Shown: in pieces, positions 1-64,000 of the stretch
How the letters are laid out: the number at the start of each line of letters is the position of its first letter
Numbering within the stretch: position 1 is the stretch's first letter
Assembly: GCF_007744515.1 (NCBI RefSeq)
Contig: NZ_CP036268.1
Coordinates: 4,396,833 to 4,460,832 of the forward strand
Origin: Stratiformator vulcanicus
GTDB taxonomy: Bacteria > Planctomycetota > Planctomycetia > Planctomycetales > Planctomycetaceae
Direction: 5' to 3'
DNA: 64,000 bases
Notes under the pieces: generated by a model
Database searches by the model: none
What the model was told of the DNA's origin: nothing
Seen by the model: only the letters and a program-made list of their open reading frames with translations
Program-made: the position numbers and the translations under genes

Positions 1-459
1 CTTCTACCCTCTAAAACGTAGTGTTTCCAGCGTTTTCCGGGGTTTCCGGCCTCTCGCCCGGCTCGACGAAATCGGCGTAAAAGGCCGTATTCGGAGGCTT
101 TCGCGGCGTAACTACGCCGGTTACGTCTCCCCCTCTCTCCCGGTTCTACCGACCGGCTACGGCTCCCCGGAATCGACCGCGCTAGACCACCGAGAATAGC
201 CCGTACGGGCCTCCGTCACCGGGTGCGGCAATCGGGCTGGGCAGCACGGAGAGGACGCGAAATTCTGTAACCTACACACTCGGCTACGAAAATGAGTTTG
301 ACAGTTTCGTGGCCCGCTTTATGGTGGGCGTCGGTTCCGAGGTGGAACGGTAATCAGCTTTAAGTCGCAGATACGTTTTAGCGTTAGGACGCCCGCGGTC
401 AGCGACAGAAACCAGGCCGTTGAAAAACGACGATTCAGATATCTAGACATTGACGGACG
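1..459. other. Intergenic stretch at the left edge of the island
   Basis: I see no convincing gene here. Short reading frames lack a family match and overlap the start of the next gene. The GC-rich first 300 bases contain the motif GGCGTA twice (73-78 and 105-110), the second followed closely by its inverse TACGCC (113-118). The same hexamers recur in other intergenic parts of the island. Composition turns AT-richer from about position 270 towards the ATPase gene, so its promoter probably lies in the last 150 bases. Confidence 0.5.
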
Positions 460-1782
460 ATGAAAAAATTTAACGCAACTGACGTTTTCACTCCGAGTAC
501 TCCGGCCAAGGTCGCGTTCGTCGAACGAGAACAACCGAGGAATCAACTAGTCGATGCCATCATTACACCTGGAATGCAAATCGTGGTCTATGGCCACAGC
601 GGATCGGGGAAGACAACCCTGATCCATAATAAACTGGAGCAAACTCGGGAATTCTGGATTAAAACGAGTTGCACATCCGCTTCAACCATCGATTCGTTGA
701 TACTCGACGCATTCGACAAGCTCGGACCATATTACAAAGCCGAATCAACCGAGAAACGAACACGTTCTGCAAGTGCGAACATCAAGTCCTCCTACCTCGA
801 TTGCGAAGCCCAACTCTCCAGCTTCCGCTCATATTCTGAATCCGAGACGCAGAAGCGAGTACTACCTCCTCAAATCACAATGCCGCGGCTGATAGACTTC
901 CTCGGAGAATCAGGCGCACTGTGGATCGTAGAAGATTTTCACAAGCTACCACCACAAGAGAAGAAGAAATTCGCGCAAATTCTAAAGCAGTTCATGGATG
1001 CTTCAGCCGAGTATAGAGAAATCAAGGTGATAGCCATTGGAGCCAAGAAAACTGCCCGTGAAGTGATAGAATACGACCCCGAGATGGAAAACCGGGTCGC
1101 TGAAATTTATGTACCGCTCATGGATCGAAAAGAGCTATTCCAAGTCATCGGAATAGGAGAAGATAAACTGAATTGCGAATTCTCAGCAAAACACACGGAT
1201 TTAATAGCGAGACTAAGTAATGGCTTAGGTGCAGTTTGCCACCAATTATGCTTAAATATGTGCTTTGAAGCAAACCTTTCAGTTACTGAAAAAGACACTG
1301 TTTATTTTAAAGACGAGCATTTTGATGCAGCCTTGGCACGATTTTTGTCCGACAAGTCAGACACATTCAAGAAACAGTATGAGAAAGCAACTCGCCGGAA
1401 GCAGTCAGGGAAATTTGACAATTGCAAATTGATCGTGCATGCGATTGCTGAAATGGGAGAGGACGGCGGTACTTACGCCGAAATCCTTAAACATATTCAC
1501 ACCAGCCATCCGAAGTATCCAGCGGGAAACTTAACAAATTATCTTAAGCAATTGCAAACACCCGAACGGGCAGAAATTATCAAGCAAGACTCCGCATCCG
1601 GTCGATTTTCGTTCTTTAACCAGTTCATGAAAACATACGTGTACATGCTAGCTCGAAATGAAGACTCGACGTCTATGAAACCCCAAACGAAGCTCATTGA
1701 GGGAAAAGTGTCTTTTCAAGTGAAGTTCAACGCCGAAGGAAAGCTTGTTTTGGTCCGAAATAGGAAACCAGACCGCGACTGA
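460..1782 (+). CDS. P-loop ATPase, likely accessory cargo gene
   Basis: 440-residue protein with a clear Walker A motif, GHSGSGKT (residues 45-52), and a Walker B-like strand LWIVEDF (about 154-160) ending in acidic residues. The layout resembles AAA/STAND or Orc1/Cdc6-like ATPases: a short N-terminal lead, an ATPase core to about residue 290, then a region that could be a winged helix (around 320-380). No effector domain is recognised. The gene is visibly more AT-rich than the phage-like genes beside it and is the only plus-strand gene of the island, converging on the DUF2213 gene. That fits a horizontally acquired cargo gene, possibly for defence, but this role is inferred from position only. 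Confidence 0.7.
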   Translation: MKKFNATDVFTPSTPAKVAFVEREQPRNQLVDAIITPGMQIVVYGHSGSGKTTLIHNKLEQTREFWIKTSCTSASTIDSLILDAFDKLGPYYKAESTEKRTRSASANIKSSYLDCEAQLSSFRSYSESETQKRVLPPQITMPRLIDFLGESGALWIVEDFHKLPPQEKKKFAQILKQFMDASAEYREIKVIAIGAKKTAREVIEYDPEMENRVAEIYVPLMDRKELFQVIGIGEDKLNCEFSAKHTDLIARLSNGLGAVCHQLCLNMCFEANLSVTEKDTVYFKDEHFDAALARFLSDKSDTFKKQYEKATRRKQSGKFDNCKLIVHAIAEMGEDGGTYAEILKHIHTSHPKYPAGNLTNYLKQLQTPERAEIIKQDSASGRFSFFNQFMKTYVYMLARNEDSTSMKPQTKLIEGKVSFQVKFNAEGKLVLVRNRKPDRD

Positions 1783-1881
1783 CCCGAAAGTTTATCATTA
1801 AGACATCACCCGAACTTTGCAAAGAAAGATTGTCGGAGTCTTGTTTCGGCCATCACTTCGCTCCTTTGAGAAAACAACGGC

Positions 1882-1935
1882 AGGACCCCAGGTGTTCCGG
1901 GCCTGAGGTCCTACGCTCCCCGCGCAACGGGGGCG
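1882..1935. terminator. Hairpins between convergent genes
   Basis: Two inverted repeats lie between the ends of the ATPase gene (plus strand) and the DUF2213 gene (minus strand). AGGACCCCAGG (1882-1892) pairs with CCTGAGGTCCT (1902-1912) at 10 of 11 positions across a 9-base loop, and a CCCC/GGGG stem follows at about 1917-1932. Neither has a clear U-tract, so this is a likely bidirectional or partly factor-dependent terminator. Confidence 0.4.
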
Positions 1936-1965
1936 GAGCCGGTTGCTGACTCGCCGTCGATCCTT

Positions 1966-2700
1966 TCAATCAAATAGGGACGTTCGTTTCAGCGGAGCGA
2001 TCTTCGCTTCCGTAGTTGCGGGCTGACCGAGGAATTGCTGCGGCTCGAATAGCGGCGGTGGAGTAGCGAGTGGTCGGACCGTACCGTCGAACGGGTCCCG
2101 CTTAGGCTCTAAGTACCAAAGCGAATACCGAGCCAGCGGAGCAACCGGCAGAGCTTCGTTACGGAGAAGGCCGCACCCGGCGCGAATGCTACAGGCTCCT
2201 TCCGAGCCGGGAAGGATGGCGAGGTGATCGGGGATCAGCTTCTGCGCTTCGTTCTCGCCGAGCGCGTTACGGGCGAGAGTCATAAGGAAGCCGGTAGAGA
2301 CTTCGATGGCTTGGCCCCGGTTGACGGCGTCTAGCAGCGTAGGGCTAGCTTCTAGGAGGCGGGCCGTATCCAGATAGGCGTCGGCGGCGAGCCTATTCCC
2401 GTCCATCCGGGCGTTCTTAACGAATCCGATAGGAGTGTCCGGAGAGTCGGCTACGACTACATGGCGTCCGTTTCTCTCGGGATGGCCGAGGGTGATCGGC
2501 TTACCGTTCCACCCGGCTAGCGTTTCCGTGAGAACGTCGGACCTATAACGGACGGGACCGAGATTTCCCTCGTGGACGTTCGCCGTAATCATAACGACGG
2601 GAGCGACAAGAAAATCTTTCCCGTCGATGGTCTCCCGGCGCGGCTCCGCGATCGCGGATCGGTTCACTACGGTTTCGAGGCTAGGGCTACACGTACACAT
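1966..2700 (-). CDS. DUF2213 phage protein (prohead-protease-like)
   Basis: 244 residues. The motifs resemble the DUF2213 family of phage structural or protease-like proteins: a central ITLGHPERNGRH segment, VSTGF, and DHLAILPGSEGACSIRAGCG in the second half. Family members usually sit next to portal and capsid genes and may process or scaffold the prohead. No portal or capsid gene is present here; the neighbour upstream on the same strand is an unknown coiled-coil protein and then terminase. The opposite side carries the convergent ATPase. The family call is fairly firm, the enzymatic role is not. Confidence 0.72.
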   Translation of the reverse strand: MCTCSPSLETVVNRSAIAEPRRETIDGKDFLVAPVVMITANVHEGNLGPVRYRSDVLTETLAGWNGKPITLGHPERNGRHVVVADSPDTPIGFVKNARMDGNRLAADAYLDTARLLEASPTLLDAVNRGQAIEVSTGFLMTLARNALGENEAQKLIPDHLAILPGSEGACSIRAGCGLLRNEALPVAPLARYSLWYLEPKRDPFDGTVRPLATPPPLFEPQQFLGQPATTEAKIAPLKRTSLFD

Positions 2701-2727
2701 CGGGTTCTCCTTCGAGCGAAAAAGTGA

Positions 2728-2829
2728 TCGAACTAATTAAATAATGTCTCAGAGGCGTCGGATCGTTGCGGAACTAATTAAATTAAATAAACAAATACCG
2801 AAACACCGGCCATTATTTATTTAATTCGA
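2728..2829. repeat. AT-rich motif cluster (GAACTAATTAAAT)
   Basis: The motif GAACTAATTAAAT occurs at 2730-2742 and, extended by TAAATAA, at 2771-2790. A third AT-rich block follows at about 2810-2829. Near-identical copies lie inside the primase gene (6942-6958) and inside the integrase gene (8966-8982). In this GC-rich island these blocks stand out. They lie just upstream of the minus-strand DUF2213 gene and could be binding sites or insertion footprints. Confidence 0.6.
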
Positions 2830-2842
2830 TAAATTCGGCGGA

Positions 2843-3358
2843 CTAGATCAGAATCTGGTTAAGGCGTTCTAATGCGGCGGAGAGGGCGTCGGCCTGAGCC
2901 TTGTCGGCGGCTAATTGCTCGGGGCTAGGAGGTGGATTCAGTTCGTTATCTACCTTCGCCAGTTCTTCCCGGTACTCTTCGACCATCCCCTTAAGAGCAA
3001 TAAGTTGCCGCTCAATATCCGGGCTAGGTACAGAGCCGTACGCAATACCTCTCTTCGCACGGTCCCGTAGATCGTCGAACTCCCGGACTGCCCGGTTAAG
3101 CCGGGTCTGCCAATACTGCTTCTGATTACTGAGCACCCGCAACTTCAGGTCGTGGTGATCGAAGTGATCCGGGTTATCGAGGGTGAGCGGATCAGGCCGC
3201 CACCGCATCACATAAAGGCCATTGCTGACCTCTAAGTAAGAGCCGTCCGGGAGCATCGCTCGCCGACCGTCCTCCGTCATCACGAGGTTATCGTATCCCC
3301 CATGCTCCTCGCAGAAGGAGATGACATCGTCCATCGAGAAAGCCATCGTCGTTAACAT
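2843..3358 (-). CDS. Hypothetical phage-island protein with coiled coil
   Basis: 171 residues, no recognised family. The N-terminal 70 residues are mixed and rich in aromatic and acidic residues. The C-terminal half is charged and helical (roughly residues 80-165, with repeated Arg/Glu/Leu spacing) and probably forms a coiled coil. The gene starts 9 bases after the terminase stop codon, in the same direction, so it is probably cotranscribed with packaging genes. A head-completion or scaffold-type role is possible, but nothing in the sequence proves it. Confidence 0.6.
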   Translation of the reverse strand: MLTTMAFSMDDVISFCEEHGGYDNLVMTEDGRRAMLPDGSYLEVSNGLYVMRWRPDPLTLDNPDHFDHHDLKLRVLSNQKQYWQTRLNRAVREFDDLRDRAKRGIAYGSVPSPDIERQLIALKGMVEEYREELAKVDNELNPPPSPEQLAADKAQADALSAALERLNQILI

Positions 3359-3367
3359 TCTTAACTC

Positions 3368-4777
3368 CTAGAATAAGGCACCGAGAACTCTCCGGCCTTT
3401 AGCAGCAACGAACACCGAGCCGGCAACGGCATTCGCAAGATCGTCGTGTCGTCCTTTGGCGTGGTCGATAATGTCCTTGCCGCCGGATCGCGTTCGTCTC
3501 TCAAGTCCGGCCAGTTGCTCTATTAAAGTCTCACTATCCAACAACTCCAACTCCCCCGGAGATATTATACGCGGGAGAAGTTCTAAATATAGCTCCGAAC
3601 GATTCGCTTTCGCCCGTTCATATCGGATGCCATTCCTCTTAAACCCGGCTACAACGAACTCGGCTGAATAGTTATCCCCCGTGACTCTCGTTAGCCCCCA
3701 GCGTTTAAGCTCTTCCGACATCCGGCGGATTACGTCGTTAGGATCGAAGGGTGCTTTGTAGAACGCGACTTTATCAAGAATTATCTTCTCATTATCCTTG
3801 TGAGCGAGGGCTAGCGCGGCGTCGTCAATTCGTCCCCCGCTAAGGTCAGCGAAGGCGTGATATTTCAGGTGCTCTCTCGGGCCGAGTTCTAGTCTACCCT
3901 TAATCACGGCGGCTTCGATGATGGGCCGGGGGAGGTAATCCGCTACGTCGTCTCTCCATTCGCCTAGGTACTCTGCCAAGGCCGCTGAACGATCCTCGGC
4001 CATCGCCTGATCGACTATCTTCTGCGGAAGCGTCGGGTTGAGAACTCGGCTAGGAGCATTGATAACGAGAGTCGAGGGAGAGTTGTTTCCAAAGTGCCGT
4101 TCCCACGTCTTAAAGGCCCATCCTTTCCGAGCATAGGGGCTACTGATAGCGATCAGCTTTCCGTTCGCCGTAGCTAGTGCGGGTTTCAAGGCTCTGACTA
4201 GCTCGGTGTCGGATTTGATATGAGTGTCCTCCTCGACCCCGAAGAACGCGACCTCATCGACGATTGCGGCGAGAAGGGTAAAGCCACGAGTTGTCTTCCA
4301 ATCCCCCGCGAGCATTTCGATCCGCACACCGTTGAGGAGTGTAAATCCCTCCTTTGTTTCCTCCTTGACCTGCGCTTTGAGGATAGGAGAGGAATCGAAA
4401 GCCGCTCTAATATATGACCGGACGATCCGCGATTGCTTTAAGGACGGAGAACAGACGGCGACCAAAGGTATCTCTCCCGGTGATAGCTTCTTCTCCCTAC
4501 CACTACAGGCGGCTTCATAGGCTGCTATCGTCGCGGCAATCCGGCTCTTACCTGACCGCCTACCGGTGAGGGCCAGAACCGAATCGAACCCCTCAGCCGG
4601 TAGCTTCCCTACGTCCCGCCCGCCGGTCACTTCGGCGAAGCCTGCGGGGTCGGTTGCGGGAAGACCGTAGATGGCGGCCAAGATGTCGAGCCAACCGGTC
4701 CAGCTATCAAGTCCTTCTCCGTTGTCGAGGAAGGAGCGGAAGAGATTAGGGTCGTTGATCGTTTCGAGGATGTTCAC
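3368..4777 (-). CDS. Phage terminase large subunit
   Basis: 469 residues with both terminase halves. The packaging ATPase has a Walker A-like GRRSGKS (72-78) and a Walker B ending in DE (174-175, context [10 protein letters not shown]). The C-terminal RNase H-like nuclease has candidate metal ligands at D311 (HAFADLSGG), in TGDNYSAEF (about 365-373) and in HDDLANA near the end. This enzyme normally translocates DNA into proheads and cuts it. Its start overlaps the stop of the upstream small gene by four bases (ATGA), which supports translational coupling with a small terminase subunit. Confidence 0.88.
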
Positions 4778-5193
4778 TGGTCGGTTCCGTTCGTGAGGTA
4801 GCTATTGAGGTCGATCGGCTCGGGTTTCATGTCCAGCCCGAGTTCCTTGATCGCCTTGTCGCGCTCGGTCGAGGCGCGGGCTATTTCTCGACTGAACTGG
4901 AGGCGTTCCGTTGGCTTGAGCACATCGGCCTCCTTGTTGAGCCATCGAAGGGCGAGCGCTCCGTGCCGCTCCCACTTAATGGCCGTCTGAATTGCGGCTG
5001 CGTCCATGAGGCTGATCTCTCCTTTGAGGCCAACCACCGCATCCTCGATTTGTCGCCGGAGCTTATTGATCTGGACCTCGATATAGGCCGCGTTCTTCGG
5101 GAGCTTGCCCGCCTTGAGGCCGTGCCGCAGGTTGTTACGGTTTCCCGGCTGCCCTCCGCGCTTCGGGCTATCGTCTTTAGAGGTTTCGCTCAT
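4774..5193 (-). CDS. Probable terminase small subunit
   Basis: 139 residues beginning with a basic, Gly/Asn-rich segment, [17 protein letters not shown], of the kind seen at the N-terminus of many phage small terminase or related DNA-binding proteins, followed by predicted helices up to residue 130. It overlaps the large terminase gene by four bases, the usual gene order for TerS-TerL. No full family signature is seen, so the call rests mainly on position, size and the N-terminal motif. Confidence 0.6.
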
Positions 5194-5221
5194 AAGGGGT
5201 TTCGTCCTTCCGGGTCGTCTA

Positions 5222-5241
5222 TACGCCTCAAAATCGGCGTA
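5222..5241. promoter_or_regulatory. TACGCC/GGCGTA inverted repeat upstream of terminase operon
   Basis: TACGCC (5222-5227) and GGCGTA (5236-5241) form an inverted repeat with an 8-base spacer, in the 229-base gap upstream of the terminase genes (minus strand). The same hexamer pair is found at 105-118 and at 10369-10408, in other intergenic parts of the island. It is a candidate operator for an island regulator. The rest of 5194-5422 shows nothing clear. Confidence 0.35.
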
Positions 5242-5422
5242 AGTTGTCCGGGCGATAGTTTCGGATTCCCGGTTTTTACTAGGCGAGGTCGTGGTTTCGG
5301 ATCGGCTTAGAAAACCGATGCTCTACTTTTCTCTTGTATTTTCGAGGTCTTCCGGGGTTAGGCGGGTCGAGTCCGGTCTCCGGTCTTATCCTCCCTCCCC
5401 CTCTCTCGCCCCTTTTCCTTAC

Positions 5423-5725
5423 TCACTTCGCCGGTAACTCAAAGTGGTTTACATATAAGATACATAGCACCTCCGACTCGCTGTCGGGGTAATATCGCGG
5501 AGCGTCTTCCTCCAAATATATTGTTCTATTGGGGTATTGAATGGCATAGCTGTAATAGTCGTAGTTCCTTCTCTTAAAGACCGTACATAATCGGCCCTTA
5601 ATCGAACGCACGAGGTTTCCATTCGAGTTCCGGCACCACCTCTCTACGTCTTGAATGTCGCGCTGAAGGGATTGGTTCCGGGCGATTCGAGTTTCACGAT
5701 CCGGGCACGAGCCGATCCGGGGCAT
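5423..5725 (-). CDS. Hypothetical small protein
   Basis: 100 residues, no recognised family. Rich in Arg and Tyr, with a basic N-terminal half and an acidic C-terminal half (YYPDSESEVL near residue 85). It begins one base after the stop of the primase/helicase-like gene, so it is the last gene of the minus-strand operon from 7900. A replication accessory or regulatory role is plausible by position only. Confidence 0.5.
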   Translation of the reverse strand: MPRIGSCPDRETRIARNQSLQRDIQDVERWCRNSNGNLVRSIKGRLCTVFKRRNYDYYSYAIQYPNRTIYLEEDAPRYYPDSESEVLCILYVNHFELPAK

Positions 5726-5726
5726 T

Positions 5727-7646
5727 TCAATTCTCCTTTACGACAAGAGACCAATACTCGGTCGGTCGACCGCGACCCTCGGGACTGACCTTCGTTTTCT
5801 GTACTCGACCCGCTCCGACTAATGCTTCCAACGTCGGCCGCAGTTCATTAGCCGAGACATTCAGCGTGCTGTAGAAATCTGATGTCTTAAGTCGACCCTC
5901 CCGCAGTCGGTCGAGTACCTTGTCAGCGAGTGTGACTGGCCGCGTGCGTGCGTCCTTAAAGAGGATCGCGGCGGAGTCAATTGAGTACTGCCAAACGGCC
6001 AGAGCCGCTCTCAGGTGGACAGGCCAGACGATCGGGCAGCAATCCATCAGGGCGTAGAGCAACGCAAGACGGAGTACGATTGATTTGCCGCGTGCGGTGA
6101 CCGCGCCGACCAACCCCTCCTGCTCCCGCCGGAGTTCGGGATATACCTGATTCCAAAGGGCTTTCGCTTCCGGCGATAACTCAACACCGTCTCGGTCGCT
6201 GGCGAAGTCGATCGCTTGCCGGAATTGCCAGATGAAACCGTTCAGCAGCTTTTCAGGAGGAGGATCGGCGAGCGGCATTACCTTGTCGGACTCAACCAGC
6301 CAAATCAGGAATCGGTTCAAGAAGCCGTTGACGGCCTCGATGCCGGGGATGCGGTCCTTGAACTCTGCGGGCGTGATATGCCCGATGACGGAGATATGAG
6401 CACCCGAGACGGTTCTCGGATTGACGGTGAGCGTCGACAGATTGCCGGAATCGTAAGTCTCCCGGAGAATCTGACTGAGAATGTTAGTCTCCCGTTTCAT
6501 ATTGGCGAGGACGCGGCTGAACTCCGGTTCGAGGACCCAGAGTCTTTTGTCCGTGATGACGAGTTCGTCTTCGCCGTCTTCGCCTTCCGTCCAAACATCT
6601 TGAACCTGCACGATGAGCCCTTCGCCGGATGAAAGGCCGCTCGCCTTGCGGTCTTTGTAGAAGTCCGGGTAGGCGCGAGAGAGGGCAAGACCAGCCATCG
6701 TCGCCGACGTACCTTTAAGACCGGTTGCCGTGCGGCCCACGACTAAGGTGTTAATCCGCGCCGGTTGCCAGCCTCCGGCCCAAAGGCGCGGACCGGGACC
6801 GATGATCGCTCCGGTGGCGGAAAGCAAGTGGGCGAGGATTCCGGCGGCAGTGGCCTCTGTATAGGGCGCGATCGCGTCTATGTAGTCGCCGAATACGCCG
6901 TGGAGTGCCGTTCGATCGAGAGTCGGCGTATCCGAATTCGCCGAACTAATTAAATTAAGAGAGTTATGTCCGCCTCGAATCGGCGCTGCCGAATTAACTA
7001 GTAAATTTAATTTTCTCGGTCCCTCCTCCACGAGAAGGTCGTCAACCCCGTATTTCTCCCCGTTCGGCGACGGGGGCATGGCGACGTGAAAGACCGTACG
7101 AACCCCCGCAGCGTATAACGCTTTCGCGAGTCGAGACTTGGCCTTCTGGACGTTCTCGCGTGTGGTGGGTTTCTCGTCGAAGTCGAAAACAACGTAAACT
7201 TCTCGACCCTGTAGCGGCAGCGCGGCGATGTCGGCAATCGGTTCGCCGTTACTCTGTCCACATTCGACACCTCCGATCCCTACCGCAGCATAACCTTCCT
7301 GCGCGAGGGCCAGCGCCTTCTTTTCCCCCTCGGTGATGAAGAGGGGCTGACCTTCGTCCTTGAGTTTTTTGATCGCCGCGATTGGGAAATATGCTCGCGG
7401 GGGACTTCCGGCTGGTTGCTCGTATTTGATGATCTTTCCGCTGTCGGTGACGCGCGGATTGTGAGGCTTCTTACGGCTGAAATCGTTGAACTCGCCGTTG
7501 AGGTTTGGGTACGGAAAGACGAGATTGGTTCGAGTTCGATCCGTGTGGATTCGGTTCGCCTTAACCGTCTCATACGTTAGGCCGGACGATTGAAGGTCCT
7601 TCAGATCGTACGCACTGACGGGTAGCGGTTCGGGAGCTTTCGGCAT
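5727..7646 (-). CDS. Toprim primase / DUF3987-like helicase fusion (island replication protein)
   Basis: 639 residues. The N-terminal part carries a Toprim/DUF3854-like primase module: FITEGEKKAL (E106, E108) and VVFDFDE (D155, D157) are the expected acidic metal ligands. A DUF3987-like region follows with a P-loop-like GRTATGLKGTS near residues 303-313. The C-terminal 70 residues look like a winged helix. Such proteins initiate replication of satellites, phage-plasmids and integrative elements. The start codon overlaps the excisionase-like gene by one base. An AT-rich insert (DNA 6942-6958) encodes LNLISSANS and resembles an insert in the integrase. Confidence 0.8.
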   Translation of the reverse strand: MPKAPEPLPVSAYDLKDLQSSGLTYETVKANRIHTDRTRTNLVFPYPNLNGEFNDFSRKKPHNPRVTDSGKIIKYEQPAGSPPRAYFPIAAIKKLKDEGQPLFITEGEKKALALAQEGYAAVGIGGVECGQSNGEPIADIAALPLQGREVYVVFDFDEKPTTRENVQKAKSRLAKALYAAGVRTVFHVAMPPSPNGEKYGVDDLLVEEGPRKLNLLVNSAAPIRGGHNSLNLISSANSDTPTLDRTALHGVFGDYIDAIAPYTEATAAGILAHLLSATGAIIGPGPRLWAGGWQPARINTLVVGRTATGLKGTSATMAGLALSRAYPDFYKDRKASGLSSGEGLIVQVQDVWTEGEDGEDELVITDKRLWVLEPEFSRVLANMKRETNILSQILRETYDSGNLSTLTVNPRTVSGAHISVIGHITPAEFKDRIPGIEAVNGFLNRFLIWLVESDKVMPLADPPPEKLLNGFIWQFRQAIDFASDRDGVELSPEAKALWNQVYPELRREQEGLVGAVTARGKSIVLRLALLYALMDCCPIVWPVHLRAALAVWQYSIDSAAILFKDARTRPVTLADKVLDRLREGRLKTSDFYSTLNVSANELRPTLEALVGAGRVQKTKVSPEGRGRPTEYWSLVVKEN

Positions 7647-7900
7647 TAGTAATACTCCCGGACTGCCGGGTTCCGCTTTCGACGCTTGCGAGCCGGTCGC
7701 TGTTTTTTTGTCCGCCGGGCGATGAAGCCCTCCAGATCATCCGGATGGACCCGCCACGTCGGTCTACCGCCCGGTTTCAAGCTCACATCGATCCCGCGTA
7801 GTTGGTCGCTGTTGATGAGATCGACGACCGAGTGTTGGCGGATGCCGAGCCGTTCGGCGACCTCCGCCGTCGTGAGTAGTTTGTCGAGTTCAATATCCAT
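7646..7900 (-). CDS. Excisionase-like helix-turn-helix protein
   Basis: 84 residues with an N-terminal MerR/AlpA-type winged helix-turn-helix: LLTTAEVAERLGIRQHSVVDL followed by a wing with GGRPTWRVHPDDLEGFI, then a very basic tail. This is the usual form of excisionases or AlpA-like activators in phages and satellites. It shares one base with the downstream primase gene and lies downstream of a repeat cluster at 7972-8076. It probably controls excision and/or expression of the replication operon; which of the two is inference. Confidence 0.75.
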   Translation of the reverse strand: MDIELDKLLTTAEVAERLGIRQHSVVDLINSDQLRGIDVSLKPGGRPTWRVHPDDLEGFIARRTKKQRPARKRRKRNPAVREYY

Positions 7901-7971
7901 CGCCGAACAGCCGTATTAAGTCGCGGGGAGTCGCGGCCAGCCGTAATCGACGGCCTCTACCCTGCTCCGGT

Positions 7972-8076
7972 CGTTTCGTTTATTTCTGCGACGAAACGCT
8001 ACTCGGACGTAGATCGTAGGGACGGCGCAAAAGAAAAGCCGCTCCGCGTTTCTTTATGACGCGAAACGGCGAAACG
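7972..8076. repeat. CGAAACG repeat cluster, candidate origin or operator
   Basis: Within 105 bases the heptamer CGAAACG occurs at 7992-7998, 8062-8068 and 8070-8076, its inverse CGTTTCG at 7972-7978 and a shorter inverse CGTTTC at 8047-8052. CGTTTCGT and ACGAAACG (7972-7979, 7991-7998) form an 8-base-pair inverted repeat with an 11-base spacer. The cluster lies directly upstream of the excisionase-primase operon, where satellites often have iterons of a replication origin or operators. Confidence 0.5.
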
Positions 8077-8088
8077 GGGCGATCCGAC

Positions 8089-8892
8089 TTAGTCCGGGTC
8101 GCGTTCTTCATAGCTGGCGAGGCGGCTGGGGAGTTCGCGGTTAAGGAGCGACAGCGTCATCGCCAATTTCCCGTTCACGCACTGAGCTTTGTAGCCCTTG
8201 TAGCCGCTGAAGTGCTTCTCGAAGAAGCGCGATAGGGAAGCCGCAGAGAAGTCATTCTGAGGAAGATCGGCGAAGGACTTGACGGCGATTGGTTCGTCGT
8301 TGAGTAGCGATCCGTTGTCGTACCCGTGGTGCCGAGAGAGAGCAGCGATAATCAGCGTCTCCTTATCAGACTCGCCCTTGGACGGTCGCCCCCTACGTTT
8401 TGTCGAGGCGTTGATTCTCGCATTTTGCGTCGTTGTATCACGCTCCGCGAGTTTCGCCCGCTCACGCTGGAGGGAGGCTTGCATCCGGCCCGCGTCGATC
8501 AGGTACGCGGCGGATCGTTCGGCGAGTAGGCGTCGGCCTCGGTTGATGAAATCGGCTTCGTCGAAGGCGTCGGCTTGTTCGTCGACCGACAGCGGACCGA
8601 GTAGGACCGTTACCGCAACGCAAGCAATCTCCAGCATCGCCGCGTGCGCTGAGGGGAATGACCGAGAACCGAGATAGCCGTGATGCGTGATAACGGAATC
8701 GGCGACAGCGGCTAGTCTTTTGTAGTGTCCCTCGATCGCAGTCCGTCGCTCATCGGTCAGTTCGGATCGAAGCTGGTACATGAGGCCGAAGGCTGCTCCG
8801 ACGTCGCCGCGCTCGGCACAACACCGAATATCGGCGAGTAGTAGCGTCCACTGTTCGGCAGCCTCGGAAGCCTCTCGGAATGCGTCGCTCAT
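8089..8892 (-). CDS. Hypothetical island protein
   Basis: 267 residues, no recognised family. The N-terminal 150 residues are helical and rich in Ala, Arg and Glu. A short basic stretch, KRRGRPSKGESDKE (about 165-178), looks like an AT-hook-type linker (RGRPSK), and the last 80 residues contain a compact region ending near the C-terminus. The gene starts on the last base of the integrase stop codon (TAATG), so the two are translationally coupled. DNA binding is suggested by the AT-hook-like motif, but its role is unknown. Confidence 0.6.
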   Translation of the reverse strand: MSDAFREASEAAEQWTLLLADIRCCAERGDVGAAFGLMYQLRSELTDERRTAIEGHYKRLAAVADSVITHHGYLGSRSFPSAHAAMLEIACVAVTVLLGPLSVDEQADAFDEADFINRGRRLLAERSAAYLIDAGRMQASLQRERAKLAERDTTTQNARINASTKRRGRPSKGESDKETLIIAALSRHHGYDNGSLLNDEPIAVKSFADLPQNDFSAASLSRFFEKHFSGYKGYKAQCVNGKLAMTLSLLNRELPSRLASYEERDPD

Positions 8893-10301
8893 TAGGCAAC
8901 CTCCCCGCCGTCGAAGATGCGGAGCGTCGGCGGATCATCGGCGGCGGCTCCCGGCCCCGATTCCGTCGAACTAATTAAATTAGTTAAATTAGGTCCCGAG
9001 TCGCCGACATTCTTTAATTCTTTTAATTTCTTCGGTGGTTCCGGCTCCCCTCCGAACAGCCATCGGCGAACGTGGTCGGTAACGGCGCGAAGTCGGTCGC
9101 GTCCGACCCTTTCCCGATATACCGCCGCCATCGAGTCGTCGGCGTGCCCCATTATGTAGTCGACCGAGACCTGGTCCTTAGTCTCCCCGGCGATCGTCTC
9201 GAAACCGTGCCGTAGTGCGTAGAAGCCGATGCCCGGTCGCTTGATTCCGAGCGCGGTTATCGCCTTGTTGAACTCCTGCCCGATACCGTCGCTGGGCGAG
9301 CCGTTCGGATTCGATTTCACCCAGCGCGATCCCCTTTCGGTCACGAACAGCAAGTCCGCGTCGGCGGAGTCTTTCACGTCGATCCCCTTCCTCACGTCCA
9401 TCCAGTCCCGCAACGCCTCGACAGTCTCCGGCCAAAGAGCGAACTGCCGCTCAACCTCAGTTTTTGGACGCGGGTAATCGACCCAGCCCGATTCGAGGTC
9501 CACGGCGTCAATCGGAAGATTGCTAAGGTCGGACTGACCCAGCCCTCCGTTCGCGGCGAGTAGGACCATCGCAATAACCGGTCGGTGAGGCTTACGTCTC
9601 GGCTTCGGCTCTGACTCGCCCGGCTCCCGTAGGTCTTCCCCCCGCAGGTAGGAGAGGACGAGCCGAATCTCGTGAGGCTCCCACATACGGTCGCCCGACT
9701 CCTTCCGCGCGGCCCTACGCTCGCGCCGGATGATCCGGGCTGATGGTCGCTTGAAGTCGGAACCGAATACGATTGGCTGCTGGATCATCGCATTGTCGAG
9801 GGCGTACTTGAAGACCGACCGAACCCTCTGAATGACATTACGTTCGGCGACGGCTCCCCGAGTCTTAGTGATCTCTTTTCGGAGTCGCTTGAAATCGGCG
9901 GGTCCGAGATTCGTCACCGCTCGATTCGGACCGAATACCTTCACAATGAGGTCGGTTACGGCTCGGTAGTCGCCGAAGGTCCGGGGGCTGATCCGGTCCT
10001 CATCACGATCGTCGGCCTTGGAAGTGAGGAAGTGATTCGCGAGGTCGCGGATCGTCAGTTCATCCGGTTCCGCTTTCGGGGCGGGCTTACGACCGGCGTA
10101 CAGGTCCTCCTTTTCGTCCAGCCACCGCTCAAGGCTCGCGTCGCCTTGCGGGTCTTCCGTCCACTTCTCGAAATAGTGGACTTTGTTGCGAACCTTCTTC
10201 GCCCAGCGGCCACAAGCATGAGCGTACAGCGGAAAGTCGGGACGTGGTTTCTTCGGTCGGCTGGCAGCGGAAGACTTCGTTCGGTTAGAATCCGTAGACA
10301 T
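8892..10301 (-). CDS. Tyrosine recombinase / integrase
   Basis: 469 residues. The C-terminal catalytic domain shows R364-H365 (LRHGFE), the GHAD histidine H386 and the nucleophile Y395 (AAVYRE). A SAM-like core-binding domain precedes it (about 70-190). The usual first catalytic arginine of the TGLR motif is not seen; the aligned segment is GGLGQSDL, with Gly255 at that place. I recall similar substitutions in other planctomycete integrases. The gene sits about 165 bases from a tRNA-Arg, which fits integration at that tRNA. The C-terminal tail has an AT-rich-encoded NLTNLISS insert. Confidence 0.88.
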   Translation of the reverse strand: MSTDSNRTKSSAASRPKKPRPDFPLYAHACGRWAKKVRNKVHYFEKWTEDPQGDASLERWLDEKEDLYAGRKPAPKAEPDELTIRDLANHFLTSKADDRDEDRISPRTFGDYRAVTDLIVKVFGPNRAVTNLGPADFKRLRKEITKTRGAVAERNVIQRVRSVFKYALDNAMIQQPIVFGSDFKRPSARIIRRERRAARKESGDRMWEPHEIRLVLSYLRGEDLREPGESEPKPRRKPHRPVIAMVLLAANGGLGQSDLSNLPIDAVDLESGWVDYPRPKTEVERQFALWPETVEALRDWMDVRKGIDVKDSADADLLFVTERGSRWVKSNPNGSPSDGIGQEFNKAITALGIKRPGIGFYALRHGFETIAGETKDQVSVDYIMGHADDSMAAVYRERVGRDRLRAVTDHVRRWLFGGEPEPPKKLKELKNVGDSGPNLTNLISSTESGPGAAADDPPTLRIFDGGEVA

Positions 10302-10465
10302 AGGGCACCTCTCTCTTAGCTGGGGTAGGTGTTCTCGGGAGTTCGCCCGGTTCCAGCGGGCGGCTCCCTTTACGCCTTCGATTCTAAACCGGCGTAACTA
10401 TCGGCGTAAGCGGCTTTCGGAAGGAAAACACGGATTCGCCGTAATCCGTTACTAGAAAAAGACTT
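10302..10465. promoter_or_regulatory. Integrase upstream region with GGCGTA repeats
   Basis: The 164-base gap between integrase and tRNA has TACGCC at 10371-10376 and GGCGTA at 10391-10396 and 10403-10408, the hexamers also found upstream of the terminase operon. This is a likely promoter/operator region for the integrase and may include the attachment site. No copy of the tRNA end was found on the left side of the island within the window. Confidence 0.35.
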
Positions 10466-10539
10466 GCACCCGTAGCTCAACTGGATAGAGCACCGGTCTT
10501 CGGAACCGGGGGTTGGGGGTTCGAATCCCTCCGGGTGTA
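10466..10539 (+). tRNA. tRNA-Arg (anticodon TCG)
   Basis: A full cloverleaf can be drawn by hand. The acceptor stem is GCACCCG/CGGGTGT (first pair G-T). The anticodon stem CCGGT/ACCGG holds the loop CTTCGGA, giving anticodon TCG. A five-base variable loop follows. The T stem GGGGG/CCCTC encloses TTCGAAT, and the discriminator is A. CCA is not encoded. The gene borders the integrase and is the likely integration target of the island, though the island lies on its 5' side. Confidence 0.93.
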
Positions 10540-10836
10540 TTCGCTGTTCTCTCTGCGATTCTCGGCATGCGGTTCTCTGCTCTGTGTCGTTCGGTCTGAA
10601 GAGTCAGATCGCCGTTGCGGTCCGGAATCAATGGATCGGTGCCGATTGCGGCTTCGATTCGCTACAGGGCCTCGGTGGCGGCCACGATGAGCCGCAGCTG
10701 CTGCAACAACGGCAATTCGGCCCGCAATTGGTCTGGTCGCAATCGCGCCAGCCCTGCTATCACCCGCGCTTCGACCTACCGCGATGACGGAACGGTACTT
10801 GGCGTCAACCCAGGCGAATTCCTCGGGATCCGCAAT
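10540..10836. other. Gap between tRNA and SIS isomerase gene
   Basis: 297 bases with no supported gene. An open frame runs in from 10615 in phase with the isomerase, but its first 74 codons have no family similarity and a low-complexity Arg/Ser/Ala make-up, so I treat it as leader. Confidence 0.5.
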
Positions 10837-11481
10837 ATGAATAGTGAAACATCCGCCCGAGTTCACGCCGCTGAGCAGGCCTTGTCTGACCTGATTCGTG
10901 CGGCCGAGGCGTTCCACGCTGCCGGTGTTGGCCCACTTGTCCGTGCGTCAGAGGCCATCATTGCTTCGATCGAAGCGGGCGGAAAAGTTTTGATCTTCGG
11001 GAACGGCGGCAGCGCAGCCGAGGCGCAGCATTGGGCCGCCGAATTGACGGGGCGGTTCCTCCGCGAACGCCGGGCCCTGCCCGCCATCGCACTCACCGTC
11101 GACACCAGCGCTCTGACGGCGATCGGCAACGATTACGGTTTCGACCGCATCTTCGAACGGCAGGTCGAGGCGCTCGGTGCTCCCGGTGATGTGGCGATCG
11201 GCATCTCGACCAGCGGAAAATCCGCGAACGTCATCCGCGCGATGGAGTCTGCGTCCAAGGCCGGCCTGACGACTATTGCCCTCGCCGGAACGCAGCAGCG
11301 ACCGGAATTGGCGTGCTGCAACCACTGCATTTCCTTCCCGGCCGAAGCCACTCCGCGCATTCAGGAGTTGCACCTGCTCGCGATCCACGTCGTCTGCGAT
11401 CTCGTCGAGGCCCATTTCGCCGGCGTCGAGGCCGATGACCGAGACACGAACGGCTCAATGCCGCTGTGCAACGCGGCCTGA
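10837..11481 (+). CDS. gmhA: SIS-domain phosphoheptose isomerase-like protein
   Basis: 214 residues from the ATG at 10837, close to the usual length of GmhA (about 190-200). GNGGSAAEAQHWAAELTGRF and GISTSGKSANVI are the two phosphosugar-binding loops of the SIS fold, and IQELHLLAIHVVCDLVE is the characteristic C-terminal helix. GmhA converts sedoheptulose 7-phosphate to D-glycero-heptose 7-phosphate for lipopolysaccharide core heptose. The gene stands alone here, and the related DiaA group has the same fold, so the exact substrate is not fixed. Confidence 0.82.
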   Translation: MNSETSARVHAAEQALSDLIRAAEAFHAAGVGPLVRASEAIIASIEAGGKVLIFGNGGSAAEAQHWAAELTGRFLRERRALPAIALTVDTSALTAIGNDYGFDRIFERQVEALGAPGDVAIGISTSGKSANVIRAMESASKAGLTTIALAGTQQRPELACCNHCISFPAEATPRIQELHLLAIHVVCDLVEAHFAGVEADDRDTNGSMPLCNAA

Positions 11482-11517
11482 GACAGTGCCCGGGCGAAAA
11501 AGCGGTTGCCCTCTGAC

Positions 11518-12915
11518 TCAACTCGAAGCGGCCGCGTGAGGCTCCGGCTTTGCGTTCGCAGCCGCGTTTGGGCTCACCTGTTCCATGTCGTCGCCGGGAT
11601 GCCCCGTGATGAGGCGTGTCGTCTTCCCCCAGGTCAGATAGCTCCAGCCCCACTGCACGAACACCAGCATCCGGTTCTGAAACTGCACGAGCTGCATCAG
11701 GTGGATGAACAGCCACATCAGCCAGGCGATCGTCCCGCTGAAGTGCCTCTCCCCGACTTGAGCGATCGCGGCCCGCCGACCGATCACCGCCATCGTGCCC
11801 AAGTCACGGTAGCGGAACGGCTTCGGCTCTTCCCCTTTGATCCGAGCCGGAATGACCTTTTTGCCGAGGTATGCGGCCTCTTGAATGGCAACCGGTGCGA
11901 TCCCCGGCAGTTGCTTGCCGTCCTCACCTTTGGCTGCGGCAAGATCGCCGATGACGAACACGTTCGAGTGTCCCTCAACCGATAGATCGTTATTGACCGC
12001 AACCTGCCCGCCACGACCGAGTTCGACGCCGGCCGCCTCCGCAAGCTTTGCTCCCAGTGGCGAAGCTCTCACACCGGCCGCCCACAACACCGTCTCCGAC
12101 TCAATCCGTTGCGTTTCGCCGTCAAGGGTGTATTCGACGTAGTCCGGCTCGATGGCGGTCACGCGTGACTTGGTTTTGACTTCCACGCCGAGCCGCTCAA
12201 GATCGGCCTGCGCTTTCTGGGAAAGGTCTTCGGGGTAGTGTTCCAGCACTCGGGGACTGGCGTCGAGCAGATAGATCTTGGAGTGGGACGGATCGATCCG
12301 ACGAAAATCGTTCCGCATGGTATGCCGGGCCAATTCGCTGATCGCCCCGGCCAGTTCCACTCCGGTCGGCCCGCCGCCGACGATCACGAATGTGAGTGCC
12401 CGATTTCGCTCCTCCGCATCATTGGCATTCTCGGCTCGCTCGAATGCGGAGAGCACTTCGCGGCGGATTTCGATCGCACTCTCGATCGATTTCATTCCGG
12501 GAGCCTCTTGCGCCCAATCATCATTGCCGAAGTAGAAATCAACGGCGCCCGATGCTACGACGAGGTAATCGAAAGGGACACGCTCGTCTCCTAGCAGGAC
12601 GCAGTTTTCATCGAGATCGAAGTCGGTCACCTCGCCTAGGCGGACGAAGCAGTTTTTCTGTCGCCGAAAGATCACCCGCAGCGGCGAAGCGATATTTCCG
12701 GGCGAAAGCGTCCCGGTCGCCACTTGATAGAGCAGCGGTTGGAACAGGTGAAAATTGCGGCGGTCGATCAGCGTGACGTCGACATCGGCTTTGCGAAGCG
12801 AGCGAGCCGCGTTGAGTCCGCCGAAGCCCCCACCGACGACGACCACTCGCGGACGCTTGCCCTGCTCTTGCCCGCTGCCTTGATGACGGTTGTGGTCGGT
12901 TTGCGTCGATTCCAT
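11518..12915 (-). CDS. ndh: Type II NADH dehydrogenase (NAD(P)/FAD-dependent oxidoreductase)
   Basis: 465 residues from the ATG at 12915. The N-terminal FAD-binding motif VVVVGGGFGGLNAARSL, a second Rossmann motif VIVGGGPTGVELAG for NADH, and FVIGDLAAAKGEDGKQLPG near residue 320 are typical of NDH-2. A hydrophobic C-terminal part (IAWLMWLFIHLMQLVQF) would anchor it at the membrane. It oxidises NADH and reduces quinone without pumping protons. It diverges from the photolyase gene across 43 bases, which must contain both promoters. A longer reading frame upstream would overlap that gene and lacks similarity. Confidence 0.88.
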   Translation of the reverse strand: MESTQTDHNRHQGSGQEQGKRPRVVVVGGGFGGLNAARSLRKADVDVTLIDRRNFHLFQPLLYQVATGTLSPGNIASPLRVIFRRQKNCFVRLGEVTDFDLDENCVLLGDERVPFDYLVVASGAVDFYFGNDDWAQEAPGMKSIESAIEIRREVLSAFERAENANDAEERNRALTFVIVGGGPTGVELAGAISELARHTMRNDFRRIDPSHSKIYLLDASPRVLEHYPEDLSQKAQADLERLGVEVKTKSRVTAIEPDYVEYTLDGETQRIESETVLWAAGVRASPLGAKLAEAAGVELGRGGQVAVNNDLSVEGHSNVFVIGDLAAAKGEDGKQLPGIAPVAIQEAAYLGKKVIPARIKGEEPKPFRYRDLGTMAVIGRRAAIAQVGERHFSGTIAWLMWLFIHLMQLVQFQNRMLVFVQWGWSYLTWGKTTRLITGHPGDDMEQVSPNAAANAKPEPHAAASS

Positions 12916-12958
12916 ATAAGTTCCTGCATGGTTCAAATGACAGGTCAGACGCGGGATA

Positions 12959-14416
12959 TTGATCCTCCCGCCTGCCGACCCTGTTGATAACCCGATCCCA
13001 GTCCAACCGCCCAAAGTGTCCGTCGTGCCGACAAGTCAGATCGAAACCGAACGCGTTCGAAAACTCAACGACCATTCTGCTCGCGCAGGCAAATATGTCC
13101 TTTATTGGATGCAACAGTCGCAGCGAGCGCGATTCAATCCGGCTCTCGAATTCGCGGTTCAAAAAGCCAACGAACACGAAAAGCGACTGCTCGTGGGGTT
13201 CGGTCTGACGGACGATTATCCCGAAGCGAATGCGCGGCACTACCACTTTATGCTCGAAGGACTGAAAGAGACTCAGGAAAGTCTCCACAAACGAGGCATC
13301 AAATTCGTTCTGCAGTTCGGCTCACCCGACGAGGTCGCGATTCACCTCGCCAAAGAGGCCTCCGCCGTCGTGTGTGATCGCGGCTATCTTCGCCATCAGA
13401 AAATATGGCGCGAAAAATTGGTCGACGCGATCGACTGCGAGATCACAGAGGTCGAAGGGGACGCCGCGATTCCGGTCGAGACGGTCTCCGACAAGGCGGA
13501 ATATGCCGCGAGGACGATCCGGCCCAAAACAAATCGGCATCGCGACGAGTTCCTCGTCACGTTGTCGACGACCTCGTTGCAAAAGAATTCGCTCAATATC
13601 CGCGTGAGCGGCGAGTCATTAGACGATGTGCCCGGGCTGGTCGCCGGAATGAAAATTGATCACTCCGTGAAACCGGTACCGCAATTCTTTCCCGGCGGGA
13701 CCGGAGAGGCAAAACGACGACTCCGCAACTTCATTAAGGAGCTGTTTGCGAAGTATGACGAGCACCGGAGTAAACCGGAGTACGAGCACACATCCTGCAT
13801 GAGCCCGTATCTACACTTCGGGCAGCTTTCGCCCGTCGAGTTAGCCATCGCCATTCGAGACAGCGGGGCCGATCCCGAGCAGATCGACAGTTATCTTGAA
13901 GAGCTCTTGGTCCGCCGCGGACTATCTCAGAACTTTGTCTACTTCACCGACGATTACGACCAGTTCAGCTGCCTTCCCGACTGGGCGAAAAAGACACTGG
14001 GCGAACACAAATCGGACCGGCGCGAGCACGATTACGGTCTCGATGAATTAGAAGCCGCCGACACACACGATGAATATTGGAACGCGGCGATGCGAGAGAT
14101 GAAATATACCGGGTATATGCACAACTACATGCGAATGTACTGGGGCAAGAAGATATTAGAGTGGTCGCCCGACCCAGAGGACGCATTCCAGAATTGTTTA
14201 ATTTTAAACAACAAGTACTTCCTCGACGGAAGAGACACCAATTCCTACGGCAATGTCGCCTGGGTCTTTGGCATGCACGACCGGGCATGGCAGGAGAGAG
14301 CAATCTACGGAAAGATTCGGTGCATGATGGCATCGGGGTTGGAGCGGAAATGCGATATCGACGCCTACGTCGAACGGGTCGACGCACTGGTTAAACAGGC
14401 CGAAAACGGAAGCTGA
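12959..14416 (+). CDS. phr: Class II CPD photolyase
   Basis: 485 residues from ATG 12959; a GTG at 13016 (466 residues) is an alternative start. The N-terminal antenna/Rossmann part (VLYWMQQSQRARFNPALEFA) and the C-terminal FAD-binding part (LVRRGLSQNFVYF, MREMKYTGYMHNYMRMYWGK, LNNKYFLDGRDTNSYGNVAW) match the class II deoxyribodipyrimidine photolyases, which repair cyclobutane dimers with blue light. The tryptophan- and asparagine-rich FAD pocket motifs are intact. It is divergent to the NADH dehydrogenase gene. Confidence 0.93.
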   Translation: MILPPADPVDNPIPVQPPKVSVVPTSQIETERVRKLNDHSARAGKYVLYWMQQSQRARFNPALEFAVQKANEHEKRLLVGFGLTDDYPEANARHYHFMLEGLKETQESLHKRGIKFVLQFGSPDEVAIHLAKEASAVVCDRGYLRHQKIWREKLVDAIDCEITEVEGDAAIPVETVSDKAEYAARTIRPKTNRHRDEFLVTLSTTSLQKNSLNIRVSGESLDDVPGLVAGMKIDHSVKPVPQFFPGGTGEAKRRLRNFIKELFAKYDEHRSKPEYEHTSCMSPYLHFGQLSPVELAIAIRDSGADPEQIDSYLEELLVRRGLSQNFVYFTDDYDQFSCLPDWAKKTLGEHKSDRREHDYGLDELEAADTHDEYWNAAMREMKYTGYMHNYMRMYWGKKILEWSPDPEDAFQNCLILNNKYFLDGRDTNSYGNVAWVFGMHDRAWQERAIYGKIRCMMASGLERKCDIDAYVERVDALVKQAENGS

Positions 14417-14460
14417 GTTTTAAATCGCAAATGTTAATGCTCGACCGAGTCCCGCGGGCT

Positions 14461-14835
14461 TCAACTCATTTTCCAAAGTCTCCACGCATCGAGCGGACGA
14501 TGCACGATCGGCTTCGCATCTCGCCAGCCCAATAGTCGGCCGAGCAAATTGGAGCCGGGAGCGATGCTCAGGACGGTTTCGCCGTTCACATTAATCTTAA
14601 TCGGCTGACCGGTCTCACCAACGATCAATTGCAAGGCCCGTGTCGCACCGATTTCGCGAACCGTGAGCGGCACATAAGCTCCGGCCGCGTAAAGTGCGGC
14701 CAGAGCCTCCATGCTGCTCGCCGACAATACCGACCCCGAACCGTGATCCGAGGTTAAGACAATCGCGCCGTCTGGACCGCTGAATTCCAGCTTCCCAGAC
14801 AGTGCGATAGGGGACGGCCGAATTTGATCGGACAT
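14461..14835 (-). CDS. Hypothetical protein
   Basis: 124 residues, no recognised family. The central part is rich in short beta-type segments (LTVREIGATRALQLIVGE, IKINVNGETVLSI), and the tail contains a Leu/Arg/Trp-rich stretch, LGRLLGWRDAKPIV. No signal peptide or membrane segment is evident. It follows another small minus-strand gene (14895-15104), so the two may form a pair. It ends 45 bases from the convergent photolyase stop. Confidence 0.55.
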   Translation of the reverse strand: MSDQIRPSPIALSGKLEFSGPDGAIVLTSDHGSGSVLSASSMEALAALYAAGAYVPLTVREIGATRALQLIVGETGQPIKINVNGETVLSIAPGSNLLGRLLGWRDAKPIVHRPLDAWRLWKMS

Positions 14836-14894
14836 GAAATATGCTCCGCGGTTGCAGCAGTCTTGTGAATAAAGTCGCTGCTCGAAGGCGGGCG

Positions 14895-15104
14895 TCAGTT
14901 CGTCGCGCCGTCACGCGTGCTGATCTTGAGCGTGCCGTTCAATTTCCAATGGGCATGCTCGGCATTAGCGCTCGTTGAACTGGGAACGTAGACGTCCATA
15001 TTCTCGAACTCGTAGCTGATTTCAGCTCCGTGACCGGTCAGCTTCTCGTAGAGCCCGATTCCCAATTCCGGCCAAGTCTTCGTTTCTTCAATGGCTTCGC
15101 TCAT
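14895..15104 (-). CDS. Hypothetical small protein
   Basis: 69 residues from the ATG at 15104, chosen because a GAGGAG ribosome-binding site lies six bases before it; the ATG at 15107 is only three bases from that site. The sequence (GIGLYEKLTGHGAEISYEF, then KLNGTLKIST) looks like a small mixed alpha/beta protein of unknown family. It lies 59 bases upstream of the next small gene in the same direction. No function can be assigned. Confidence 0.5.
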   Translation of the reverse strand: MSEAIEETKTWPELGIGLYEKLTGHGAEISYEFENMDVYVPSSTSANAEHAHWKLNGTLKISTRDGATN

Positions 15105-15273
15105 CATTAACTCCTCGCTGGACGTGTTTGAGTAACGGCGTGCGGACTTGATTAATTCCAAACCGTCACGCCCGAGAAACTTTAGTCGCTACGAAGCGGT
15201 CGGCGAGGTCGGCGGTCCGACATCAGTGGTGTTTTCAGTGATTTCCCTATGCGTCTGCGATTTCGACGCAGCT

Positions 15274-16773
15274 TTAAGCAGCGTCGATCTGGGCGGGGTC
15301 ACTCTTAGCCTTATTGGCGGCGGCTTCAGCTTCGTCGGCAATTCCATTAAGCAAGGAGCCGAACACAAATGCGTGCAGTGGCATGACCGAATACCAATAC
15401 AACAGCCCGAAGAGACCCTTGGGGCGAAATCGCGCCACCAGATTCAGGCGTGATGATTCTTCGCCCGTCGGCTCAACTTTCAGGTCGAGTTCTGCCTCGC
15501 CGGGAACGATCATTTCAGCCGCGAGGACGAGATGATGGCCGGGGACGATTCGCCCGACCCGCCAAAAGTCCAACGCCTCGCCATAGTTGACCTCCACGGG
15601 ATCGCGGCGGCCACGTCTTAATCCCGGTCCGCCGATTAACTGGTCCATCCAGCCCCGCAGCCTCCAAAGCCACGTTCCGCCATAATATCCCCGCTCACCG
15701 CCGATACTCGAAGCGGTGCGAAAGGTGATGTCGGCCGGAGCATTGACGTCGATCGAGCGGTTCTCCGAAAAGACCGTCCCGCCGCTCCAATCGGGATCGC
15801 CCTTCATTTCACCCGCCATCGACCAGATCGTTTCGATGTTTGAGCCGCGGGTCTTGCTCAATGCCGCGGAGATCGCCGTGTCGACGTCGTATAAATCTTG
15901 CGGCATCAAGCGAGCGGCTCGATCGTCACGACAGACGGTGCGGTTACGCAGCCCCTCGGCGAGCGGTCGGGCAATGTCGCGATTGACCGGCGTGACGAAA
16001 TCGATCCACAGCGAACTGAGCTTCGGCGTCAGCACGGGCACGGGAATGATCCAGCGACGGCCGAGCCCCCGCTGCTTGGCCATTTTTCGCATCAGTGTTT
16101 CGTAAGGCAGGATTTCAGGCCCGCCGATGTCGAGCGTTTCGCCGATCGTCTGCTCTTCATCGAGGCAGGCGATGAGGTAGTGGATCACATTGCGAACGGC
16201 GATCGGCTGAGTTTCGGTCCGCACCCATTTGGGCGTGATCATCACCGGAAGCCGTTCGACGAGGTACCGCAGGATTTCGAACGAGGCCGAACCCGAGCCG
16301 ATGATCATCGCTGCGCGAAATGACGTCACCGGTACGCCACCTGACTCCAGCGCCGCTTCGACTTCGCGACGAGACCTAAGGTGCTGGCTCAGGTCTTCGC
16401 CCAGTTCGCCCAAGCCTCCGAGATAAATAATCCGTCCGACGCCGGCGCGCTCCGCAGCCGAGGCGAACGACTCGGCCAGCTTTCGATCGTGATCGGCGTA
16501 TTCCCCGGCGGCCGAAATCATCGAGTGGATCAGGTAGTAGGCCGCGTCGCACCCGCTCATCGCCTCGGCCAAACCGTCGGTGTCCTCGACGTCTCCCTCA
16601 ATGATCTTTAATTGCGGATGATCGACCCACGGCCGCTGTTCCAGTTTGGCGGCACTGCGAACGAGACATCGGACTTCGTAGCCCGCCTCGAGCAAACGTG
16701 GCACGAGTCGCCCGCCGATATAGCCGGTCGCTCCTGTCACAAAGAGTGGGGCCTCGGAATGTCGTCCGCTCAT
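15274..16773 (-). CDS. SDR-family NAD(P)-binding protein with DUF2867 C-terminus
   Basis: 499 residues. The N-terminal Rossmann domain starts with FVTGATGYIGGRLVPRLLEAG and continues in atypical-SDR style (YYLIHSM, RIIYLGGL). The second half, from about residue 330, resembles DUF2867 (a START/SRPBCC-like fold): RGYYGGTWLWRLRGWMDQLIGGPGLRRGRRDP and a Trp-rich hydrophobic C-terminus. The fusion is common in bacteria, and its substrate is unknown. It is monocistronic on the minus strand. Confidence 0.8.
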   Translation of the reverse strand: MSGRHSEAPLFVTGATGYIGGRLVPRLLEAGYEVRCLVRSAAKLEQRPWVDHPQLKIIEGDVEDTDGLAEAMSGCDAAYYLIHSMISAAGEYADHDRKLAESFASAAERAGVGRIIYLGGLGELGEDLSQHLRSRREVEAALESGGVPVTSFRAAMIIGSGSASFEILRYLVERLPVMITPKWVRTETQPIAVRNVIHYLIACLDEEQTIGETLDIGGPEILPYETLMRKMAKQRGLGRRWIIPVPVLTPKLSSLWIDFVTPVNRDIARPLAEGLRNRTVCRDDRAARLMPQDLYDVDTAISAALSKTRGSNIETIWSMAGEMKGDPDWSGGTVFSENRSIDVNAPADITFRTASSIGGERGYYGGTWLWRLRGWMDQLIGGPGLRRGRRDPVEVNYGEALDFWRVGRIVPGHHLVLAAEMIVPGEAELDLKVEPTGEESSRLNLVARFRPKGLFGLLYWYSVMPLHAFVFGSLLNGIADEAEAAANKAKSDPAQIDAA

Positions 16774-17067
16774 TTCAATCCCGTTTGTCGATGAAAGACT
16801 TGGCCGACAATCTCAACGCCGCAGCAATCATTCCCGAAGTGAAATCTCCGCCAATGCGGCCCCACGTGTTGACGATTCATTGTTTCGCGAAATGCTTCTT
16901 CGTCCATCGAAGAGTTGTTGCGGGGCTTCATTGCCCCTCAGTTTGCGGCGAGGCGGCATAAATCTTGCCCCTTCAATCAGTTGTCGCCGGAGCTTGCTTC
17001 GAAGTCCGAAGCCGCGGCGGCTGAGTCAGTAACAATGGCTCCTCGAAACCTCAGAGGAGAAAATACC
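16774..17067. other. Divergent intergenic region
   Basis: 294 bases between the SDR gene (minus) and the stress-protein-like gene (plus). It must contain both promoters. An open frame continuous with the plus-strand gene starts at 16915, but the GAGGAG site just before 17068 marks the true start. I see no further structured element. Confidence 0.5.
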
Positions 17068-17688
17068 ATGAAAAGTGCAATCTCGTCAGCGACCACAGAG
17101 ACGCAACGTGAAGACGAGCAAGCCTTTATCGTCGCCACGTTCAAGACGCCCTCGGAGGTCGATCGGGCGACCAACACGCTCGCAGAGATGGGCGTTCCGC
17201 CCGACGAACTGACGGTGATCGACGATGCCGGCACATTATCGCCCCAGTTGGTCGAAGCGCGACCAAGCGGAGCCACGGCCGTCCGTTATCGCGAATCAGG
17301 CAGCGTCGTTTATATGTGCGCGGTCGCCGCAGTCGGGGGCGTGATCGGTTTGATTGCGACTTCGGGGATGGGGAACGTCCCAATTTCGATGGTCTCCAGC
17401 GTGGGCGGTGCGATTCTCGGAGCGGCCCTCGGCTACTTCCTCGGCCGGTTCGTGTTCGGCAAGTTCGACGACGACTCGCAAGGACTGATGAAGCACCTCG
17501 ACGCGAAAGGCCGAATCGCTGTCGTCATCCAGCCGACCGGTGAAGAACGGCGGCCGACGCTCGGGCCAAACGCCACGATCGACCAGGTTTGCTCAAGGCT
17601 CGTCGAACAGGGGGGCCGCTGTGAATTGCTCTATCGGCCGCGACCTCAGTCGACAGCGGCCAAAGAAAAGCTGGCGTCTGCGTCCTAA
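17068..17688 (+). CDS. General-stress-protein-like membrane protein
   Basis: 206 residues from ATG 17068, which follows the ribosome-binding site GAGGAGAAA. Residues 20-55 (FIVATFKTPSEVDRATNTL, then PPDELTVIDD) resemble the alpha/beta 'heat-induced stress protein YflT / GsiB-like' domain. Two hydrophobic Gly-rich segments follow (VYMCAVAAVGGVIGLIA and VGGAILGAALGYFLGRFVFG, about 78-135), so the protein is probably inner-membrane anchored with both ends on the same side. A domain with a second alpha/beta-like unit ends it. Function unknown. Confidence 0.65.
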   Translation: MKSAISSATTETQREDEQAFIVATFKTPSEVDRATNTLAEMGVPPDELTVIDDAGTLSPQLVEARPSGATAVRYRESGSVVYMCAVAAVGGVIGLIATSGMGNVPISMVSSVGGAILGAALGYFLGRFVFGKFDDDSQGLMKHLDAKGRIAVVIQPTGEERRPTLGPNATIDQVCSRLVEQGGRCELLYRPRPQSTAAKEKLASAS

Positions 17689-17771
17689 GTCCAATCGACG
17701 GGAACCTCAGCGCAGGGGCAACGTGAATTAATCGCTCAGACCAAATTCCGTCGGCATCAGTGAGATCGGCA

Positions 17772-19181
17772 TCAGTTGAAGACGAGTGCCGAGGAGACGC
17801 CCAGAATCAGCCCTTCGAAGACATGTCGTTCGAAGAAGGCGGCGATCGCTTCCTTCTTCGTGTACTGCAGCACGAGGTAGTCACCCGGTTGAATCACCAC
17901 TCGTTCGACCGGATCGTGGACCGCTTCATAAAGATCTATTTCGATCGGCAAGTTGGTTCCGTCCGGGCGTGGGCGGAGAATAATCATCTTGCTGGCGCCG
18001 ACCGTCACGTCTTTGTTCAGTGCGGAGAACCCGCCGATGGCTCGGGATTGACCGTTGTTGCCATTTGACTGGCCCTGCACGATCGCGAGCGCCTCGAGCG
18101 GATCGATATCGTAATCGCGGGGCAGTTGAAACTGGCCGCCCCCTAGCAGACCGCCGGTGTAGAAGAAGTCATCGACGCGTGATTCGATGTAAACGACGTC
18201 TCCGTCTGCGAGGATGATGTCCGACTCGCTGAAGTGCGCTTCGTTGCCGGGAAACGCTCGCAGCGGGATTCGCAGCACTTGGGGAGCCCCCGATCGATAC
18301 CCGCCGCCTTGAAATGCCAGCACCTCGGGATGCGAGGCGAGTTCGTCTGGCAGGTTCGGATCGCCTGTCGATTGCGGCGCGACAGAGTGGCCCGCCCAAG
18401 GGAACCCGTCCGGGCGGCATTGACCACACATGGCTCCGCGAACCACGCAAACCGTGTTCTCTGCGTCCAGTCCGGGCAGACCTCCCGTTGCCGCAAGAGC
18501 GTGCAACACGTCGTTTTCGTAAGCCGGAAGTTCGACGACGCGCCCGATTCCGCGACGAACAATTCCGAGTCCGTTCGAATCGGCACCAAGGTCGATCGCC
18601 GCGTCCTGCCCCGCTTCCTGGCGGATGACAAGAACCCGATACGTGCGGCCCTTCTGCAGCGTGACTAGAACCGGTACGCGGGTAACGTCTGGACGCAGCA
18701 GTTGAAGTTCGTCGGTGAAGACCCGCCGAATTCGCTCGCGGACTTCGTCCAGCGTCAGGCCTCGCACAGGAATCGCCCCGGCGGCGGGCAGACTGATCGT
18801 GCCGTCCCGCTCGACCTCGATCGGATAGCCGAGCGACGGTCGAAGATCGCCACCATTTGGCGTCAGAACCGGCGGGACCGTCCCCTCATTGCCGAGGATA
18901 CCCTCGATATAAATGCCGAGGACATCGCCGCTGTCGACGCGATAATCGGCCGGTTGCGATTGCCGCAGCCGCGACAGATCGATCAGTTCCTGTCCCGTCC
19001 GTACCGACGCGCGATATTGGGGCGGTAACTGGTAAGCAGGCACGCCGACGATCGGACGGAGTGCCGAACAGCCTGAGCCGACCATCATCCCCACGAAGCA
19101 GATCAGCATCGCCATTGACCGAGACGCCAGTCGCGAATCGAATCGGGCGTGACGCAGGGGCGTGTTGGCGGACCGTAGCAT
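17772..19181 (-). CDS. Polysaccharide export lipoprotein (Wza/SLBB type)
   Basis: 469 residues. The N-terminus has a hydrophobic signal ending in a lipobox, VGSGC (Cys about residue 38). The Poly_export domain follows (YRVDSGDVLGIYIEGI, then GTISLPAAGAIPVRGLTLDEV), then SLBB-like repeats (YRVLVIRQEAGQ and VYIESRVDDFFYTGGLLGGG). These proteins form the outer-membrane channel for capsule or exopolysaccharide. A cysteine-rich insert (CVVRGAMCGQC, about residues 245-255) is unusual for the family. No polymerase or chain-length gene lies beside it. It diverges from the glycosyltransferase pair. Confidence 0.85.
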   Translation of the reverse strand: MLRSANTPLRHARFDSRLASRSMAMLICFVGMMVGSGCSALRPIVGVPAYQLPPQYRASVRTGQELIDLSRLRQSQPADYRVDSGDVLGIYIEGILGNEGTVPPVLTPNGGDLRPSLGYPIEVERDGTISLPAAGAIPVRGLTLDEVRERIRRVFTDELQLLRPDVTRVPVLVTLQKGRTYRVLVIRQEAGQDAAIDLGADSNGLGIVRRGIGRVVELPAYENDVLHALAATGGLPGLDAENTVCVVRGAMCGQCRPDGFPWAGHSVAPQSTGDPNLPDELASHPEVLAFQGGGYRSGAPQVLRIPLRAFPGNEAHFSESDIILADGDVVYIESRVDDFFYTGGLLGGGQFQLPRDYDIDPLEALAIVQGQSNGNNGQSRAIGGFSALNKDVTVGASKMIILRPRPDGTNLPIEIDLYEAVHDPVERVVIQPGDYLVLQYTKKEAIAAFFERHVFEGLILGVSSALVFN

Positions 19182-19395
19182 GGCGAACCTGAATCGTCGG
19201 GTCGCAGCCGATGATACGCACCGGGCGAGTTGACCGAATCTTTCTCTCCCGCACTCCCGTGAGAACGGTTACTTTCGTTATGATCGGCAAAGTTTGCCAA
19301 CCGCTTGAACTTGGCTGTTCGAACCGTTCGTCAATCTTGCCGCAATATCGCTGACTTTGAATCACTGACGCGACGGACTGCGGAGAACAATTCAC

Positions 19396-20181
19396 TTGGC
19401 ATCGGCTTCGGTTTTACAGAATGATCGATCGGACGATGTCCATCGCGCGCGAACCGTCGATGTCACAATCATTGTGCCGGTCGGGCCCGGCGATCGTCCA
19501 AGCGTTGGACTCTTCGAAACTCTGAGCAGTCGGCCCGACGGTATGCCGGTTCGATTCGCCGGCGTGGACAAGCCCGAATCTTCGATCGAAACGGAAATCG
19601 GACAATTACGTCGCCGCGGCCCGGTCGAATGGATCGTCACGTCCCCCGGGCGAGCGGTTCAGCAGAACGCGGCCGCGGCCTCATCACATTCGACCTTCCT
19701 GTTGTTCCTGCACGCCGATGCGCGTCTGAGCGACGATGGTTTCGAACGGCTGCTTCAGTGCCTCAGGTCCGATCGCGCCGCGGTCTGGTACTTCCACCTA
19801 AAATTCGCTGCTGATGGGCCTTCCGCCAATCGTCTCAACGCAGCCGGGGCGAACTTCCGATCGCGATGGCTCGGCCTTCCCTTCGGCGATCAGGGGCTGT
19901 GTCTCAGTCGGAAATCGTTCGAGCAATTGGGACGCTTCGACGAAACCGCACCGTATGGCGAAGATCACCTGCTGGTCTGGTCTGCGCATCGAGCGGCACT
20001 GCCGGTGCGAGCCGTGCCTTCGACGATCGAGACCAGCGCGCGTCGTTATCAAGATCAGGGTTGGCTGCGCACCACCACTCGCCATGTCAGCTTAACGATT
20101 CGACAGGCGCTACCGGAGTACGCGAAACTGATCGCTCGAAGAGTAAGGACGTTTCGGGGAGAGAGCGGGCATGGAGAATGA
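19396..20181 (+). CDS. TIGR04283-type glycosyltransferase
   Basis: 261 residues, starting with TTG at 19396 (no better start is visible). The motifs GRAVQQNAAAA, LLFLHADARL and LPFGDQGLCLSRKSFEQLG are those of the TIGR04283 GT2-like family linked to arsenosugar biosynthesis. The DXD-type site is HAD here. It overlaps the next gene by 11 bases. The usual companions of the arsenosugar cluster (ArsM, ArsS) are not in this window, so the substrate may differ. The GC-rich gene reads in the same direction as its TIGR04282-type partner. Confidence 0.8.
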   Translation: MASASVLQNDRSDDVHRARTVDVTIIVPVGPGDRPSVGLFETLSSRPDGMPVRFAGVDKPESSIETEIGQLRRRGPVEWIVTSPGRAVQQNAAAASSHSTFLLFLHADARLSDDGFERLLQCLRSDRAAVWYFHLKFAADGPSANRLNAAGANFRSRWLGLPFGDQGLCLSRKSFEQLGRFDETAPYGEDHLLVWSAHRAALPVRAVPSTIETSARRYQDQGWLRTTTRHVSLTIRQALPEYAKLIARRVRTFRGESGHGE

Positions 20182-20842
20182 CGGCTGCATCGTGGCGTTC
20201 GTGAAGTCGCCCGAGTATTCGCCGGTTAAAACCCGCCTGGCCTCCACAATCGGTGACGCCGCCGCGCGACGATTCTACGAGGGGGCCGTTTCCGCCACGG
20301 AAGCCTTGCTGGTCGAATCAGCACGGCGGTTTGCTATCTCGCCACTGTGGGCGGTTGCCGAAGAGGACGCGCTCGATGAGCCTCGGTGGTTGAATCTTGC
20401 GAGAGTCCCACAGGGCGATGGTCCGCTCGGCGAGCGGCTTGATCGAGTCTACCGCGACGTGCGACGCCGGCACCGATTCGCCATTTTCATCGGCGCGGAT
20501 GCCCCCCATCTGTCGCTTTCGGTGATCGAAGAGACCGTCACGGCGATGCAGGACACCGGCTCGGCGTTCGTCATCGCTCCCGCCGACGACGGGGGATATG
20601 TTCTATTCGCGGGTCGCGACCCATTGCCCAACGCCGCTTGGACCAACGTCCCGTATAGCGACGAGGCGACGGCGAGGCGTTTTACTCAGGAACTTCGTCA
20701 GCACGGAACGGTATCGCAGCTTCCAACGCAATTTGATGTCGACGATGTCGAAAGCCTAAAGCGACTCGCGGAACTCGATCCGACATCGCTCCTGCCAGCT
20801 CAACGCGAGGCCATCCGTGCCGCAAAAACCTATATTCCCTAA
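20171..20842 (+). CDS. TIGR04282/DUF2064-type glycosyltransferase
   Basis: 223 residues. The start CIVAFVKSPEYSPVKTRLA, the loop FIGADAPHLS and the segment VIAPADDGGYVLFAGRDP match the DUF2064 nucleotidyltransferase-like family (TIGR04282), often found beside TIGR04283 proteins. The 11-base overlap with the preceding gene supports one operon. Together they probably make or modify a glycan or sugar-phosphate; the arsenosugar link is by family name only. Confidence 0.8.
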   Translation: MENDGCIVAFVKSPEYSPVKTRLASTIGDAAARRFYEGAVSATEALLVESARRFAISPLWAVAEEDALDEPRWLNLARVPQGDGPLGERLDRVYRDVRRRHRFAIFIGADAPHLSLSVIEETVTAMQDTGSAFVIAPADDGGYVLFAGRDPLPNAAWTNVPYSDEATARRFTQELRQHGTVSQLPTQFDVDDVESLKRLAELDPTSLLPAQREAIRAAKTYIP

Positions 20843-20954
20843 ATCGATTCACTCCAATGATTAAAGGCGATCCTGAGGCCGACGCATCGAAACTCGTCGA
20901 AATATGGGGAGTAGGATTGGTCGAGGGCGTACGACTGTGTCATAGCGGCTGTAC

Positions 20955-21560
20955 TTGGGGGCATCCCAAGTCAGCCTTTCGGGAGAATCCCTGAAATTGA
21001 TTGGGCCGAACGTGGGACTGCGGACACAAACAAGTCGTTCGAGCGATGTGTCTTATGACACGTTTCTCCGGCTTTTTACCGCGGACCGCGATCGCTTGTT
21101 CGCTTACATCTTCTCATTGTTGCCGAGGCGTGCTGACGCGGAAGACGTGTTTCAGCGATGCAGCCTGATCTTGTGGAATAAGTTTGATCAATTCGACCCG
21201 GAGGAAAGCTTCTTCGCGTGGGCTTCCGGGGTTGCCTTCTATGAAGTGAAGAACTTTCTGCGTTCTGCCGGCCGAGAGCGGCTGCACTTCAGTGTCGATT
21301 TGGTCACGCAGTTGGCTGAGGATCGTCGGAATTCGGAGTTCGAAGGCCGACGCGTCGCCGCTCTGGAGTCGTGTCTCGAAAAACTTGCGGAGCGTGACCG
21401 CGATTTGATTCGCGCCGCCTATTGGACGCGGACACCGCTCAACGAAGTGGCGGTTGAAGGAGGCATGGCCCTTCAGTCAGTGTACAATCGGCTCGGACTG
21501 GTGCGCCGGCGACTTTTTGAATGTGTCCACCGGGAAATGGCCGATCCGTTGGCCCCCTGA
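20955..21560 (+). CDS. ECF sigma factor (planctomycete/verrucomicrobial type)
   Basis: 201 residues with a TTG start at 20955; a start further in, nearer the conserved core, is possible. Region 2 is seen in DRLFAYIFSLLPRRADAEDVFQ (split by the planctomycete-type motif) and WASGVAFYEVKNFLR, and region 4 in YWTRTPLNEVAVEGGMALQSVYNRLGLVRRRL. The gene precedes a FecR-like gene and a cytochrome c/DUF1549/DUF1553 gene, the standard planctomycete operon. It probably directs transcription of this operon. Confidence 0.86.
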   Translation: MGASQVSLSGESLKLIGPNVGLRTQTSRSSDVSYDTFLRLFTADRDRLFAYIFSLLPRRADAEDVFQRCSLILWNKFDQFDPEESFFAWASGVAFYEVKNFLRSAGRERLHFSVDLVTQLAEDRRNSEFEGRRVAALESCLEKLAERDRDLIRAAYWTRTPLNEVAVEGGMALQSVYNRLGLVRRRLFECVHREMADPLAP

Positions 21561-21620
21561 AGATTCCGCGTTTCACAACCAGCGCGGCCGGAAGCAATCC
21601 GTTTCACGGACTCGATAACA

Positions 21621-23318
21621 ATGAACTCCGAATTTCACCGACTTCTCGACAAACTCTGCGATGAGCGGATCACGCCCGGAGAGCGCTACAAACTCGAACA
21701 GATGCTGTCCTCCTCCGCGGAGCTGCGGGCCGTCTATCTCGATTATGTCGACCTGCACAGCACGTTAGGCGATCTCGCTCCCGCCGAAGTGCTTCCGGAG
21801 CCTTTAGTCGACAGCGAATTCGCAGTCTCGCCAACACCGGCCCGAAAGCGTCCTGCATCGCGATTAGGATTCGTGGCAGCCGTGGCGGCGCTGTCACTCG
21901 GCTTCGGTTATCTGCTCCCGCATCCGGGCTTCCTGCAGCGGGATAGGCAAGTTGAATCGACCGGCGAACAGCCGACCGAAGTTCCCGAGGGCATCGGTCA
22001 GGCGAATACGGCGGAAGTGATTGCCCACGCGGCGGCAAGTTTCGGCGGCAGGTCCGATCGCCTCGCCGTTGGAGATACGCTTGAACCTTTGCACGAATAC
22101 GTGCTGACCGGGGGCTTGCTCAGCCTGCGTTTTGCATCAGGAGCCGAAGCGATCCTAACCGGACCGGCCGTCTTCCGTATCGGCGGCTCGGAGGATCTCG
22201 CGCTCGACTTGGGCGGATGCTCGTTACACGCACCCGACGGCGCGGAGGGCTTCACGATTCGCACACCGAGGGGAAACGTCGTCGATCTCGGAACGCGCTT
22301 CTCAGTTGATGTCGCTGAAAACGGCGAGGCCGATCTGACGGTCATCGAGGGCGCCGCCTCAATCGCCGTCGAAGAAATGCTAGTTTCCGAAGCCGACAAC
22401 GCAACAGGCAACCAATCGGTCGTTCTCCGTGAGGGCGAAGCGATGCGGTTGCCGATTGCGGACAAGAAAACTCCGACACCGATTCCGTTTAATGCCGAAC
22501 GCTACGTGACCGCCCTTCCCGATCGCGTGCTCTCCTACGTCGCCGATGTCGACGCGGAGGGTCATGCACGTCGGCTCGAATCGGTCGACGTGCAACGTGA
22601 TGGCCGCGTGTTGCGTTATGTCACCGACCGGCTGATTGCCGCCGAGGTCGATCACTACGCATTCGGCGACGATCGAATCACTAACGCGGGACAAGTCGGC
22701 GTGGTAGTCACGCCGACCTCCGATCCGGAGTCGAAACTCATGGAAGGAGCATCGCGAAGACGTTTGATCGGGCGGCCCTTTGACTTGGCGACCGGCGTTA
22801 TCAACCCCGGCGGCATTCGCGCGGATGTCGAAGGCAAGCTACCCTCACTCGGCGACGCTCCGCTGGGATTGGGAGTTCGATTCGAAATCCCCGTCGTCAA
22901 CGGCCCCGGACCCGACGTCGTGCTGTTCGATTTACACGTCGTTAGTCATGCCGTCGGAGGCGATACGCTGCTGGTCCGAAATTGGTCGGCATCGGCCGAT
23001 CGCGAGAGGTCTCTTCGAATCGACAGATTCGATATCGACGCCACCCATCCGGCGGCCGAATATCTGACAGACTTTCGCCTGCATTGGGCGACCAGGCCGA
23101 TGAGATCGATCGCACAACTATCGAATGCCGAACTGGTCGCCGGACCACAACACGCGGTTCGGGCACAAATTCTTGCCGTCGGGATCGACTTGAGCGATCT
23201 CGGTGTCCCTGCCGGGGGGAGTGTCGACCGACTGTTAATTCAAGATGACCTTGAGGTCGAAGATTTCGTCGACCCGGTCGTCGTTGTCGGCCTGCCCGAA
23301 GACTCCGCCCTCCGGTGA
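21621..23318 (+). CDS. FecR-like anti-sigma/sensor protein
   Basis: 565 residues. The N-terminus has a short cytosolic anti-sigma-like helix region (ERYKLEQMLSSSAELRAVYLDYVDLHS), followed by one membrane segment (LGFVAAVAALSLGFGYLLP, about residues 75-95). A FecR-like domain comes next (SFGGRSDRLAVGDTLEPLHEYVLTGGLLSLRFASGAEAILTGP in parts, then RTPRGNVVDLGTRFSVDV), then a large C-terminal region of about 280 residues of unknown fold. It probably senses an extracytoplasmic signal and controls the sigma factor just upstream. It overlaps the next gene's possible GTG start by four bases. Confidence 0.8.
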   Translation: MNSEFHRLLDKLCDERITPGERYKLEQMLSSSAELRAVYLDYVDLHSTLGDLAPAEVLPEPLVDSEFAVSPTPARKRPASRLGFVAAVAALSLGFGYLLPHPGFLQRDRQVESTGEQPTEVPEGIGQANTAEVIAHAAASFGGRSDRLAVGDTLEPLHEYVLTGGLLSLRFASGAEAILTGPAVFRIGGSEDLALDLGGCSLHAPDGAEGFTIRTPRGNVVDLGTRFSVDVAENGEADLTVIEGAASIAVEEMLVSEADNATGNQSVVLREGEAMRLPIADKKTPTPIPFNAERYVTALPDRVLSYVADVDAEGHARRLESVDVQRDGRVLRYVTDRLIAAEVDHYAFGDDRITNAGQVGVVVTPTSDPESKLMEGASRRRLIGRPFDLATGVINPGGIRADVEGKLPSLGDAPLGLGVRFEIPVVNGPGPDVVLFDLHVVSHAVGGDTLLVRNWSASADRERSLRIDRFDIDATHPAAEYLTDFRLHWATRPMRSIAQLSNAELVAGPQHAVRAQILAVGIDLSDLGVPAGGSVDRLLIQDDLEVEDFVDPVVVVGLPEDSALR

Positions 23319-23377
23319 CTCACGCACCGAATCCCCTGCCAAATCGATCCCATCATCACGCTACGACGAAGCCAGCC

Positions 23378-25933
23378 ATGACTGATCGAGCGAAAACCAT
23401 GTCAATTGTCGAACCCTTCGCGGGCTTGAGCCGCACGCGCGGATTGAAACCGCTTTTGGCGTTGCTCTCGTTCGTGGTGATGTCACTCTGCGCTGCGACC
23501 GCGCCGGCCGAATTGAATGCGGAGCAAACGAAGTTCTTTGAGGGCGAAGTCCGACCGCTCCTGGCAGCCAAGTGTTTTCGCTGTCACGGCGATGAGCGTC
23601 AGCGGGCGGGATTACGCGTCGACAGTCTCGAAGGCCTGCTCAAGGGGGGCGAAGCCGGGCCGTCGATCGTGCCGCATAAGCCGGACGAAAGCATGTTCGT
23701 CGATGCCATCCGGTACGAGTCTTACGAAATGCCGCCCGACGGGAAGATGTCGGACGAAGAGATTTCGATCCTCGTCAAATGGGTTGAGGACGGGGCCTAT
23801 TGGCCGGGGGTTGATGCCGAGGCCGCCGCAAAGGCTGCCGCACGAGCCGCCGGGGAAAGTCCATTCGATGAGGACGATCTTAATTGGTGGGCGATTCAAC
23901 CGATCAGCCAACCGACCGTCCCGCACGTCGGGGAAGCAGAAACCGACGGCAATGAGATCGACGCATTTATCACTCGCAAACTTGCCGACATCGGGTTGGA
24001 GGCCGCCCCGCAGGCTGATCGCGCCGTATTGCTGCGACGGGCCTACTTCGATCTGATCGGCCTTCCGCCCACACCCGAAGAGATCGATCGATTTCTGGCC
24101 GATGAGCGGCCCGACGCCTATGAGCGGATGATCGACGATCTGCTTTCACGACCGGAATACGGCGAGCGTTGGGCTCGGCACTGGCTCGACCTCGTGCGTT
24201 ACGCCGAGTCCGACGGCTTCCGCCAGGATGCCTATCGCCCCGGTGCCCATCATTATCGCGACTACGTGATCCGGGCTCTGAATGACGACATGCCCTACGA
24301 CCAGTTCGTGACCGAGCAACTCGCGGGGGATGAGATCGCCCCTGACGATCCCGACGTACTGGTGGCAACCGGTTATCTGCGGCTCGGTTCGTTCGAATAC
24401 AACAACCGCGACGTCGTCACGCAGGACGAGGACATCTTAAACGATATCACCGACGTGACGGCCGACGTCTTCCTCGGGCTGGGGTATGGGTGCGCCCGTT
24501 GCCACGATCACAAATTCGATCCGATTCTGCATGTCGACTACTACCGGCTTAAGTCGTTCTTTGCGCCGCTGGTCACCAAAGATGTTCCAGCAGTTGAGGC
24601 GGAACAGGTCGAGCGACACGCCGAACGGATGGAGGCTTACAAGAGCCGCGCGGCCGATATCTTTGCGGAATTGGATAAGATCGAACGGGGGCGGCTCGCC
24701 ACGATTCGCACACTCGAATTGAAGAAGTATCCCGAAGAACTTGAGGCCCTCGTGAAACGATCTGCCTCGCAGTGGTCGCCGCTCGAGCAACGTCAGATTG
24801 CCCTGATCGAGCGACAAATCGTGATCTTTCAGAAGCAGCGGGACAAGAACAAGTACATCGGCTCGAAGAACAAAGCCCGTCGGGCCGAACTGCTGAAAGA
24901 ACTCAAAGCGATTAAGAAGGCCGAAGGGCTCGAGCGTCCTGAGGACCTGCCGATGATGAACGTGGTTGCGGAGATCAATGACGCCCCGCCGGCGACATTC
25001 GTCCCGGGCAAGCCGCATCTGGGCGAAATGAAACCCGGATTTCTCAGCATCCTCGACGATACACCGGCTGAGATTGCTGCCCCCGTGGGCATCGCGGAAT
25101 CATCAGGCCGTCGAACGGCTCTGGCCGCTTGGATTACCGATCCGAATAACCCGCTCCCCGCGCGGGTGATGGTCAATCGTCTTTGGCAGCAACATTTCGG
25201 GCGGGGGCTGGCCGCCTCGACGAGTGATTTCGGCAAGCTCGGTGAACCGCCGACACACCCGGAATTGCTCGATTGGCTAGCGGGTGAATTCATCGCCCGC
25301 GGCTGGAGTCTGAAAGAAATGCACCGCCTGATGATGACCAGCGCGACGTATCGCCGGTCTTCGGTGCCGGTGTCTGCCGAACAAGTTGCGATGATCGACC
25401 CCACGAACCAATGGCTCTCACACGCCAACGTTCGTCGCCTTGATGCCGAGCAGATTCGCGATTCCGCTCTGGCCGTCAGCGGGGAACTTCGATCAAGGCA
25501 GGCGGGACCGAGCGCCGAGGCCTCTCGACCGGTCCGGTCGATTTACACCAAGGTTTATCGCAACACGCGCCCCGATGTACTTGATGCTTTTGACGCCCCG
25601 ATGGCTGTGTCGAGCCTGCCGAAGAGGAACGTTACTACGACCCCGACTCAGGCGCTGCTGATGATCAACGGGGCCTGGCTCCGCGACCGCGCCGAGCATT
25701 TCGCCAAGCGAATCCGTCCCGTCGCCGACCATGATCCGGTCGAGGGCGTGAATCGGGCTTATCGACTGGCATTCGGTCGCTATCCCACCGAGGTGGAGCA
25801 GCGACTTGCCGTTCAATTTCTTGAGCGGCAGTCGGACCTCCTTCCCGGCGACGACCGCGCCGGCTGGAAGGCCGCGCTGACCGATTTCTGCCACGCCCTG
25901 CTCAACGCCAACGAATTTCTGTACGTGGACTGA
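23378..25933 (+). CDS. Planctomycete cytochrome c, DUF1549/DUF1553 protein (PSD1)
   Basis: 851 residues from the ATG at 23378; a GTG at 23315 overlapping the FecR stop is an alternative. A signal peptide (LLALLSFVVMSLCAATAPA) leads a heme c motif CFRCH. DUF1549 follows (RAYFDLIGLPPTPEEIDRFL, GERWARHWLDLVRYAESDGF), with the second motif CARCHDHKFDP. DUF1553 ends it (NPLPARVMVNRLWQQHFGRGL, RSIYTKVYRN). Exported from the cell, it is thought to act with DUF1501 proteins in an unknown redox or polymer-degradation process. Its DUF1501 partner is the next gene. Confidence 0.92.
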   Translation: MTDRAKTMSIVEPFAGLSRTRGLKPLLALLSFVVMSLCAATAPAELNAEQTKFFEGEVRPLLAAKCFRCHGDERQRAGLRVDSLEGLLKGGEAGPSIVPHKPDESMFVDAIRYESYEMPPDGKMSDEEISILVKWVEDGAYWPGVDAEAAAKAAARAAGESPFDEDDLNWWAIQPISQPTVPHVGEAETDGNEIDAFITRKLADIGLEAAPQADRAVLLRRAYFDLIGLPPTPEEIDRFLADERPDAYERMIDDLLSRPEYGERWARHWLDLVRYAESDGFRQDAYRPGAHHYRDYVIRALNDDMPYDQFVTEQLAGDEIAPDDPDVLVATGYLRLGSFEYNNRDVVTQDEDILNDITDVTADVFLGLGYGCARCHDHKFDPILHVDYYRLKSFFAPLVTKDVPAVEAEQVERHAERMEAYKSRAADIFAELDKIERGRLATIRTLELKKYPEELEALVKRSASQWSPLEQRQIALIERQIVIFQKQRDKNKYIGSKNKARRAELLKELKAIKKAEGLERPEDLPMMNVVAEINDAPPATFVPGKPHLGEMKPGFLSILDDTPAEIAAPVGIAESSGRRTALAAWITDPNNPLPARVMVNRLWQQHFGRGLAASTSDFGKLGEPPTHPELLDWLAGEFIARGWSLKEMHRLMMTSATYRRSSVPVSAEQVAMIDPTNQWLSHANVRRLDAEQIRDSALAVSGELRSRQAGPSAEASRPVRSIYTKVYRNTRPDVLDAFDAPMAVSSLPKRNVTTTPTQALLMINGAWLRDRAEHFAKRIRPVADHDPVEGVNRAYRLAFGRYPTEVEQRLAVQFLERQSDLLPGDDRAGWKAALTDFCHALLNANEFLYVD

Positions 25934-26026
25934 CTCACTAGTGACGACCCCGGTGCGTAATCTGCCGAGCTCGTCACCAGCAAATAAATGGCGCCTCGCG
26001 CCGGTCTGAATGAGACGAGAATCATC

Positions 26027-27463
26027 ATGACAAACCGAAACTCGAATAGTTTCCGACACGCCGTGCCTCAGCCGATGTCGCGCCGCGACATGCTCGCGCG
26101 AAGTGGAGCCGGATTCGGAGCATTGGCCCTCAATTCGATACTGGCGAACGAGGTCCTGGCCTCACCAAGTACGCCCGGTCCGCATCACACGCCGACAGCG
26201 AAGAACGTGATCTTCCTGTTCATCGAAGGTGGGCCGAGTCACATCGACATGTTCGATCCGAAGCCGGAACTCAACAAACTGGCGGGGCAAAAACTCCCCG
26301 ACAGCTTTGAACCGGTCATCCTCGCAATGGGGGAAGACGACGCCCCGCTGCTCGCTTCGCCACGCAAGTGGAAGCAGCATGGCGAAAGTGGTCTTTGGTT
26401 TTCTGACTGGTTGCCCCACCTGTCGACCTGCGCCGACGACATGGCCGTGATTCGCTCGTGCATGGGCGACGGCATCAATCACAGCACCGGCATCTGCCAG
26501 ATGAATACGGGCAGCCCGCTGGCCGGTCGCCCCTCGCTGGGTTCATGGGTCAATTACGGTCTCGGCTCCGAGAATCAGGACATGCCCGGTTTTGTGGTGA
26601 TGACCGACGCCAAAGCGGGCGGCAAGGAAGTCGTCAACGGCCCGAGGAACTGGGGGCCCGGATTTATGCCCGCCGTTTACCAGGGGACGAAACTCAGCGG
26701 CGGCAGCGAGCCGATCCCGAACCTCCGGCCGGCTAAAGGCATGTCGGACGCCCGCTTGGAATCGGAATTGGAATTCCTCGACACACTCAACCGCCGACAC
26801 GCCGCCGAGCGAACCGGGCAGAGCGAACTCGAAGCCCGCATCGAAAGCTATGAACTGGCATTTCGAATGCAGGCCGCCGCGCCCGACGCCGTCGATTTAA
26901 CAAGAGAAACCGAAGAGACCCGCAAGCTCTACGGCTTCGACAACAAGGAGACCCGGCGCTTCGGCGAAATGTGCCTGCTGTCGCGTCGGCTCGTCGAACG
27001 TGGCGTCCGGTTTGTGCAGCTTTACCACGGCACCGGCAACAAGTGGGACACGCACTCCGGCCATGAGAAAACCGCTTCGAGACTCTGCCGCGAGATGGAT
27101 CAACCGGTCGCGGCGCTACTGAAGGACCTTAAGCGGAATGGCCTGCTCGACGAGACGCTCGTCGTGTGGGGCGGAGAGTTCGGCCGCACGCCGCAAAGCG
27201 AAAAAGGGGATGGCCGCGATCACAACCCCTACGGCTTCACGATGTGGATGGCCGGCGGGGGCGTCAAAGGGGGCCAGGCGATCGGCGCGACCGACGAGAT
27301 CGGCCTGCACGCGGTCGAACACAAATTGCACGTGCACGACCTGCACGCCTCCATCCTCTACGCCCTCGGCCTCGACCACATGAAGCTCGAGTACTTCTAC
27401 AAAGGCCGCCCCGAGCGTCCTACGATCAACGAGGGCGAGCCCTGCATGCAGCTCTTCGCGTAA
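26027..27463 (+). CDS. DUF1501 Tat-exported protein
   Basis: 478 residues from the ATG at 26027. The N-terminus SRRDMLARSGAGFGALALN is a twin-arginine-type signal. NVIFLFIEGGPSHIDMFDPK and the C-terminal LVVWGGEFGRTPQSE, then GRDHNPYGFTMWMAGGGVKGG are the DUF1501/sulfatase-like hallmark motifs. These proteins are related to the alkaline phosphatase/sulfatase superfamily and act outside the cytoplasmic membrane with DUF1549/DUF1553 partners. Last gene of the operon; the terminator follows 60-100 bases later. Confidence 0.9.
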   Translation: MTNRNSNSFRHAVPQPMSRRDMLARSGAGFGALALNSILANEVLASPSTPGPHHTPTAKNVIFLFIEGGPSHIDMFDPKPELNKLAGQKLPDSFEPVILAMGEDDAPLLASPRKWKQHGESGLWFSDWLPHLSTCADDMAVIRSCMGDGINHSTGICQMNTGSPLAGRPSLGSWVNYGLGSENQDMPGFVVMTDAKAGGKEVVNGPRNWGPGFMPAVYQGTKLSGGSEPIPNLRPAKGMSDARLESELEFLDTLNRRHAAERTGQSELEARIESYELAFRMQAAAPDAVDLTRETEETRKLYGFDNKETRRFGEMCLLSRRLVERGVRFVQLYHGTGNKWDTHSGHEKTASRLCREMDQPVAALLKDLKRNGLLDETLVVWGGEFGRTPQSEKGDGRDHNPYGFTMWMAGGGVKGGQAIGATDEIGLHAVEHKLHVHDLHASILYALGLDHMKLEYFYKGRPERPTINEGEPCMQLFA

Positions 27464-27487
27464 CACGAAGCGTCACTCACACTTCGC

Positions 27488-27515
27488 CTAAGCCTGACGC
27501 ATGCGTCAGGCTTAG
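27488..27515. repeat. Perfect 28-base palindrome
   Basis: The 28 bases from CTAAGCCTGACGC to its reverse complement GCGTCAGGCTTAG form a perfect palindrome with no loop. It lies 25 bases after the DUF1501 stop and is followed by TTTGC. It may act as a first terminator stem or as a protein-binding site. A second, loop-containing hairpin follows at 27533-27558. Confidence 0.6.
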
Positions 27516-27526
27516 TTTGCTATACG

Positions 27527-27568
27527 AAAAAAGGCGGCGCGACTGATGTCGCGCCGCCTCTTCTTGTT
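27527..27568. terminator. Bidirectional intrinsic terminator
   Basis: GGCGGCGCGA (27533-27542) and TCGCGCCGCC (27549-27558) form a 10-base-pair GC stem with a six-base loop. It is flanked by an A-tract on the left (27527-27532, read as U-tract on the minus strand) and a pyrimidine-rich TCTTCTTGTT on the right. It would stop the plus-strand DUF1501 operon and the minus-strand rpsN transcript. Confidence 0.85.
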
Positions 27569-27596
27569 CGTTCGATGATTCGCGCGTGCGAACCGC

Positions 27597-27866
27597 CTAC
27601 CAGCTTGCCTTGTGCATGCCGGGGATCAGGCCGTCGAGAGCCATTTCGCGGAGCATGATGCGCGAAATCTGAAACTTGCGGTAGTTACCCCGCATCCGCC
27701 CCGTAATGCGGCAATGTCGGCGATAACGCGTGGGGCTGGAATTGCGCGGCAGCTTTGCCAGCGCGTCCCAGTCGCCCTCTTCTTTAAGCTTCTTGCGGCG
27801 ATCTTCGTATTTCTTGATGAGGCGGGCGTTCCGCTTCATCTTTTCAATCTTGCCTTTGGAGGCCAT
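27597..27866 (-). CDS. rpsN: 30S ribosomal protein S14
   Basis: 89 residues from the ATG at 27866, preceded by GGAG six bases upstream. [20 protein letters not shown], then [19 protein letters not shown] and the C-terminal [22 protein letters not shown] match S14. The zinc-binding cysteine pairs are absent, so this is the longer zinc-free form, about the usual length. S14 assembles into the 30S head near the decoding site. It stands outside a ribosomal operon, with DUF2256 downstream of a gap on the other side. Confidence 0.97.
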
Positions 27867-27942
27867 CAATCACTCCACAATTCAGAAAATCTCCCGCGAA
27901 TTCGGGTCGCGTATGAAAGCAGGCTGCCGCCTGCGCGTCAAG

Positions 27943-28110
27943 TCAGCCGCGGGTCGTTCCGGATCGCGTTTCGCTCTTCGCGGCTCGCCGACACCTTCGA
28001 CTGCAGTAAAGAACATTCGGCCAGTCGCGTTCCCATTTCTTCCGCCAGCGAAACGGCCTGCCACACTGCCGACAGGTTTTCTCGGGAAGATTCGCCCGGC
28101 GCGATGACAT
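27943..28110 (-). CDS. DUF2256 small zinc-ribbon-like protein
   Basis: 55 residues, found by direct translation of the gap. The sequence [18 protein letters not shown] then [12 protein letters not shown] carries the four cysteines and the Trp/Arg/Lys pattern of DUF2256, a small zinc-ribbon family. An ATG at 28110 opens it and TGA closes it at 27943. The function is unknown. Family members are often near photolyase/cryptochrome-related genes, and this genome segment carries a class II photolyase about 14 kb away. The gene is minus-strand, between the PQQ-propeller gene and rpsN. Confidence 0.85.
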
Positions 28111-28201
28111 GTCGCCTCAATCAGCAGAACGGTCGTGTCTCGTTCCGGTGCGGATCGTGATGATTCCGGACGTTCCGGTCCAGTCGATGGGATCCGCGGC
28201 T

Positions 28202-30748
28202 CTACCGGGCCAACTCGTCGAGTCGCTCGGCATATTCTTCGGCCTGATCCGAGTCGGCGCTGACGCCGTCAAGCAGAGCCCGCTCCAAGCGGCTTCGCCA
28301 CTTCGGTTGAGGGTCGAGTTCGTAGGCAAGACGGTATTGCGAAACCGCTTCGTCGATCTCGCTTCGATCGGTCGCGATGTCGCCCGCCAAGGCCAGTCGC
28401 TCCGCCTCATCGAGATCACCCTGTTCGCCGGAGGCGAGCCGCCGGGCATCATCGCCAGAGCGATAAAATTTGATGTAGTCGGGCGCGACCGAGACGATGC
28501 CGGAATCACTCGCGTGGAGATTGCCGAGAACATGTTCGCGGGACGTCTTCTTGCGACTGAGAATCGCACCGCTCCTGGGATCTACCTCGACGATTGAAGC
28601 ATCGCTGAGCGGCAAATAGGCCAAGCCCGCTTCTCCAGCGAGCGGTTCGCCAGTCGGAACGGTCCCGTCCGGCCACTGCTGATGAAATTTCTGCTCGCCC
28701 GTTTCGGGATCGAGGCCCGTGAAATGGCGATTGCCGAAAACCGAAACCAGTCCGTTCTCGGCAGCCATAATTCGACGACCATCCTTGCGGGACCGTCGCC
28801 AGTGAAGTTGCCCGGAACCGAGTTCGAGGCAGTGTAATTCGTTGTTTTCCGGGGTCGCGACAAACACACGCTCGCCTGCGACGACGAGTTGCGACTGATC
28901 CCATTTGTCCGTCGGGCCGCTTACGTTGGCCAGGTTCTGAAGTTGCTGGCGGTTGAACCGTCGGTTGCGTCGACCCGAAGGTGCCGCCGTCCGGGGATAG
29001 CGGTAGGCCCACTGGAGCGATCGGGTCGTCGGATCGACCGCCACGATTCCCCCGGCCCCGGTTGGACAAATTAAGTTTCCGCCGACGAGATGAGGGGTCA
29101 CTGCGCTGTTTCGCCGGACCGGGTCCATTCCGATCGCCACTTCGATCTGTCCGATCTCGACCGACCAAGTCAGTCGGCCGGTGTCACCGTCAATTTCATT
29201 CAAAAAGATCGATCGATCGTATTCGGTCAGGGCGAAGAGCCTCGAACGCTCCGCGAGCGGCGTTCCCAGAAAATCATGCCCTGCCAGCAATGGTTCAAAT
29301 CGGCTCGAGGGCCCGCCAACCTGCCAGAGAATTTTGCCTTGGCAGGTGCGATCAGCCCGAAGCGCTGTGAGAACCCGTCCATCCGACGCGAACGAGACCG
29401 ATGACTTGCCCGGGGCTTCGTTTCCATCTCTTTGCTGGACGACGAAACCGCCGCCTACCGGCCCGTTAAACGGCATGGCTAGTCCACCGCCCCGCCAGAC
29501 GCCTCCGAAAAGAAGTTGGTTGCCGTTCGCAACCGGTGCCGACTTGTCACTCGAATGAAGACCGAATTGATTTTCGCTCGCCGGTTCGAGCAGGTAGGCG
29601 ATACCCGGTCGGGCCACGATCTTCCCAGCCGGCGAATTCCCCCAGAACATGTCGTCATAATCGTCTCTGGTGGAAGCGGAGCGATAGCTCCACAACCGCT
29701 CGCCCGACTCGACAGCGATCGCGTCGAATCCGGAAATCGTCGGAAGCAGCAGCAGGTCGCCTGAGACGACCGCACTCAGTGTTGAAAGCGGCGCCACACC
29801 GGAGCGAATCGCCGAATCTCGAGCATCCGCAATATCAGCCGTCTCCGCGGGCAATAGTCCCGTCGTGACCGACCACTCCGCCACCCGAAGCGGGAGATCG
29901 TCGACCGACGCGTGCGACGAATGCGGCTGCGGAACACCCCGGGCGAAATGGCGAAGTAGGACGGCGACATCGGTTTCCTTGCCGTCGGCATTTTGATCGT
30001 CACTCGATGCCAATCGCGAAATCGCCTCCGAAAGTAATGGAAAGCGTTCCAAGAGGGCTTCGGCTCGGTCGAGGCGGCCCGAACGCACTTCTGCAACGAC
30101 GGCCAACAGCGCGTGCTGCGGATTAATCTCAGATTGGTCGACCTGCTCCATGAAGCGCCGCATGCAATCGGCTGCTTCGCCGTGCCTCCCTCGATCCAGC
30201 AACGCCGCTGACAAGCGAAATAACGCGACATGCCCCGCCTCGGTCTGAGGGAAGAGTGTCGCCGCCCTAGTCAGCCCGGCGATCGAGCCTTCCGCAATCG
30301 CATCGTTGAGATACCGCTGCGCTGCGACGCCGAATTGGAGTTCATAAATCCGCTGCCCTTCGGGCGGCAATCCGTCGATCAACCGTGCCAGCTCGTGACG
30401 AAGACTAATGACGGCTTGCCCGTTCGACTTCGATGTCACAAACACATCGGACTGATCGACCGCATCAAGCAGAGTGCCGATCGCGCGGACGGCGTCGTCA
30501 AATTGACCTCTGGAGATCACCTCGCGCACCCGCTCGAGGTTGCGGCTCATATCCTGATCGATCGGGAGTTGGAGGCTGTTTTGGAGTTGCGACTCCGAAA
30601 AGAGCGTCCGCGACACCTGCGCGTGGGCGGGATTGTCGAGTAGCAGACAGATGGCGAACGGGATCGCCACGACCAGCACCCGCAGTCGGGTATCTAAGCA
30701 GTTTGAAATCACTGTCTGCGCTCTCCGCCTGAGTTCCAGTCGCACCAC
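28202..30748 (-). CDS. PQQ-propeller secreted protein with helical N-terminus
   Basis: 848 residues with a GTG start. A signal segment (LVVAIPFAICLLLDNPAHA) is followed by a helical TPR-like region to about residue 240 (RGQFDDAVRAIGTLLDAV, LFRLSAALLDRGRHGEAADC). From about residue 300 a PQQ-type beta-propeller follows (IVAVDPTTRSLQWAYRYP, LHCLELGSGQLHWRRSR, FTGLDPETGEQKFHQQWPDG). The tail of 60 residues returns to helices (EAVSQYRLAYELDPQPKW). It is probably periplasmic. The domain pattern suggests a BamB-like or scaffold role, not an enzyme. Confidence 0.75.
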   Translation of the reverse strand: MVRLELRRRAQTVISNCLDTRLRVLVVAIPFAICLLLDNPAHAQVSRTLFSESQLQNSLQLPIDQDMSRNLERVREVISRGQFDDAVRAIGTLLDAVDQSDVFVTSKSNGQAVISLRHELARLIDGLPPEGQRIYELQFGVAAQRYLNDAIAEGSIAGLTRAATLFPQTEAGHVALFRLSAALLDRGRHGEAADCMRRFMEQVDQSEINPQHALLAVVAEVRSGRLDRAEALLERFPLLSEAISRLASSDDQNADGKETDVAVLLRHFARGVPQPHSSHASVDDLPLRVAEWSVTTGLLPAETADIADARDSAIRSGVAPLSTLSAVVSGDLLLLPTISGFDAIAVESGERLWSYRSASTRDDYDDMFWGNSPAGKIVARPGIAYLLEPASENQFGLHSSDKSAPVANGNQLLFGGVWRGGGLAMPFNGPVGGGFVVQQRDGNEAPGKSSVSFASDGRVLTALRADRTCQGKILWQVGGPSSRFEPLLAGHDFLGTPLAERSRLFALTEYDRSIFLNEIDGDTGRLTWSVEIGQIEVAIGMDPVRRNSAVTPHLVGGNLICPTGAGGIVAVDPTTRSLQWAYRYPRTAAPSGRRNRRFNRQQLQNLANVSGPTDKWDQSQLVVAGERVFVATPENNELHCLELGSGQLHWRRSRKDGRRIMAAENGLVSVFGNRHFTGLDPETGEQKFHQQWPDGTVPTGEPLAGEAGLAYLPLSDASIVEVDPRSGAILSRKKTSREHVLGNLHASDSGIVSVAPDYIKFYRSGDDARRLASGEQGDLDEAERLALAGDIATDRSEIDEAVSQYRLAYELDPQPKWRSRLERALLDGVSADSDQAEEYAERLDELAR

Positions 30749-30883
30749 GTTCCGTCTCCGGCAGCGCTACGTCACCGAACCGCTCCCACCGTCGCTAAAA
30801 GTGCAGTCCGAGTTCAATCAGTCAGCAAATTTCTCGGCAGTCGGTGTCTTGCAGATTTGCATCCTGAACTTCCAAGAACGCCG

Positions 30884-31912
30884 TTATTCATCCGCCGGTT
30901 TGACGCGAACTTTCACGTCGTAGTGGCCGGGGTACTGATACCCGTTGTTGGCGAACTGGTGGGCCATCGCAATGCCCAATTCCAGCGTGCCCGATCGTTT
31001 TGCCGTGATCTCGGCTGCGGAACCAATTTTGAAGACATCGCCGTTGCTGCCGATTCGACCGACGAGCGCACCACCCGGAATTTTGTTCTGCACGTACCAC
31101 TGAAAGTTACCGCCGCCTTCGGGGGTCGACTGCGCGTTATTCCCCCAGGGTGACATCGTGATCGTTCCCGAAGCTCGGAAATAGATACGGTCACCCCGAT
31201 TGATTCGGATGCCGGACGCCTTCCAACCCCGTTGCACAATGGCCGTTTGATCGACCTTCAGTGACTTTCGGACTTCCGGTTTCTCTTTCGATTCCCGTTC
31301 GGCCCGGCGGACGTCTTTCCAAGAGACCGTCAGAGGCCCGAACTTCGTCTCGATCTGAAATGATTCCGGACTGACTTCACCCAGCACCGTGAATCGATCG
31401 GTTTCCACTGTGTCCTCAGGGACCAGTTCCGTCTTGGCGGAGCCCTGCGACTCGAACGAATCCATTTCGTCAAGTTCGGCGAGAATCCGCGAAATCCGCG
31501 TCCGCCGCTCGGCATCAGGATCGTCGGTTCGGCTTTCCAGTTCCTCGCGAAGGGCCGGGCCGTAGTTGAGCAACTCCCGCTGCGCTTCGTCTCGTTCCTT
31601 CGCGTTATTGGAACCGAGTTGTTGGAACAACTTACCAATTTTTTCTTGTTCCTGCGGATGGGAATCGAGACCGGGTGTCAGGCCGACGATCCGGTCGACG
31701 GGAACGGTCAATCGGCCGAATTCGGTTTCGACGTCGATCGTCTCGACCGAAAGCGTTCCGCTCACGACGGAGCCTTCCATCAAGTGGACGCGAATCGTCG
31801 CCGGTCCGTCATCGTCCGCCCGACCCGGCACGGCTGTCGCCAAGACGGCCGCGAAAAGAACTGGCGTCAGCGACGTTCGGCCCGACCGTGTGTACCCCGA
31901 CTGCAATGACAT
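30884..31912 (-). CDS. Secreted protein with LecA/PA-IL-like C-terminal domain
   Basis: 342 residues from the ATG at 31912, which follows a GGAGA site. A signal peptide (LTPVLFAAVLATAVPGRA) comes first. Two related beta segments (VHLMEGSVVSGTLSVETIDV, then FTVLGEVSPESFQIETKFG) suggest a duplicated planctomycete domain, with a helical spacer between them. The last 120 residues (GIRINRGDRIYFRASGTI, then GALVGRIGSNGDVFKIG) resemble the calcium-dependent galactose lectin PA-IL. It is probably exported. Ligand specificity is not visible. Confidence 0.7.
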   Translation of the reverse strand: MSLQSGYTRSGRTSLTPVLFAAVLATAVPGRADDDGPATIRVHLMEGSVVSGTLSVETIDVETEFGRLTVPVDRIVGLTPGLDSHPQEQEKIGKLFQQLGSNNAKERDEAQRELLNYGPALREELESRTDDPDAERRTRISRILAELDEMDSFESQGSAKTELVPEDTVETDRFTVLGEVSPESFQIETKFGPLTVSWKDVRRAERESKEKPEVRKSLKVDQTAIVQRGWKASGIRINRGDRIYFRASGTITMSPWGNNAQSTPEGGGNFQWYVQNKIPGGALVGRIGSNGDVFKIGSAAEITAKRSGTLELGIAMAHQFANNGYQYPGHYDVKVRVKPADE

Positions 31913-32282
31913 GGTGAAGCATCTCCTGAAGACCGACCGCTTTGATCGAATCGCTATGAAGTGGCAGCCGGATCGCACGAACTACCGTAGTGTTGACCTG
32001 TCGAAATGTTGACGATCGTCGTGGCCCGATTCTCACCGGTCCGATCGACAGTTGCAAATATCATTGTGACCGATTGAGACTTTTCTGCTGGAAATCCAAA
32101 GCCTCGAGAGATCGAGAGGCGTTTCCTCTAAGGCCCCAAAGGTAAGACGAAACGAGCCGTCAAAAAGTTCCCGACCCGAACGCGGCATGAACGGGAACAC
32201 AGAGGGCGGTTCAGCGTCGAGATTGCTGTCAGAAAACTCAAACATAGCGCGAGGTTGATGCGATGAGGCTGTTCCGGCACGC
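31913..32282. other. Divergent gap before the Nramp-like gene
   Basis: 370 bases without a supported gene, between a minus-strand secreted protein and the plus-strand transporter, so both promoters must lie here. I see no convincing hairpin or RNA motif. Confidence 0.45.
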
Positions 32283-33929
32283 TTGAGCCTTCGAACCATC
32301 AGTCCAGCGACTCATCCCGTGACCACACCCTTGGAAGACGAATTGCAGCAGCCGGACGAACCTGGCAACGCTTCAGCGGCGACGACCGACCCGCCTCGAA
32401 ACATCCGCAATCTCGTTCGCTACGTCGGCCCCGGCCTGATTATGGCCGCTGCCATCGTCGGTTCAGGCGAACTCATCGCAACCACGAAGACCGGCGCGCA
32501 GGGCGGCATGACGCTGCTGTGGTTCATTGTCGTCGGCTGCGTCATCAAAGTCTTCGTCCAGGTTGAGTTGGGCCGATACGCCATTAGTGAAGGCCGCACC
32601 ACACTCGAAGCCCTCAACACTGTCCCCGGACCACGGCTTCGTGTGAATTGGATCTTGTGGGTGTGGGTCGTGATGATGATCTGCACGATTGGTCAACTCG
32701 GAGGCATCGTTGGCGGAGTCGGGCAATCGTTGGCGATGACGTTCCCGATCACCGGCGACTACATTCACGCCGTCTCGCTTCCCGAAGAGGGTGAACTGAG
32801 GCGGTATGTCGAACTCCGCGACAAAAATCCGGACGATCCGCTTGTCGAAGCGATTCGCCGACGGATCGACCGAGCCGGGGCAGCCGGCTGGGAGGCTCTT
32901 GAAAACCTTGAGGCCGGACGACCGATCGACCCCGAAGGCGGCGATCCCTACACATGGGATGACCGCATCTGGGCGGGCGTCGCCGCGGCCATTACCTCAG
33001 TGTTCCTATTCTTCGGTCGTTACAACCTCATTCAGAATTTCTCGATCACACTCGTCGGTTTGTTCACCTTCCTCACCATTGGGAATGTGATTTCACTGCA
33101 ATTTACCCAAGAGTTCTCGCTGACTTCGGACGAGGTATTGCGCGGACTTCAATTTCGGCTGGCCGATGAAGACGGCGGCTGGGCCGCGTGGGTGTTCGCG
33201 ATTTCCGCGTTCGGGCTGATCGGCGTCGGTGCGACCGAACTCATCTCTTATCCGTATTGGTGTCTTGAACGGGGGTACGCCCGCTACTGCGGCCCGCGCG
33301 ACGATACATCGGACTGGGAGAAGCGAGCGAGGGGCTGGATGCGGGTGATGCGGTTCGACGCCTTCGGGTCAATGGTGTGTTACACCATCGCGACGGTCTG
33401 TTTCTTCTTAATGGGCGTGGCGGTACTGCATCGCCGGGGCCTCGATCCGTCCGGCATGAGGATGGTGAGCACGCTCGGCGAAGCCTACGTCCCGGTCTTC
33501 GGCAGTTATGCGAAGTGGTTGTTCCTGACGGGGGCAATCTCGGTTCTCTACTCGACCTTCCTCGTCGCCAACGCCAGCAACGCGCGCATGTTCGCCGACG
33601 GCGCGATCCAGTTGCGACTGATTCCGAAGTCGGACGTAACGTCGGGTTCGAACAAAACGGTGATCGGCCTATCGGCCCTCCTTCCCCTGCTCTGCTTCGC
33701 TCTCTATTTAGTCGGCCTCGATCCCGTGTTGCTGATTGCGATCGGCGGGTTAACGCAGACGATCATGCTCGGCGCACTCGCGGCGGCGGCCCTCTATTTT
33801 CGCTTCGTCGCCATCGATCGAAGACTCCGCCCGACAAGGGCGTGGGACTTATTCCTGATTCTGAGTGCGGGCTCACTCGTCGCGTTCAGCATTTGCGCAT
33901 TCGGAATCGCAGCCGCTCAGTTCATTTGA
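32283..33929 (+). CDS. Divergent Nramp-family transporter
   Basis: 548 residues with a TTG start at 32283 (a GTG at 32319 is possible). About eleven hydrophobic segments fit the Nramp/MntH fold: TM1 context YVGPGLIMAAAIVGSGELIAT, later IKVFVQVELGRYAISEGRT. The usual metal-binding DPGN of TM1 is replaced by GSGE, and the TM6 MPHN-type motif is absent (GVGATELISYPYWCLERGYA at that place). A hydrophilic insert of about 60 residues (EELRRYVELRDKNPDD to the TWDDR segment) separates TM3-4. Substrate therefore is unclear: metal uptake by the standard mechanism is doubtful. Confidence 0.8.
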   Translation: MSLRTISPATHPVTTPLEDELQQPDEPGNASAATTDPPRNIRNLVRYVGPGLIMAAAIVGSGELIATTKTGAQGGMTLLWFIVVGCVIKVFVQVELGRYAISEGRTTLEALNTVPGPRLRVNWILWVWVVMMICTIGQLGGIVGGVGQSLAMTFPITGDYIHAVSLPEEGELRRYVELRDKNPDDPLVEAIRRRIDRAGAAGWEALENLEAGRPIDPEGGDPYTWDDRIWAGVAAAITSVFLFFGRYNLIQNFSITLVGLFTFLTIGNVISLQFTQEFSLTSDEVLRGLQFRLADEDGGWAAWVFAISAFGLIGVGATELISYPYWCLERGYARYCGPRDDTSDWEKRARGWMRVMRFDAFGSMVCYTIATVCFFLMGVAVLHRRGLDPSGMRMVSTLGEAYVPVFGSYAKWLFLTGAISVLYSTFLVANASNARMFADGAIQLRLIPKSDVTSGSNKTVIGLSALLPLLCFALYLVGLDPVLLIAIGGLTQTIMLGALAAAALYFRFVAIDRRLRPTRAWDLFLILSAGSLVAFSICAFGIAAAQFI

Positions 33930-34311
33930 CGGCACCTTAGATCCGGGCCGCGGGCAGCCGTTGAAAAAGTATGGGAAGGTCCTCGAGCCTTCTGCTTGCG
34001 AGTCCGCCAGAGATTCCCCTGCTTCCGCGATGACGGCGTATTTCGCTGAAAACGGCGTCTTGCTCGCTACGATTTTCCAAAGCCAGGCGGGCGCCGGCGA
34101 CTTCGAGTCAGGAACGCCGAATTCTCTCGTAATTTTGTTTACCTATTAACGCATTGACAGTTTAGTGCTTGCTGATATTTTGTGAGCGAATTACTTTATG
34201 CATCAAACGATCACATATGCTTCGGATTGAACATTGCCTCTTGAGTGTTCGTCGCCTGCAACATTTTCGGAACGACTTCCACCCGAATAATCCGCTGCGT
34301 AGGGCCCCGCT
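33930..34311. promoter_or_regulatory. Leader region of the giant toxin gene with candidate promoter
   Basis: 382 bases without a supported gene. TTGACA at 34154-34159 and TATTTT at 34176-34181 are spaced by 16 bases and form a plausible sigma-70 promoter for the giant gene starting at 34312. The region is AT-richer than the flanks. No terminator for the transporter gene is clear. Confidence 0.4.
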
Positions 34312-37300
34312 ATGCTGCTTGAGAACTGGCTGTCTTCGTACCGCCCGCGTCGTCCATCCCGCGTGCGTCGCCGGAAATCTCGACGAGATTTTACGTTAGA
34401 GCCACTGGAGCAGCGGGTCATGCTCAGCGGCAGCCCCGGCGGGGTGCTCAACGGCACCGAACCGGTCCTGCTCGATGCCAATTTCTCCACGCAAATTCCC
34501 TCGGCGACGACGCCGATCGGAACCGTCGATTACGTACATCCATCGCTAGAATACGGCGGCGTCTCGCTCGGGACCGGAGCCCAGGTTCCGTGGAATGCGG
34601 ACGAGTTTGAGGTCCAATTCAGCAGCCTCAACGCAAGCGGAGCCAGCGCCACCAATTCGGCCGACACCGCCGCAAAGAGTGACCGCACCACCCTCGGTTT
34701 CGCTCTCGAAAATGACCAATACGTCGCTTTTACCGTCGTAGCGACCAACGGAACGCTCGACTTGCGGGATATGACGTTCGAATTCACGTTGCAGCGGCAG
34801 AGCTGGCACGCGCCGCGGCAATTCGCTGTTGCGACATTTACGCCGGACGGGCAGTTTCTCGGCGATCCATTCCTGGTGACCGAAGCGGTCAAAGGCGGCC
34901 AAACCGAGGACATTGTGCTGCACGCTAACGTGCCGATGCACCAAGCGTGGTCGAATGTGAGCGGTCCGATCGAAGTGCGGCTGTACGCCTACGACAGTGC
35001 CTACCGCCATCGCCTGTCTGTGAAAGATTTCCGAGTTCTGGGTGATAGCACTCCGGTAATTGTTACCGACTCCCTGCCCCAACTCACTCTCGGCAAAGCG
35101 TTCGAAACACAACTGGAGTCAGCGGGCGGCTCCGGGCAGGTTGGATGGTGGGTTTCCGGTGGCGCGGTGCCGCCTGGCATGGCGCTTTCCGAATTCGGGC
35201 AACTCATTGGAACGCCGAGCGAAGTCGGAGCATATACATTCCATGTCACGGCGATGGATTTTAACGGCGATCAAGCCACCCGGACTCTGTCGCTCGAAGT
35301 CGTCGGAGAAGTTCCCGTCGCCGACGCCCTGCTCGATGTCCACATCGAGGGAATTGTGCCCGAGATAACCGGGGGGACCTTCGGTGATGCCGTCGTCGCT
35401 GAAGGATTATCGTTCAGCGGGATTGAACTCGGCGAAGGTGCCCGGCGGCCTTGGAATGCCGACGAGTTCGAGGTGCAGTTCCGCAGCCGGGATGCTGAGG
35501 GCAACAGCGCGCTCTATGAGGCTCCGCAGGCCTCCAACGCAGACGTGACCACCCATCAATTTGCACTGCAGCAGGGGCACTACGTCGGATTTAGCCTGGG
35601 AGCCTCGGCCGGTCGAGTTGACATGCGGGGCGCGACGGTCGAGTTCACCGTCCGCCGGCAGTCGTGGCACGCTCCGAGGCAACTCGCCCTGCACACGTCA
35701 GTCGATGGCTTTGCAGACTCCGAAAGCGCGCTACTCGTAACAAAAGTCTCGCATCGCGGCGACCAGGATGTCGTGACGTACTCGGTCACGTTGCCCGGCT
35801 CCGCCGCGTACGAGAACCTTGCCGGGCCGGTCGAATTCCGGCTATACGCTTTTGAAAGCGCTTACGCCCATCGGCTGTCGATCCATCGATTCGCGATTGA
35901 GGCCGGGGCCGGTACCCCTGCGGCGGAGCCACCCAGTTTCGCCGCCCCTACTTACGCATTTAGTGTCGACGAGAATGCCACTTCCGGCACGCCGGTCGGA
36001 ACGGTCTCGGCAAGCGATCCCGATGGGGGCGCATTACGGTACGAAATCGTCGAGCAGACCCCGTTCGTCATTGATGAGCAGTCGGGGCAACTGGCTTTGG
36101 CCGGTGACGCCGATTACGAAGATGTTTCGTCTTATCAGTTCTCGGTTCGTGCGGTCGAGGTTGACAATCCGACGCAGACCGCGACCGTCGAGGTCACGAT
36201 CGACGTCAACGACCTGAACGAAGCCCCGACGATCGGGCATGTCAATACCTTACTGGTCGCGGAAGGCACCGCTGCCGGATTCGTGCTCGGACAGATCGAA
36301 GCGAGCGACCCCGACGGCGACAGCGTGACGTTCACGTTGGCCGGAACAACCGGTCCTGTTCCGTTCGAGATCGATTCCGACGGGACCGTCCGCCTGACCG
36401 GTCCGGTCGATTACGAGACCGTGCAGAGCTACCAGCTTCACGTCCTCGCTACGGACGAACACGGATTGGCAAGTGAGCCGACTACCGTGTCTGCAAACGT
36501 GACCGATGTGAATGAAGCACCGCTGGTTAATCCGGTGGGAGAACTGATTTTGACGGAGGACACGGCTGTCGGCACCGTCGTCGCGACGATTAACGCCTAC
36601 GATCCCGAAGGGCAGCCGTTGACGTTCTCGCTGGCCGATTCTTCGGGCTATTTTGCCGTCGATGCAAACAGCGGTGAGATTACCGTTGCGGCTCCCCTCG
36701 ACTTCGAGGTGTCGCCGACCGAAATACTTTCGATCAGCATCTCGGACGGAAACAGGACCACCATTGTCGATGTCGATGTCACGGTTCAGGACACCGCACC
36801 TGTCCCTCAGGCGGTAACACTTTCGATCGACGAACTGACGGACGCGGGCACCGAGGTTGGGACGCTGGTTGCAGGCGGTGACACAACGTCGCTGACTTGG
36901 TCGATACAGCCGGGACTCGACGCAGATCTGTTCCTTGTCGAGCCGGACGGTCGCGTACTGTTGAACGCGGTACTCGATCACGAGCAATCGCCCGCTCGCA
37001 GTTTCTTCGCATCAGTGACGGACGGCACCTCGACCGACACGGTACTCGTCCAAGTCACGATAAATGACGTCAACGAGGCGCCCGAGTTCGATCAGGATTC
37101 GTTCGCGTTCACGGTCGAAGAAATCACCTCGGCGGACGGTTCGGTGGTGATCGGAACTATTTCTGCGAATGACCCTGAGGGCAATAGCCTCAATTTTTCC
37201 GGTGTTGGAATTGGCAGCCTGCCCTTCACGGTCGATGGCGACGGTTCGATCCGACTGATCGCGCCGCTCGATTACGAAACGACCGCCGATTACACATTCG

Positions 37301-40300
37301 AGGTTGTCGCGTCAGACGGCGTGCTGACCGATACGGCGACGGTCGTCATTTCGGTCTCCGATACGCCGCCGGTGCTCCTCGGAGCGGAGGTCCTTGTTGA
37401 TGAAGCGACGGCCGATGGTTCGCCGGTCGGGCAATTGCACGTGCTCGGTGATGCCACCGGCTTGAGTTGGGAAATTCTCGACGGTAACGATCACGCCCTG
37501 TTCGCCATCGATTCCACGACAGGCATCGTTTCACTTACAGGCACGCTCGATTTTGAATCAAGACAACGATTCGACCTGACAATCAGAGCGGCCTCCGGCG
37601 GTGGCTCATCAACAAACGTGCTGACCATTCTGGTCGGCGACGTAAATGAGGCACCAACTTTCATCTCGGGCGACAGCGTTCAGATCGCCGAAGATGCCGC
37701 GATCGGTACGGCGGTCTGGACGGCGGAGGCCGATGACCCCGAAGGCCTCGCGTTGCAGTACTCGATCGTTACCCAGTCTGCGCCGAACGCATTCTTGATC
37801 GATGCGGCAACCGGTGTGGTCGAGGTCGCGGCCGGTCTCGATTTTGAGGTCTTGCCGACTCATTCCTTGACCATCTCAGTCAGCGACGGCGAATTCGCCG
37901 TCGAGCAAGATGTCGAGATCGCAATCAACGACGTCAACGAACTGCCGACCTTCGCATCTGTCATGCCGCTGACCATTGAAGAGAATCTCGCTGCGGGCAC
38001 GGTCGTGACCACTCTTTCGGCCGTTGACCCGGACGACGATCTTCTCACCTATTCGCTCGTGGCCGATGAGTCCTCAGCCTTGTTCGCGATCGACGCAACG
38101 TCGGGAGCCCTGACGCTCACTGCGTCACCCAACTTCGAAATCGCATCGACTCATAGTGTGACCGTTGAGGTAACAGACGGTTTCGGCAAGTCGCAGATCG
38201 TCCTGCCGATCACGATCACCGATCTCGACGAAACGGTTCCGCTGGCCGCTCCCGATCGATATCTGCTAAGGCCCGGGCGGGTATTGTCCGGGAACGTCCT
38301 CTCCAATGACCTGAATTTGCCGTCTGGTGCGGTGGCCGTTCTCGAAGCCGGTCCCGCTTCCGGTCAACTCGCATTCGGAGACGACGGCGGCTTCACCTAC
38401 ACACCGCCGGCGAATCCAGTGGGCACGGAGGCCTTCCGCTATCGAGTCGAGAATTCGAGCGGTGCGACGATTACCGCTGGGGATGTGACGATTGAATTCG
38501 TGGATGACTCGCGATTGACCGTCAGTCGTCGGCTGCAGTTTGAGTCAGATGGCTCGACGGATTTCAGTGCGGCGGAATTCATCGGTAGTGACACTGGTGT
38601 CGAGCCGGCGACCGCCGAGGTCATTTTCGAGTCGGCCGATGCCGCCGGAATTGTGACAACTGCGGCAGGGTCATTCGAAATCATCGGCAGTTTTCTCTTC
38701 GATGCCGTGACCGGTACCGCGCGAGTCGCGCACGACGCTGTGTTGCAGTACACGCCTTCGATCGGTGAAACAAATGGCGACCGCGTGGCATTTCGAATCG
38801 TCGATGCGATCGGCGAAGTCGCCGAAGGTGCAGCGACGTTGACGGCCGGGCCGACCGCCCCGCTCGCGATCGGCGACTCAGCCCAAAGCGACGGTTCGTC
38901 CGGCATCGTGCTCGACGTCCTTGCGAATGACCTGCGTCCCAGCGGCTCCGATCTCGCAGTCGTTTCCGTCGGTAATTCCGCTCACGGGCAAGTCAGCTAC
39001 CAGCGCCGCGTGCCGATTTCAGTGGCTACTGCTTTCGCCACGCTGGCACCGTCCGGAGTCACGCTCGACGAATTCGTGCTTGACGCATTCGGCGGGTGGG
39101 GAGCGCTGGCCGACTCCGGATTCGACGTCGGCTTTGACGTTGCTTACACCCCCGATTCCGGCTTCATTGGCTTCGATTCCTTCCAATACACCGTTCGCTC
39201 TGATGACGGCTTGGAATCGACCGCCATGGTCACGATCGCGATCGGCCTGCACGCCGGCGGCCCCGGTGGAACTGGCGGGGTCTCGGCCGATATCCCCCTA
39301 CCCGACGGCGCGGGCAATGGCGACGGCACTCTCGGGACCGGCGACAGCTTACTCGGCGAAGGCATTTTCGACGCGATCGATCTTGTCGGGGCGCCGAATC
39401 GAGTCTCCGCAAAAACCGGTTTTGCAGGCTCGGGCAGTCCCGGCACCTCATCGCATTTCTGCGACAGTGAATCCGTCTCAGGCACGAACGTCTGGTACGA
39501 CTCCACGGGCGTGGCGTACACCGCCGTTGTGAGTCTGTATTACCAAATCTGCATCGACCAGACCTTTAATGCGGACGGCAGTTGGACCTTCGTTGAAGAC
39601 TACTCGGCCAATTTCACGGTCTCGACGACTTCCGACCTCGGCGGACCGGCTGAGCTGACCTTCGGCACATTTGATTACACCTTCGACGCCTTCGGTGATC
39701 AGGACTCGACCGACTTCACATTTACGACCTCGACCCGATCGCAGTCCAGCGGCTCCTTTACGGTCGACTACGGCGATGTGCCCGGCGGACAGCCAACGGT
39801 CATCACCAACGATTGGACGGAACAAGCGACTCACAATCTGACGGTCACGTACAACGCGAACCACTTGGCAGGTACGGTCGGTGGCTCGCGATCCGAGTTC
39901 GGCACCCGGAACATGACCTACCTCATCAACGGGTCTTATGACTCCGGGGCGACCGCCGGCACCATCTCGGGCATGGGCACCGAGACTGCCAACTCGAACT
40001 ACCTGACCACTTACAACCAAAACGCGTCCGGCCAGTGGTTCTTCGGAGGGGGCGGCCAACTCACCCAGACGGCCAATGAGTCTTCGAACTTCTCGGGCGG
40101 TGGCTCATTCGGCAGCACCTCTTCGAACGACTCGTCCTACTTCAATTTGACCGGTTCGATCAGCGAAAGCGGCGGCAGCCACTCGCAGTCCATGACCGTC
40201 TCCATGGCAACGCTCGCAGCGGACGGAACATGGCTACTCTCCGGCGGAATGGGCACGGCGTCAGGCGGATCAAACAGCGATCGCTCAACAACGGAAACCG

Positions 40301-43300
40301 GCGGATACGGTCGCACGCTCGACGGCGGGTTGCTGACCGGAACGATCAACGGCGGCAGCTATGAAAACACGTCATCCAATTGGAATACATCCGCGACCGT
40401 TTCGGCCGGGGAATGGGTCACCACCGGAACAGCCGATGAATCGTCCAACAGCGGATGGAGCCGCAGTTACGAGGGAAGCGGCGATTATAACGTCACCCGC
40501 GACGATGGCGCCATGGAAGTCACCGTCAACGGCACCTTTGATGAATCGGGTTCGGACGGCTGGACAAGCAACTATCGGTCCGACCAACAATTATTGGCTT
40601 CGGGCGATTGGATGACCGTCTCAGCCACTGCCGATTCGACCGACCACCACAATGCCGATTCGTCTTATGACGAAGCAGGAACTTATACGCGATCAATCGG
40701 TAACGTCACGGCGGATGACGACGGCAACGTCACAAATTCACTCTCTGTCAACGTCGAGGGAACCTTTGAAGCCGACGGCAGCGACGGCGATTTCTCGCAA
40801 TCATCCGTGAATTCTGAACTCATCGGCGAGACTTGGGTCGCCACCGGCGGAACGGCGAGCGATGGCTCTCACCAAACCCGCAATCGAAATTTTGAATCAA
40901 ATAGCGACACGACTTACGACAAATATATTGGGTTCCTCGACACGACCATTACAGGCGACTTTGAAGAGAACGGCGACGCCTCCAGTTCGTTCGGCATCAC
41001 CGGCGAGTATGACCTCATCGCGGAAACATGGGTTCTGACCGGAGGCGGCGGAACGTCCACCGGCGACACCTATCACTACCAGGACTTCTCCACCGAAGAC
41101 CCGGTGACTTACACGCGGACGCCGACCATCGGAGAAGGAGCGACGGGAAGCGGAACGATCGACGGAGAGGTCAAAGAAGAAAGCTGGTCGTTCGTCAGCG
41201 AAACCTACAACGTCAACGCGACCGTCGAGAATGGCGAATTCGTTTACACGGGATCCCGCGACGAAGAACACTCGGGCGACAACTCGCTGACTTATGACAG
41301 TACAGGCGGCTCAAGCGATGATGTCGTCAGCAATACCATCCCCAATAACCCGGACGACCCCGCAGCGGGATCGCGAACGATTTCGTTCAAATACGAAGAA
41401 TCGGGCACCATCGAGTCGGACTACAACGACACCCCGGAATTTGAACTCATCGAAGGTGAGTGGGAATTGACCGGCGGCACCGGTACTAACCACTCGAAAC
41501 GAGATCAACAATGGTCGTATGAACTGAAACAGGGTTCGACCGCGTCCTACTCCCGACCCATCATCATTGACAGCGTCACCCGCGGCACAATCACGGGGAC
41601 CGTCGACAAGGAAGAGCAGTCGCAGCACACGATCTCGACCGTCGACGTCAACTCCGCCGCCGTTAATGGCAAATGGGTCGCGACCGACGCCACCGACACG
41701 CGAGAGCTACACGCCAAGTCAAAATCGAAACAGACCGGTACCGGCGCCATGACAGTGGGGCCGTCGGGACAAAGCTATTCAGAAACAACTGAAAACGACT
41801 CCACCAATGATTCCTGGGACAGCTTCACGCTCGTTAATGGCGAATGGACCCGTGACGAGACCGGCCGCAACGAAGTCGATGAAACTTGGACGGCCTCGCG
41901 AGATATTGATTCGACGTTTAAAGACGAGGTGAGCGTTTCCATCCCCGGTTCGTCCGGCGGGGTCGCGGACGGTACTCGCACGGTTAAGACCGAGATCACG
42001 GGCGAGACGGTGACAGGTTCGCTCAACCACACTTGGTCGACCGACGGCTGGAGCGGAACCGGCAACAAGACGTCCAATGGCACGACAGAAGTCACGATTA
42101 ACGCCGATGCATCTGGCAACTTTAATCGCCAAGAAACTTTCCCCAACGGCGACACGGCGATCTGGACGTGGAACGCCACCTACAATTCAAAAGACGAAAC
42201 GACCGACACCGTTACCGAAGTCAAGGAGAGCTACGCGAAAACGGCAGGCGACGAAGAGGGAACGTGGTCGCTGGTCTCCGGCGATTCCACGTCGAACAAC
42301 AAGGGCGACTCCGACTGGACCCTCACGCACACCGGATTCGGCAATCTGCTCAGTGGAGACCCGTCACCGGTCGTGAGCATGGAGACGAAGGAGATTTATA
42401 AGACCGATTACAAGTCCGACCTAACCAGCAAGGTTGCAGCGGGCGACTGGGCCGATTCGGGTTCGGGGCACTATACGTCATCCAACGAAAACACTCTCGA
42501 AGCGATCGCGACATCCCAGCGGTCCATCGACTACAACGGCTCCGCATTCACGGGAGAGTTCAAGCAAACGATTAAGAGCGGCACGAAGTCCGAGGCGACC
42601 ACGAATTTCGACTGGGACGACACCGAGAACGACTGGGTCGACAACGGCACCGGAACCGTCACTAACACCTCCAATAAAGACGACGGCTGGAAATTCACAG
42701 CCGAAGAAGACGGGACTTGGGAGTCTGACGGCAAAACGATCGACGGGACGGTGAACCTCACGCTTGAAGACATGATTAAGCACGAGTTCTCCCTCACGCC
42801 CGCCGGCGGCACCACACCCAACGGAGAGCCCACATTCACCGGCGAAGGCACCATCACGTCGACCTACACCGAAACCTTAAAATACGACGGCACGACCGAC
42901 GAGACCCGTACGGCCCACGGAAAAACGTTCGACGGCACCTTCACTTCCGATCGCAAAGACAAATCCGAGGCGAAAACCACGGAAGAATTCAGTTGGGATC
43001 AAGCCGCCGCCTCCGGTGAGGGTGAATGGGTCACCGCTTCCGTCACCGGGTCCGCCTCCTCCGAAGGTCACAACAATTGGGACTTCGTGGGATCCACTCC
43101 GTATCAATCGACCGCCTACGGCACGCCGATCAACGGCACCGCCAACTACAAGGTAACCTCGGTCGATTCTTACAATAGTACTATTGAAGAATTCGACGTC
43201 GGCGGCGAAGACCTGACCGAAGGTTTCTGGGAATGGCTGACCGGCGAGGGGGACGAAGTCCTCAGTGGCACCGCCTCCACGACCCGCGGTGGTTCCAGCG

Positions 43301-46300
43301 AATATGATGCAACCGCCTCAGGCCCCTACTCCAGGATCGTCGCCGCCGGCCTCGTTTACGAACACACCGTCGACGGCGAAGCCAGCGAGAAAGTCGTCGA
43401 CAACAAGTCTCACTCGAAGACGATCAACTACTCGCTCGGCGAAAGCGGCGACACCCTCGCCTGGGTCGTCTCCGGCGGAACCGCCATCTATAAGGGTAAT
43501 ACTGAAAACACGAAGTCTTATGAGGAATCGAGCGACTACTCGTATCAAACCACGCCGTGGGCGGATCGACATAACCACTATTTTTACCACTGGACCGGCT
43601 TGGCCGACACGATCGATTTCACCGTCGAAACTGAGAAGAATCATTCGGAGAGCACACTCTCAAATTACCAGCTAAATTCCACTCTGACCGGCGGCGTGTG
43701 GGACACGACCGGTACAGGTTCGGCGTCGGCCAATCAAACCATTTTCAGAACCACGGAAACGACGGCCGAAGCAAAACTCGATCGATTCGACGGGGACGAT
43801 CCAAGCATCGATACACGCGGCGACCGCCAAAGTGTCAAAAGCACCGCAAACTTTGATTCGACCTATAACACCGCTTCCGACAAATCTGTCGAATCGCAAT
43901 ATGAATTCGGTGAGTCGGGCTGGGAGTTTGTCAGCCGAACCGACGAAGGATATGACAGCTACGACTCAAGCAGCACCTTCGATGAAAAGTGGACCTATAA
44001 AGACGAATCCTGGGACCAGAACGACCCCGACCACGACTATTCGTGGGAATGGGAATTGGAACTAACCGACGGCGAAAGTGAGTACGGCGAATTTTACTCC
44101 TGGGACATCACACACGATCCGGCGGAGACCGACCAATGGCTGTACGACCAACTCACCGATCCCGTCACAGGTGACTTCGATGATGCCGGCGAAGAGGCCT
44201 ACCATCGAAACGGTGAATATTTCTGGGACAACAACGGCGTTGATGGACCAGCCTCCGGCACGGCCGGTGGCTACGTTTACGCGAAAGCCGATGCAAGCCA
44301 AACCGATAAGACAACCGAAATTTCTGGCGGCGAAACCGATGAAAATACTTGGGATTACACGACAGACCTCGGATTCGATTTAAATTGGTCGTTAGAGCGC
44401 GGCAGTGGCGGCACCGTTGACGGCGGCTGGGATGACGACGCGACTGACGATGTTTACATCGGCGACATGATTCTCGAGGAGCATTTCTTCAGCGACTACG
44501 GGATTGGCGGTGATGTCATCTACGTCGCCGAGTACGTCTATCATGGCGACTATAATGACTATTACTCGTCAGGCGGCTACGGCGATGGTTCCGAAGGGGC
44601 GTTTGCCGCCGACTACTCAAGCACATCGGTGTCATGGGGCAGTCAACAGATTCTCCCGACGATGTCCGGCTGGGCCTCCGGCCCCGGTTCCGCGCCCACA
44701 GACGTTCTCATCACCGAAGCGACCTCGACAAGTTCCACCAACGATTACGGTCTGGAGCGGCATCCCGATCTGGAAGGTTTCCTTACCGATCCGACCGGCG
44801 AGTTTTTAGAAAGCGATTACTCGAACCCGTTCTACGAGTGGGCCGGCGAAAGTATTCGCTCGCTCGTCGGCGATGAAGCCATAATCGATCAGAACAACAG
44901 CGACCTGTTCATCCTCGCCTCCGCGGCGCATCAGGTGAATCGGTATAACCCGGTTTACTACGTTGCCAGCGAGTTTATCATCGAGCCGCTTGTCGACGAG
45001 TTTAATACCCACTGGGAGAACACCGAGGGCGAGAGCCTCGGCAACCGCATCTATACGTCGCTCGGCGGGACGGTCGGGAACTTTATCGGCCTGGGCGGGC
45101 TGGTCGATGCGTATGAGGGTAAGGACGCCGAGGGGAATCGCCTCGGCGGCTGGGAACGGGCCGGCCGCGGCGTCATGGGAGCGGTTGACCTCGTCTCCAC
45201 CGCGGTCCCCATCGGCAAAGGCGTCGGCATGATGGGCAAAACCCTCAGCCGAATGGGAAGAACCAGCGGCGTCTTCTGCCGGGTGCAAAAGGGGACGAAC
45301 TCGATCGCCGGCAAGATGCGCAAGGGTTGGCAGCCGTTTAAGAATCCGTCGTGCTTTACCGAAGGGCACTGGATTGTCGTGGCGTCGCCCGCACTTGCCG
45401 ACGACGAAGTGATCGTCACGCTGCCGGAGATTCCCTCGGCCGATGACGAGAAATTGGCCTCGCTGGCGATCGGGACGGTGATTGCCGCGGCGGGTCTGGT
45501 TATTCTGAACCGGCCGAAGCGGCGGCGAGACGATGAGCTAAAACCGAGCGGTTGGAAATCGATGACGCGCGGGTGGGACATCTCGGCAACGGCAAAGCCG
45601 GGGGTGACCGACGGGGAGTTCGAGTTCTGCGATGACGAACCGCTGCGGTTTATCGCCAAGCCAAGGCCCGAGCCGATCATCAAGATCGACGATGCCCCCA
45701 CCACACCAGCCCGCAGCGCCAGCAAGGGACGTGACCAAGCATCGCCCGCATCGCTCTGGCGGGTGGCACTCGCACTGACCCTGTTGCTCACCGGCGGTCT
45801 CATCGCCACGGCGACGTTCTTCACATCTGGCGGAGCGACCGCCGCGGTTGCTCAGAACGCCGCGCCGACCTCTGAGATCGACACCTCATACCGCAAACGC
45901 ATCGAGGAAATTCAGGCGGGCGACAAGGTCCTTGCCCGTGATGAGCACGGCGCAGCGATCGGCTGGCGCGAGGTCGAAGAGGTCTTCGAGCGGACGACCG
46001 ACCACCTGCGGCACTTAAAAATTCGCAGTGATGCCGGCGAAGTGCAGGACTTCGAAACGACCGATGAGCACCCCTTCTGGTCGGAGACCCGAAAAGCCTG
46101 GGTCGACGCGGGCGACCTCGAACCGGGCGAAAAACTGACCGGCCCCAACGGCGAACAGTTCACGCTCGTTCTGACGCAACGTGCCGAGCACCCCGAAGGG
46201 GTCACCGTCTATAACTTCCGCGTCGCCGACGCCCACACCTACTACGTCGCCGCCAACAACAACCCCCGCGGCCCGCCGGTGTTGGTGCATAATGCGGAGT

Positions 46301-46611
46301 ATGTACCGGGTGGCGGTCGACCCAATCAGATTCACCACTTTGCCACAAATAAGAACAATAAGTATACTCCCGCGATGGAAGAAATTGCGGACTCTTACGG
46401 CCTCAAACTCGATGATGCATGGAACAAGAGTTCGCTGCCACACCTTGGACGGCACCCGAACAAGTATCACGACTTCGTGTTGGAAGGTATGCGTAGAGCA
46501 CAAAAGGAAGCTGGATCAAATACGGATCTATTCCTCGAGTTGTACAATCTTTATGTCAAAGAGCCAGTTCGTTTAAATCCAGACCTGCTGCGATCTATTG
46601 GATGGAAGTGA
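34312..46611 (+). CDS. Giant polymorphic-toxin surface protein with cadherin repeats, Hint domain and AHH nuclease tip
   Basis: 4099 residues. The N-terminus LEPLEQRVMLSG (29-40) is the planctomycete export signal. A novel domain with WNADEFEVQF and QSWHAPRQ occurs twice (about 40-240 and 340-530), with a He_PIG-like Ig domain between. About eight cadherin-like repeats (543-1310; each with VNEAPT-type linker) and two bacterial Ig-like domains (to about 1650) follow. Residues 1700-3440 are Thr/Ser/Gly/Asp/Trp-rich degenerate repeats of about 70 residues (GEWVTTGT, TWVLTGGGGTSTG). A pretoxin region (3505-3660) leads to a Hint domain: SCFTEGHW (C3681), then KRIEEIQAGDKVLARD, TTDEHPFW and VHN (3992-3994). 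Between the two Hint parts lie two hydrophobic segments (3716-3734, 3812-3838). The tip (3995-4099) has H4008-H4009, H4044, H4048 and Y4052-H4053 as in AHH nucleases. Confidence 0.85.
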   Translation: MLLENWLSSYRPRRPSRVRRRKSRRDFTLEPLEQRVMLSGSPGGVLNGTEPVLLDANFSTQIPSATTPIGTVDYVHPSLEYGGVSLGTGAQVPWNADEFEVQFSSLNASGASATNSADTAAKSDRTTLGFALENDQYVAFTVVATNGTLDLRDMTFEFTLQRQSWHAPRQFAVATFTPDGQFLGDPFLVTEAVKGGQTEDIVLHANVPMHQAWSNVSGPIEVRLYAYDSAYRHRLSVKDFRVLGDSTPVIVTDSLPQLTLGKAFETQLESAGGSGQVGWWVSGGAVPPGMALSEFGQLIGTPSEVGAYTFHVTAMDFNGDQATRTLSLEVVGEVPVADALLDVHIEGIVPEITGGTFGDAVVAEGLSFSGIELGEGARRPWNADEFEVQFRSRDAEGNSALYEAPQASNADVTTHQFALQQGHYVGFSLGASAGRVDMRGATVEFTVRRQSWHAPRQLALHTSVDGFADSESALLVTKVSHRGDQDVVTYSVTLPGSAAYENLAGPVEFRLYAFESAYAHRLSIHRFAIEAGAGTPAAEPPSFAAPTYAFSVDENATSGTPVGTVSASDPDGGALRYEIVEQTPFVIDEQSGQLALAGDADYEDVSSYQFSVRAVEVDNPTQTATVEVTIDVNDLNEAPTIGHVNTLLVAEGTAAGFVLGQIEASDPDGDSVTFTLAGTTGPVPFEIDSDGTVRLTGPVDYETVQSYQLHVLATDEHGLASEPTTVSANVTDVNEAPLVNPVGELILTEDTAVGTVVATINAYDPEGQPLTFSLADSSGYFAVDANSGEITVAAPLDFEVSPTEILSISISDGNRTTIVDVDVTVQDTAPVPQAVTLSIDELTDAGTEVGTLVAGGDTTSLTWSIQPGLDADLFLVEPDGRVLLNAVLDHEQSPARSFFASVTDGTSTDTVLVQVTINDVNEAPEFDQDSFAFTVEEITSADGSVVIGTISANDPEGNSLNFSGVGIGSLPFTVDGDGSIRLIAPLDYETTADYTFEVVASDGVLTDTATVVISVSDTPPVLLGAEVLVDEATADGSPVGQLHVLGDATGLSWEILDGNDHALFAIDSTTGIVSLTGTLDFESRQRFDLTIRAASGGGSSTNVLTILVGDVNEAPTFISGDSVQIAEDAAIGTAVWTAEADDPEGLALQYSIVTQSAPNAFLIDAATGVVEVAAGLDFEVLPTHSLTISVSDGEFAVEQDVEIAINDVNELPTFASVMPLTIEENLAAGTVVTTLSAVDPDDDLLTYSLVADESSALFAIDATSGALTLTASPNFEIASTHSVTVEVTDGFGKSQIVLPITITDLDETVPLAAPDRYLLRPGRVLSGNVLSNDLNLPSGAVAVLEAGPASGQLAFGDDGGFTYTPPANPVGTEAFRYRVENSSGATITAGDVTIEFVDDSRLTVSRRLQFESDGSTDFSAAEFIGSDTGVEPATAEVIFESADAAGIVTTAAGSFEIIGSFLFDAVTGTARVAHDAVLQYTPSIGETNGDRVAFRIVDAIGEVAEGAATLTAGPTAPLAIGDSAQSDGSSGIVLDVLANDLRPSGSDLAVVSVGNSAHGQVSYQRRVPISVATAFATLAPSGVTLDEFVLDAFGGWGALADSGFDVGFDVAYTPDSGFIGFDSFQYTVRSDDGLESTAMVTIAIGLHAGGPGGTGGVSADIPLPDGAGNGDGTLGTGDSLLGEGIFDAIDLVGAPNRVSAKTGFAGSGSPGTSSHFCDSESVSGTNVWYDSTGVAYTAVVSLYYQICIDQTFNADGSWTFVEDYSANFTVSTTSDLGGPAELTFGTFDYTFDAFGDQDSTDFTFTTSTRSQSSGSFTVDYGDVPGGQPTVITNDWTEQATHNLTVTYNANHLAGTVGGSRSEFGTRNMTYLINGSYDSGATAGTISGMGTETANSNYLTTYNQNASGQWFFGGGGQLTQTANESSNFSGGGSFGSTSSNDSSYFNLTGSISESGGSHSQSMTVSMATLAADGTWLLSGGMGTASGGSNSDRSTTETGGYGRTLDGGLLTGTINGGSYENTSSNWNTSATVSAGEWVTTGTADESSNSGWSRSYEGSGDYNVTRDDGAMEVTVNGTFDESGSDGWTSNYRSDQQLLASGDWMTVSATADSTDHHNADSSYDEAGTYTRSIGNVTADDDGNVTNSLSVNVEGTFEADGSDGDFSQSSVNSELIGETWVATGGTASDGSHQTRNRNFESNSDTTYDKYIGFLDTTITGDFEENGDASSSFGITGEYDLIAETWVLTGGGGTSTGDTYHYQDFSTEDPVTYTRTPTIGEGATGSGTIDGEVKEESWSFVSETYNVNATVENGEFVYTGSRDEEHSGDNSLTYDSTGGSSDDVVSNTIPNNPDDPAAGSRTISFKYEESGTIESDYNDTPEFELIEGEWELTGGTGTNHSKRDQQWSYELKQGSTASYSRPIIIDSVTRGTITGTVDKEEQSQHTISTVDVNSAAVNGKWVATDATDTRELHAKSKSKQTGTGAMTVGPSGQSYSETTENDSTNDSWDSFTLVNGEWTRDETGRNEVDETWTASRDIDSTFKDEVSVSIPGSSGGVADGTRTVKTEITGETVTGSLNHTWSTDGWSGTGNKTSNGTTEVTINADASGNFNRQETFPNGDTAIWTWNATYNSKDETTDTVTEVKESYAKTAGDEEGTWSLVSGDSTSNNKGDSDWTLTHTGFGNLLSGDPSPVVSMETKEIYKTDYKSDLTSKVAAGDWADSGSGHYTSSNENTLEAIATSQRSIDYNGSAFTGEFKQTIKSGTKSEATTNFDWDDTENDWVDNGTGTVTNTSNKDDGWKFTAEEDGTWESDGKTIDGTVNLTLEDMIKHEFSLTPAGGTTPNGEPTFTGEGTITSTYTETLKYDGTTDETRTAHGKTFDGTFTSDRKDKSEAKTTEEFSWDQAAASGEGEWVTASVTGSASSEGHNNWDFVGSTPYQSTAYGTPINGTANYKVTSVDSYNSTIEEFDVGGEDLTEGFWEWLTGEGDEVLSGTASTTRGGSSEYDATASGPYSRIVAAGLVYEHTVDGEASEKVVDNKSHSKTINYSLGESGDTLAWVVSGGTAIYKGNTENTKSYEESSDYSYQTTPWADRHNHYFYHWTGLADTIDFTVETEKNHSESTLSNYQLNSTLTGGVWDTTGTGSASANQTIFRTTETTAEAKLDRFDGDDPSIDTRGDRQSVKSTANFDSTYNTASDKSVESQYEFGESGWEFVSRTDEGYDSYDSSSTFDEKWTYKDESWDQNDPDHDYSWEWELELTDGESEYGEFYSWDITHDPAETDQWLYDQLTDPVTGDFDDAGEEAYHRNGEYFWDNNGVDGPASGTAGGYVYAKADASQTDKTTEISGGETDENTWDYTTDLGFDLNWSLERGSGGTVDGGWDDDATDDVYIGDMILEEHFFSDYGIGGDVIYVAEYVYHGDYNDYYSSGGYGDGSEGAFAADYSSTSVSWGSQQILPTMSGWASGPGSAPTDVLITEATSTSSTNDYGLERHPDLEGFLTDPTGEFLESDYSNPFYEWAGESIRSLVGDEAIIDQNNSDLFILASAAHQVNRYNPVYYVASEFIIEPLVDEFNTHWENTEGESLGNRIYTSLGGTVGNFIGLGGLVDAYEGKDAEGNRLGGWERAGRGVMGAVDLVSTAVPIGKGVGMMGKTLSRMGRTSGVFCRVQKGTNSIAGKMRKGWQPFKNPSCFTEGHWIVVASPALADDEVIVTLPEIPSADDEKLASLAIGTVIAAAGLVILNRPKRRRDDELKPSGWKSMTRGWDISATAKPGVTDGEFEFCDDEPLRFIAKPRPEPIIKIDDAPTTPARSASKGRDQASPASLWRVALALTLLLTGGLIATATFFTSGGATAAVAQNAAPTSEIDTSYRKRIEEIQAGDKVLARDEHGAAIGWREVEEVFERTTDHLRHLKIRSDAGEVQDFETTDEHPFWSETRKAWVDAGDLEPGEKLTGPNGEQFTLVLTQRAEHPEGVTVYNFRVADAHTYYVAANNNPRGPPVLVHNAEYVPGGGRPNQIHHFATNKNNKYTPAMEEIADSYGLKLDDAWNKSSLPHLGRHPNKYHDFVLEGMRRAQKEAGSNTDLFLELYNLYVKEPVRLNPDLLRSIGWK
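44826..45284 (+). repeat. Direct repeat R1, copy A (pretoxin segment)
   Basis: 459 bases inside the giant gene, repeated without net indel at 50654-51112 with about 16 mismatches counted by eye (roughly 96-97% identity). It encodes the pretoxin segment from PFYEWAGESIRSLVGDEA to SGVFCRV. Together with copy B it frames the whole toxin/immunity array. Confidence 0.9.
45551..46301 (+). repeat. Direct repeat R2, copy A (pre-Hint and Hint domain)
   Basis: 751 bases, from the codons for WKSMTRGWDISATA to VHNAEY of the giant protein. Copy B at 48927-49677 has the same length, direction and frame, with roughly 88% identical residues. It covers the transmembrane segment and Hint domain. The toxin coding parts differ immediately after it. 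Confidence 0.9.
45706..45729. repeat. Short interspersed repeat (PARSASKG type), coding copy 1
   Basis: The core AGCCCGCAGCGCCAGCAAGG lies inside the giant gene and reads as PARSASKG. A second copy is at 49082-49105 and an intergenic relative with AGCCCCCAGCGCAAGCAAGG is at 56756-56778. From memory, such repeats are scattered in planctomycete genomes. Confidence 0.6.
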
Positions 46612-47162
46612 TGAGCGCCCAGTTCTACCAAGTCTTATTCGATGAGGCCGGACCCGATGGTGTCGCGACAATTAATAAGGATGATCGACCAGCAAGCTAT
46701 TTTCCGGAGCCGGGCGGCTTTCAATTACCTCCCCACGGTGAGATCGCCGATTGGCCGCCCCTAAATTTATATCTTAAAACCGGAGAATTCACCGATTACT
46801 TGGCGAGCACCCTTGGATGCCGCCTCTGCTCAACCAAGCTTCGGGATATATTGACTTTTAACGCAGCGTCATGTGATGTGCTACAATGGCTAGACGTAAT
46901 TGTCACCGACGGCGATGAGAGTCATCCTTACTCTATTCTGCACTTTCCTTCTCCCCCTGACATCTTGGACAAAGCGACCTCGATCATTGTCAATGATTTC
47001 GTTGTGAAGCCCGTCTTGTCGGTCCAAAAATGCAAAACTCTGAATGTTTTCACCTACAGTGGCTCTGGGCAAACGAAACTATTCGTTTCGCATCCAGTTC
47101 GTCAGGAGGTCATCAGGAGTAAATGCTCTGGAATCGAATTGGAAATGGCGGCGAGCAGATGA
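46611..47162 (+). CDS. Immunity protein for the AHH toxin (Imm11/Imm43-like)
   Basis: 183 residues from the ATG at 46611, which overlaps the last base of the giant gene's TGA stop (an ATG nine bases earlier is also possible). The protein shows a beta-rich N-terminus and a C-terminal part VLSVQKCKTLNVFTYSGSG then FVSHPVRQEVIRSKCSGIEL, similar to Imm11/DUF1629 or Imm43 immunity proteins. It directly follows the AHH nuclease tip and is clearly AT-richer than the Hint-coding DNA, so it probably neutralises that toxin. The family call is tentative and the immunity role is by position. Confidence 0.7.
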   Translation: MSAQFYQVLFDEAGPDGVATINKDDRPASYFPEPGGFQLPPHGEIADWPPLNLYLKTGEFTDYLASTLGCRLCSTKLRDILTFNAASCDVLQWLDVIVTDGDESHPYSILHFPSPPDILDKATSIIVNDFVVKPVLSVQKCKTLNVFTYSGSGQTKLFVSHPVRQEVIRSKCSGIELEMAASR

Positions 47163-48268
47163 CTTGTCCCCCATCAATTCCAGAAAATTCTTGGCTAACA
47201 GGCTGCTTAATGCTCGCCGCCGGGCTGGCGGTGCAGGGTCTGGGGTTCGGCATTGATTTTAACACCGCTCCCGCGGCGGTGCCGCTGGCGGCAAGTGCCA
47301 CGGCCCCTCTTTCAGATGCACGCTCGCGGTCGATTGAAGAGTTGCGACTGGGGCATCGGGTTCTCGGCACGAACCCGGAGACCGTGGCCGTCGATGAGAT
47401 CGCCGAGCCGGATGAGTCGTGGCGGGCCGTGTCTCTGCAGATGCGGAAGGAAACTGGCGACGCTTTAAAGATCGAACTGCTGCGCCCTCTCGACTGGCTG
47501 ACCGAAAACGGCATTACCGTTGGCGAGACGATCCATCTCGACCTGCCCGAACAGGGGGCGTGGGGGGACGCAAAAGTCTTAAACATCGGCCCCTGCCCTG
47601 CGATTGAAGCGGGCGAAGGCTCCGTCATCACGGGGCGATTCATTCACGAAAGCAGCAGCCCGCTGCTGAATGTCAGCATTGAAGGTGACGAACAGCCGAC
47701 CGGTGTCACGGCAAACCACCCGTTCTGGTCGATCGATCGAAATGAATTCATCGCCGCCGACGATTTAAACGTCGGCGAACGCGTCGATACACTAAGCGGC
47801 ATTCGCCGCATCACCTCGATCACCCCCCGCGGCCCACCCGAGACCGTCTACAACCTCGAAGTCCACGGCCAACACGTCTACCGCGTCGGTGACGCGGGAG
47901 TCTTGGTGCATAATAGTTGTATTCAAGCAAATAAGGCTGCTGGCGATGCAGTGCGGGATCAAATTAGAAACCGGGAAGCGCCCGCATTGATAGAGCAATA
48001 TCGCCGAACAGTTTTTGGCGGGCGACGTATCGACGTGCTAACGCAAGGTGGGGTAAAGCGAGCTTATGAGTCGAAGGTTGGGCGAACTGGGCTTACCAAA
48101 CGAGTTCGTCGGGAATTGGCGAAAGACTTCCGGCTTCTGGAAACCGGGCAGGTTGACGAAGTTATTTGGGAATTTGCAAGAAGCGGAATAACTGGCCAAG
48201 TTGGTCCTACAGCTCCGCTACTGGCGAAATTACAAAAGCTGGGATTCAAAGTCATTGTGAATCAGTAG
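47123..48268 (+). CDS. Toxin cassette II: membrane segment, Hint domain and PD-(D/E)XK-like toxin
   Basis: 381 residues; ATG 47123 overlaps the immunity gene, and ATG 47159 overlaps its TGA by four bases as the alternative start. A hydrophobic segment (LTGCLMLAAGLAVQGLGFG) precedes a Hint domain (RSIEELRLGHRVLGTNPE, VTANHPFWS, VYNLEVHGQHVYRVGDAGVLVHN). This Hint is not close to the Hint of the giant protein and lacks a recognisable Cys block A. After VHN (262-264) the 117-residue toxin has D304 and E316-S-K318, a PD-(D/E)XK-type nuclease pattern. No signal or large adhesin part, so it looks like a silent cassette. Confidence 0.75.
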   Translation: MLWNRIGNGGEQMTCPPSIPENSWLTGCLMLAAGLAVQGLGFGIDFNTAPAAVPLAASATAPLSDARSRSIEELRLGHRVLGTNPETVAVDEIAEPDESWRAVSLQMRKETGDALKIELLRPLDWLTENGITVGETIHLDLPEQGAWGDAKVLNIGPCPAIEAGEGSVITGRFIHESSSPLLNVSIEGDEQPTGVTANHPFWSIDRNEFIAADDLNVGERVDTLSGIRRITSITPRGPPETVYNLEVHGQHVYRVGDAGVLVHNSCIQANKAAGDAVRDQIRNREAPALIEQYRRTVFGGRRIDVLTQGGVKRAYESKVGRTGLTKRVRRELAKDFRLLETGQVDEVIWEFARSGITGQVGPTAPLLAKLQKLGFKVIVNQ

Positions 48269-48279
48269 TCTGCGTTGCT

Positions 48280-48900
48280 ATGCAAACAAGTGCTCAATCT
48301 TTTATCAAAGCTGTTGAATTAAAGTTGAAGCCCATTATGAGGGAGCTCGGCTTCAGTGGTCGAGGCCGAAATTGGAATCGCGTCCGTGAGCCGTTTATCG
48401 ATTGTGTTCGTTTGCAAATTCTGAGCGACAACACGGCATGTTGCGTTTCACTGGGCGAGCACCTTACTTTTCTTCCAATTATCGGAAAAAGGGAACCTAT
48501 CGATCCGAAGAGAGTCTCTGCTGACGACTGCGAGATTGCATTCCGCATGACTCCGGGCGAAGAAGTCGATTTCTGGTGGCAATTTTCTGACGGTGATTCC
48601 GCACAATCTTATTTACTGTCGACAATGTCAGCTCAACTCGAAAAGTCGTTTGCAATATACTCCGATTTTCCAAGACCTTTTGAAGAGATTTCCGAATCGA
48701 ATATTTGTTCTGAGAAGTCGGAGAGAATCTTAGCTTCGATGACTCATATACGAAAAGCACTACTCCTCGCGCGTGTATCTGAACATGTCGGTGACAAACA
48801 TCGGGCAAAGAGTTGGGCTCGATATGGATTGGAGCAAGATGGCCGCGCGTCGGCAGTTAAGATTCAATTGCGAGAGCTTCTGAATCGTGTTTCAAAGTAG
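48280..48900 (+). CDS. DUF4304-like immunity protein for cassette II
   Basis: 206 residues from the ATG at 48280, 12 bases after the cassette II stop. FIKAVELKLKPIMRELGFSG then RNWNRVREPFIDCVRLQILS resembles the start of DUF4304, a family common in polymorphic toxin immunity. The rest is AT-rich and helical towards the C-terminus. A longer frame would begin at 48166, but it runs over the toxin gene in another phase. Role inferred from its position behind the toxin. Confidence 0.72.
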   Translation: MQTSAQSFIKAVELKLKPIMRELGFSGRGRNWNRVREPFIDCVRLQILSDNTACCVSLGEHLTFLPIIGKREPIDPKRVSADDCEIAFRMTPGEEVDFWWQFSDGDSAQSYLLSTMSAQLEKSFAIYSDFPRPFEEISESNICSEKSERILASMTHIRKALLLARVSEHVGDKHRAKSWARYGLEQDGRASAVKIQLRELLNRVSK

Positions 48901-50008
48901 TCGAACAATTAGATTTCGACGCCTCCGTTGGAAAGCGATGACGCGCGGCTGGGACATCTCGGCGACGGCGGAACCCGGCGTGACGAACGCGGAGTTAGAG
49001 TTCTGCGATGACGAGCCGCTGCGGTTTATCGCCGAGCCAAGGCCCGAGCCGATCATCAAGATCGACGATGCCCCCACCACACCAGCCCGCAGCGCCAGCA
49101 AGGGACGTAACCCTGTGCCGCCCGCATCGCTCTGGCGGGTGGCCCTCGCGCTGACCCTGTTGCTCTCCGGCGGCCTCATCGCGGCCACAACATTCTTCAC
49201 CACCGGCGGAGCGACCGCCGCGGTTGCTCAGAACGCCGCGCCGACCCCCGAGATCGACACCTCACACCGCAAGCCGATCGAGGAGATTGCAGCGGGTGAC
49301 CGCGTTCTTGCCCGTGATGAGCACGGCGCAGCGATCGGCTGGCGCGAGGTCGAAGAGGTCTTCGAGCGCACCTCCGACCACCTGCGGCACTTAAAAATCC
49401 GCAGCGACGCCGGCGACGTGCAGAACTTCGAAACGACCGACGAACACCCCTTCTGGTCGGCCACTCGTGAAGCATGGATCGACGCGGGCGACTTAAAACC
49501 GGGCGAAAAACTCACCGGCCCGAACGGTGAGAGCTTCACCCTCGTCCTGACGCAACGCGAAGCGCACCCCGAAGGGGTCACCGTCTACAACTTCCGCGTC
49601 GCCGACGCCCATACCTACTACGTCGCCGCCAACAACAACCCCCGCGGCCCGCCGGTGTTGGTGCATAATGCGGAGTACAAGCCGGGTGATGTCCAACGCA
49701 ATGCGCTTGATGCGGATAAATACCCTGAAGCTGCTAAGCATCTCAAGGACGCCAACGGCGTCGGCAAACCACTAACTGTTGATAGACTGGGTGCGGATCG
49801 GCGTCGCCGCGAGGCACTGAAAAGTGTACCCACGAAGCCTCGGTTGGATCGTGACGAAGCACCGCCAGCCGTCTTTGCCGAAGGAAGCACTAGCGTGCGT
49901 CACATTCCGCCTTCTGACAATCGCGGAGCTGGCGCCGTCATCGGAAATAAGTTGCGGGGCATTCTGGATGGTGCAAGAGTTATCATTGATCTTATTTCAG
50001 GGTCATAA
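48887..50008 (+). CDS. Toxin cassette III: R2-type Hint and NucA/NucB-like DNase
   Basis: 373 residues; GTG 48887 overlaps the end of the DUF4304-like gene. From RWKAMTRGWDISAT on, it repeats the giant protein's pre-Hint, transmembrane (SLWRVALALTLLLSGGLIAA) and Hint segments up to VHN (259-261). The Cys block A of the giant protein's Hint is missing. The last 112 residues carry D323-E324-A-P326, VRHIPPSDNRGAGAVIGN, then LRGILDGARVIIDL, the NucA/NucB DNase signature. With no export signal, it is probably a reserve toxin tip that can replace the AHH tip by recombination; direct expression is not excluded. Confidence 0.82.
   Translation: MFQSSRTIRFRRLRWKAMTRGWDISATAEPGVTNAELEFCDDEPLRFIAEPRPEPIIKIDDAPTTPARSASKGRNPVPPASLWRVALALTLLLSGGLIAATTFFTTGGATAAVAQNAAPTPEIDTSHRKPIEEIAAGDRVLARDEHGAAIGWREVEEVFERTSDHLRHLKIRSDAGDVQNFETTDEHPFWSATREAWIDAGDLKPGEKLTGPNGESFTLVLTQREAHPEGVTVYNFRVADAHTYYVAANNNPRGPPVLVHNAEYKPGDVQRNALDADKYPEAAKHLKDANGVGKPLTVDRLGADRRRREALKSVPTKPRLDRDEAPPAVFAEGSTSVRHIPPSDNRGAGAVIGNKLRGILDGARVIIDLISGS
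48927..49677 (+). repeat. Direct repeat R2, copy B
   Basis: Second copy of the 751-base pre-Hint/Hint segment in the same direction as copy A (45551-46301), starts 3376 bases downstream. No net insertion or deletion, and the reading frame matches, so crossing over would join the giant protein to the NucA/NucB tip in frame. Confidence 0.9.
49082..49105. repeat. Short interspersed repeat (PARSASKG type), coding copy 2
   Basis: Identical core AGCCCGCAGCGCCAGCAAGG to copy 1 at 45706-45729, carried along within repeat R2. Confidence 0.6.
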
Positions 50009-50016
50009 TTGAAATA

Positions 50017-50649
50017 ATGAATATCACAAAGCAAGTGCGATCCCTTGAGAAATTGAAAATATTTGATTCACGAGGTTTTTTGCCTGATTTGCCTGACTCC
50101 ATCACACCTCGGCTACAACGCGAGTTGAAAAGTCTTTATAATAATTTTAATGGATTTTCTGCGTTCGGGGGTGCGATGCATTGTTTTCCATCCAAAGCAA
50201 GCGAAAGAACAGACATAACTTCTTGGAACAAGAATGAGCTTTGGAAGAACCGATACCCGATCGATTTAAAACACGTGCTTTGCTTTGCACAATCGATCAT
50301 TGGGGATCAGTATTGTATTGTGGGCGAAAAGGTGGGACGGTTTGACCCTGAAACAGGTGACGTAGAAGCGATCGGCACGTCCCTTAAAGAGTGGTTCGAC
50401 GTAATTAATGAGGAGACAGACTTCGCAACCGGTAGACCCTTGCTTCTCGAACGGGAAGAAAACAATGGTCTAGTACCTGATCACAGTTTATTGATTCCTA
50501 AGATACCGTTTGTTTGTGGTGGCCAATTTTCAGTTGATAATGTTGTTGCAGTTGAAGCAGTCAGGGCGATGCGGATCCGTGGTGGGATTGCAAGTCAGAT
50601 TCACGGCCACCCAGACGGAACTGTCTTTGAGTTCTCGTTCGATGAGTGA
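50017..50649 (+). CDS. SUKH/SMI1-KNR4-like immunity protein for cassette III
   Basis: 210 residues, starting eight bases after the cassette III stop. LYNNFNGFSAFGGAMHCFPS and VGRFDPETGDVEAIGTSLKE are in the style of SUKH/SMI1-KNR4-type or Tdi1-like immunity proteins. The sequence is AT-rich in contrast to the Hint-coding DNA next to it. It follows the NucA/NucB-like toxin directly, so it probably blocks that toxin. The last codons overlap the GTG of the R1-B fragment. Confidence 0.72.
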   Translation: MNITKQVRSLEKLKIFDSRGFLPDLPDSITPRLQRELKSLYNNFNGFSAFGGAMHCFPSKASERTDITSWNKNELWKNRYPIDLKHVLCFAQSIIGDQYCIVGEKVGRFDPETGDVEAIGTSLKEWFDVINEETDFATGRPLLLEREENNGLVPDHSLLIPKIPFVCGGQFSVDNVVAVEAVRAMRIRGGIASQIHGHPDGTVFEFSFDE

Positions 50650-51215
50650 TCCGCCCGTTCTACGAGTGGGCCGGCGAAAGTATTCGCTCGCTCGTCGGCG
50701 ATGAAGCCTTAATCGATCAGAACAACAGCGACCTGTTCATCCTCGCCTCCGCGGCGCATCAGGTGAATCGGTATAACCCGGTTTACTACGTCGCCAGCGA
50801 GTTTATCGTCGAGCCACTTGTCGACGAGTTTAATACCCACTGGGAGAACACCGAGGGCCAGAGCCTCGGCAACCGCATCTATACGTCGCTCGGCGGGACG
50901 GTCGGGAACTTTATCGGCCTGGGTGGGCTGGTCGATGCCTATGAAGGCAAGGACGCCGAGGGGAATCGACTCGGCGGCTGGGAACGAGCCGGCCGCGGCG
51001 TCATGGGAGCCGTTGACCTCGTTTCCACAGCGGTCCCCATCGGCAAAGGCGTCGGCATGATGGGCAAAACCCTCAGCCGAATGGGAAGAACCAGCGGGGT
51101 GTTCTGCCGGGTCGGCAAAGTTGGAGTTCGAGCGGACACTCTGATTGCTGTGTTGCCCATTATTGAGCGATGTCGGCGACCCCAAGGCAGGCCGGAGGTT
51201 GCGGATCTCACCTGA
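50646..51215 (+). pseudogene. Displaced 3' fragment of the giant gene (R1-B)
   Basis: 189 codons open with a GTG that overlaps the upstream stop. From PFYEWAGESIRSLVGDEA to SGVFCRV they are nearly the same as residues 3505-3658 of the giant protein. Afterwards the sequence differs from the main copy. There is no signal peptide, no Hint domain and no toxin, so I read this as a left-over end piece of an older copy of the toxin gene, probably not a functional protein. Confidence 0.7.
50654..51112 (+). repeat. Direct repeat R1, copy B
   Basis: 459 bases matching 44826-45284 without net indel. Copy A and copy B are 5828 bases apart start to start and enclose all three toxins and immunity genes. 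Recombination between them would delete the whole array. Confidence 0.9.
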
Positions 51216-51558
51216 GTAAGCCGTGGCGAGGATGTCTAAAGAGAGTGGTCGGACGCCGGAGACCTTCGAAAATTACAATCGTGCGTCGGTCGAAACGAAA
51301 CATCGCGAGTTACTCTCGCCACGTATTCCTCGCAAATCGGCTGCGATTGGAAAGAAAGCGTGCGGATGGACGAGTTCGACAACGGTGAAAAAATACCAAG
51401 ATTTGGCTCGAATCAAAGTCGCTGCATGTTATGATCTGGCAGGGTGCCTTCGGGCAGCGCGTCGGGAGTGTTCTACACGGCTCGCGACGACAACTGCTGA
51501 TTTGCGAGCGATGGCACCCTCCCGCCCAATTGAATCTTCGGCTTGTGAGGCGAAATCG
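51216..51558. other. Gap between the toxin locus and the cytochrome gene
   Basis: 343 bases without a supported gene. An open frame in phase with the next gene runs through it from 51223, but the first 112 codons have no export signal or family similarity. A GAGG site before ATG 51559 marks the real start. Confidence 0.55.
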
Positions 51559-54500
51559 ATGCTGCGTTCCCGCGTCGCTTTACTGATAGCGTTCACCGTT
51601 CCTTCTGTTCTCGTGTTCGGTGAGCGCCTTTCGGCACCAGCGTTTGGCGAGGAAACGGACGGAGCGAAGTCCGTCAGTTTTCATAAAGATGTGGAGCCGA
51701 TTCTGCGGGCGAATTGTGCAGGGTGTCACCAGCCCGCGCGGAAGCAAGGCGGCTACCTGATGACCGATTTCGACGCCCTCGTAGTCGGGGGTGAATCGGG
51801 ACTGGCGGCGGTTGTGCCGGGCAAGCCTGACGCGAGTTATCTGCTGGATCAGATTGTGCCAGACGACGACGGCAACGCTTTGATGCCGAAGAACGCCCCG
51901 CCGTTGAATCCCATGGAGATCGACACGATCCGAAAGTGGATCCTCCAAGGGGCGAAGAACGACGCTCCTCAAACCGATTCGCCGCAGTACTCGGTCGAAA
52001 ACCCGCCTGTTTACCGCAAGCGGCCGGTCGTGACATCAATGGACTTTTCACCGGACGGCGGGCTGCTAGCCGTCGCCGGCTTTCATGAAGTGCTGCTGCA
52101 CGATGCGGAGAGTGACGAAATCGTCGCTCGGCTCGTCGGCCTTTCTGAGCGGATCGAGACCGTCCGATTCTCACCGGACGGATCGAAACTGGCCGCATGT
52201 GGCGGGCTCCCCGGCCGGACCGGAGAAATTCAGATTTGGGACGTTGAAACCCGCGAATTGCTGATGGCCAAGACGGTCGGTTACGACACGGTGTACGGCG
52301 TAAGCTGGTCGCCTGACGGGTCAACAGTGGCGATCGGATGTCCCGATAATACCGTCCGCGGATTTAACGCCGATACGGGCGAGCAGACGTTTTTTATGGG
52401 CGGACATAACGATTGGGCCCTCGATACGGTGTTTTCCAGCGACGGCAGCCACGTCGTCTCGGTCGGTCGCGACATGACGGCCAAGCTGACCGAAGTCGAT
52501 ACGGAACGATTCGTTGACAATATCACGTCCATTACCCCCGGGGCTTTGAAGGGCGGCATCCTCGCCGTGGCAGCCCATCCGGAGCGAAATGAAATCGTGA
52601 TCGGCGGCTCGGATGGAACGCCGAAGGTGTACCGGATGTTCCGCCAGACGAAGCGGGTGATCGGCGATGATGCCAACCTGATCCGCACCCTGCCCTCGCT
52701 ACCCGGACGGGTTTTTGCCATTGACGTGAGTACCGACGGGACCCGGATTGCCGCCGGCTCCAGCACAACTGACGACGGCTGGCTCACGGTCTACGGGTAC
52801 GAATTCGATACCGAACTGACAAAGAAGCTCAAAGAGGCGATGTCGAAGCAGACGTTCCGTCGGTCGGCTGAAGAAAAGAAGCTGCTGGAGGAGTATCGGA
52901 GCGAAGGCGTCGTCGAGTTGTGCCGCATTTCGATTCCGAATACGCCCGTCTATACCGTCGCGTTCGACCCGAGTGGCCAAAAAATTGTGGCCGCGGGCGG
53001 TGACGGAATGCTGCGAACGTACAATGCGGAGACCGGTGAGGAACTCAATGCCGTTTCATCCGTACCAATTGCCGGTCCTGCCGGATCGACGACCCTGGCA
53101 AGCAAAAATGATTTTCGCCGGTTCCCTCTGGCGGCCCAGTCGACCTCGTCATCCCCCGCCACTAATTTGCGGAATGTGACCGGGCTCTCCGTTCTACCGG
53201 CCGAGATCGTGCTGCAGGACGAATTCGATTACGTGCAGCTTCTGGTCACCGCCTCGATCAATGGCGGTTCTCCGACGGAAGTCGTCACCCGAGCGAAATT
53301 TGAGCCGGCTGATAATCTGGTCACAGTCAGCGACACCGGACTGGTTCTGCCGCAAAAAGACGGGAGCGGCTCACTTGTGGTGAGAGTTGGTGATGCCGCG
53401 GTGACGGTGCCGGTACGGGTCTCCGGGACATCCACGCTGCTCGAGCCCGACTTTGTTCGGGACGTGAATCCAGCCCTGACGAAGCTCGGCTGCAATCAGG
53501 GTACGTGCCACGGTGCCAAAGACGGGAAGAACGGCTTCAAGCTCTCGCTTCGCGGATACGACCCGCTTTACGACGTGCGGGCCTTCAGAGACGATCATGC
53601 CGCGCGGCGGGTCAATCGGGCCTCGGCTGCGGACAGTCTGATGTTGCTGAAGGCGACCGGCAGTGTCGCGCATGTCGGCGGGCAGTTGACGCGCAAAGGC
53701 GAAGGCTATTACGAGATCATCCGACGCTGGATTGAGGACGGATCACAGCTCGATCTCGACACGCCACGGGTCGAGCGGATCGAACTTCAGCCTCAGAAAC
53801 CGGTGGTGCCGCTTGCTGGCGAAACACGGCAATTCCGCGTCACCGCCTATTACAGTGACGGTCGATCGCGAGACGTCACGCGTGAAGCTTTCGTGGAGAG
53901 TGGCGACATCGAGATCGCTTCCGCCCTGCCGAACGGTGTTATGCGGGCCATGCGACGAGGTGAGTCGCCGGTCCTGGCACGATACGAAGGGGCATATGCG
54001 GCGACGACGTTGACCGTGATGGGCGACCGCGACGGATTTACGTGGCAGGAACCCGAGAAGTGGACCGCGATCGATGAATTCGTTGCCCGCAAGTGGGAGC
54101 GAATGAAGATCAGGCCGTCCGGCTTGAGTAGTGATGCCGATTTCATTCGTCGGGTCTATCTCGATCTGACCGGGCTGCCCCCGAGCGTTGAGGAAGTGAA
54201 ATTGTTCCTCGCCGATCGTCGTCCCGACCGCGTCAAGCGGGACGAATTGATCGATCGCCTGATCGGTAGCGAGGAATACGTCGATCGCTGGACCAACAAG
54301 TGGGCTGACCTGCTGCAGGTTAACAGCAAGTTCCTCGGCGACGAGGGAGCGAAGCAGTTCCATGCGTGGATTCGCGAGCAAGTCGAAACCAATCGGCCGT
54401 ACGACGAATTCGCGCGCGACATCCTCACCGCGACCGGCTCGAATCGGGAGAACCCGGCGGCTTCCTACTACAAGGTGTTGCGTGATCCGCTGGCGACGAT

Positions 54501-56736
54501 GGAGAACACAACGCATCTCTTTCTGGCGGTCCGCTTTAACTGCAACAAGTGTCACGACCACCCGTTCGAGCGTTGGACGCAGGACCAATATTACGAGACG
54601 GCCGCGTTCTTCGGTCGGGTCGGGTTGAAGAAAGACCCGGCGAGCAAAAATCGCAATATCGGCGGTACCGCGGTCGAAGGGGCGACACCGCTGTTTGAAG
54701 TCGTCTACGACAAAGAATCGGGCGAAGTGAAACACGACCGCACTGGCGTGGAGACGGCTCCCGAGTTCCCGTACGAGGCAACCTTCAGCACGGCTGACGA
54801 CGCGTCGCGACGCGAGAAACTCGCCGCGTGGATGACGTCGCCGGACAACCAATACTTCGCGACGAGTTACGTCAACCGGCTGTGGGGCTATCTGCTGGGG
54901 GTCGGATTGATCGAACCGCTCGACGACATCCGCGCCGGCAATCCGCCCACGAATCCGGAACTGCTCGACTATCTGACGCGTGAGTTCCTCGAGAGTGGCT
55001 TCAACACGCAGCACGTGATTCGGCTGATCTGCCAGTCACGAACGTATCAACTGTCGGTCGAGTCGAACAAGTGGAATGCCGACGACTCGGTTAATTACTC
55101 GCACGCGATCGCCCGTCGGCTGCCGGCGGAGATGTTGTACGACTCGCTTCACAAGGTGCTGGGCAGCAAGCCCGACATCCCGACGCTACCGGGCGCAACG
55201 CGTGCCGCCGCCCTGCCCGATGCGCAACTCGACGCCAAGAGCGGATTCCTCGCAAACTTCGGCCGTCCGGCAAGGGAAAGCGCCTGTGAGTGTGAGCGGT
55301 CGACCAACATGGAACTCGGCAACGTGATGACGCTCATCAGCGGCTCGACGCTCGCCGAGGCGATTGCGTCGCCGTCCAACGAACTGACCGCGCTGGTTCG
55401 TCGGGAGAAAAATGACCGCGAGATGTTCCGGCAAATCTTCCTGAGAATTCTCAACCGCCCGGCGACCGAGGCCGAGATCGACGCGGCGATCAAGTCGATG
55501 AACCGCCTCGACAATGATCATGCCCGGTTGCAAGCGGCGCTAACGAAGCGCGAGATTGAAGTCGCCCCGATTCGGGCCGAGCGCGAACTCGTACGAGCAA
55601 AGGCCATCGCCGCGGCACGGACGGAACTCGACGAGTACAAGGCTTCGAACGCAGAGAAAGTCGCGAAACGTGAAGCCGATCGACAGGCGAAAATCGATGC
55701 GGCATCGGCTGAGCTTCAAGCGTTCGAAGATCAGTTCGACAGCAAATTGTCGGCCTGGGAGCAGTCAATTCAAAGTGAGAGCGCCGTCTGGTCGACGCTC
55801 GACCCTCACGTTCTGGTTGCCACGAACGGCGCGAAGCTGAAACGACTCGACGATGGGTCGTTCCTGGCATCAGGCAATCCCGACCGGACTAAATTCCGCA
55901 TCGTCGCCGACGTCCCGATGACTCGCATTACGGGCATTCGAATCGAAGCATTGCCTCACGAATCGCTGCCGAAGAACGGCCCGGGCCGATCGGAGGATGG
56001 GCGATTCATTCTCACGGAACTGTCCGGTAAGGCCCGCGGACTGGTCAGTACGGGAGACGTCTCCGGTCCGGTCGTTGCACAAAAGAACGTGAAGGAAAAT
56101 ACCCGGCCGGGTGAGCCGCTGAAGTTCGGCGAACCGGTCGCGAACGACGCCGCGGGAGGCTATCCGGTCAAGGAAGCGGTCGACGGCAATCGAAGCCGGA
56201 ATGACAACGGCTGGTCGGTCGACCGAAACTTTGGTCAGGTGCAATGGGCGGTCTTCCCACTCAAGCAGCCGATCGAAGGGGAAATCGGCGTTCGATTGGA
56301 AATTGAACTGCTGCATGATCATCTCGACGACAACAGCTTCTTCGGTCGGTTCCGCATCGACGTCACCGAACAAGCCGATGTCTCGCTCGGCGTGCCGCGG
56401 GAGCTCTTCACGCTGCTCGAAACGCCGGCCGAAGATCGCACCGCGCAGCAGTGGGTCGAACTGACCAAAACGTTCCGGCTAACCGATCCGGAATACAACC
56501 GGCTGACGTCGGTACTGGCTGCCGCGCGGAAACCGTTGCCGGAAGATCCGAAGGTGACCGGTCTGGAAAATCGCATCGAACGGCTCAGTCGTCCGCTGCC
56601 GGAGGACCCGTTGCTCGAGCGACTCCGGACCGACTTCGCGATGAGTAAACGGCAATTGGGAGACAAACGGCTCATTGCCGCACAGGACCTCGCGTGGGTG
56701 CTCATCAACAGCCCGTCGTTCCTGTTCAATCACTAA
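51559..56736 (+). CDS. Multidomain cytochrome c / WD40 / DUF1549-DUF1553 protein
   Basis: 1725 residues from the ATG at 51559, chosen for its GAGG site and the signal peptide that follows ([17 protein letters not shown]). A heme motif CAGCH is near residue 52. A WD40-like propeller follows ([53 protein letters not shown]), then a Big2-like region. CNQGTCH (about 645) could be a second unusual heme site. DUF1549 ([20 protein letters not shown]) with [12 protein letters not shown] and DUF1553 ([19 protein letters not shown]) complete the core. A helical segment with many Glu/Ala/Lys residues precedes the C-terminal part. Partner DUF1501 follows. Confidence 0.9.
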
Positions 56737-56755
56737 GAAATACGTCCAAATCACA

Positions 56756-56778
56756 AGCCCCCAGCGCAAGCAAGGGGC
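56756..56778. repeat. Short interspersed repeat, intergenic copy
   Basis: AGCCCCCAGCGCAAGCAAGG lies in the 61-base gap before the second DUF1501 gene and differs by about two bases from the coding copies at 45706 and 49082. Close to a DUF1501 start, it may lie in the leader. Confidence 0.55.
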
Positions 56779-56797
56779 ATTACGGAGGGTCAGCAAA

Positions 56798-58252
<1,455 letters not shown>

Positions 58253-58264
<12 letters not shown>

Positions 58265-58975
58265 CTCGTCGGCGTCATCGGGTGCCGCCTGTTTTTTCGC
58301 GATGAATTCGGCGTTTCTCTGCCCGGAGTTGCGCAGGTGTTCTCGCATCGCCTTCTCGGCTTGGTCCGCATCTTGGACGCGCAGCTCGCGATGGATTCGG
58401 CGGTGCTCGTCGAGTGTCGCATTCAGAATTTCGGGTCCGTCGCTGGTCCAGACTCGGATCAACGACATCAAGTCGTGAAAGCGATTGATTTCGGTTTCGA
58501 GTAGCGGATTGGCGGCTCGATTCGAAATCACGCGATGCATGACCCGGTCGTATTCGTTGACCGCCCGACCGACGATCTCGCCATCTTCATTCATCACGAG
58601 TTCGGCAAGCCGATCGAACTCGTCGAAGTCTTCCGGTCGGATTTTCCCGGTGGCCAGTCGTGTCGCCTGCCCTTCCAACGCTTCGCGTACCTGATACATC
58701 TGAGTGACATCCTGCGGCGTCAATTCGCGGACAATCGCGCCGCGATTGGCCCGAACCTCCACAAGCCCGGTCGAGGTCAATTGCCGGATCGCCTCACGGA
58801 TCGGTGTGCGGCTGACTTTCAGCACCGCAGCCAATTCGATCTCGCGCAGGGCATGGCCGGGTAGAAATCGCCCCGCCACGATCTCGTCCGCCAGAAAGCG
58901 GTAAACCTGCTCCGCAAGTGTCACTTGTGAGAGTGGATCGGCAATGCCGTTGGGTCTTCGCGTGATCTTGGGCAT
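58253..58975 (-). CDS. GntR-family regulator (FCD type)
   Basis: 240 residues. The N-terminal winged helix-turn-helix is [20 protein letters not shown] then [20 protein letters not shown]. An FCD helical ligand-binding domain follows ([18 protein letters not shown], then [34 protein letters not shown]). FCD regulators commonly control sugar-acid or carboxylate catabolism. The sugar-acid genes near 61.3-64 kb are a possible target, but nothing proves it. It overlaps the convergent DUF1501 gene by 12 bases. Confidence 0.9.
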
Positions 58976-59186
58976 CGTTGTTCCTGTCGCGACCGACAGA
59001 GCGAATGAAACCTCGACTGCTCTAGTTCCGTCGCCGCGGGTCGATTATTACTTCAGCACCGGTTGATGTCACTCGACATTGCCACGCGATGCGCACCACA
59101 ATATGGGAATCATTCGTGCCGAGCGGGCTGGGCGGATATGCTAAAGGGCCACGCAAAAGCCGTGCGCCCCTCCGGTTCAGTTTGCC

Positions 59187-59819
59187 ATGAGCGATTCGGA
59201 TTTCGATACCGACCCGGCCCTGCTCGACCGCATCCGCGGGGGAGATGTCGATGCATTGGCCGAATTGTTCTCGGAGTATCGCAGCAGGCTTTGGCGGGTG
59301 GTCAATTTCCGACTCGACGCACGGCTGATCGGCCGAGCCGATCCGGAGGATATTCTGCAGGAGGCCTGGCTGAACGCCGCGAAGCGAATCAGCGCGTTTC
59401 CGACCGACCCGGAGTTGTCGACGTTCATCTGGTTTCGCCTGATCGTCAACCAGACGCTAATTGAAGTGCATCGCCGACACCTTGGGGCGAAGAAAAGGTC
59501 GGCCGGCCGCGAAATTCGTGGTTCTTCCGGTTACGACCCGAACACGACGACGTTTTCACTCTCATCGCATTTGCTCGGTCGACTCACTTCGCCGAGCGAA
59601 GCGGCGATTCGGGACGAGCGCGCTCGCCATCTGCGGGCCGCGCTCGAACAGATGAATGAGGTCGATCGGGAAGTCCTCGCGCTCCGCCATTTCGAGGAAC
59701 TCTCCAACCGGGAGACGGCGGAGGTGCTGGGGATTTCCGAACAGGCCGCCAGTGTGCGCTATGTGCGCGCTCTCAAACGATTGCAAAAGATCGTCTCGGC
59801 CGTACCCGGCATGGTTTGA
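59187..59819 (+). CDS. ECF sigma factor linked to a protein kinase
   Basis: 210 residues. Region 2 (LFSEYRSRLWRVVNFRLDAR, RADPEDILQEAWLNAAKRI) and region 4 (LALRHFEELSNRETAEVLGI then SVRYVRALKRLQ) are clear. A longer linker than usual separates the two, as in ECF groups of Planctomycetes that pair with Ser/Thr kinases. The kinase gene starts 27 bases downstream. It probably controls genes through phosphorylation by this kinase rather than through a classical anti-sigma factor. Confidence 0.88.
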   Translation: MSDSDFDTDPALLDRIRGGDVDALAELFSEYRSRLWRVVNFRLDARLIGRADPEDILQEAWLNAAKRISAFPTDPELSTFIWFRLIVNQTLIEVHRRHLGAKKRSAGREIRGSSGYDPNTTTFSLSSHLLGRLTSPSEAAIRDERARHLRAALEQMNEVDREVLALRHFEELSNRETAEVLGISEQAASVRYVRALKRLQKIVSAVPGMV

Positions 59820-59846
59820 CGACCGAGACAGGACGGACCGACGACA

Positions 59847-61187
59847 TTGAGCGAACGGGACGATGTAAATTCTGAACTCTCCGAACCGGAGATCAGCGAC
59901 CGGGATGCGGCCTCCGATGCCGACATCCTGAAAGTCCGCGTCCCGATGGAGAAGCTCGCCAGCCGGTTCATGGAGGAATTGCGCAGCGGAAGAAAGCCGA
60001 GCGTGCAGTCCTATGCGGCAGCGCACCCGCGGTTTGCCGATGAAATTCGACGCACGTTCCCCGTGCTGGCGGCCCTCGAAGGGCTCAAGCTCAACGAAGA
60101 GTCGACTTGGCTCAAACGCGGCTTTGCCGACTTGGAAGTCGATCGACTCGGCGGCTGCGACATCATCGGCGAGGTCGCCCGCGGCGGCATGGGAATCGTC
60201 TTCGAAGGCTTGGAGAAGTCTTCGGGAAGACGTGTCGCGGTGAAACTGTTGCCCTGGCGGGTCGACAGCGTCCCGCAGGTCCGCGAAGCGTTCGAACGAG
60301 AAGCGCGGCTCGCCTCGCAGTTGCGGCATTCGAATATCGTGCCCATTTACGGTTTCGGCGAGCACGAGGGCTACTGCTACTACACGATGCGGTATGTCGA
60401 CGGGGTGAGTCTCGATCGGTTAATCGAACGGCTTAAAGAACGGGAGGGGGTCGTCTACGCCGAAGAAATCAGCCGGGCCCGCGACGACCGCTCGGAGGGT
60501 GCGGCATCTCCCGCAAAATCGTCTCCGGCAAGCAACATAATTAATGGTGAGACGAAGTCGGATCCCGTCACCTCTTACCGTCACTTAAAACGGAAGTCGT
60601 ATCGGAAGTTCGCCCGCATCGGCATTCAGGTCGCCCGAGCGCTTCATGCCGCGCACGAGCGAGGCGTTTTGCACAACGATGTCAAGCCGGGCAACGTGCT
60701 GATCGGGGCAGACGGCAAGGTCTGGGTCACCGATTTCGGCGTTGCGACGGCGGCTCGCACCGGAAGCGAAGGCGTGGACGAGGAACACGAATCATACGCG
60801 GGCACGTTGCGATACATGGCTCCCGAACGCTTTAGGGGCAAGTCCGACCGACGCGGCGACATCTACGCACTGGGCGCGACACTGTATGAACTCGTGACCC
60901 GCCGACCGATCTTCGACGCCAAGAGCCGTTCCGCGATGGTCGATCGGATTGCGAACGTGATCCCAGTGCAGCCTTCGGTGATCGATCCAGAATTCCCGAT
61001 CGACTTCGAATCGATCATTGCCAAAGCGATCGCCAAACGACCCGAAGACCGCTACGCGACCGCGGGAGAAATGGGAGCCGATCTGCTCGCGTTTTCCGGC
61101 GGGCATCGCCCACACGCGGCGAAGCGAAGATTCGTGCGGAGAGTGGTCAATCGCCTGCGGCATTGGCTTGGCATTGAGCAGCGATAA
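59847..61187 (+). CDS. Ser/Thr protein kinase
   Basis: 446 residues with a TTG start at 59847. The kinase domain has the G-loop GEVARGGMGIVFEG, VAVKLL, the catalytic loop HNDVKPGNVLIG and DFGVA, and ends near residue 420. The HRD motif is HND, so the kinase is of the non-RD kind. The N-terminal 100 residues (FMEELRSGRKPSVQSYAAAHP) are a helical module often found on planctomycete kinases. No membrane segment is apparent. An internal insert with many Ser/Ala residues (about 215-240) interrupts the domain. It probably regulates the neighbouring sigma factor. Confidence 0.9.
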   Translation: MSERDDVNSELSEPEISDRDAASDADILKVRVPMEKLASRFMEELRSGRKPSVQSYAAAHPRFADEIRRTFPVLAALEGLKLNEESTWLKRGFADLEVDRLGGCDIIGEVARGGMGIVFEGLEKSSGRRVAVKLLPWRVDSVPQVREAFEREARLASQLRHSNIVPIYGFGEHEGYCYYTMRYVDGVSLDRLIERLKEREGVVYAEEISRARDDRSEGAASPAKSSPASNIINGETKSDPVTSYRHLKRKSYRKFARIGIQVARALHAAHERGVLHNDVKPGNVLIGADGKVWVTDFGVATAARTGSEGVDEEHESYAGTLRYMAPERFRGKSDRRGDIYALGATLYELVTRRPIFDAKSRSAMVDRIANVIPVQPSVIDPEFPIDFESIIAKAIAKRPEDRYATAGEMGADLLAFSGGHRPHAAKRRFVRRVVNRLRHWLGIEQR

Positions 61188-61345
61188 CCATTCGAGCGAT
61201 CACCTGCGGCGAACCGCCGCCACTCGTGTTCTATTCGCAACTTCATTCGGCTGATTGGTGACTGATAGCACGGTTGTGGGGCGCTCTTTGCCCCCGTACA
61301 TTGCATGCAAGATTTAAACGCGTCGCTCAACGGCCAGTCTTCACC

Positions 61346-62293
<948 letters not shown>

Positions 62294-62449
62294 CTTTCTC
62301 AGGGTGGCTGAGGACGGTCTCGCAGAGCCGCCCCCAGCGAGCGCGGTGCCGCGTTCGATTCACTGAGGTTGTCGCAACTCGAAGCCTTATCCGCTGGGGG
62401 CAGCATCCATGCCGTCCCCAGCCACGCATCCGTTAACAATTTTCTCAAC

Positions 62450-63481
62450 ATGATCCGCGGCATCCGTCTCGAAGAACCGGAACGGTTCGAATATGTCGAA
62501 CTCGACGACCCCACGTCTCCGCCCGAGGGCTACGCGCAGGTCCGCACGCACCTGATGGGCATCTGCGGTTCCGACGTGAGCGGCTTTCTCGGCAAGATGC
62601 CGTTCTTTCGCTATCCGCGCGTGCCGGGGCACGAATTGGGCGTCGAGGTTCTCGAAGTCGGACCGGGTGTTGACAATATCGCCCCCGGAGATCGCTGTAG
62701 CATCGAACCCTACATGAACTGCGGCAGGTGCTTCGCCTGCCGACGTGGCAACGGCAACTGTTGCGAGAACCTTGAAGTCATCGGCGTAATGGCCGACGGC
62801 GGACTCCGCGAACGCTTCAACGTGCGTGCCGACAAACTGCACCCGTCGAAATTGCTCAGCTACGAGCAACTGGCCCTCGTCGAGACCCTCGCCATCGGCT
62901 GCCACGCCGTTGACCGCGGCGAATGCAAAGAGGGCGAACATGTGCTGGTCATCGGAGCCGGGCCAATCGGCCTGGCAACGCTCGAATTCGTCCGCCTGAC
63001 CGGAGCGAAAATCACCGTCATGGACCTCGTCCAGTCGCGGCTCGACTTCTGCAAGGAACGCTATGGCGTCGAAAATACGATCCTGTTCACCGGCGATGAG
63101 AGTGATCTTGAACACGCCCTCGAAATCACCGGCGGCGACAAGTTCGCCATCGCCATCGACGCCACCGGCAACCACAAATCGATGAGTGGGGCGCTGCAGT
63201 TCGTAGCGCACACGGGGACTTTGGTTTATGTCGGCATCACCAACGGTGAAGTCAGTTTTCCGCACCCCGCCATGCACCGGCCCGAGATGAATCTCAAAGG
63301 CAGCCGCAACGCGCTGCCGCGCGACTTCACGCGGATCATTAAACTGATCGAGGTCGGCACGATCGACACCGGGCCGTGGATTACGCACCGGACGACGTTC
63401 GACCGCTTCCGCGACGATTTCCCCGCCTACACACGTCCCGAGACGGGTGTGATCAAAGCCATGGTGGAGGTGCAGACATGA
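62450..63481 (+). CDS. Zinc-dependent alcohol dehydrogenase
   Basis: 343 residues from the ATG at 62450, chosen because the preceding codons lack the fold. GICGSDVSGF and GHELGVEVLEVG give the catalytic Zn site (Cys and His). The structural zinc has CGRCFACRRGNGNC. The NAD-binding motif GAGPIGLATLE follows. Members oxidise sugar alcohols or L-threonine-type substrates. Its stop overlaps the start of the UxaA-like gene (ATGA), so they are coupled. Confidence 0.9.
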   Translation: MIRGIRLEEPERFEYVELDDPTSPPEGYAQVRTHLMGICGSDVSGFLGKMPFFRYPRVPGHELGVEVLEVGPGVDNIAPGDRCSIEPYMNCGRCFACRRGNGNCCENLEVIGVMADGGLRERFNVRADKLHPSKLLSYEQLALVETLAIGCHAVDRGECKEGEHVLVIGAGPIGLATLEFVRLTGAKITVMDLVQSRLDFCKERYGVENTILFTGDESDLEHALEITGGDKFAIAIDATGNHKSMSGALQFVAHTGTLVYVGITNGEVSFPHPAMHRPEMNLKGSRNALPRDFTRIIKLIEVGTIDTGPWITHRTTFDRFRDDFPAYTRPETGVIKAMVEVQT

Positions 63482-64000
63482 GTGCGGCAACCGCGACGAC
63501 GGCAACCCCCCGCTGGCTCCGCGTGCATCCGGATGACGCTGTGATCGTCCTGATCGACGAACTGGCAGAAGGCGAAAGCGTCGACGGCGTAACCGCGCGG
63601 CAGACGATTCCCGCCGGTCATAAACTGGCGACAACGTGCATCGACGCGGGCGAGCACGTACTGAAATACGGCTACTCGATCGGCATCGCCACGCAAACGA
63701 TCGCAATCGGCGATCACGTACACACACACAATCTCAAAACCGGCCTCGACACCAACCTCGAATACCGTTGGAGCGAGCGCACGGCGGATTCGTCGACCAA
63801 GCTGGAACCATCGACCTTCGAAGGCTTTCGCCGTAAGGATGGCCGCGTCGCGATCCGCAATGAAATCTGGATCATCAACACCGTCGGCTGCGTGAACATG
63901 ACTGCCACCAAAATTGGTGAGCGGGCCACACGCGAGTTCGCTTCCAAAGGACTGGTCGACGGCGTTTATTCGTTTCCTCACCCGTTCGGCTGCTCGCAAC
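63478..64000 (+). CDS. UxaA-family altronate/galactarate dehydratase, N-terminal part
   Basis: The reading frame runs from the ATG at 63478 to the window end without a stop. The first 90 residues include a SAF-like domain (DDAVIVLIDELAEGESVDG, LATTCIDAGEHVLKYGYSIG). The segment GRVAIRNEIWIINTVGCVNM, then ATKIGERATREF, is typical of the UxaA/GarD family. The enzyme probably removes water from a hexonate or similar sugar acid. Overlap with the zinc dehydrogenase supports one operon. Confidence 0.85.
   Translation, partial: MSAATATTATPRWLRVHPDDAVIVLIDELAEGESVDGVTARQTIPAGHKLATTCIDAGEHVLKYGYSIGIATQTIAIGDHVHTHNLKTGLDTNLEYRWSERTADSSTKLEPSTFEGFRRKDGRVAIRNEIWIINTVGCVNMTATKIGERATREFASKGLVDGVYSFPHPFGCSQ

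What the first reader, a model, noticed from the sequence alone, without database searches (positions are those of the whole stretch)
2728..8990. Recurrent AT-rich motif GAACTAATTAAATTA inside and between island genes
The motif occurs at 2730-2742, 2771-2790, 6942-6958 and 8966-8982. Two copies lie inside genes on the minus strand, where they encode NLISS-type inserts in two unrelated proteins (primase, integrase). Such a strong repeat in a GC-rich island suggests footprints of a small mobile element or sites for an AT-binding protein. Similar but weaker AT blocks lie at 2810-2829, 6991-7013 and 9011-9030.
Basis: seen in the sequence. Interest (0 to 1): 0.55.

Follow-up and report, generated by a model that had tools for sequence, protein, structure and literature searches.

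The report
Repeated AT-rich sites in mobile island
A small mobile DNA element in a planctomycete bacterium carries three clusters of a repeated AT-rich DNA motif, two of them hidden inside protein-coding genes; the motif looks like a set of protein-binding sites, most likely the element's own replication origin, and not like a footprint left by a smaller mobile element.

Summary
The repeat is real. GAACTAATTAAATTA occurs three times exactly and once with one mismatch, all inside a 10.5-kb integrated element (39-bp att repeats in tRNA-Arg), and nowhere else in the 5.2-Mb chromosome at 0-1 mismatch. The copies form three clusters (E1 intergenic, E2 primase linker, E3 integrase tail), each with a weaker inverted partner. 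The signal is at DNA level: E1 is non-coding; only one frame per strand of the motif is stop-free, so the shared 'NLISS' is forced; and in a scan of the nine minus-strand genes the four windows with the most AT-biased synonymous codons are the four arms of E2 and E3. The three nearest primase relatives (37-47% identical) also carry AT-rich sites in the same linker, and all three have a comparable site just past the primase stop. Arms are conserved between clusters; spacers and flanks are not. The primase is a TOPRIM protein with an MCM-like AAA+ domain and a C-terminal winged helix. Best explanation: element-specific initiator-binding and unwinding sites (replication origin), as with lambda ori inside gene O. 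DNA-level sites are well supported; the origin role is inferred (about 0.5). A mini-transposon footprint is disfavoured.

The parts
2722..2839 (-). E1: intergenic cluster of three AT blocks (2729-2744, 2770-2798, 2810-2836) about 41 bp apart; the motif reads GAACTAATTAAAT(T/A)A on the + strand, the third block is inverted
   Evidence: least stable 60-bp stretch of the 64-kb window
6942..7016 (-). E2: inverted pair of AT arms (6942-6957 and 6992-7016) inside the primase interdomain linker
   Evidence: synonymous AT excess ranks 2 and 4 of 2519 windows; model disordered at residues 225-237
8967..9032 (-). E3: AT arms (8967-8992 and 9009-9032) inside the C-terminal tail of the integrase
   Evidence: synonymous AT excess ranks 1 and 3 of 2519 windows; absent from five other integrase tails
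5727..7646 (-). Primase-helicase, 639 aa: DUF3854 (TOPRIM-like), linker, DUF3987 (MCM-like AAA+), C-terminal winged helix; proposed initiator
5727..5969 (-). Last 80 residues of the primase: winged-helix domain, proposed to bind the sites
8892..10301 (-). Tyrosine integrase (Phage_integrase)
7646..7900 (-). HTH_17 protein (excisionase-like); rival candidate for binding the sites
10466..10504 (+). att repeat, right copy (5' half of tRNA-Arg, which spans 10465-10540); the left copy is L042 19944-19982, about 20 bases left of the window; element 10,521 bp

Best explanation
The motif is a DNA-level, element-specific binding site, and E1-E3 are pairs or triplets of such sites. Together they most likely form the replication origin region(s) of the integrated element. 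After excision, the element's own primase-helicase (TOPRIM, MCM-like AAA+, C-terminal winged helix) would recognise the AT-rich dyads, the AT-rich blocks would melt, and the helicase would load. Two clusters sit inside genes because sites were placed where the protein tolerates any peptide (disordered primase linker, integrase tail), in the one stop-free frame. Shown: the repeat, its restriction to the element, AT-biased synonymous codons, inverted-pair layout, AT sites in the same linker of three relatives, domain folds of the protein. Inferred: that the primase-helicase binds the sites, and that they are an origin.
For: Strong non-chance repeat confined to the element. E1 non-coding, single open frame, and the four top synonymous-AT windows of 2519 are the E2/E3 arms. 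Arms conserved, spacers and flanks not. The three closest primases (L074, L075, L076) have AT sites in the same linker and just past the primase stop; L074 shares the 14-mer AACTAATTAAATTA, 0 in 1000 shuffles. Linker holds the ORF's most AT-rich 18-mer in 4 of 4 closest against 9 of 73 others. E1 is the least stable and E3 the third least stable 60-bp stretch of the window. MCM-like AAA+ (Z 18.3, 254 residues) plus winged helix. Precedents: lambda ori lies in gene O, iterons of inverted symmetry beside an AT-rich region (PMC6022878, passages); DUF3987 predicted as helicase of mobile elements and C-terminal winged helices of such primases proposed to recognise origins (PMC5862659, passages).
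Against: No binding or replication data. Sites are spread over 6.3 kb, and this element has no site just past its own primase stop, unlike the three relatives. The integrase-tail cluster has no counterpart in five other integrases. In L075, L074 and L076 the number of linker-like repeats does not pass the maximum of their own shuffled controls, and the synonymous-codon excess of the linker is only rank 4 and 6 in L075 and rank 4 in the L076 element. Only four elements show the pattern; more distant DUF3987 loci do not. The winged helix may serve oligomerisation or fork binding, as in MCM.
Confidence: 0.5

Rival explanations
1. Operators for another DNA-binding protein of the element (for example the HTH_17 protein at 7646-7900) or of a helper phage, timing early and late transcription.
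For: E1 lies directly upstream of the DUF2213 protease gene; inverted pairs suit dimeric regulators; an HTH_17 protein is encoded.
Against: E2 and E3 lie deep inside genes, far from gene starts; no promoter-like match falls in E1-E3 (sigma-70 consensus only); relatives have the sites around the primase gene in particular.
Confidence: 0.22
2. Footprints of a small palindromic mobile element (about 85 bp, ends CCGAA..AATTAAA), inserted in frame twice and once between genes, in the way of Rickettsia palindromic elements (recalled).
For: The three units align over about 85 bp better than all of 1000 shuffles, with terminal inverted similarity; the integrase tail looks like a gain.
Against: No further copy in the chromosome at 0-1 mismatch or of the composite in 296 other class genomes; spacers do not match; no target duplication seen by eye; relatives have other AT sites in the same primase linker, not an empty site.
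Confidence: 0.15
3. Boundary sequences that promote modular recombination between related elements: AT motifs sit at domain or gene borders.
For: All three clusters lie at borders: interdomain linker, C-terminal tail, intergenic gap; in relatives sites flank the DUF3987 half of the primase gene.
Against: No phylogenetic break at the sites was tested; motif sequence differs between elements, which would hinder recombination between them.
Confidence: 0.08
4. RNA-level feature (hairpin, terminator, processing site) or AT drift in unconstrained linkers.
For: Arms can pair in RNA; E1 has z -2.6 on the minus strand.
Against: E2 and E3 fold little better than shuffles on the coding strand (z -1.2 and -0.7); of 17 terminator-like sites one weak one (2797-2810) lies inside E1 and none in E2 or E3; drift does not give an exact 15-mer three times.
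Confidence: 0.05

Closest known systems
Phage lambda origin (oriλ) inside gene O (PMC6022878, passages)
   Same: Repeated inverted-symmetry sites and an AT-rich stretch written inside the initiator gene, at a place where small in-frame deletions are tolerated by the protein
   Different: Lambda has one compact origin with four iterons; here there are three clusters over 6.3 kb, one in the integrase gene and one intergenic; the putative initiator is a TOPRIM/MCM-like protein, not an O protein; binding is not shown
Satellite phage P4 alpha protein with ori and crr (recalled; not read here)
   Same: Satellite-like element with a primase-helicase carrying a C-terminal DNA-binding domain, and more than one cluster of sites apart from each other
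   Different: AAA+ domain here is MCM-like by structure comparison; the P4 origin-binding domain is not among the 50 rows shown for the winged helix, which excludes nothing
Primase-helicase fusions with DUF3987 and C-terminal winged helix in mobile elements (PMC5862659, passages)
   Same: Primase plus DUF3987 AAA+ plus C-terminal winged helix; winged helix proposed there to recognise origins
   Different: Those primases are of the archaeo-eukaryotic kind; this one has a DUF3854 TOPRIM-like half; no sites were described in the passages seen
Rickettsia palindromic elements (recalled; related papers seen in listing only)
   Same: Short palindromic sequences found inside coding genes in frame
   Different: Those are dispersed over the chromosome; this motif is confined to one mobile element and its spacers are not conserved

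Membership tests
Replication origin with initiator-binding repeats | Several copies of a short site, non-chance, confined to the replicon | tested here: met
Replication origin with initiator-binding repeats | AT-rich, easily melted DNA beside the sites | tested here: met
   E1 least stable and E3 third least stable 60-bp stretch of the window
Replication origin with initiator-binding repeats | Initiator or helicase with a DNA-binding domain encoded by the same replicon | tested here: met
   MCM-like AAA+ and winged helix by model; binding itself not tested
Replication origin with initiator-binding repeats | Initiator binds the sites and replication starts there | not testable with these tools
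   needs gel shift, plasmid replication and marker frequency
Small palindromic mobile element (RPE or MITE type) | Copies dispersed over the host chromosome | tested here: not met
   all copies at 0-1 mismatch in one island; composite pattern in none of 296 other class genomes
Small palindromic mobile element (RPE or MITE type) | Whole unit, spacer included, alike between copies | tested here: not met
   arms alike, spacers and flanks at shuffle level
Small palindromic mobile element (RPE or MITE type) | Target-site duplication or empty site in relatives | tested here: inconclusive
   no duplication seen by eye; five integrase tails lack E3, three primase linkers hold other AT sites

The most novel reading that the evidence does not exclude
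A family of planctomycete integrated elements in which an MCM-like primase-helicase reads element-specific AT dyads that are written into the codons of its own interdomain linker and repeated just past its gene, so that initiator and origin specificity travel and diverge together; in this element the sites have also spread into the integrase tail and an intergenic gap.
Probability: 0.35. Interest if true: 0.6.

Novelty: new variant of a known kind. Interest (0 to 1): 0.42.

Why it matters
If true, it gives a readable rule for finding replication origins of uncharacterised planctomycete satellites and prophages, and a bacterial MCM-like initiator with a predicted, testable binding site. It is also a clear case of DNA function overriding codon choice inside two genes, where the shared peptide could be mistaken for a protein motif.

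Tried and rejected
Peptide motif (NLISS) reading: rejected, since E1 is non-coding and only one frame per strand is open. RNA hairpin or terminator: not consistent over the three clusters. Mini-element: see rivals. Arm sites of the integrase: rejected by distance, E3 is over 1.4 kb from the att repeat. Wider family: of 80 loci handed to, 3 had no DUF3987 match; in the 77 analysed the linker holds the ORF's most AT-rich 18-mer in 4 of 4 closest and 9 of 73 others. Of 82 loci handed to, 9 had any repeated linker site, and only this element exceeded its control maximum (for L075 the control keeps the repeats within the linker, so it is severe). The first repeat scan and the 11-mer scan of 30 loci gave repeats in L044 (this island), L046 (the L075 element) and L073. 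Extended exact motif in viral contigs: 0. Terminase scan of viral contigs: no relative. Integrase scan of viral contigs: 3 loci, without AT pairs in the tail. Phage records: no near DNA match; by protein 19 records, none with 80% of the query. Papers: searches; I saw listings for all of them and passages for PMC6022878 and PMC5862659 only. The DUF3987 search (12 of 3,387 papers listed) showed me no paper on origins in DUF3987 genes, which is no proof of absence.

Full report
Observation. The motif GAACTAATTAAATTA is at 2771-2785, 6943-6957 and 8968-8982 exactly, and at 2730-2744 with one mismatch. Allowing three mismatches gives 8 matches in 64 kb against 0.27 expected; no shuffle of 100 reached 8. 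The weaker AT blocks are present. In the host chromosome, a single contig of 5,228,745 bp, all four copies at 0-1 mismatch fall in this island; one 2-mismatch copy lies elsewhere. Among 40 genomes (own included), searched at up to 2 mismatches, the matches outside this genome all have 2 mismatches and are no more frequent than a reversed control pattern. A composite pattern (14 bases of the motif, 20-50 bp, TTTAATT) occurs three times here and in none of the other 296 class genomes searched.

Setting. The island is an integrated element of 10,521 bp between 39-bp direct repeats that are the 5' half of tRNA-Arg. On the minus strand it carries a tyrosine integrase, an unknown gene, an HTH_17 protein, a primase-helicase, an unknown gene, a gene placed like a small terminase subunit (no family match), a large terminase, an unknown gene and a DUF2213 protease-like gene; on the plus strand an AAA ATPase that matches the candidate defence model PDC-S59. 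No capsid, portal or tail family was reported among the ten proteins scanned, so it resembles a satellite more than a full prophage (inference).

Anatomy. The copies form three clusters. E1 (2722-2839) is in the gap between two genes and has three AT blocks about 41 bp apart. E2 (6942-7016) lies in the primase and E3 (8967-9032) in the integrase tail; each is a motif with a weaker inverted partner. The three units align pairwise better than every one of 1000 shuffles, but their spacers do not (shuffles at least as good: 338, 69 and 241 of 1000) and neither do the outer flanks of E2 and E3 (437 and 375 of 1000). So the arms are what is kept.

DNA level, not peptide. E1 is not coding (and the sequence). 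TAATTTAATTAGTTC has only one stop-free frame on that strand, so a coding copy must read N-L-I-S. A scan of synonymous AT excess over 2519 windows of eight codons in the nine minus-strand genes puts integrase residue 437, primase 211, integrase 422 and primase 227 in the first four places; these are the four arms of E3 and E2. The test with fixed blocks agrees (P 0.0002 to 0.005 for single arms here, but only 0.03 to 0.10 for L075 and L076); those blocks were chosen for being AT-rich, so it is the weaker test.

Relatives. Of 297 class genomes 59 have a primase match at E 1e-20. The three best besides the window's own are L074 (Schlesneria MAG, 47%), L075 (Gemmataceae MAG from Lake Baikal, 44-46%) and L076 (Gemmataceae CJuql4, 37-39%) (organism names, where the same contigs are L084, L086 and L085). 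All three have AT-rich DNA in the same linker. L075 has AATTAAAATAATT at 9551 and 9596 in the linker and inverted at about 10801, just past the primase stop at 10790. L076 has GAGCAAATTAAA in the linker and again just past its stop. L074 has AACTAATTAAATTA at its primase stop, a 14-mer shared with the window element and found in none of 1000 shuffles, and AATTAGTTCGAT in the linker, also shared. In all four the linker holds the most AT-rich 18-mer of the ORF, against 9 of 73 other analysed loci, which is about what the length of the linker window would give by chance. The synonymous-codon scan puts the linker first in L074 (of 1967 windows) but only 4th and 6th in L075 and 4th in the L076 element. 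A count of linker-like repeats in 82 loci gave this element a clear excess (5 against a control maximum of 3), while L074, L075 and L076 did not pass their own control maxima. The core AATTAAA is 9 against 0.9 expected here and 4, 3 and 2 against 0.8, 0.4 and 0.1 in the relatives; only the first exceeds all 300 shuffles, and the core was picked after looking.

Protein. AlphaFold2 (20 sequences, mean pLDDT 80, pTM 0.56) gives an alpha/beta N-terminal half, a stretch of very low confidence at 225-237, a large AAA+ domain and a C-terminal winged helix. By sequence profile the N-terminal half matches T7-type primase/helicase TOPRIM parts (best E 0.0003). The AAA+ domain matches MCM helicases (Z 18.3, rmsd 3.2, 254 aligned; Foldseek E 2.5e-9). 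The winged helix modelled alone (pLDDT 82) matches TFIIE and MarR-type domains (E 4e-4 and 1e-3) and transcription factor E 1q1h by profile (E 5e-6). PMC5862659 (passages) predicted that DUF3987 domains fused to primases are helicases of mobile elements, and proposed that such C-terminal winged helices recognise origins.

Mechanism. The best reading is that E1-E3 are initiator-binding and unwinding sites of the element's replication origin(s). E1 is the least stable 60-bp stretch of the window and E3 the third. The placement inside the initiator gene repeats what is known from lambda, whose ori lies in gene O with iterons of inverted symmetry beside an AT-rich region, and where small in-frame deletions of the AT-rich region leave O able to complement in trans (PMC6022878, passages). 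Binding and origin function are not shown here. Against it stand the spread over 6.3 kb, the lack of a site after the primase stop in this element, and the integrase-tail cluster, absent from five other integrases, which must be a later gain.

Verdict. It is a new variant of a known kind, moderately interesting, and testable by a gel shift.

Noticed in passing
window 460-1782 (+): AAA ATPase gene (AAA_22) of lower G+C at the far end of the element from the integrase; matches phrog_6841 and the candidate defence model PDC-S59, so it may be a defence cargo gene.
   Followed up: partly
window 10465-10540 and L042 19944-19982: The att repeat is the 5' half of tRNA-Arg up to the anticodon, so the complete tRNA at the right end takes its 5' half from the element side.
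   Followed up: partly
L075 about 1375-1450: Inside a host gene that looks like carB (name recalled from its sequence) there is a cluster of AAATTGCAAATTT-like repeats encoding LQISDLKLQ/NLQSEICNLQS peptides: a different, in-frame intragenic repeat in a Gemmataceae genome.
   Followed up: no
L137 about 8800-9400 (same place as L073): GAATTATCTTT repeats before the DUF3987 domain and further along the same primase gene; possibly a separate case of repeated AT sites in such a gene, but the locus is AT-rich and it is not's rows.
   Followed up: no
window 50005-50158: Three AT blocks close together outside the island; the least stable 100-bp stretch of the window is at 49980-50079. Not examined.
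   Followed up: no
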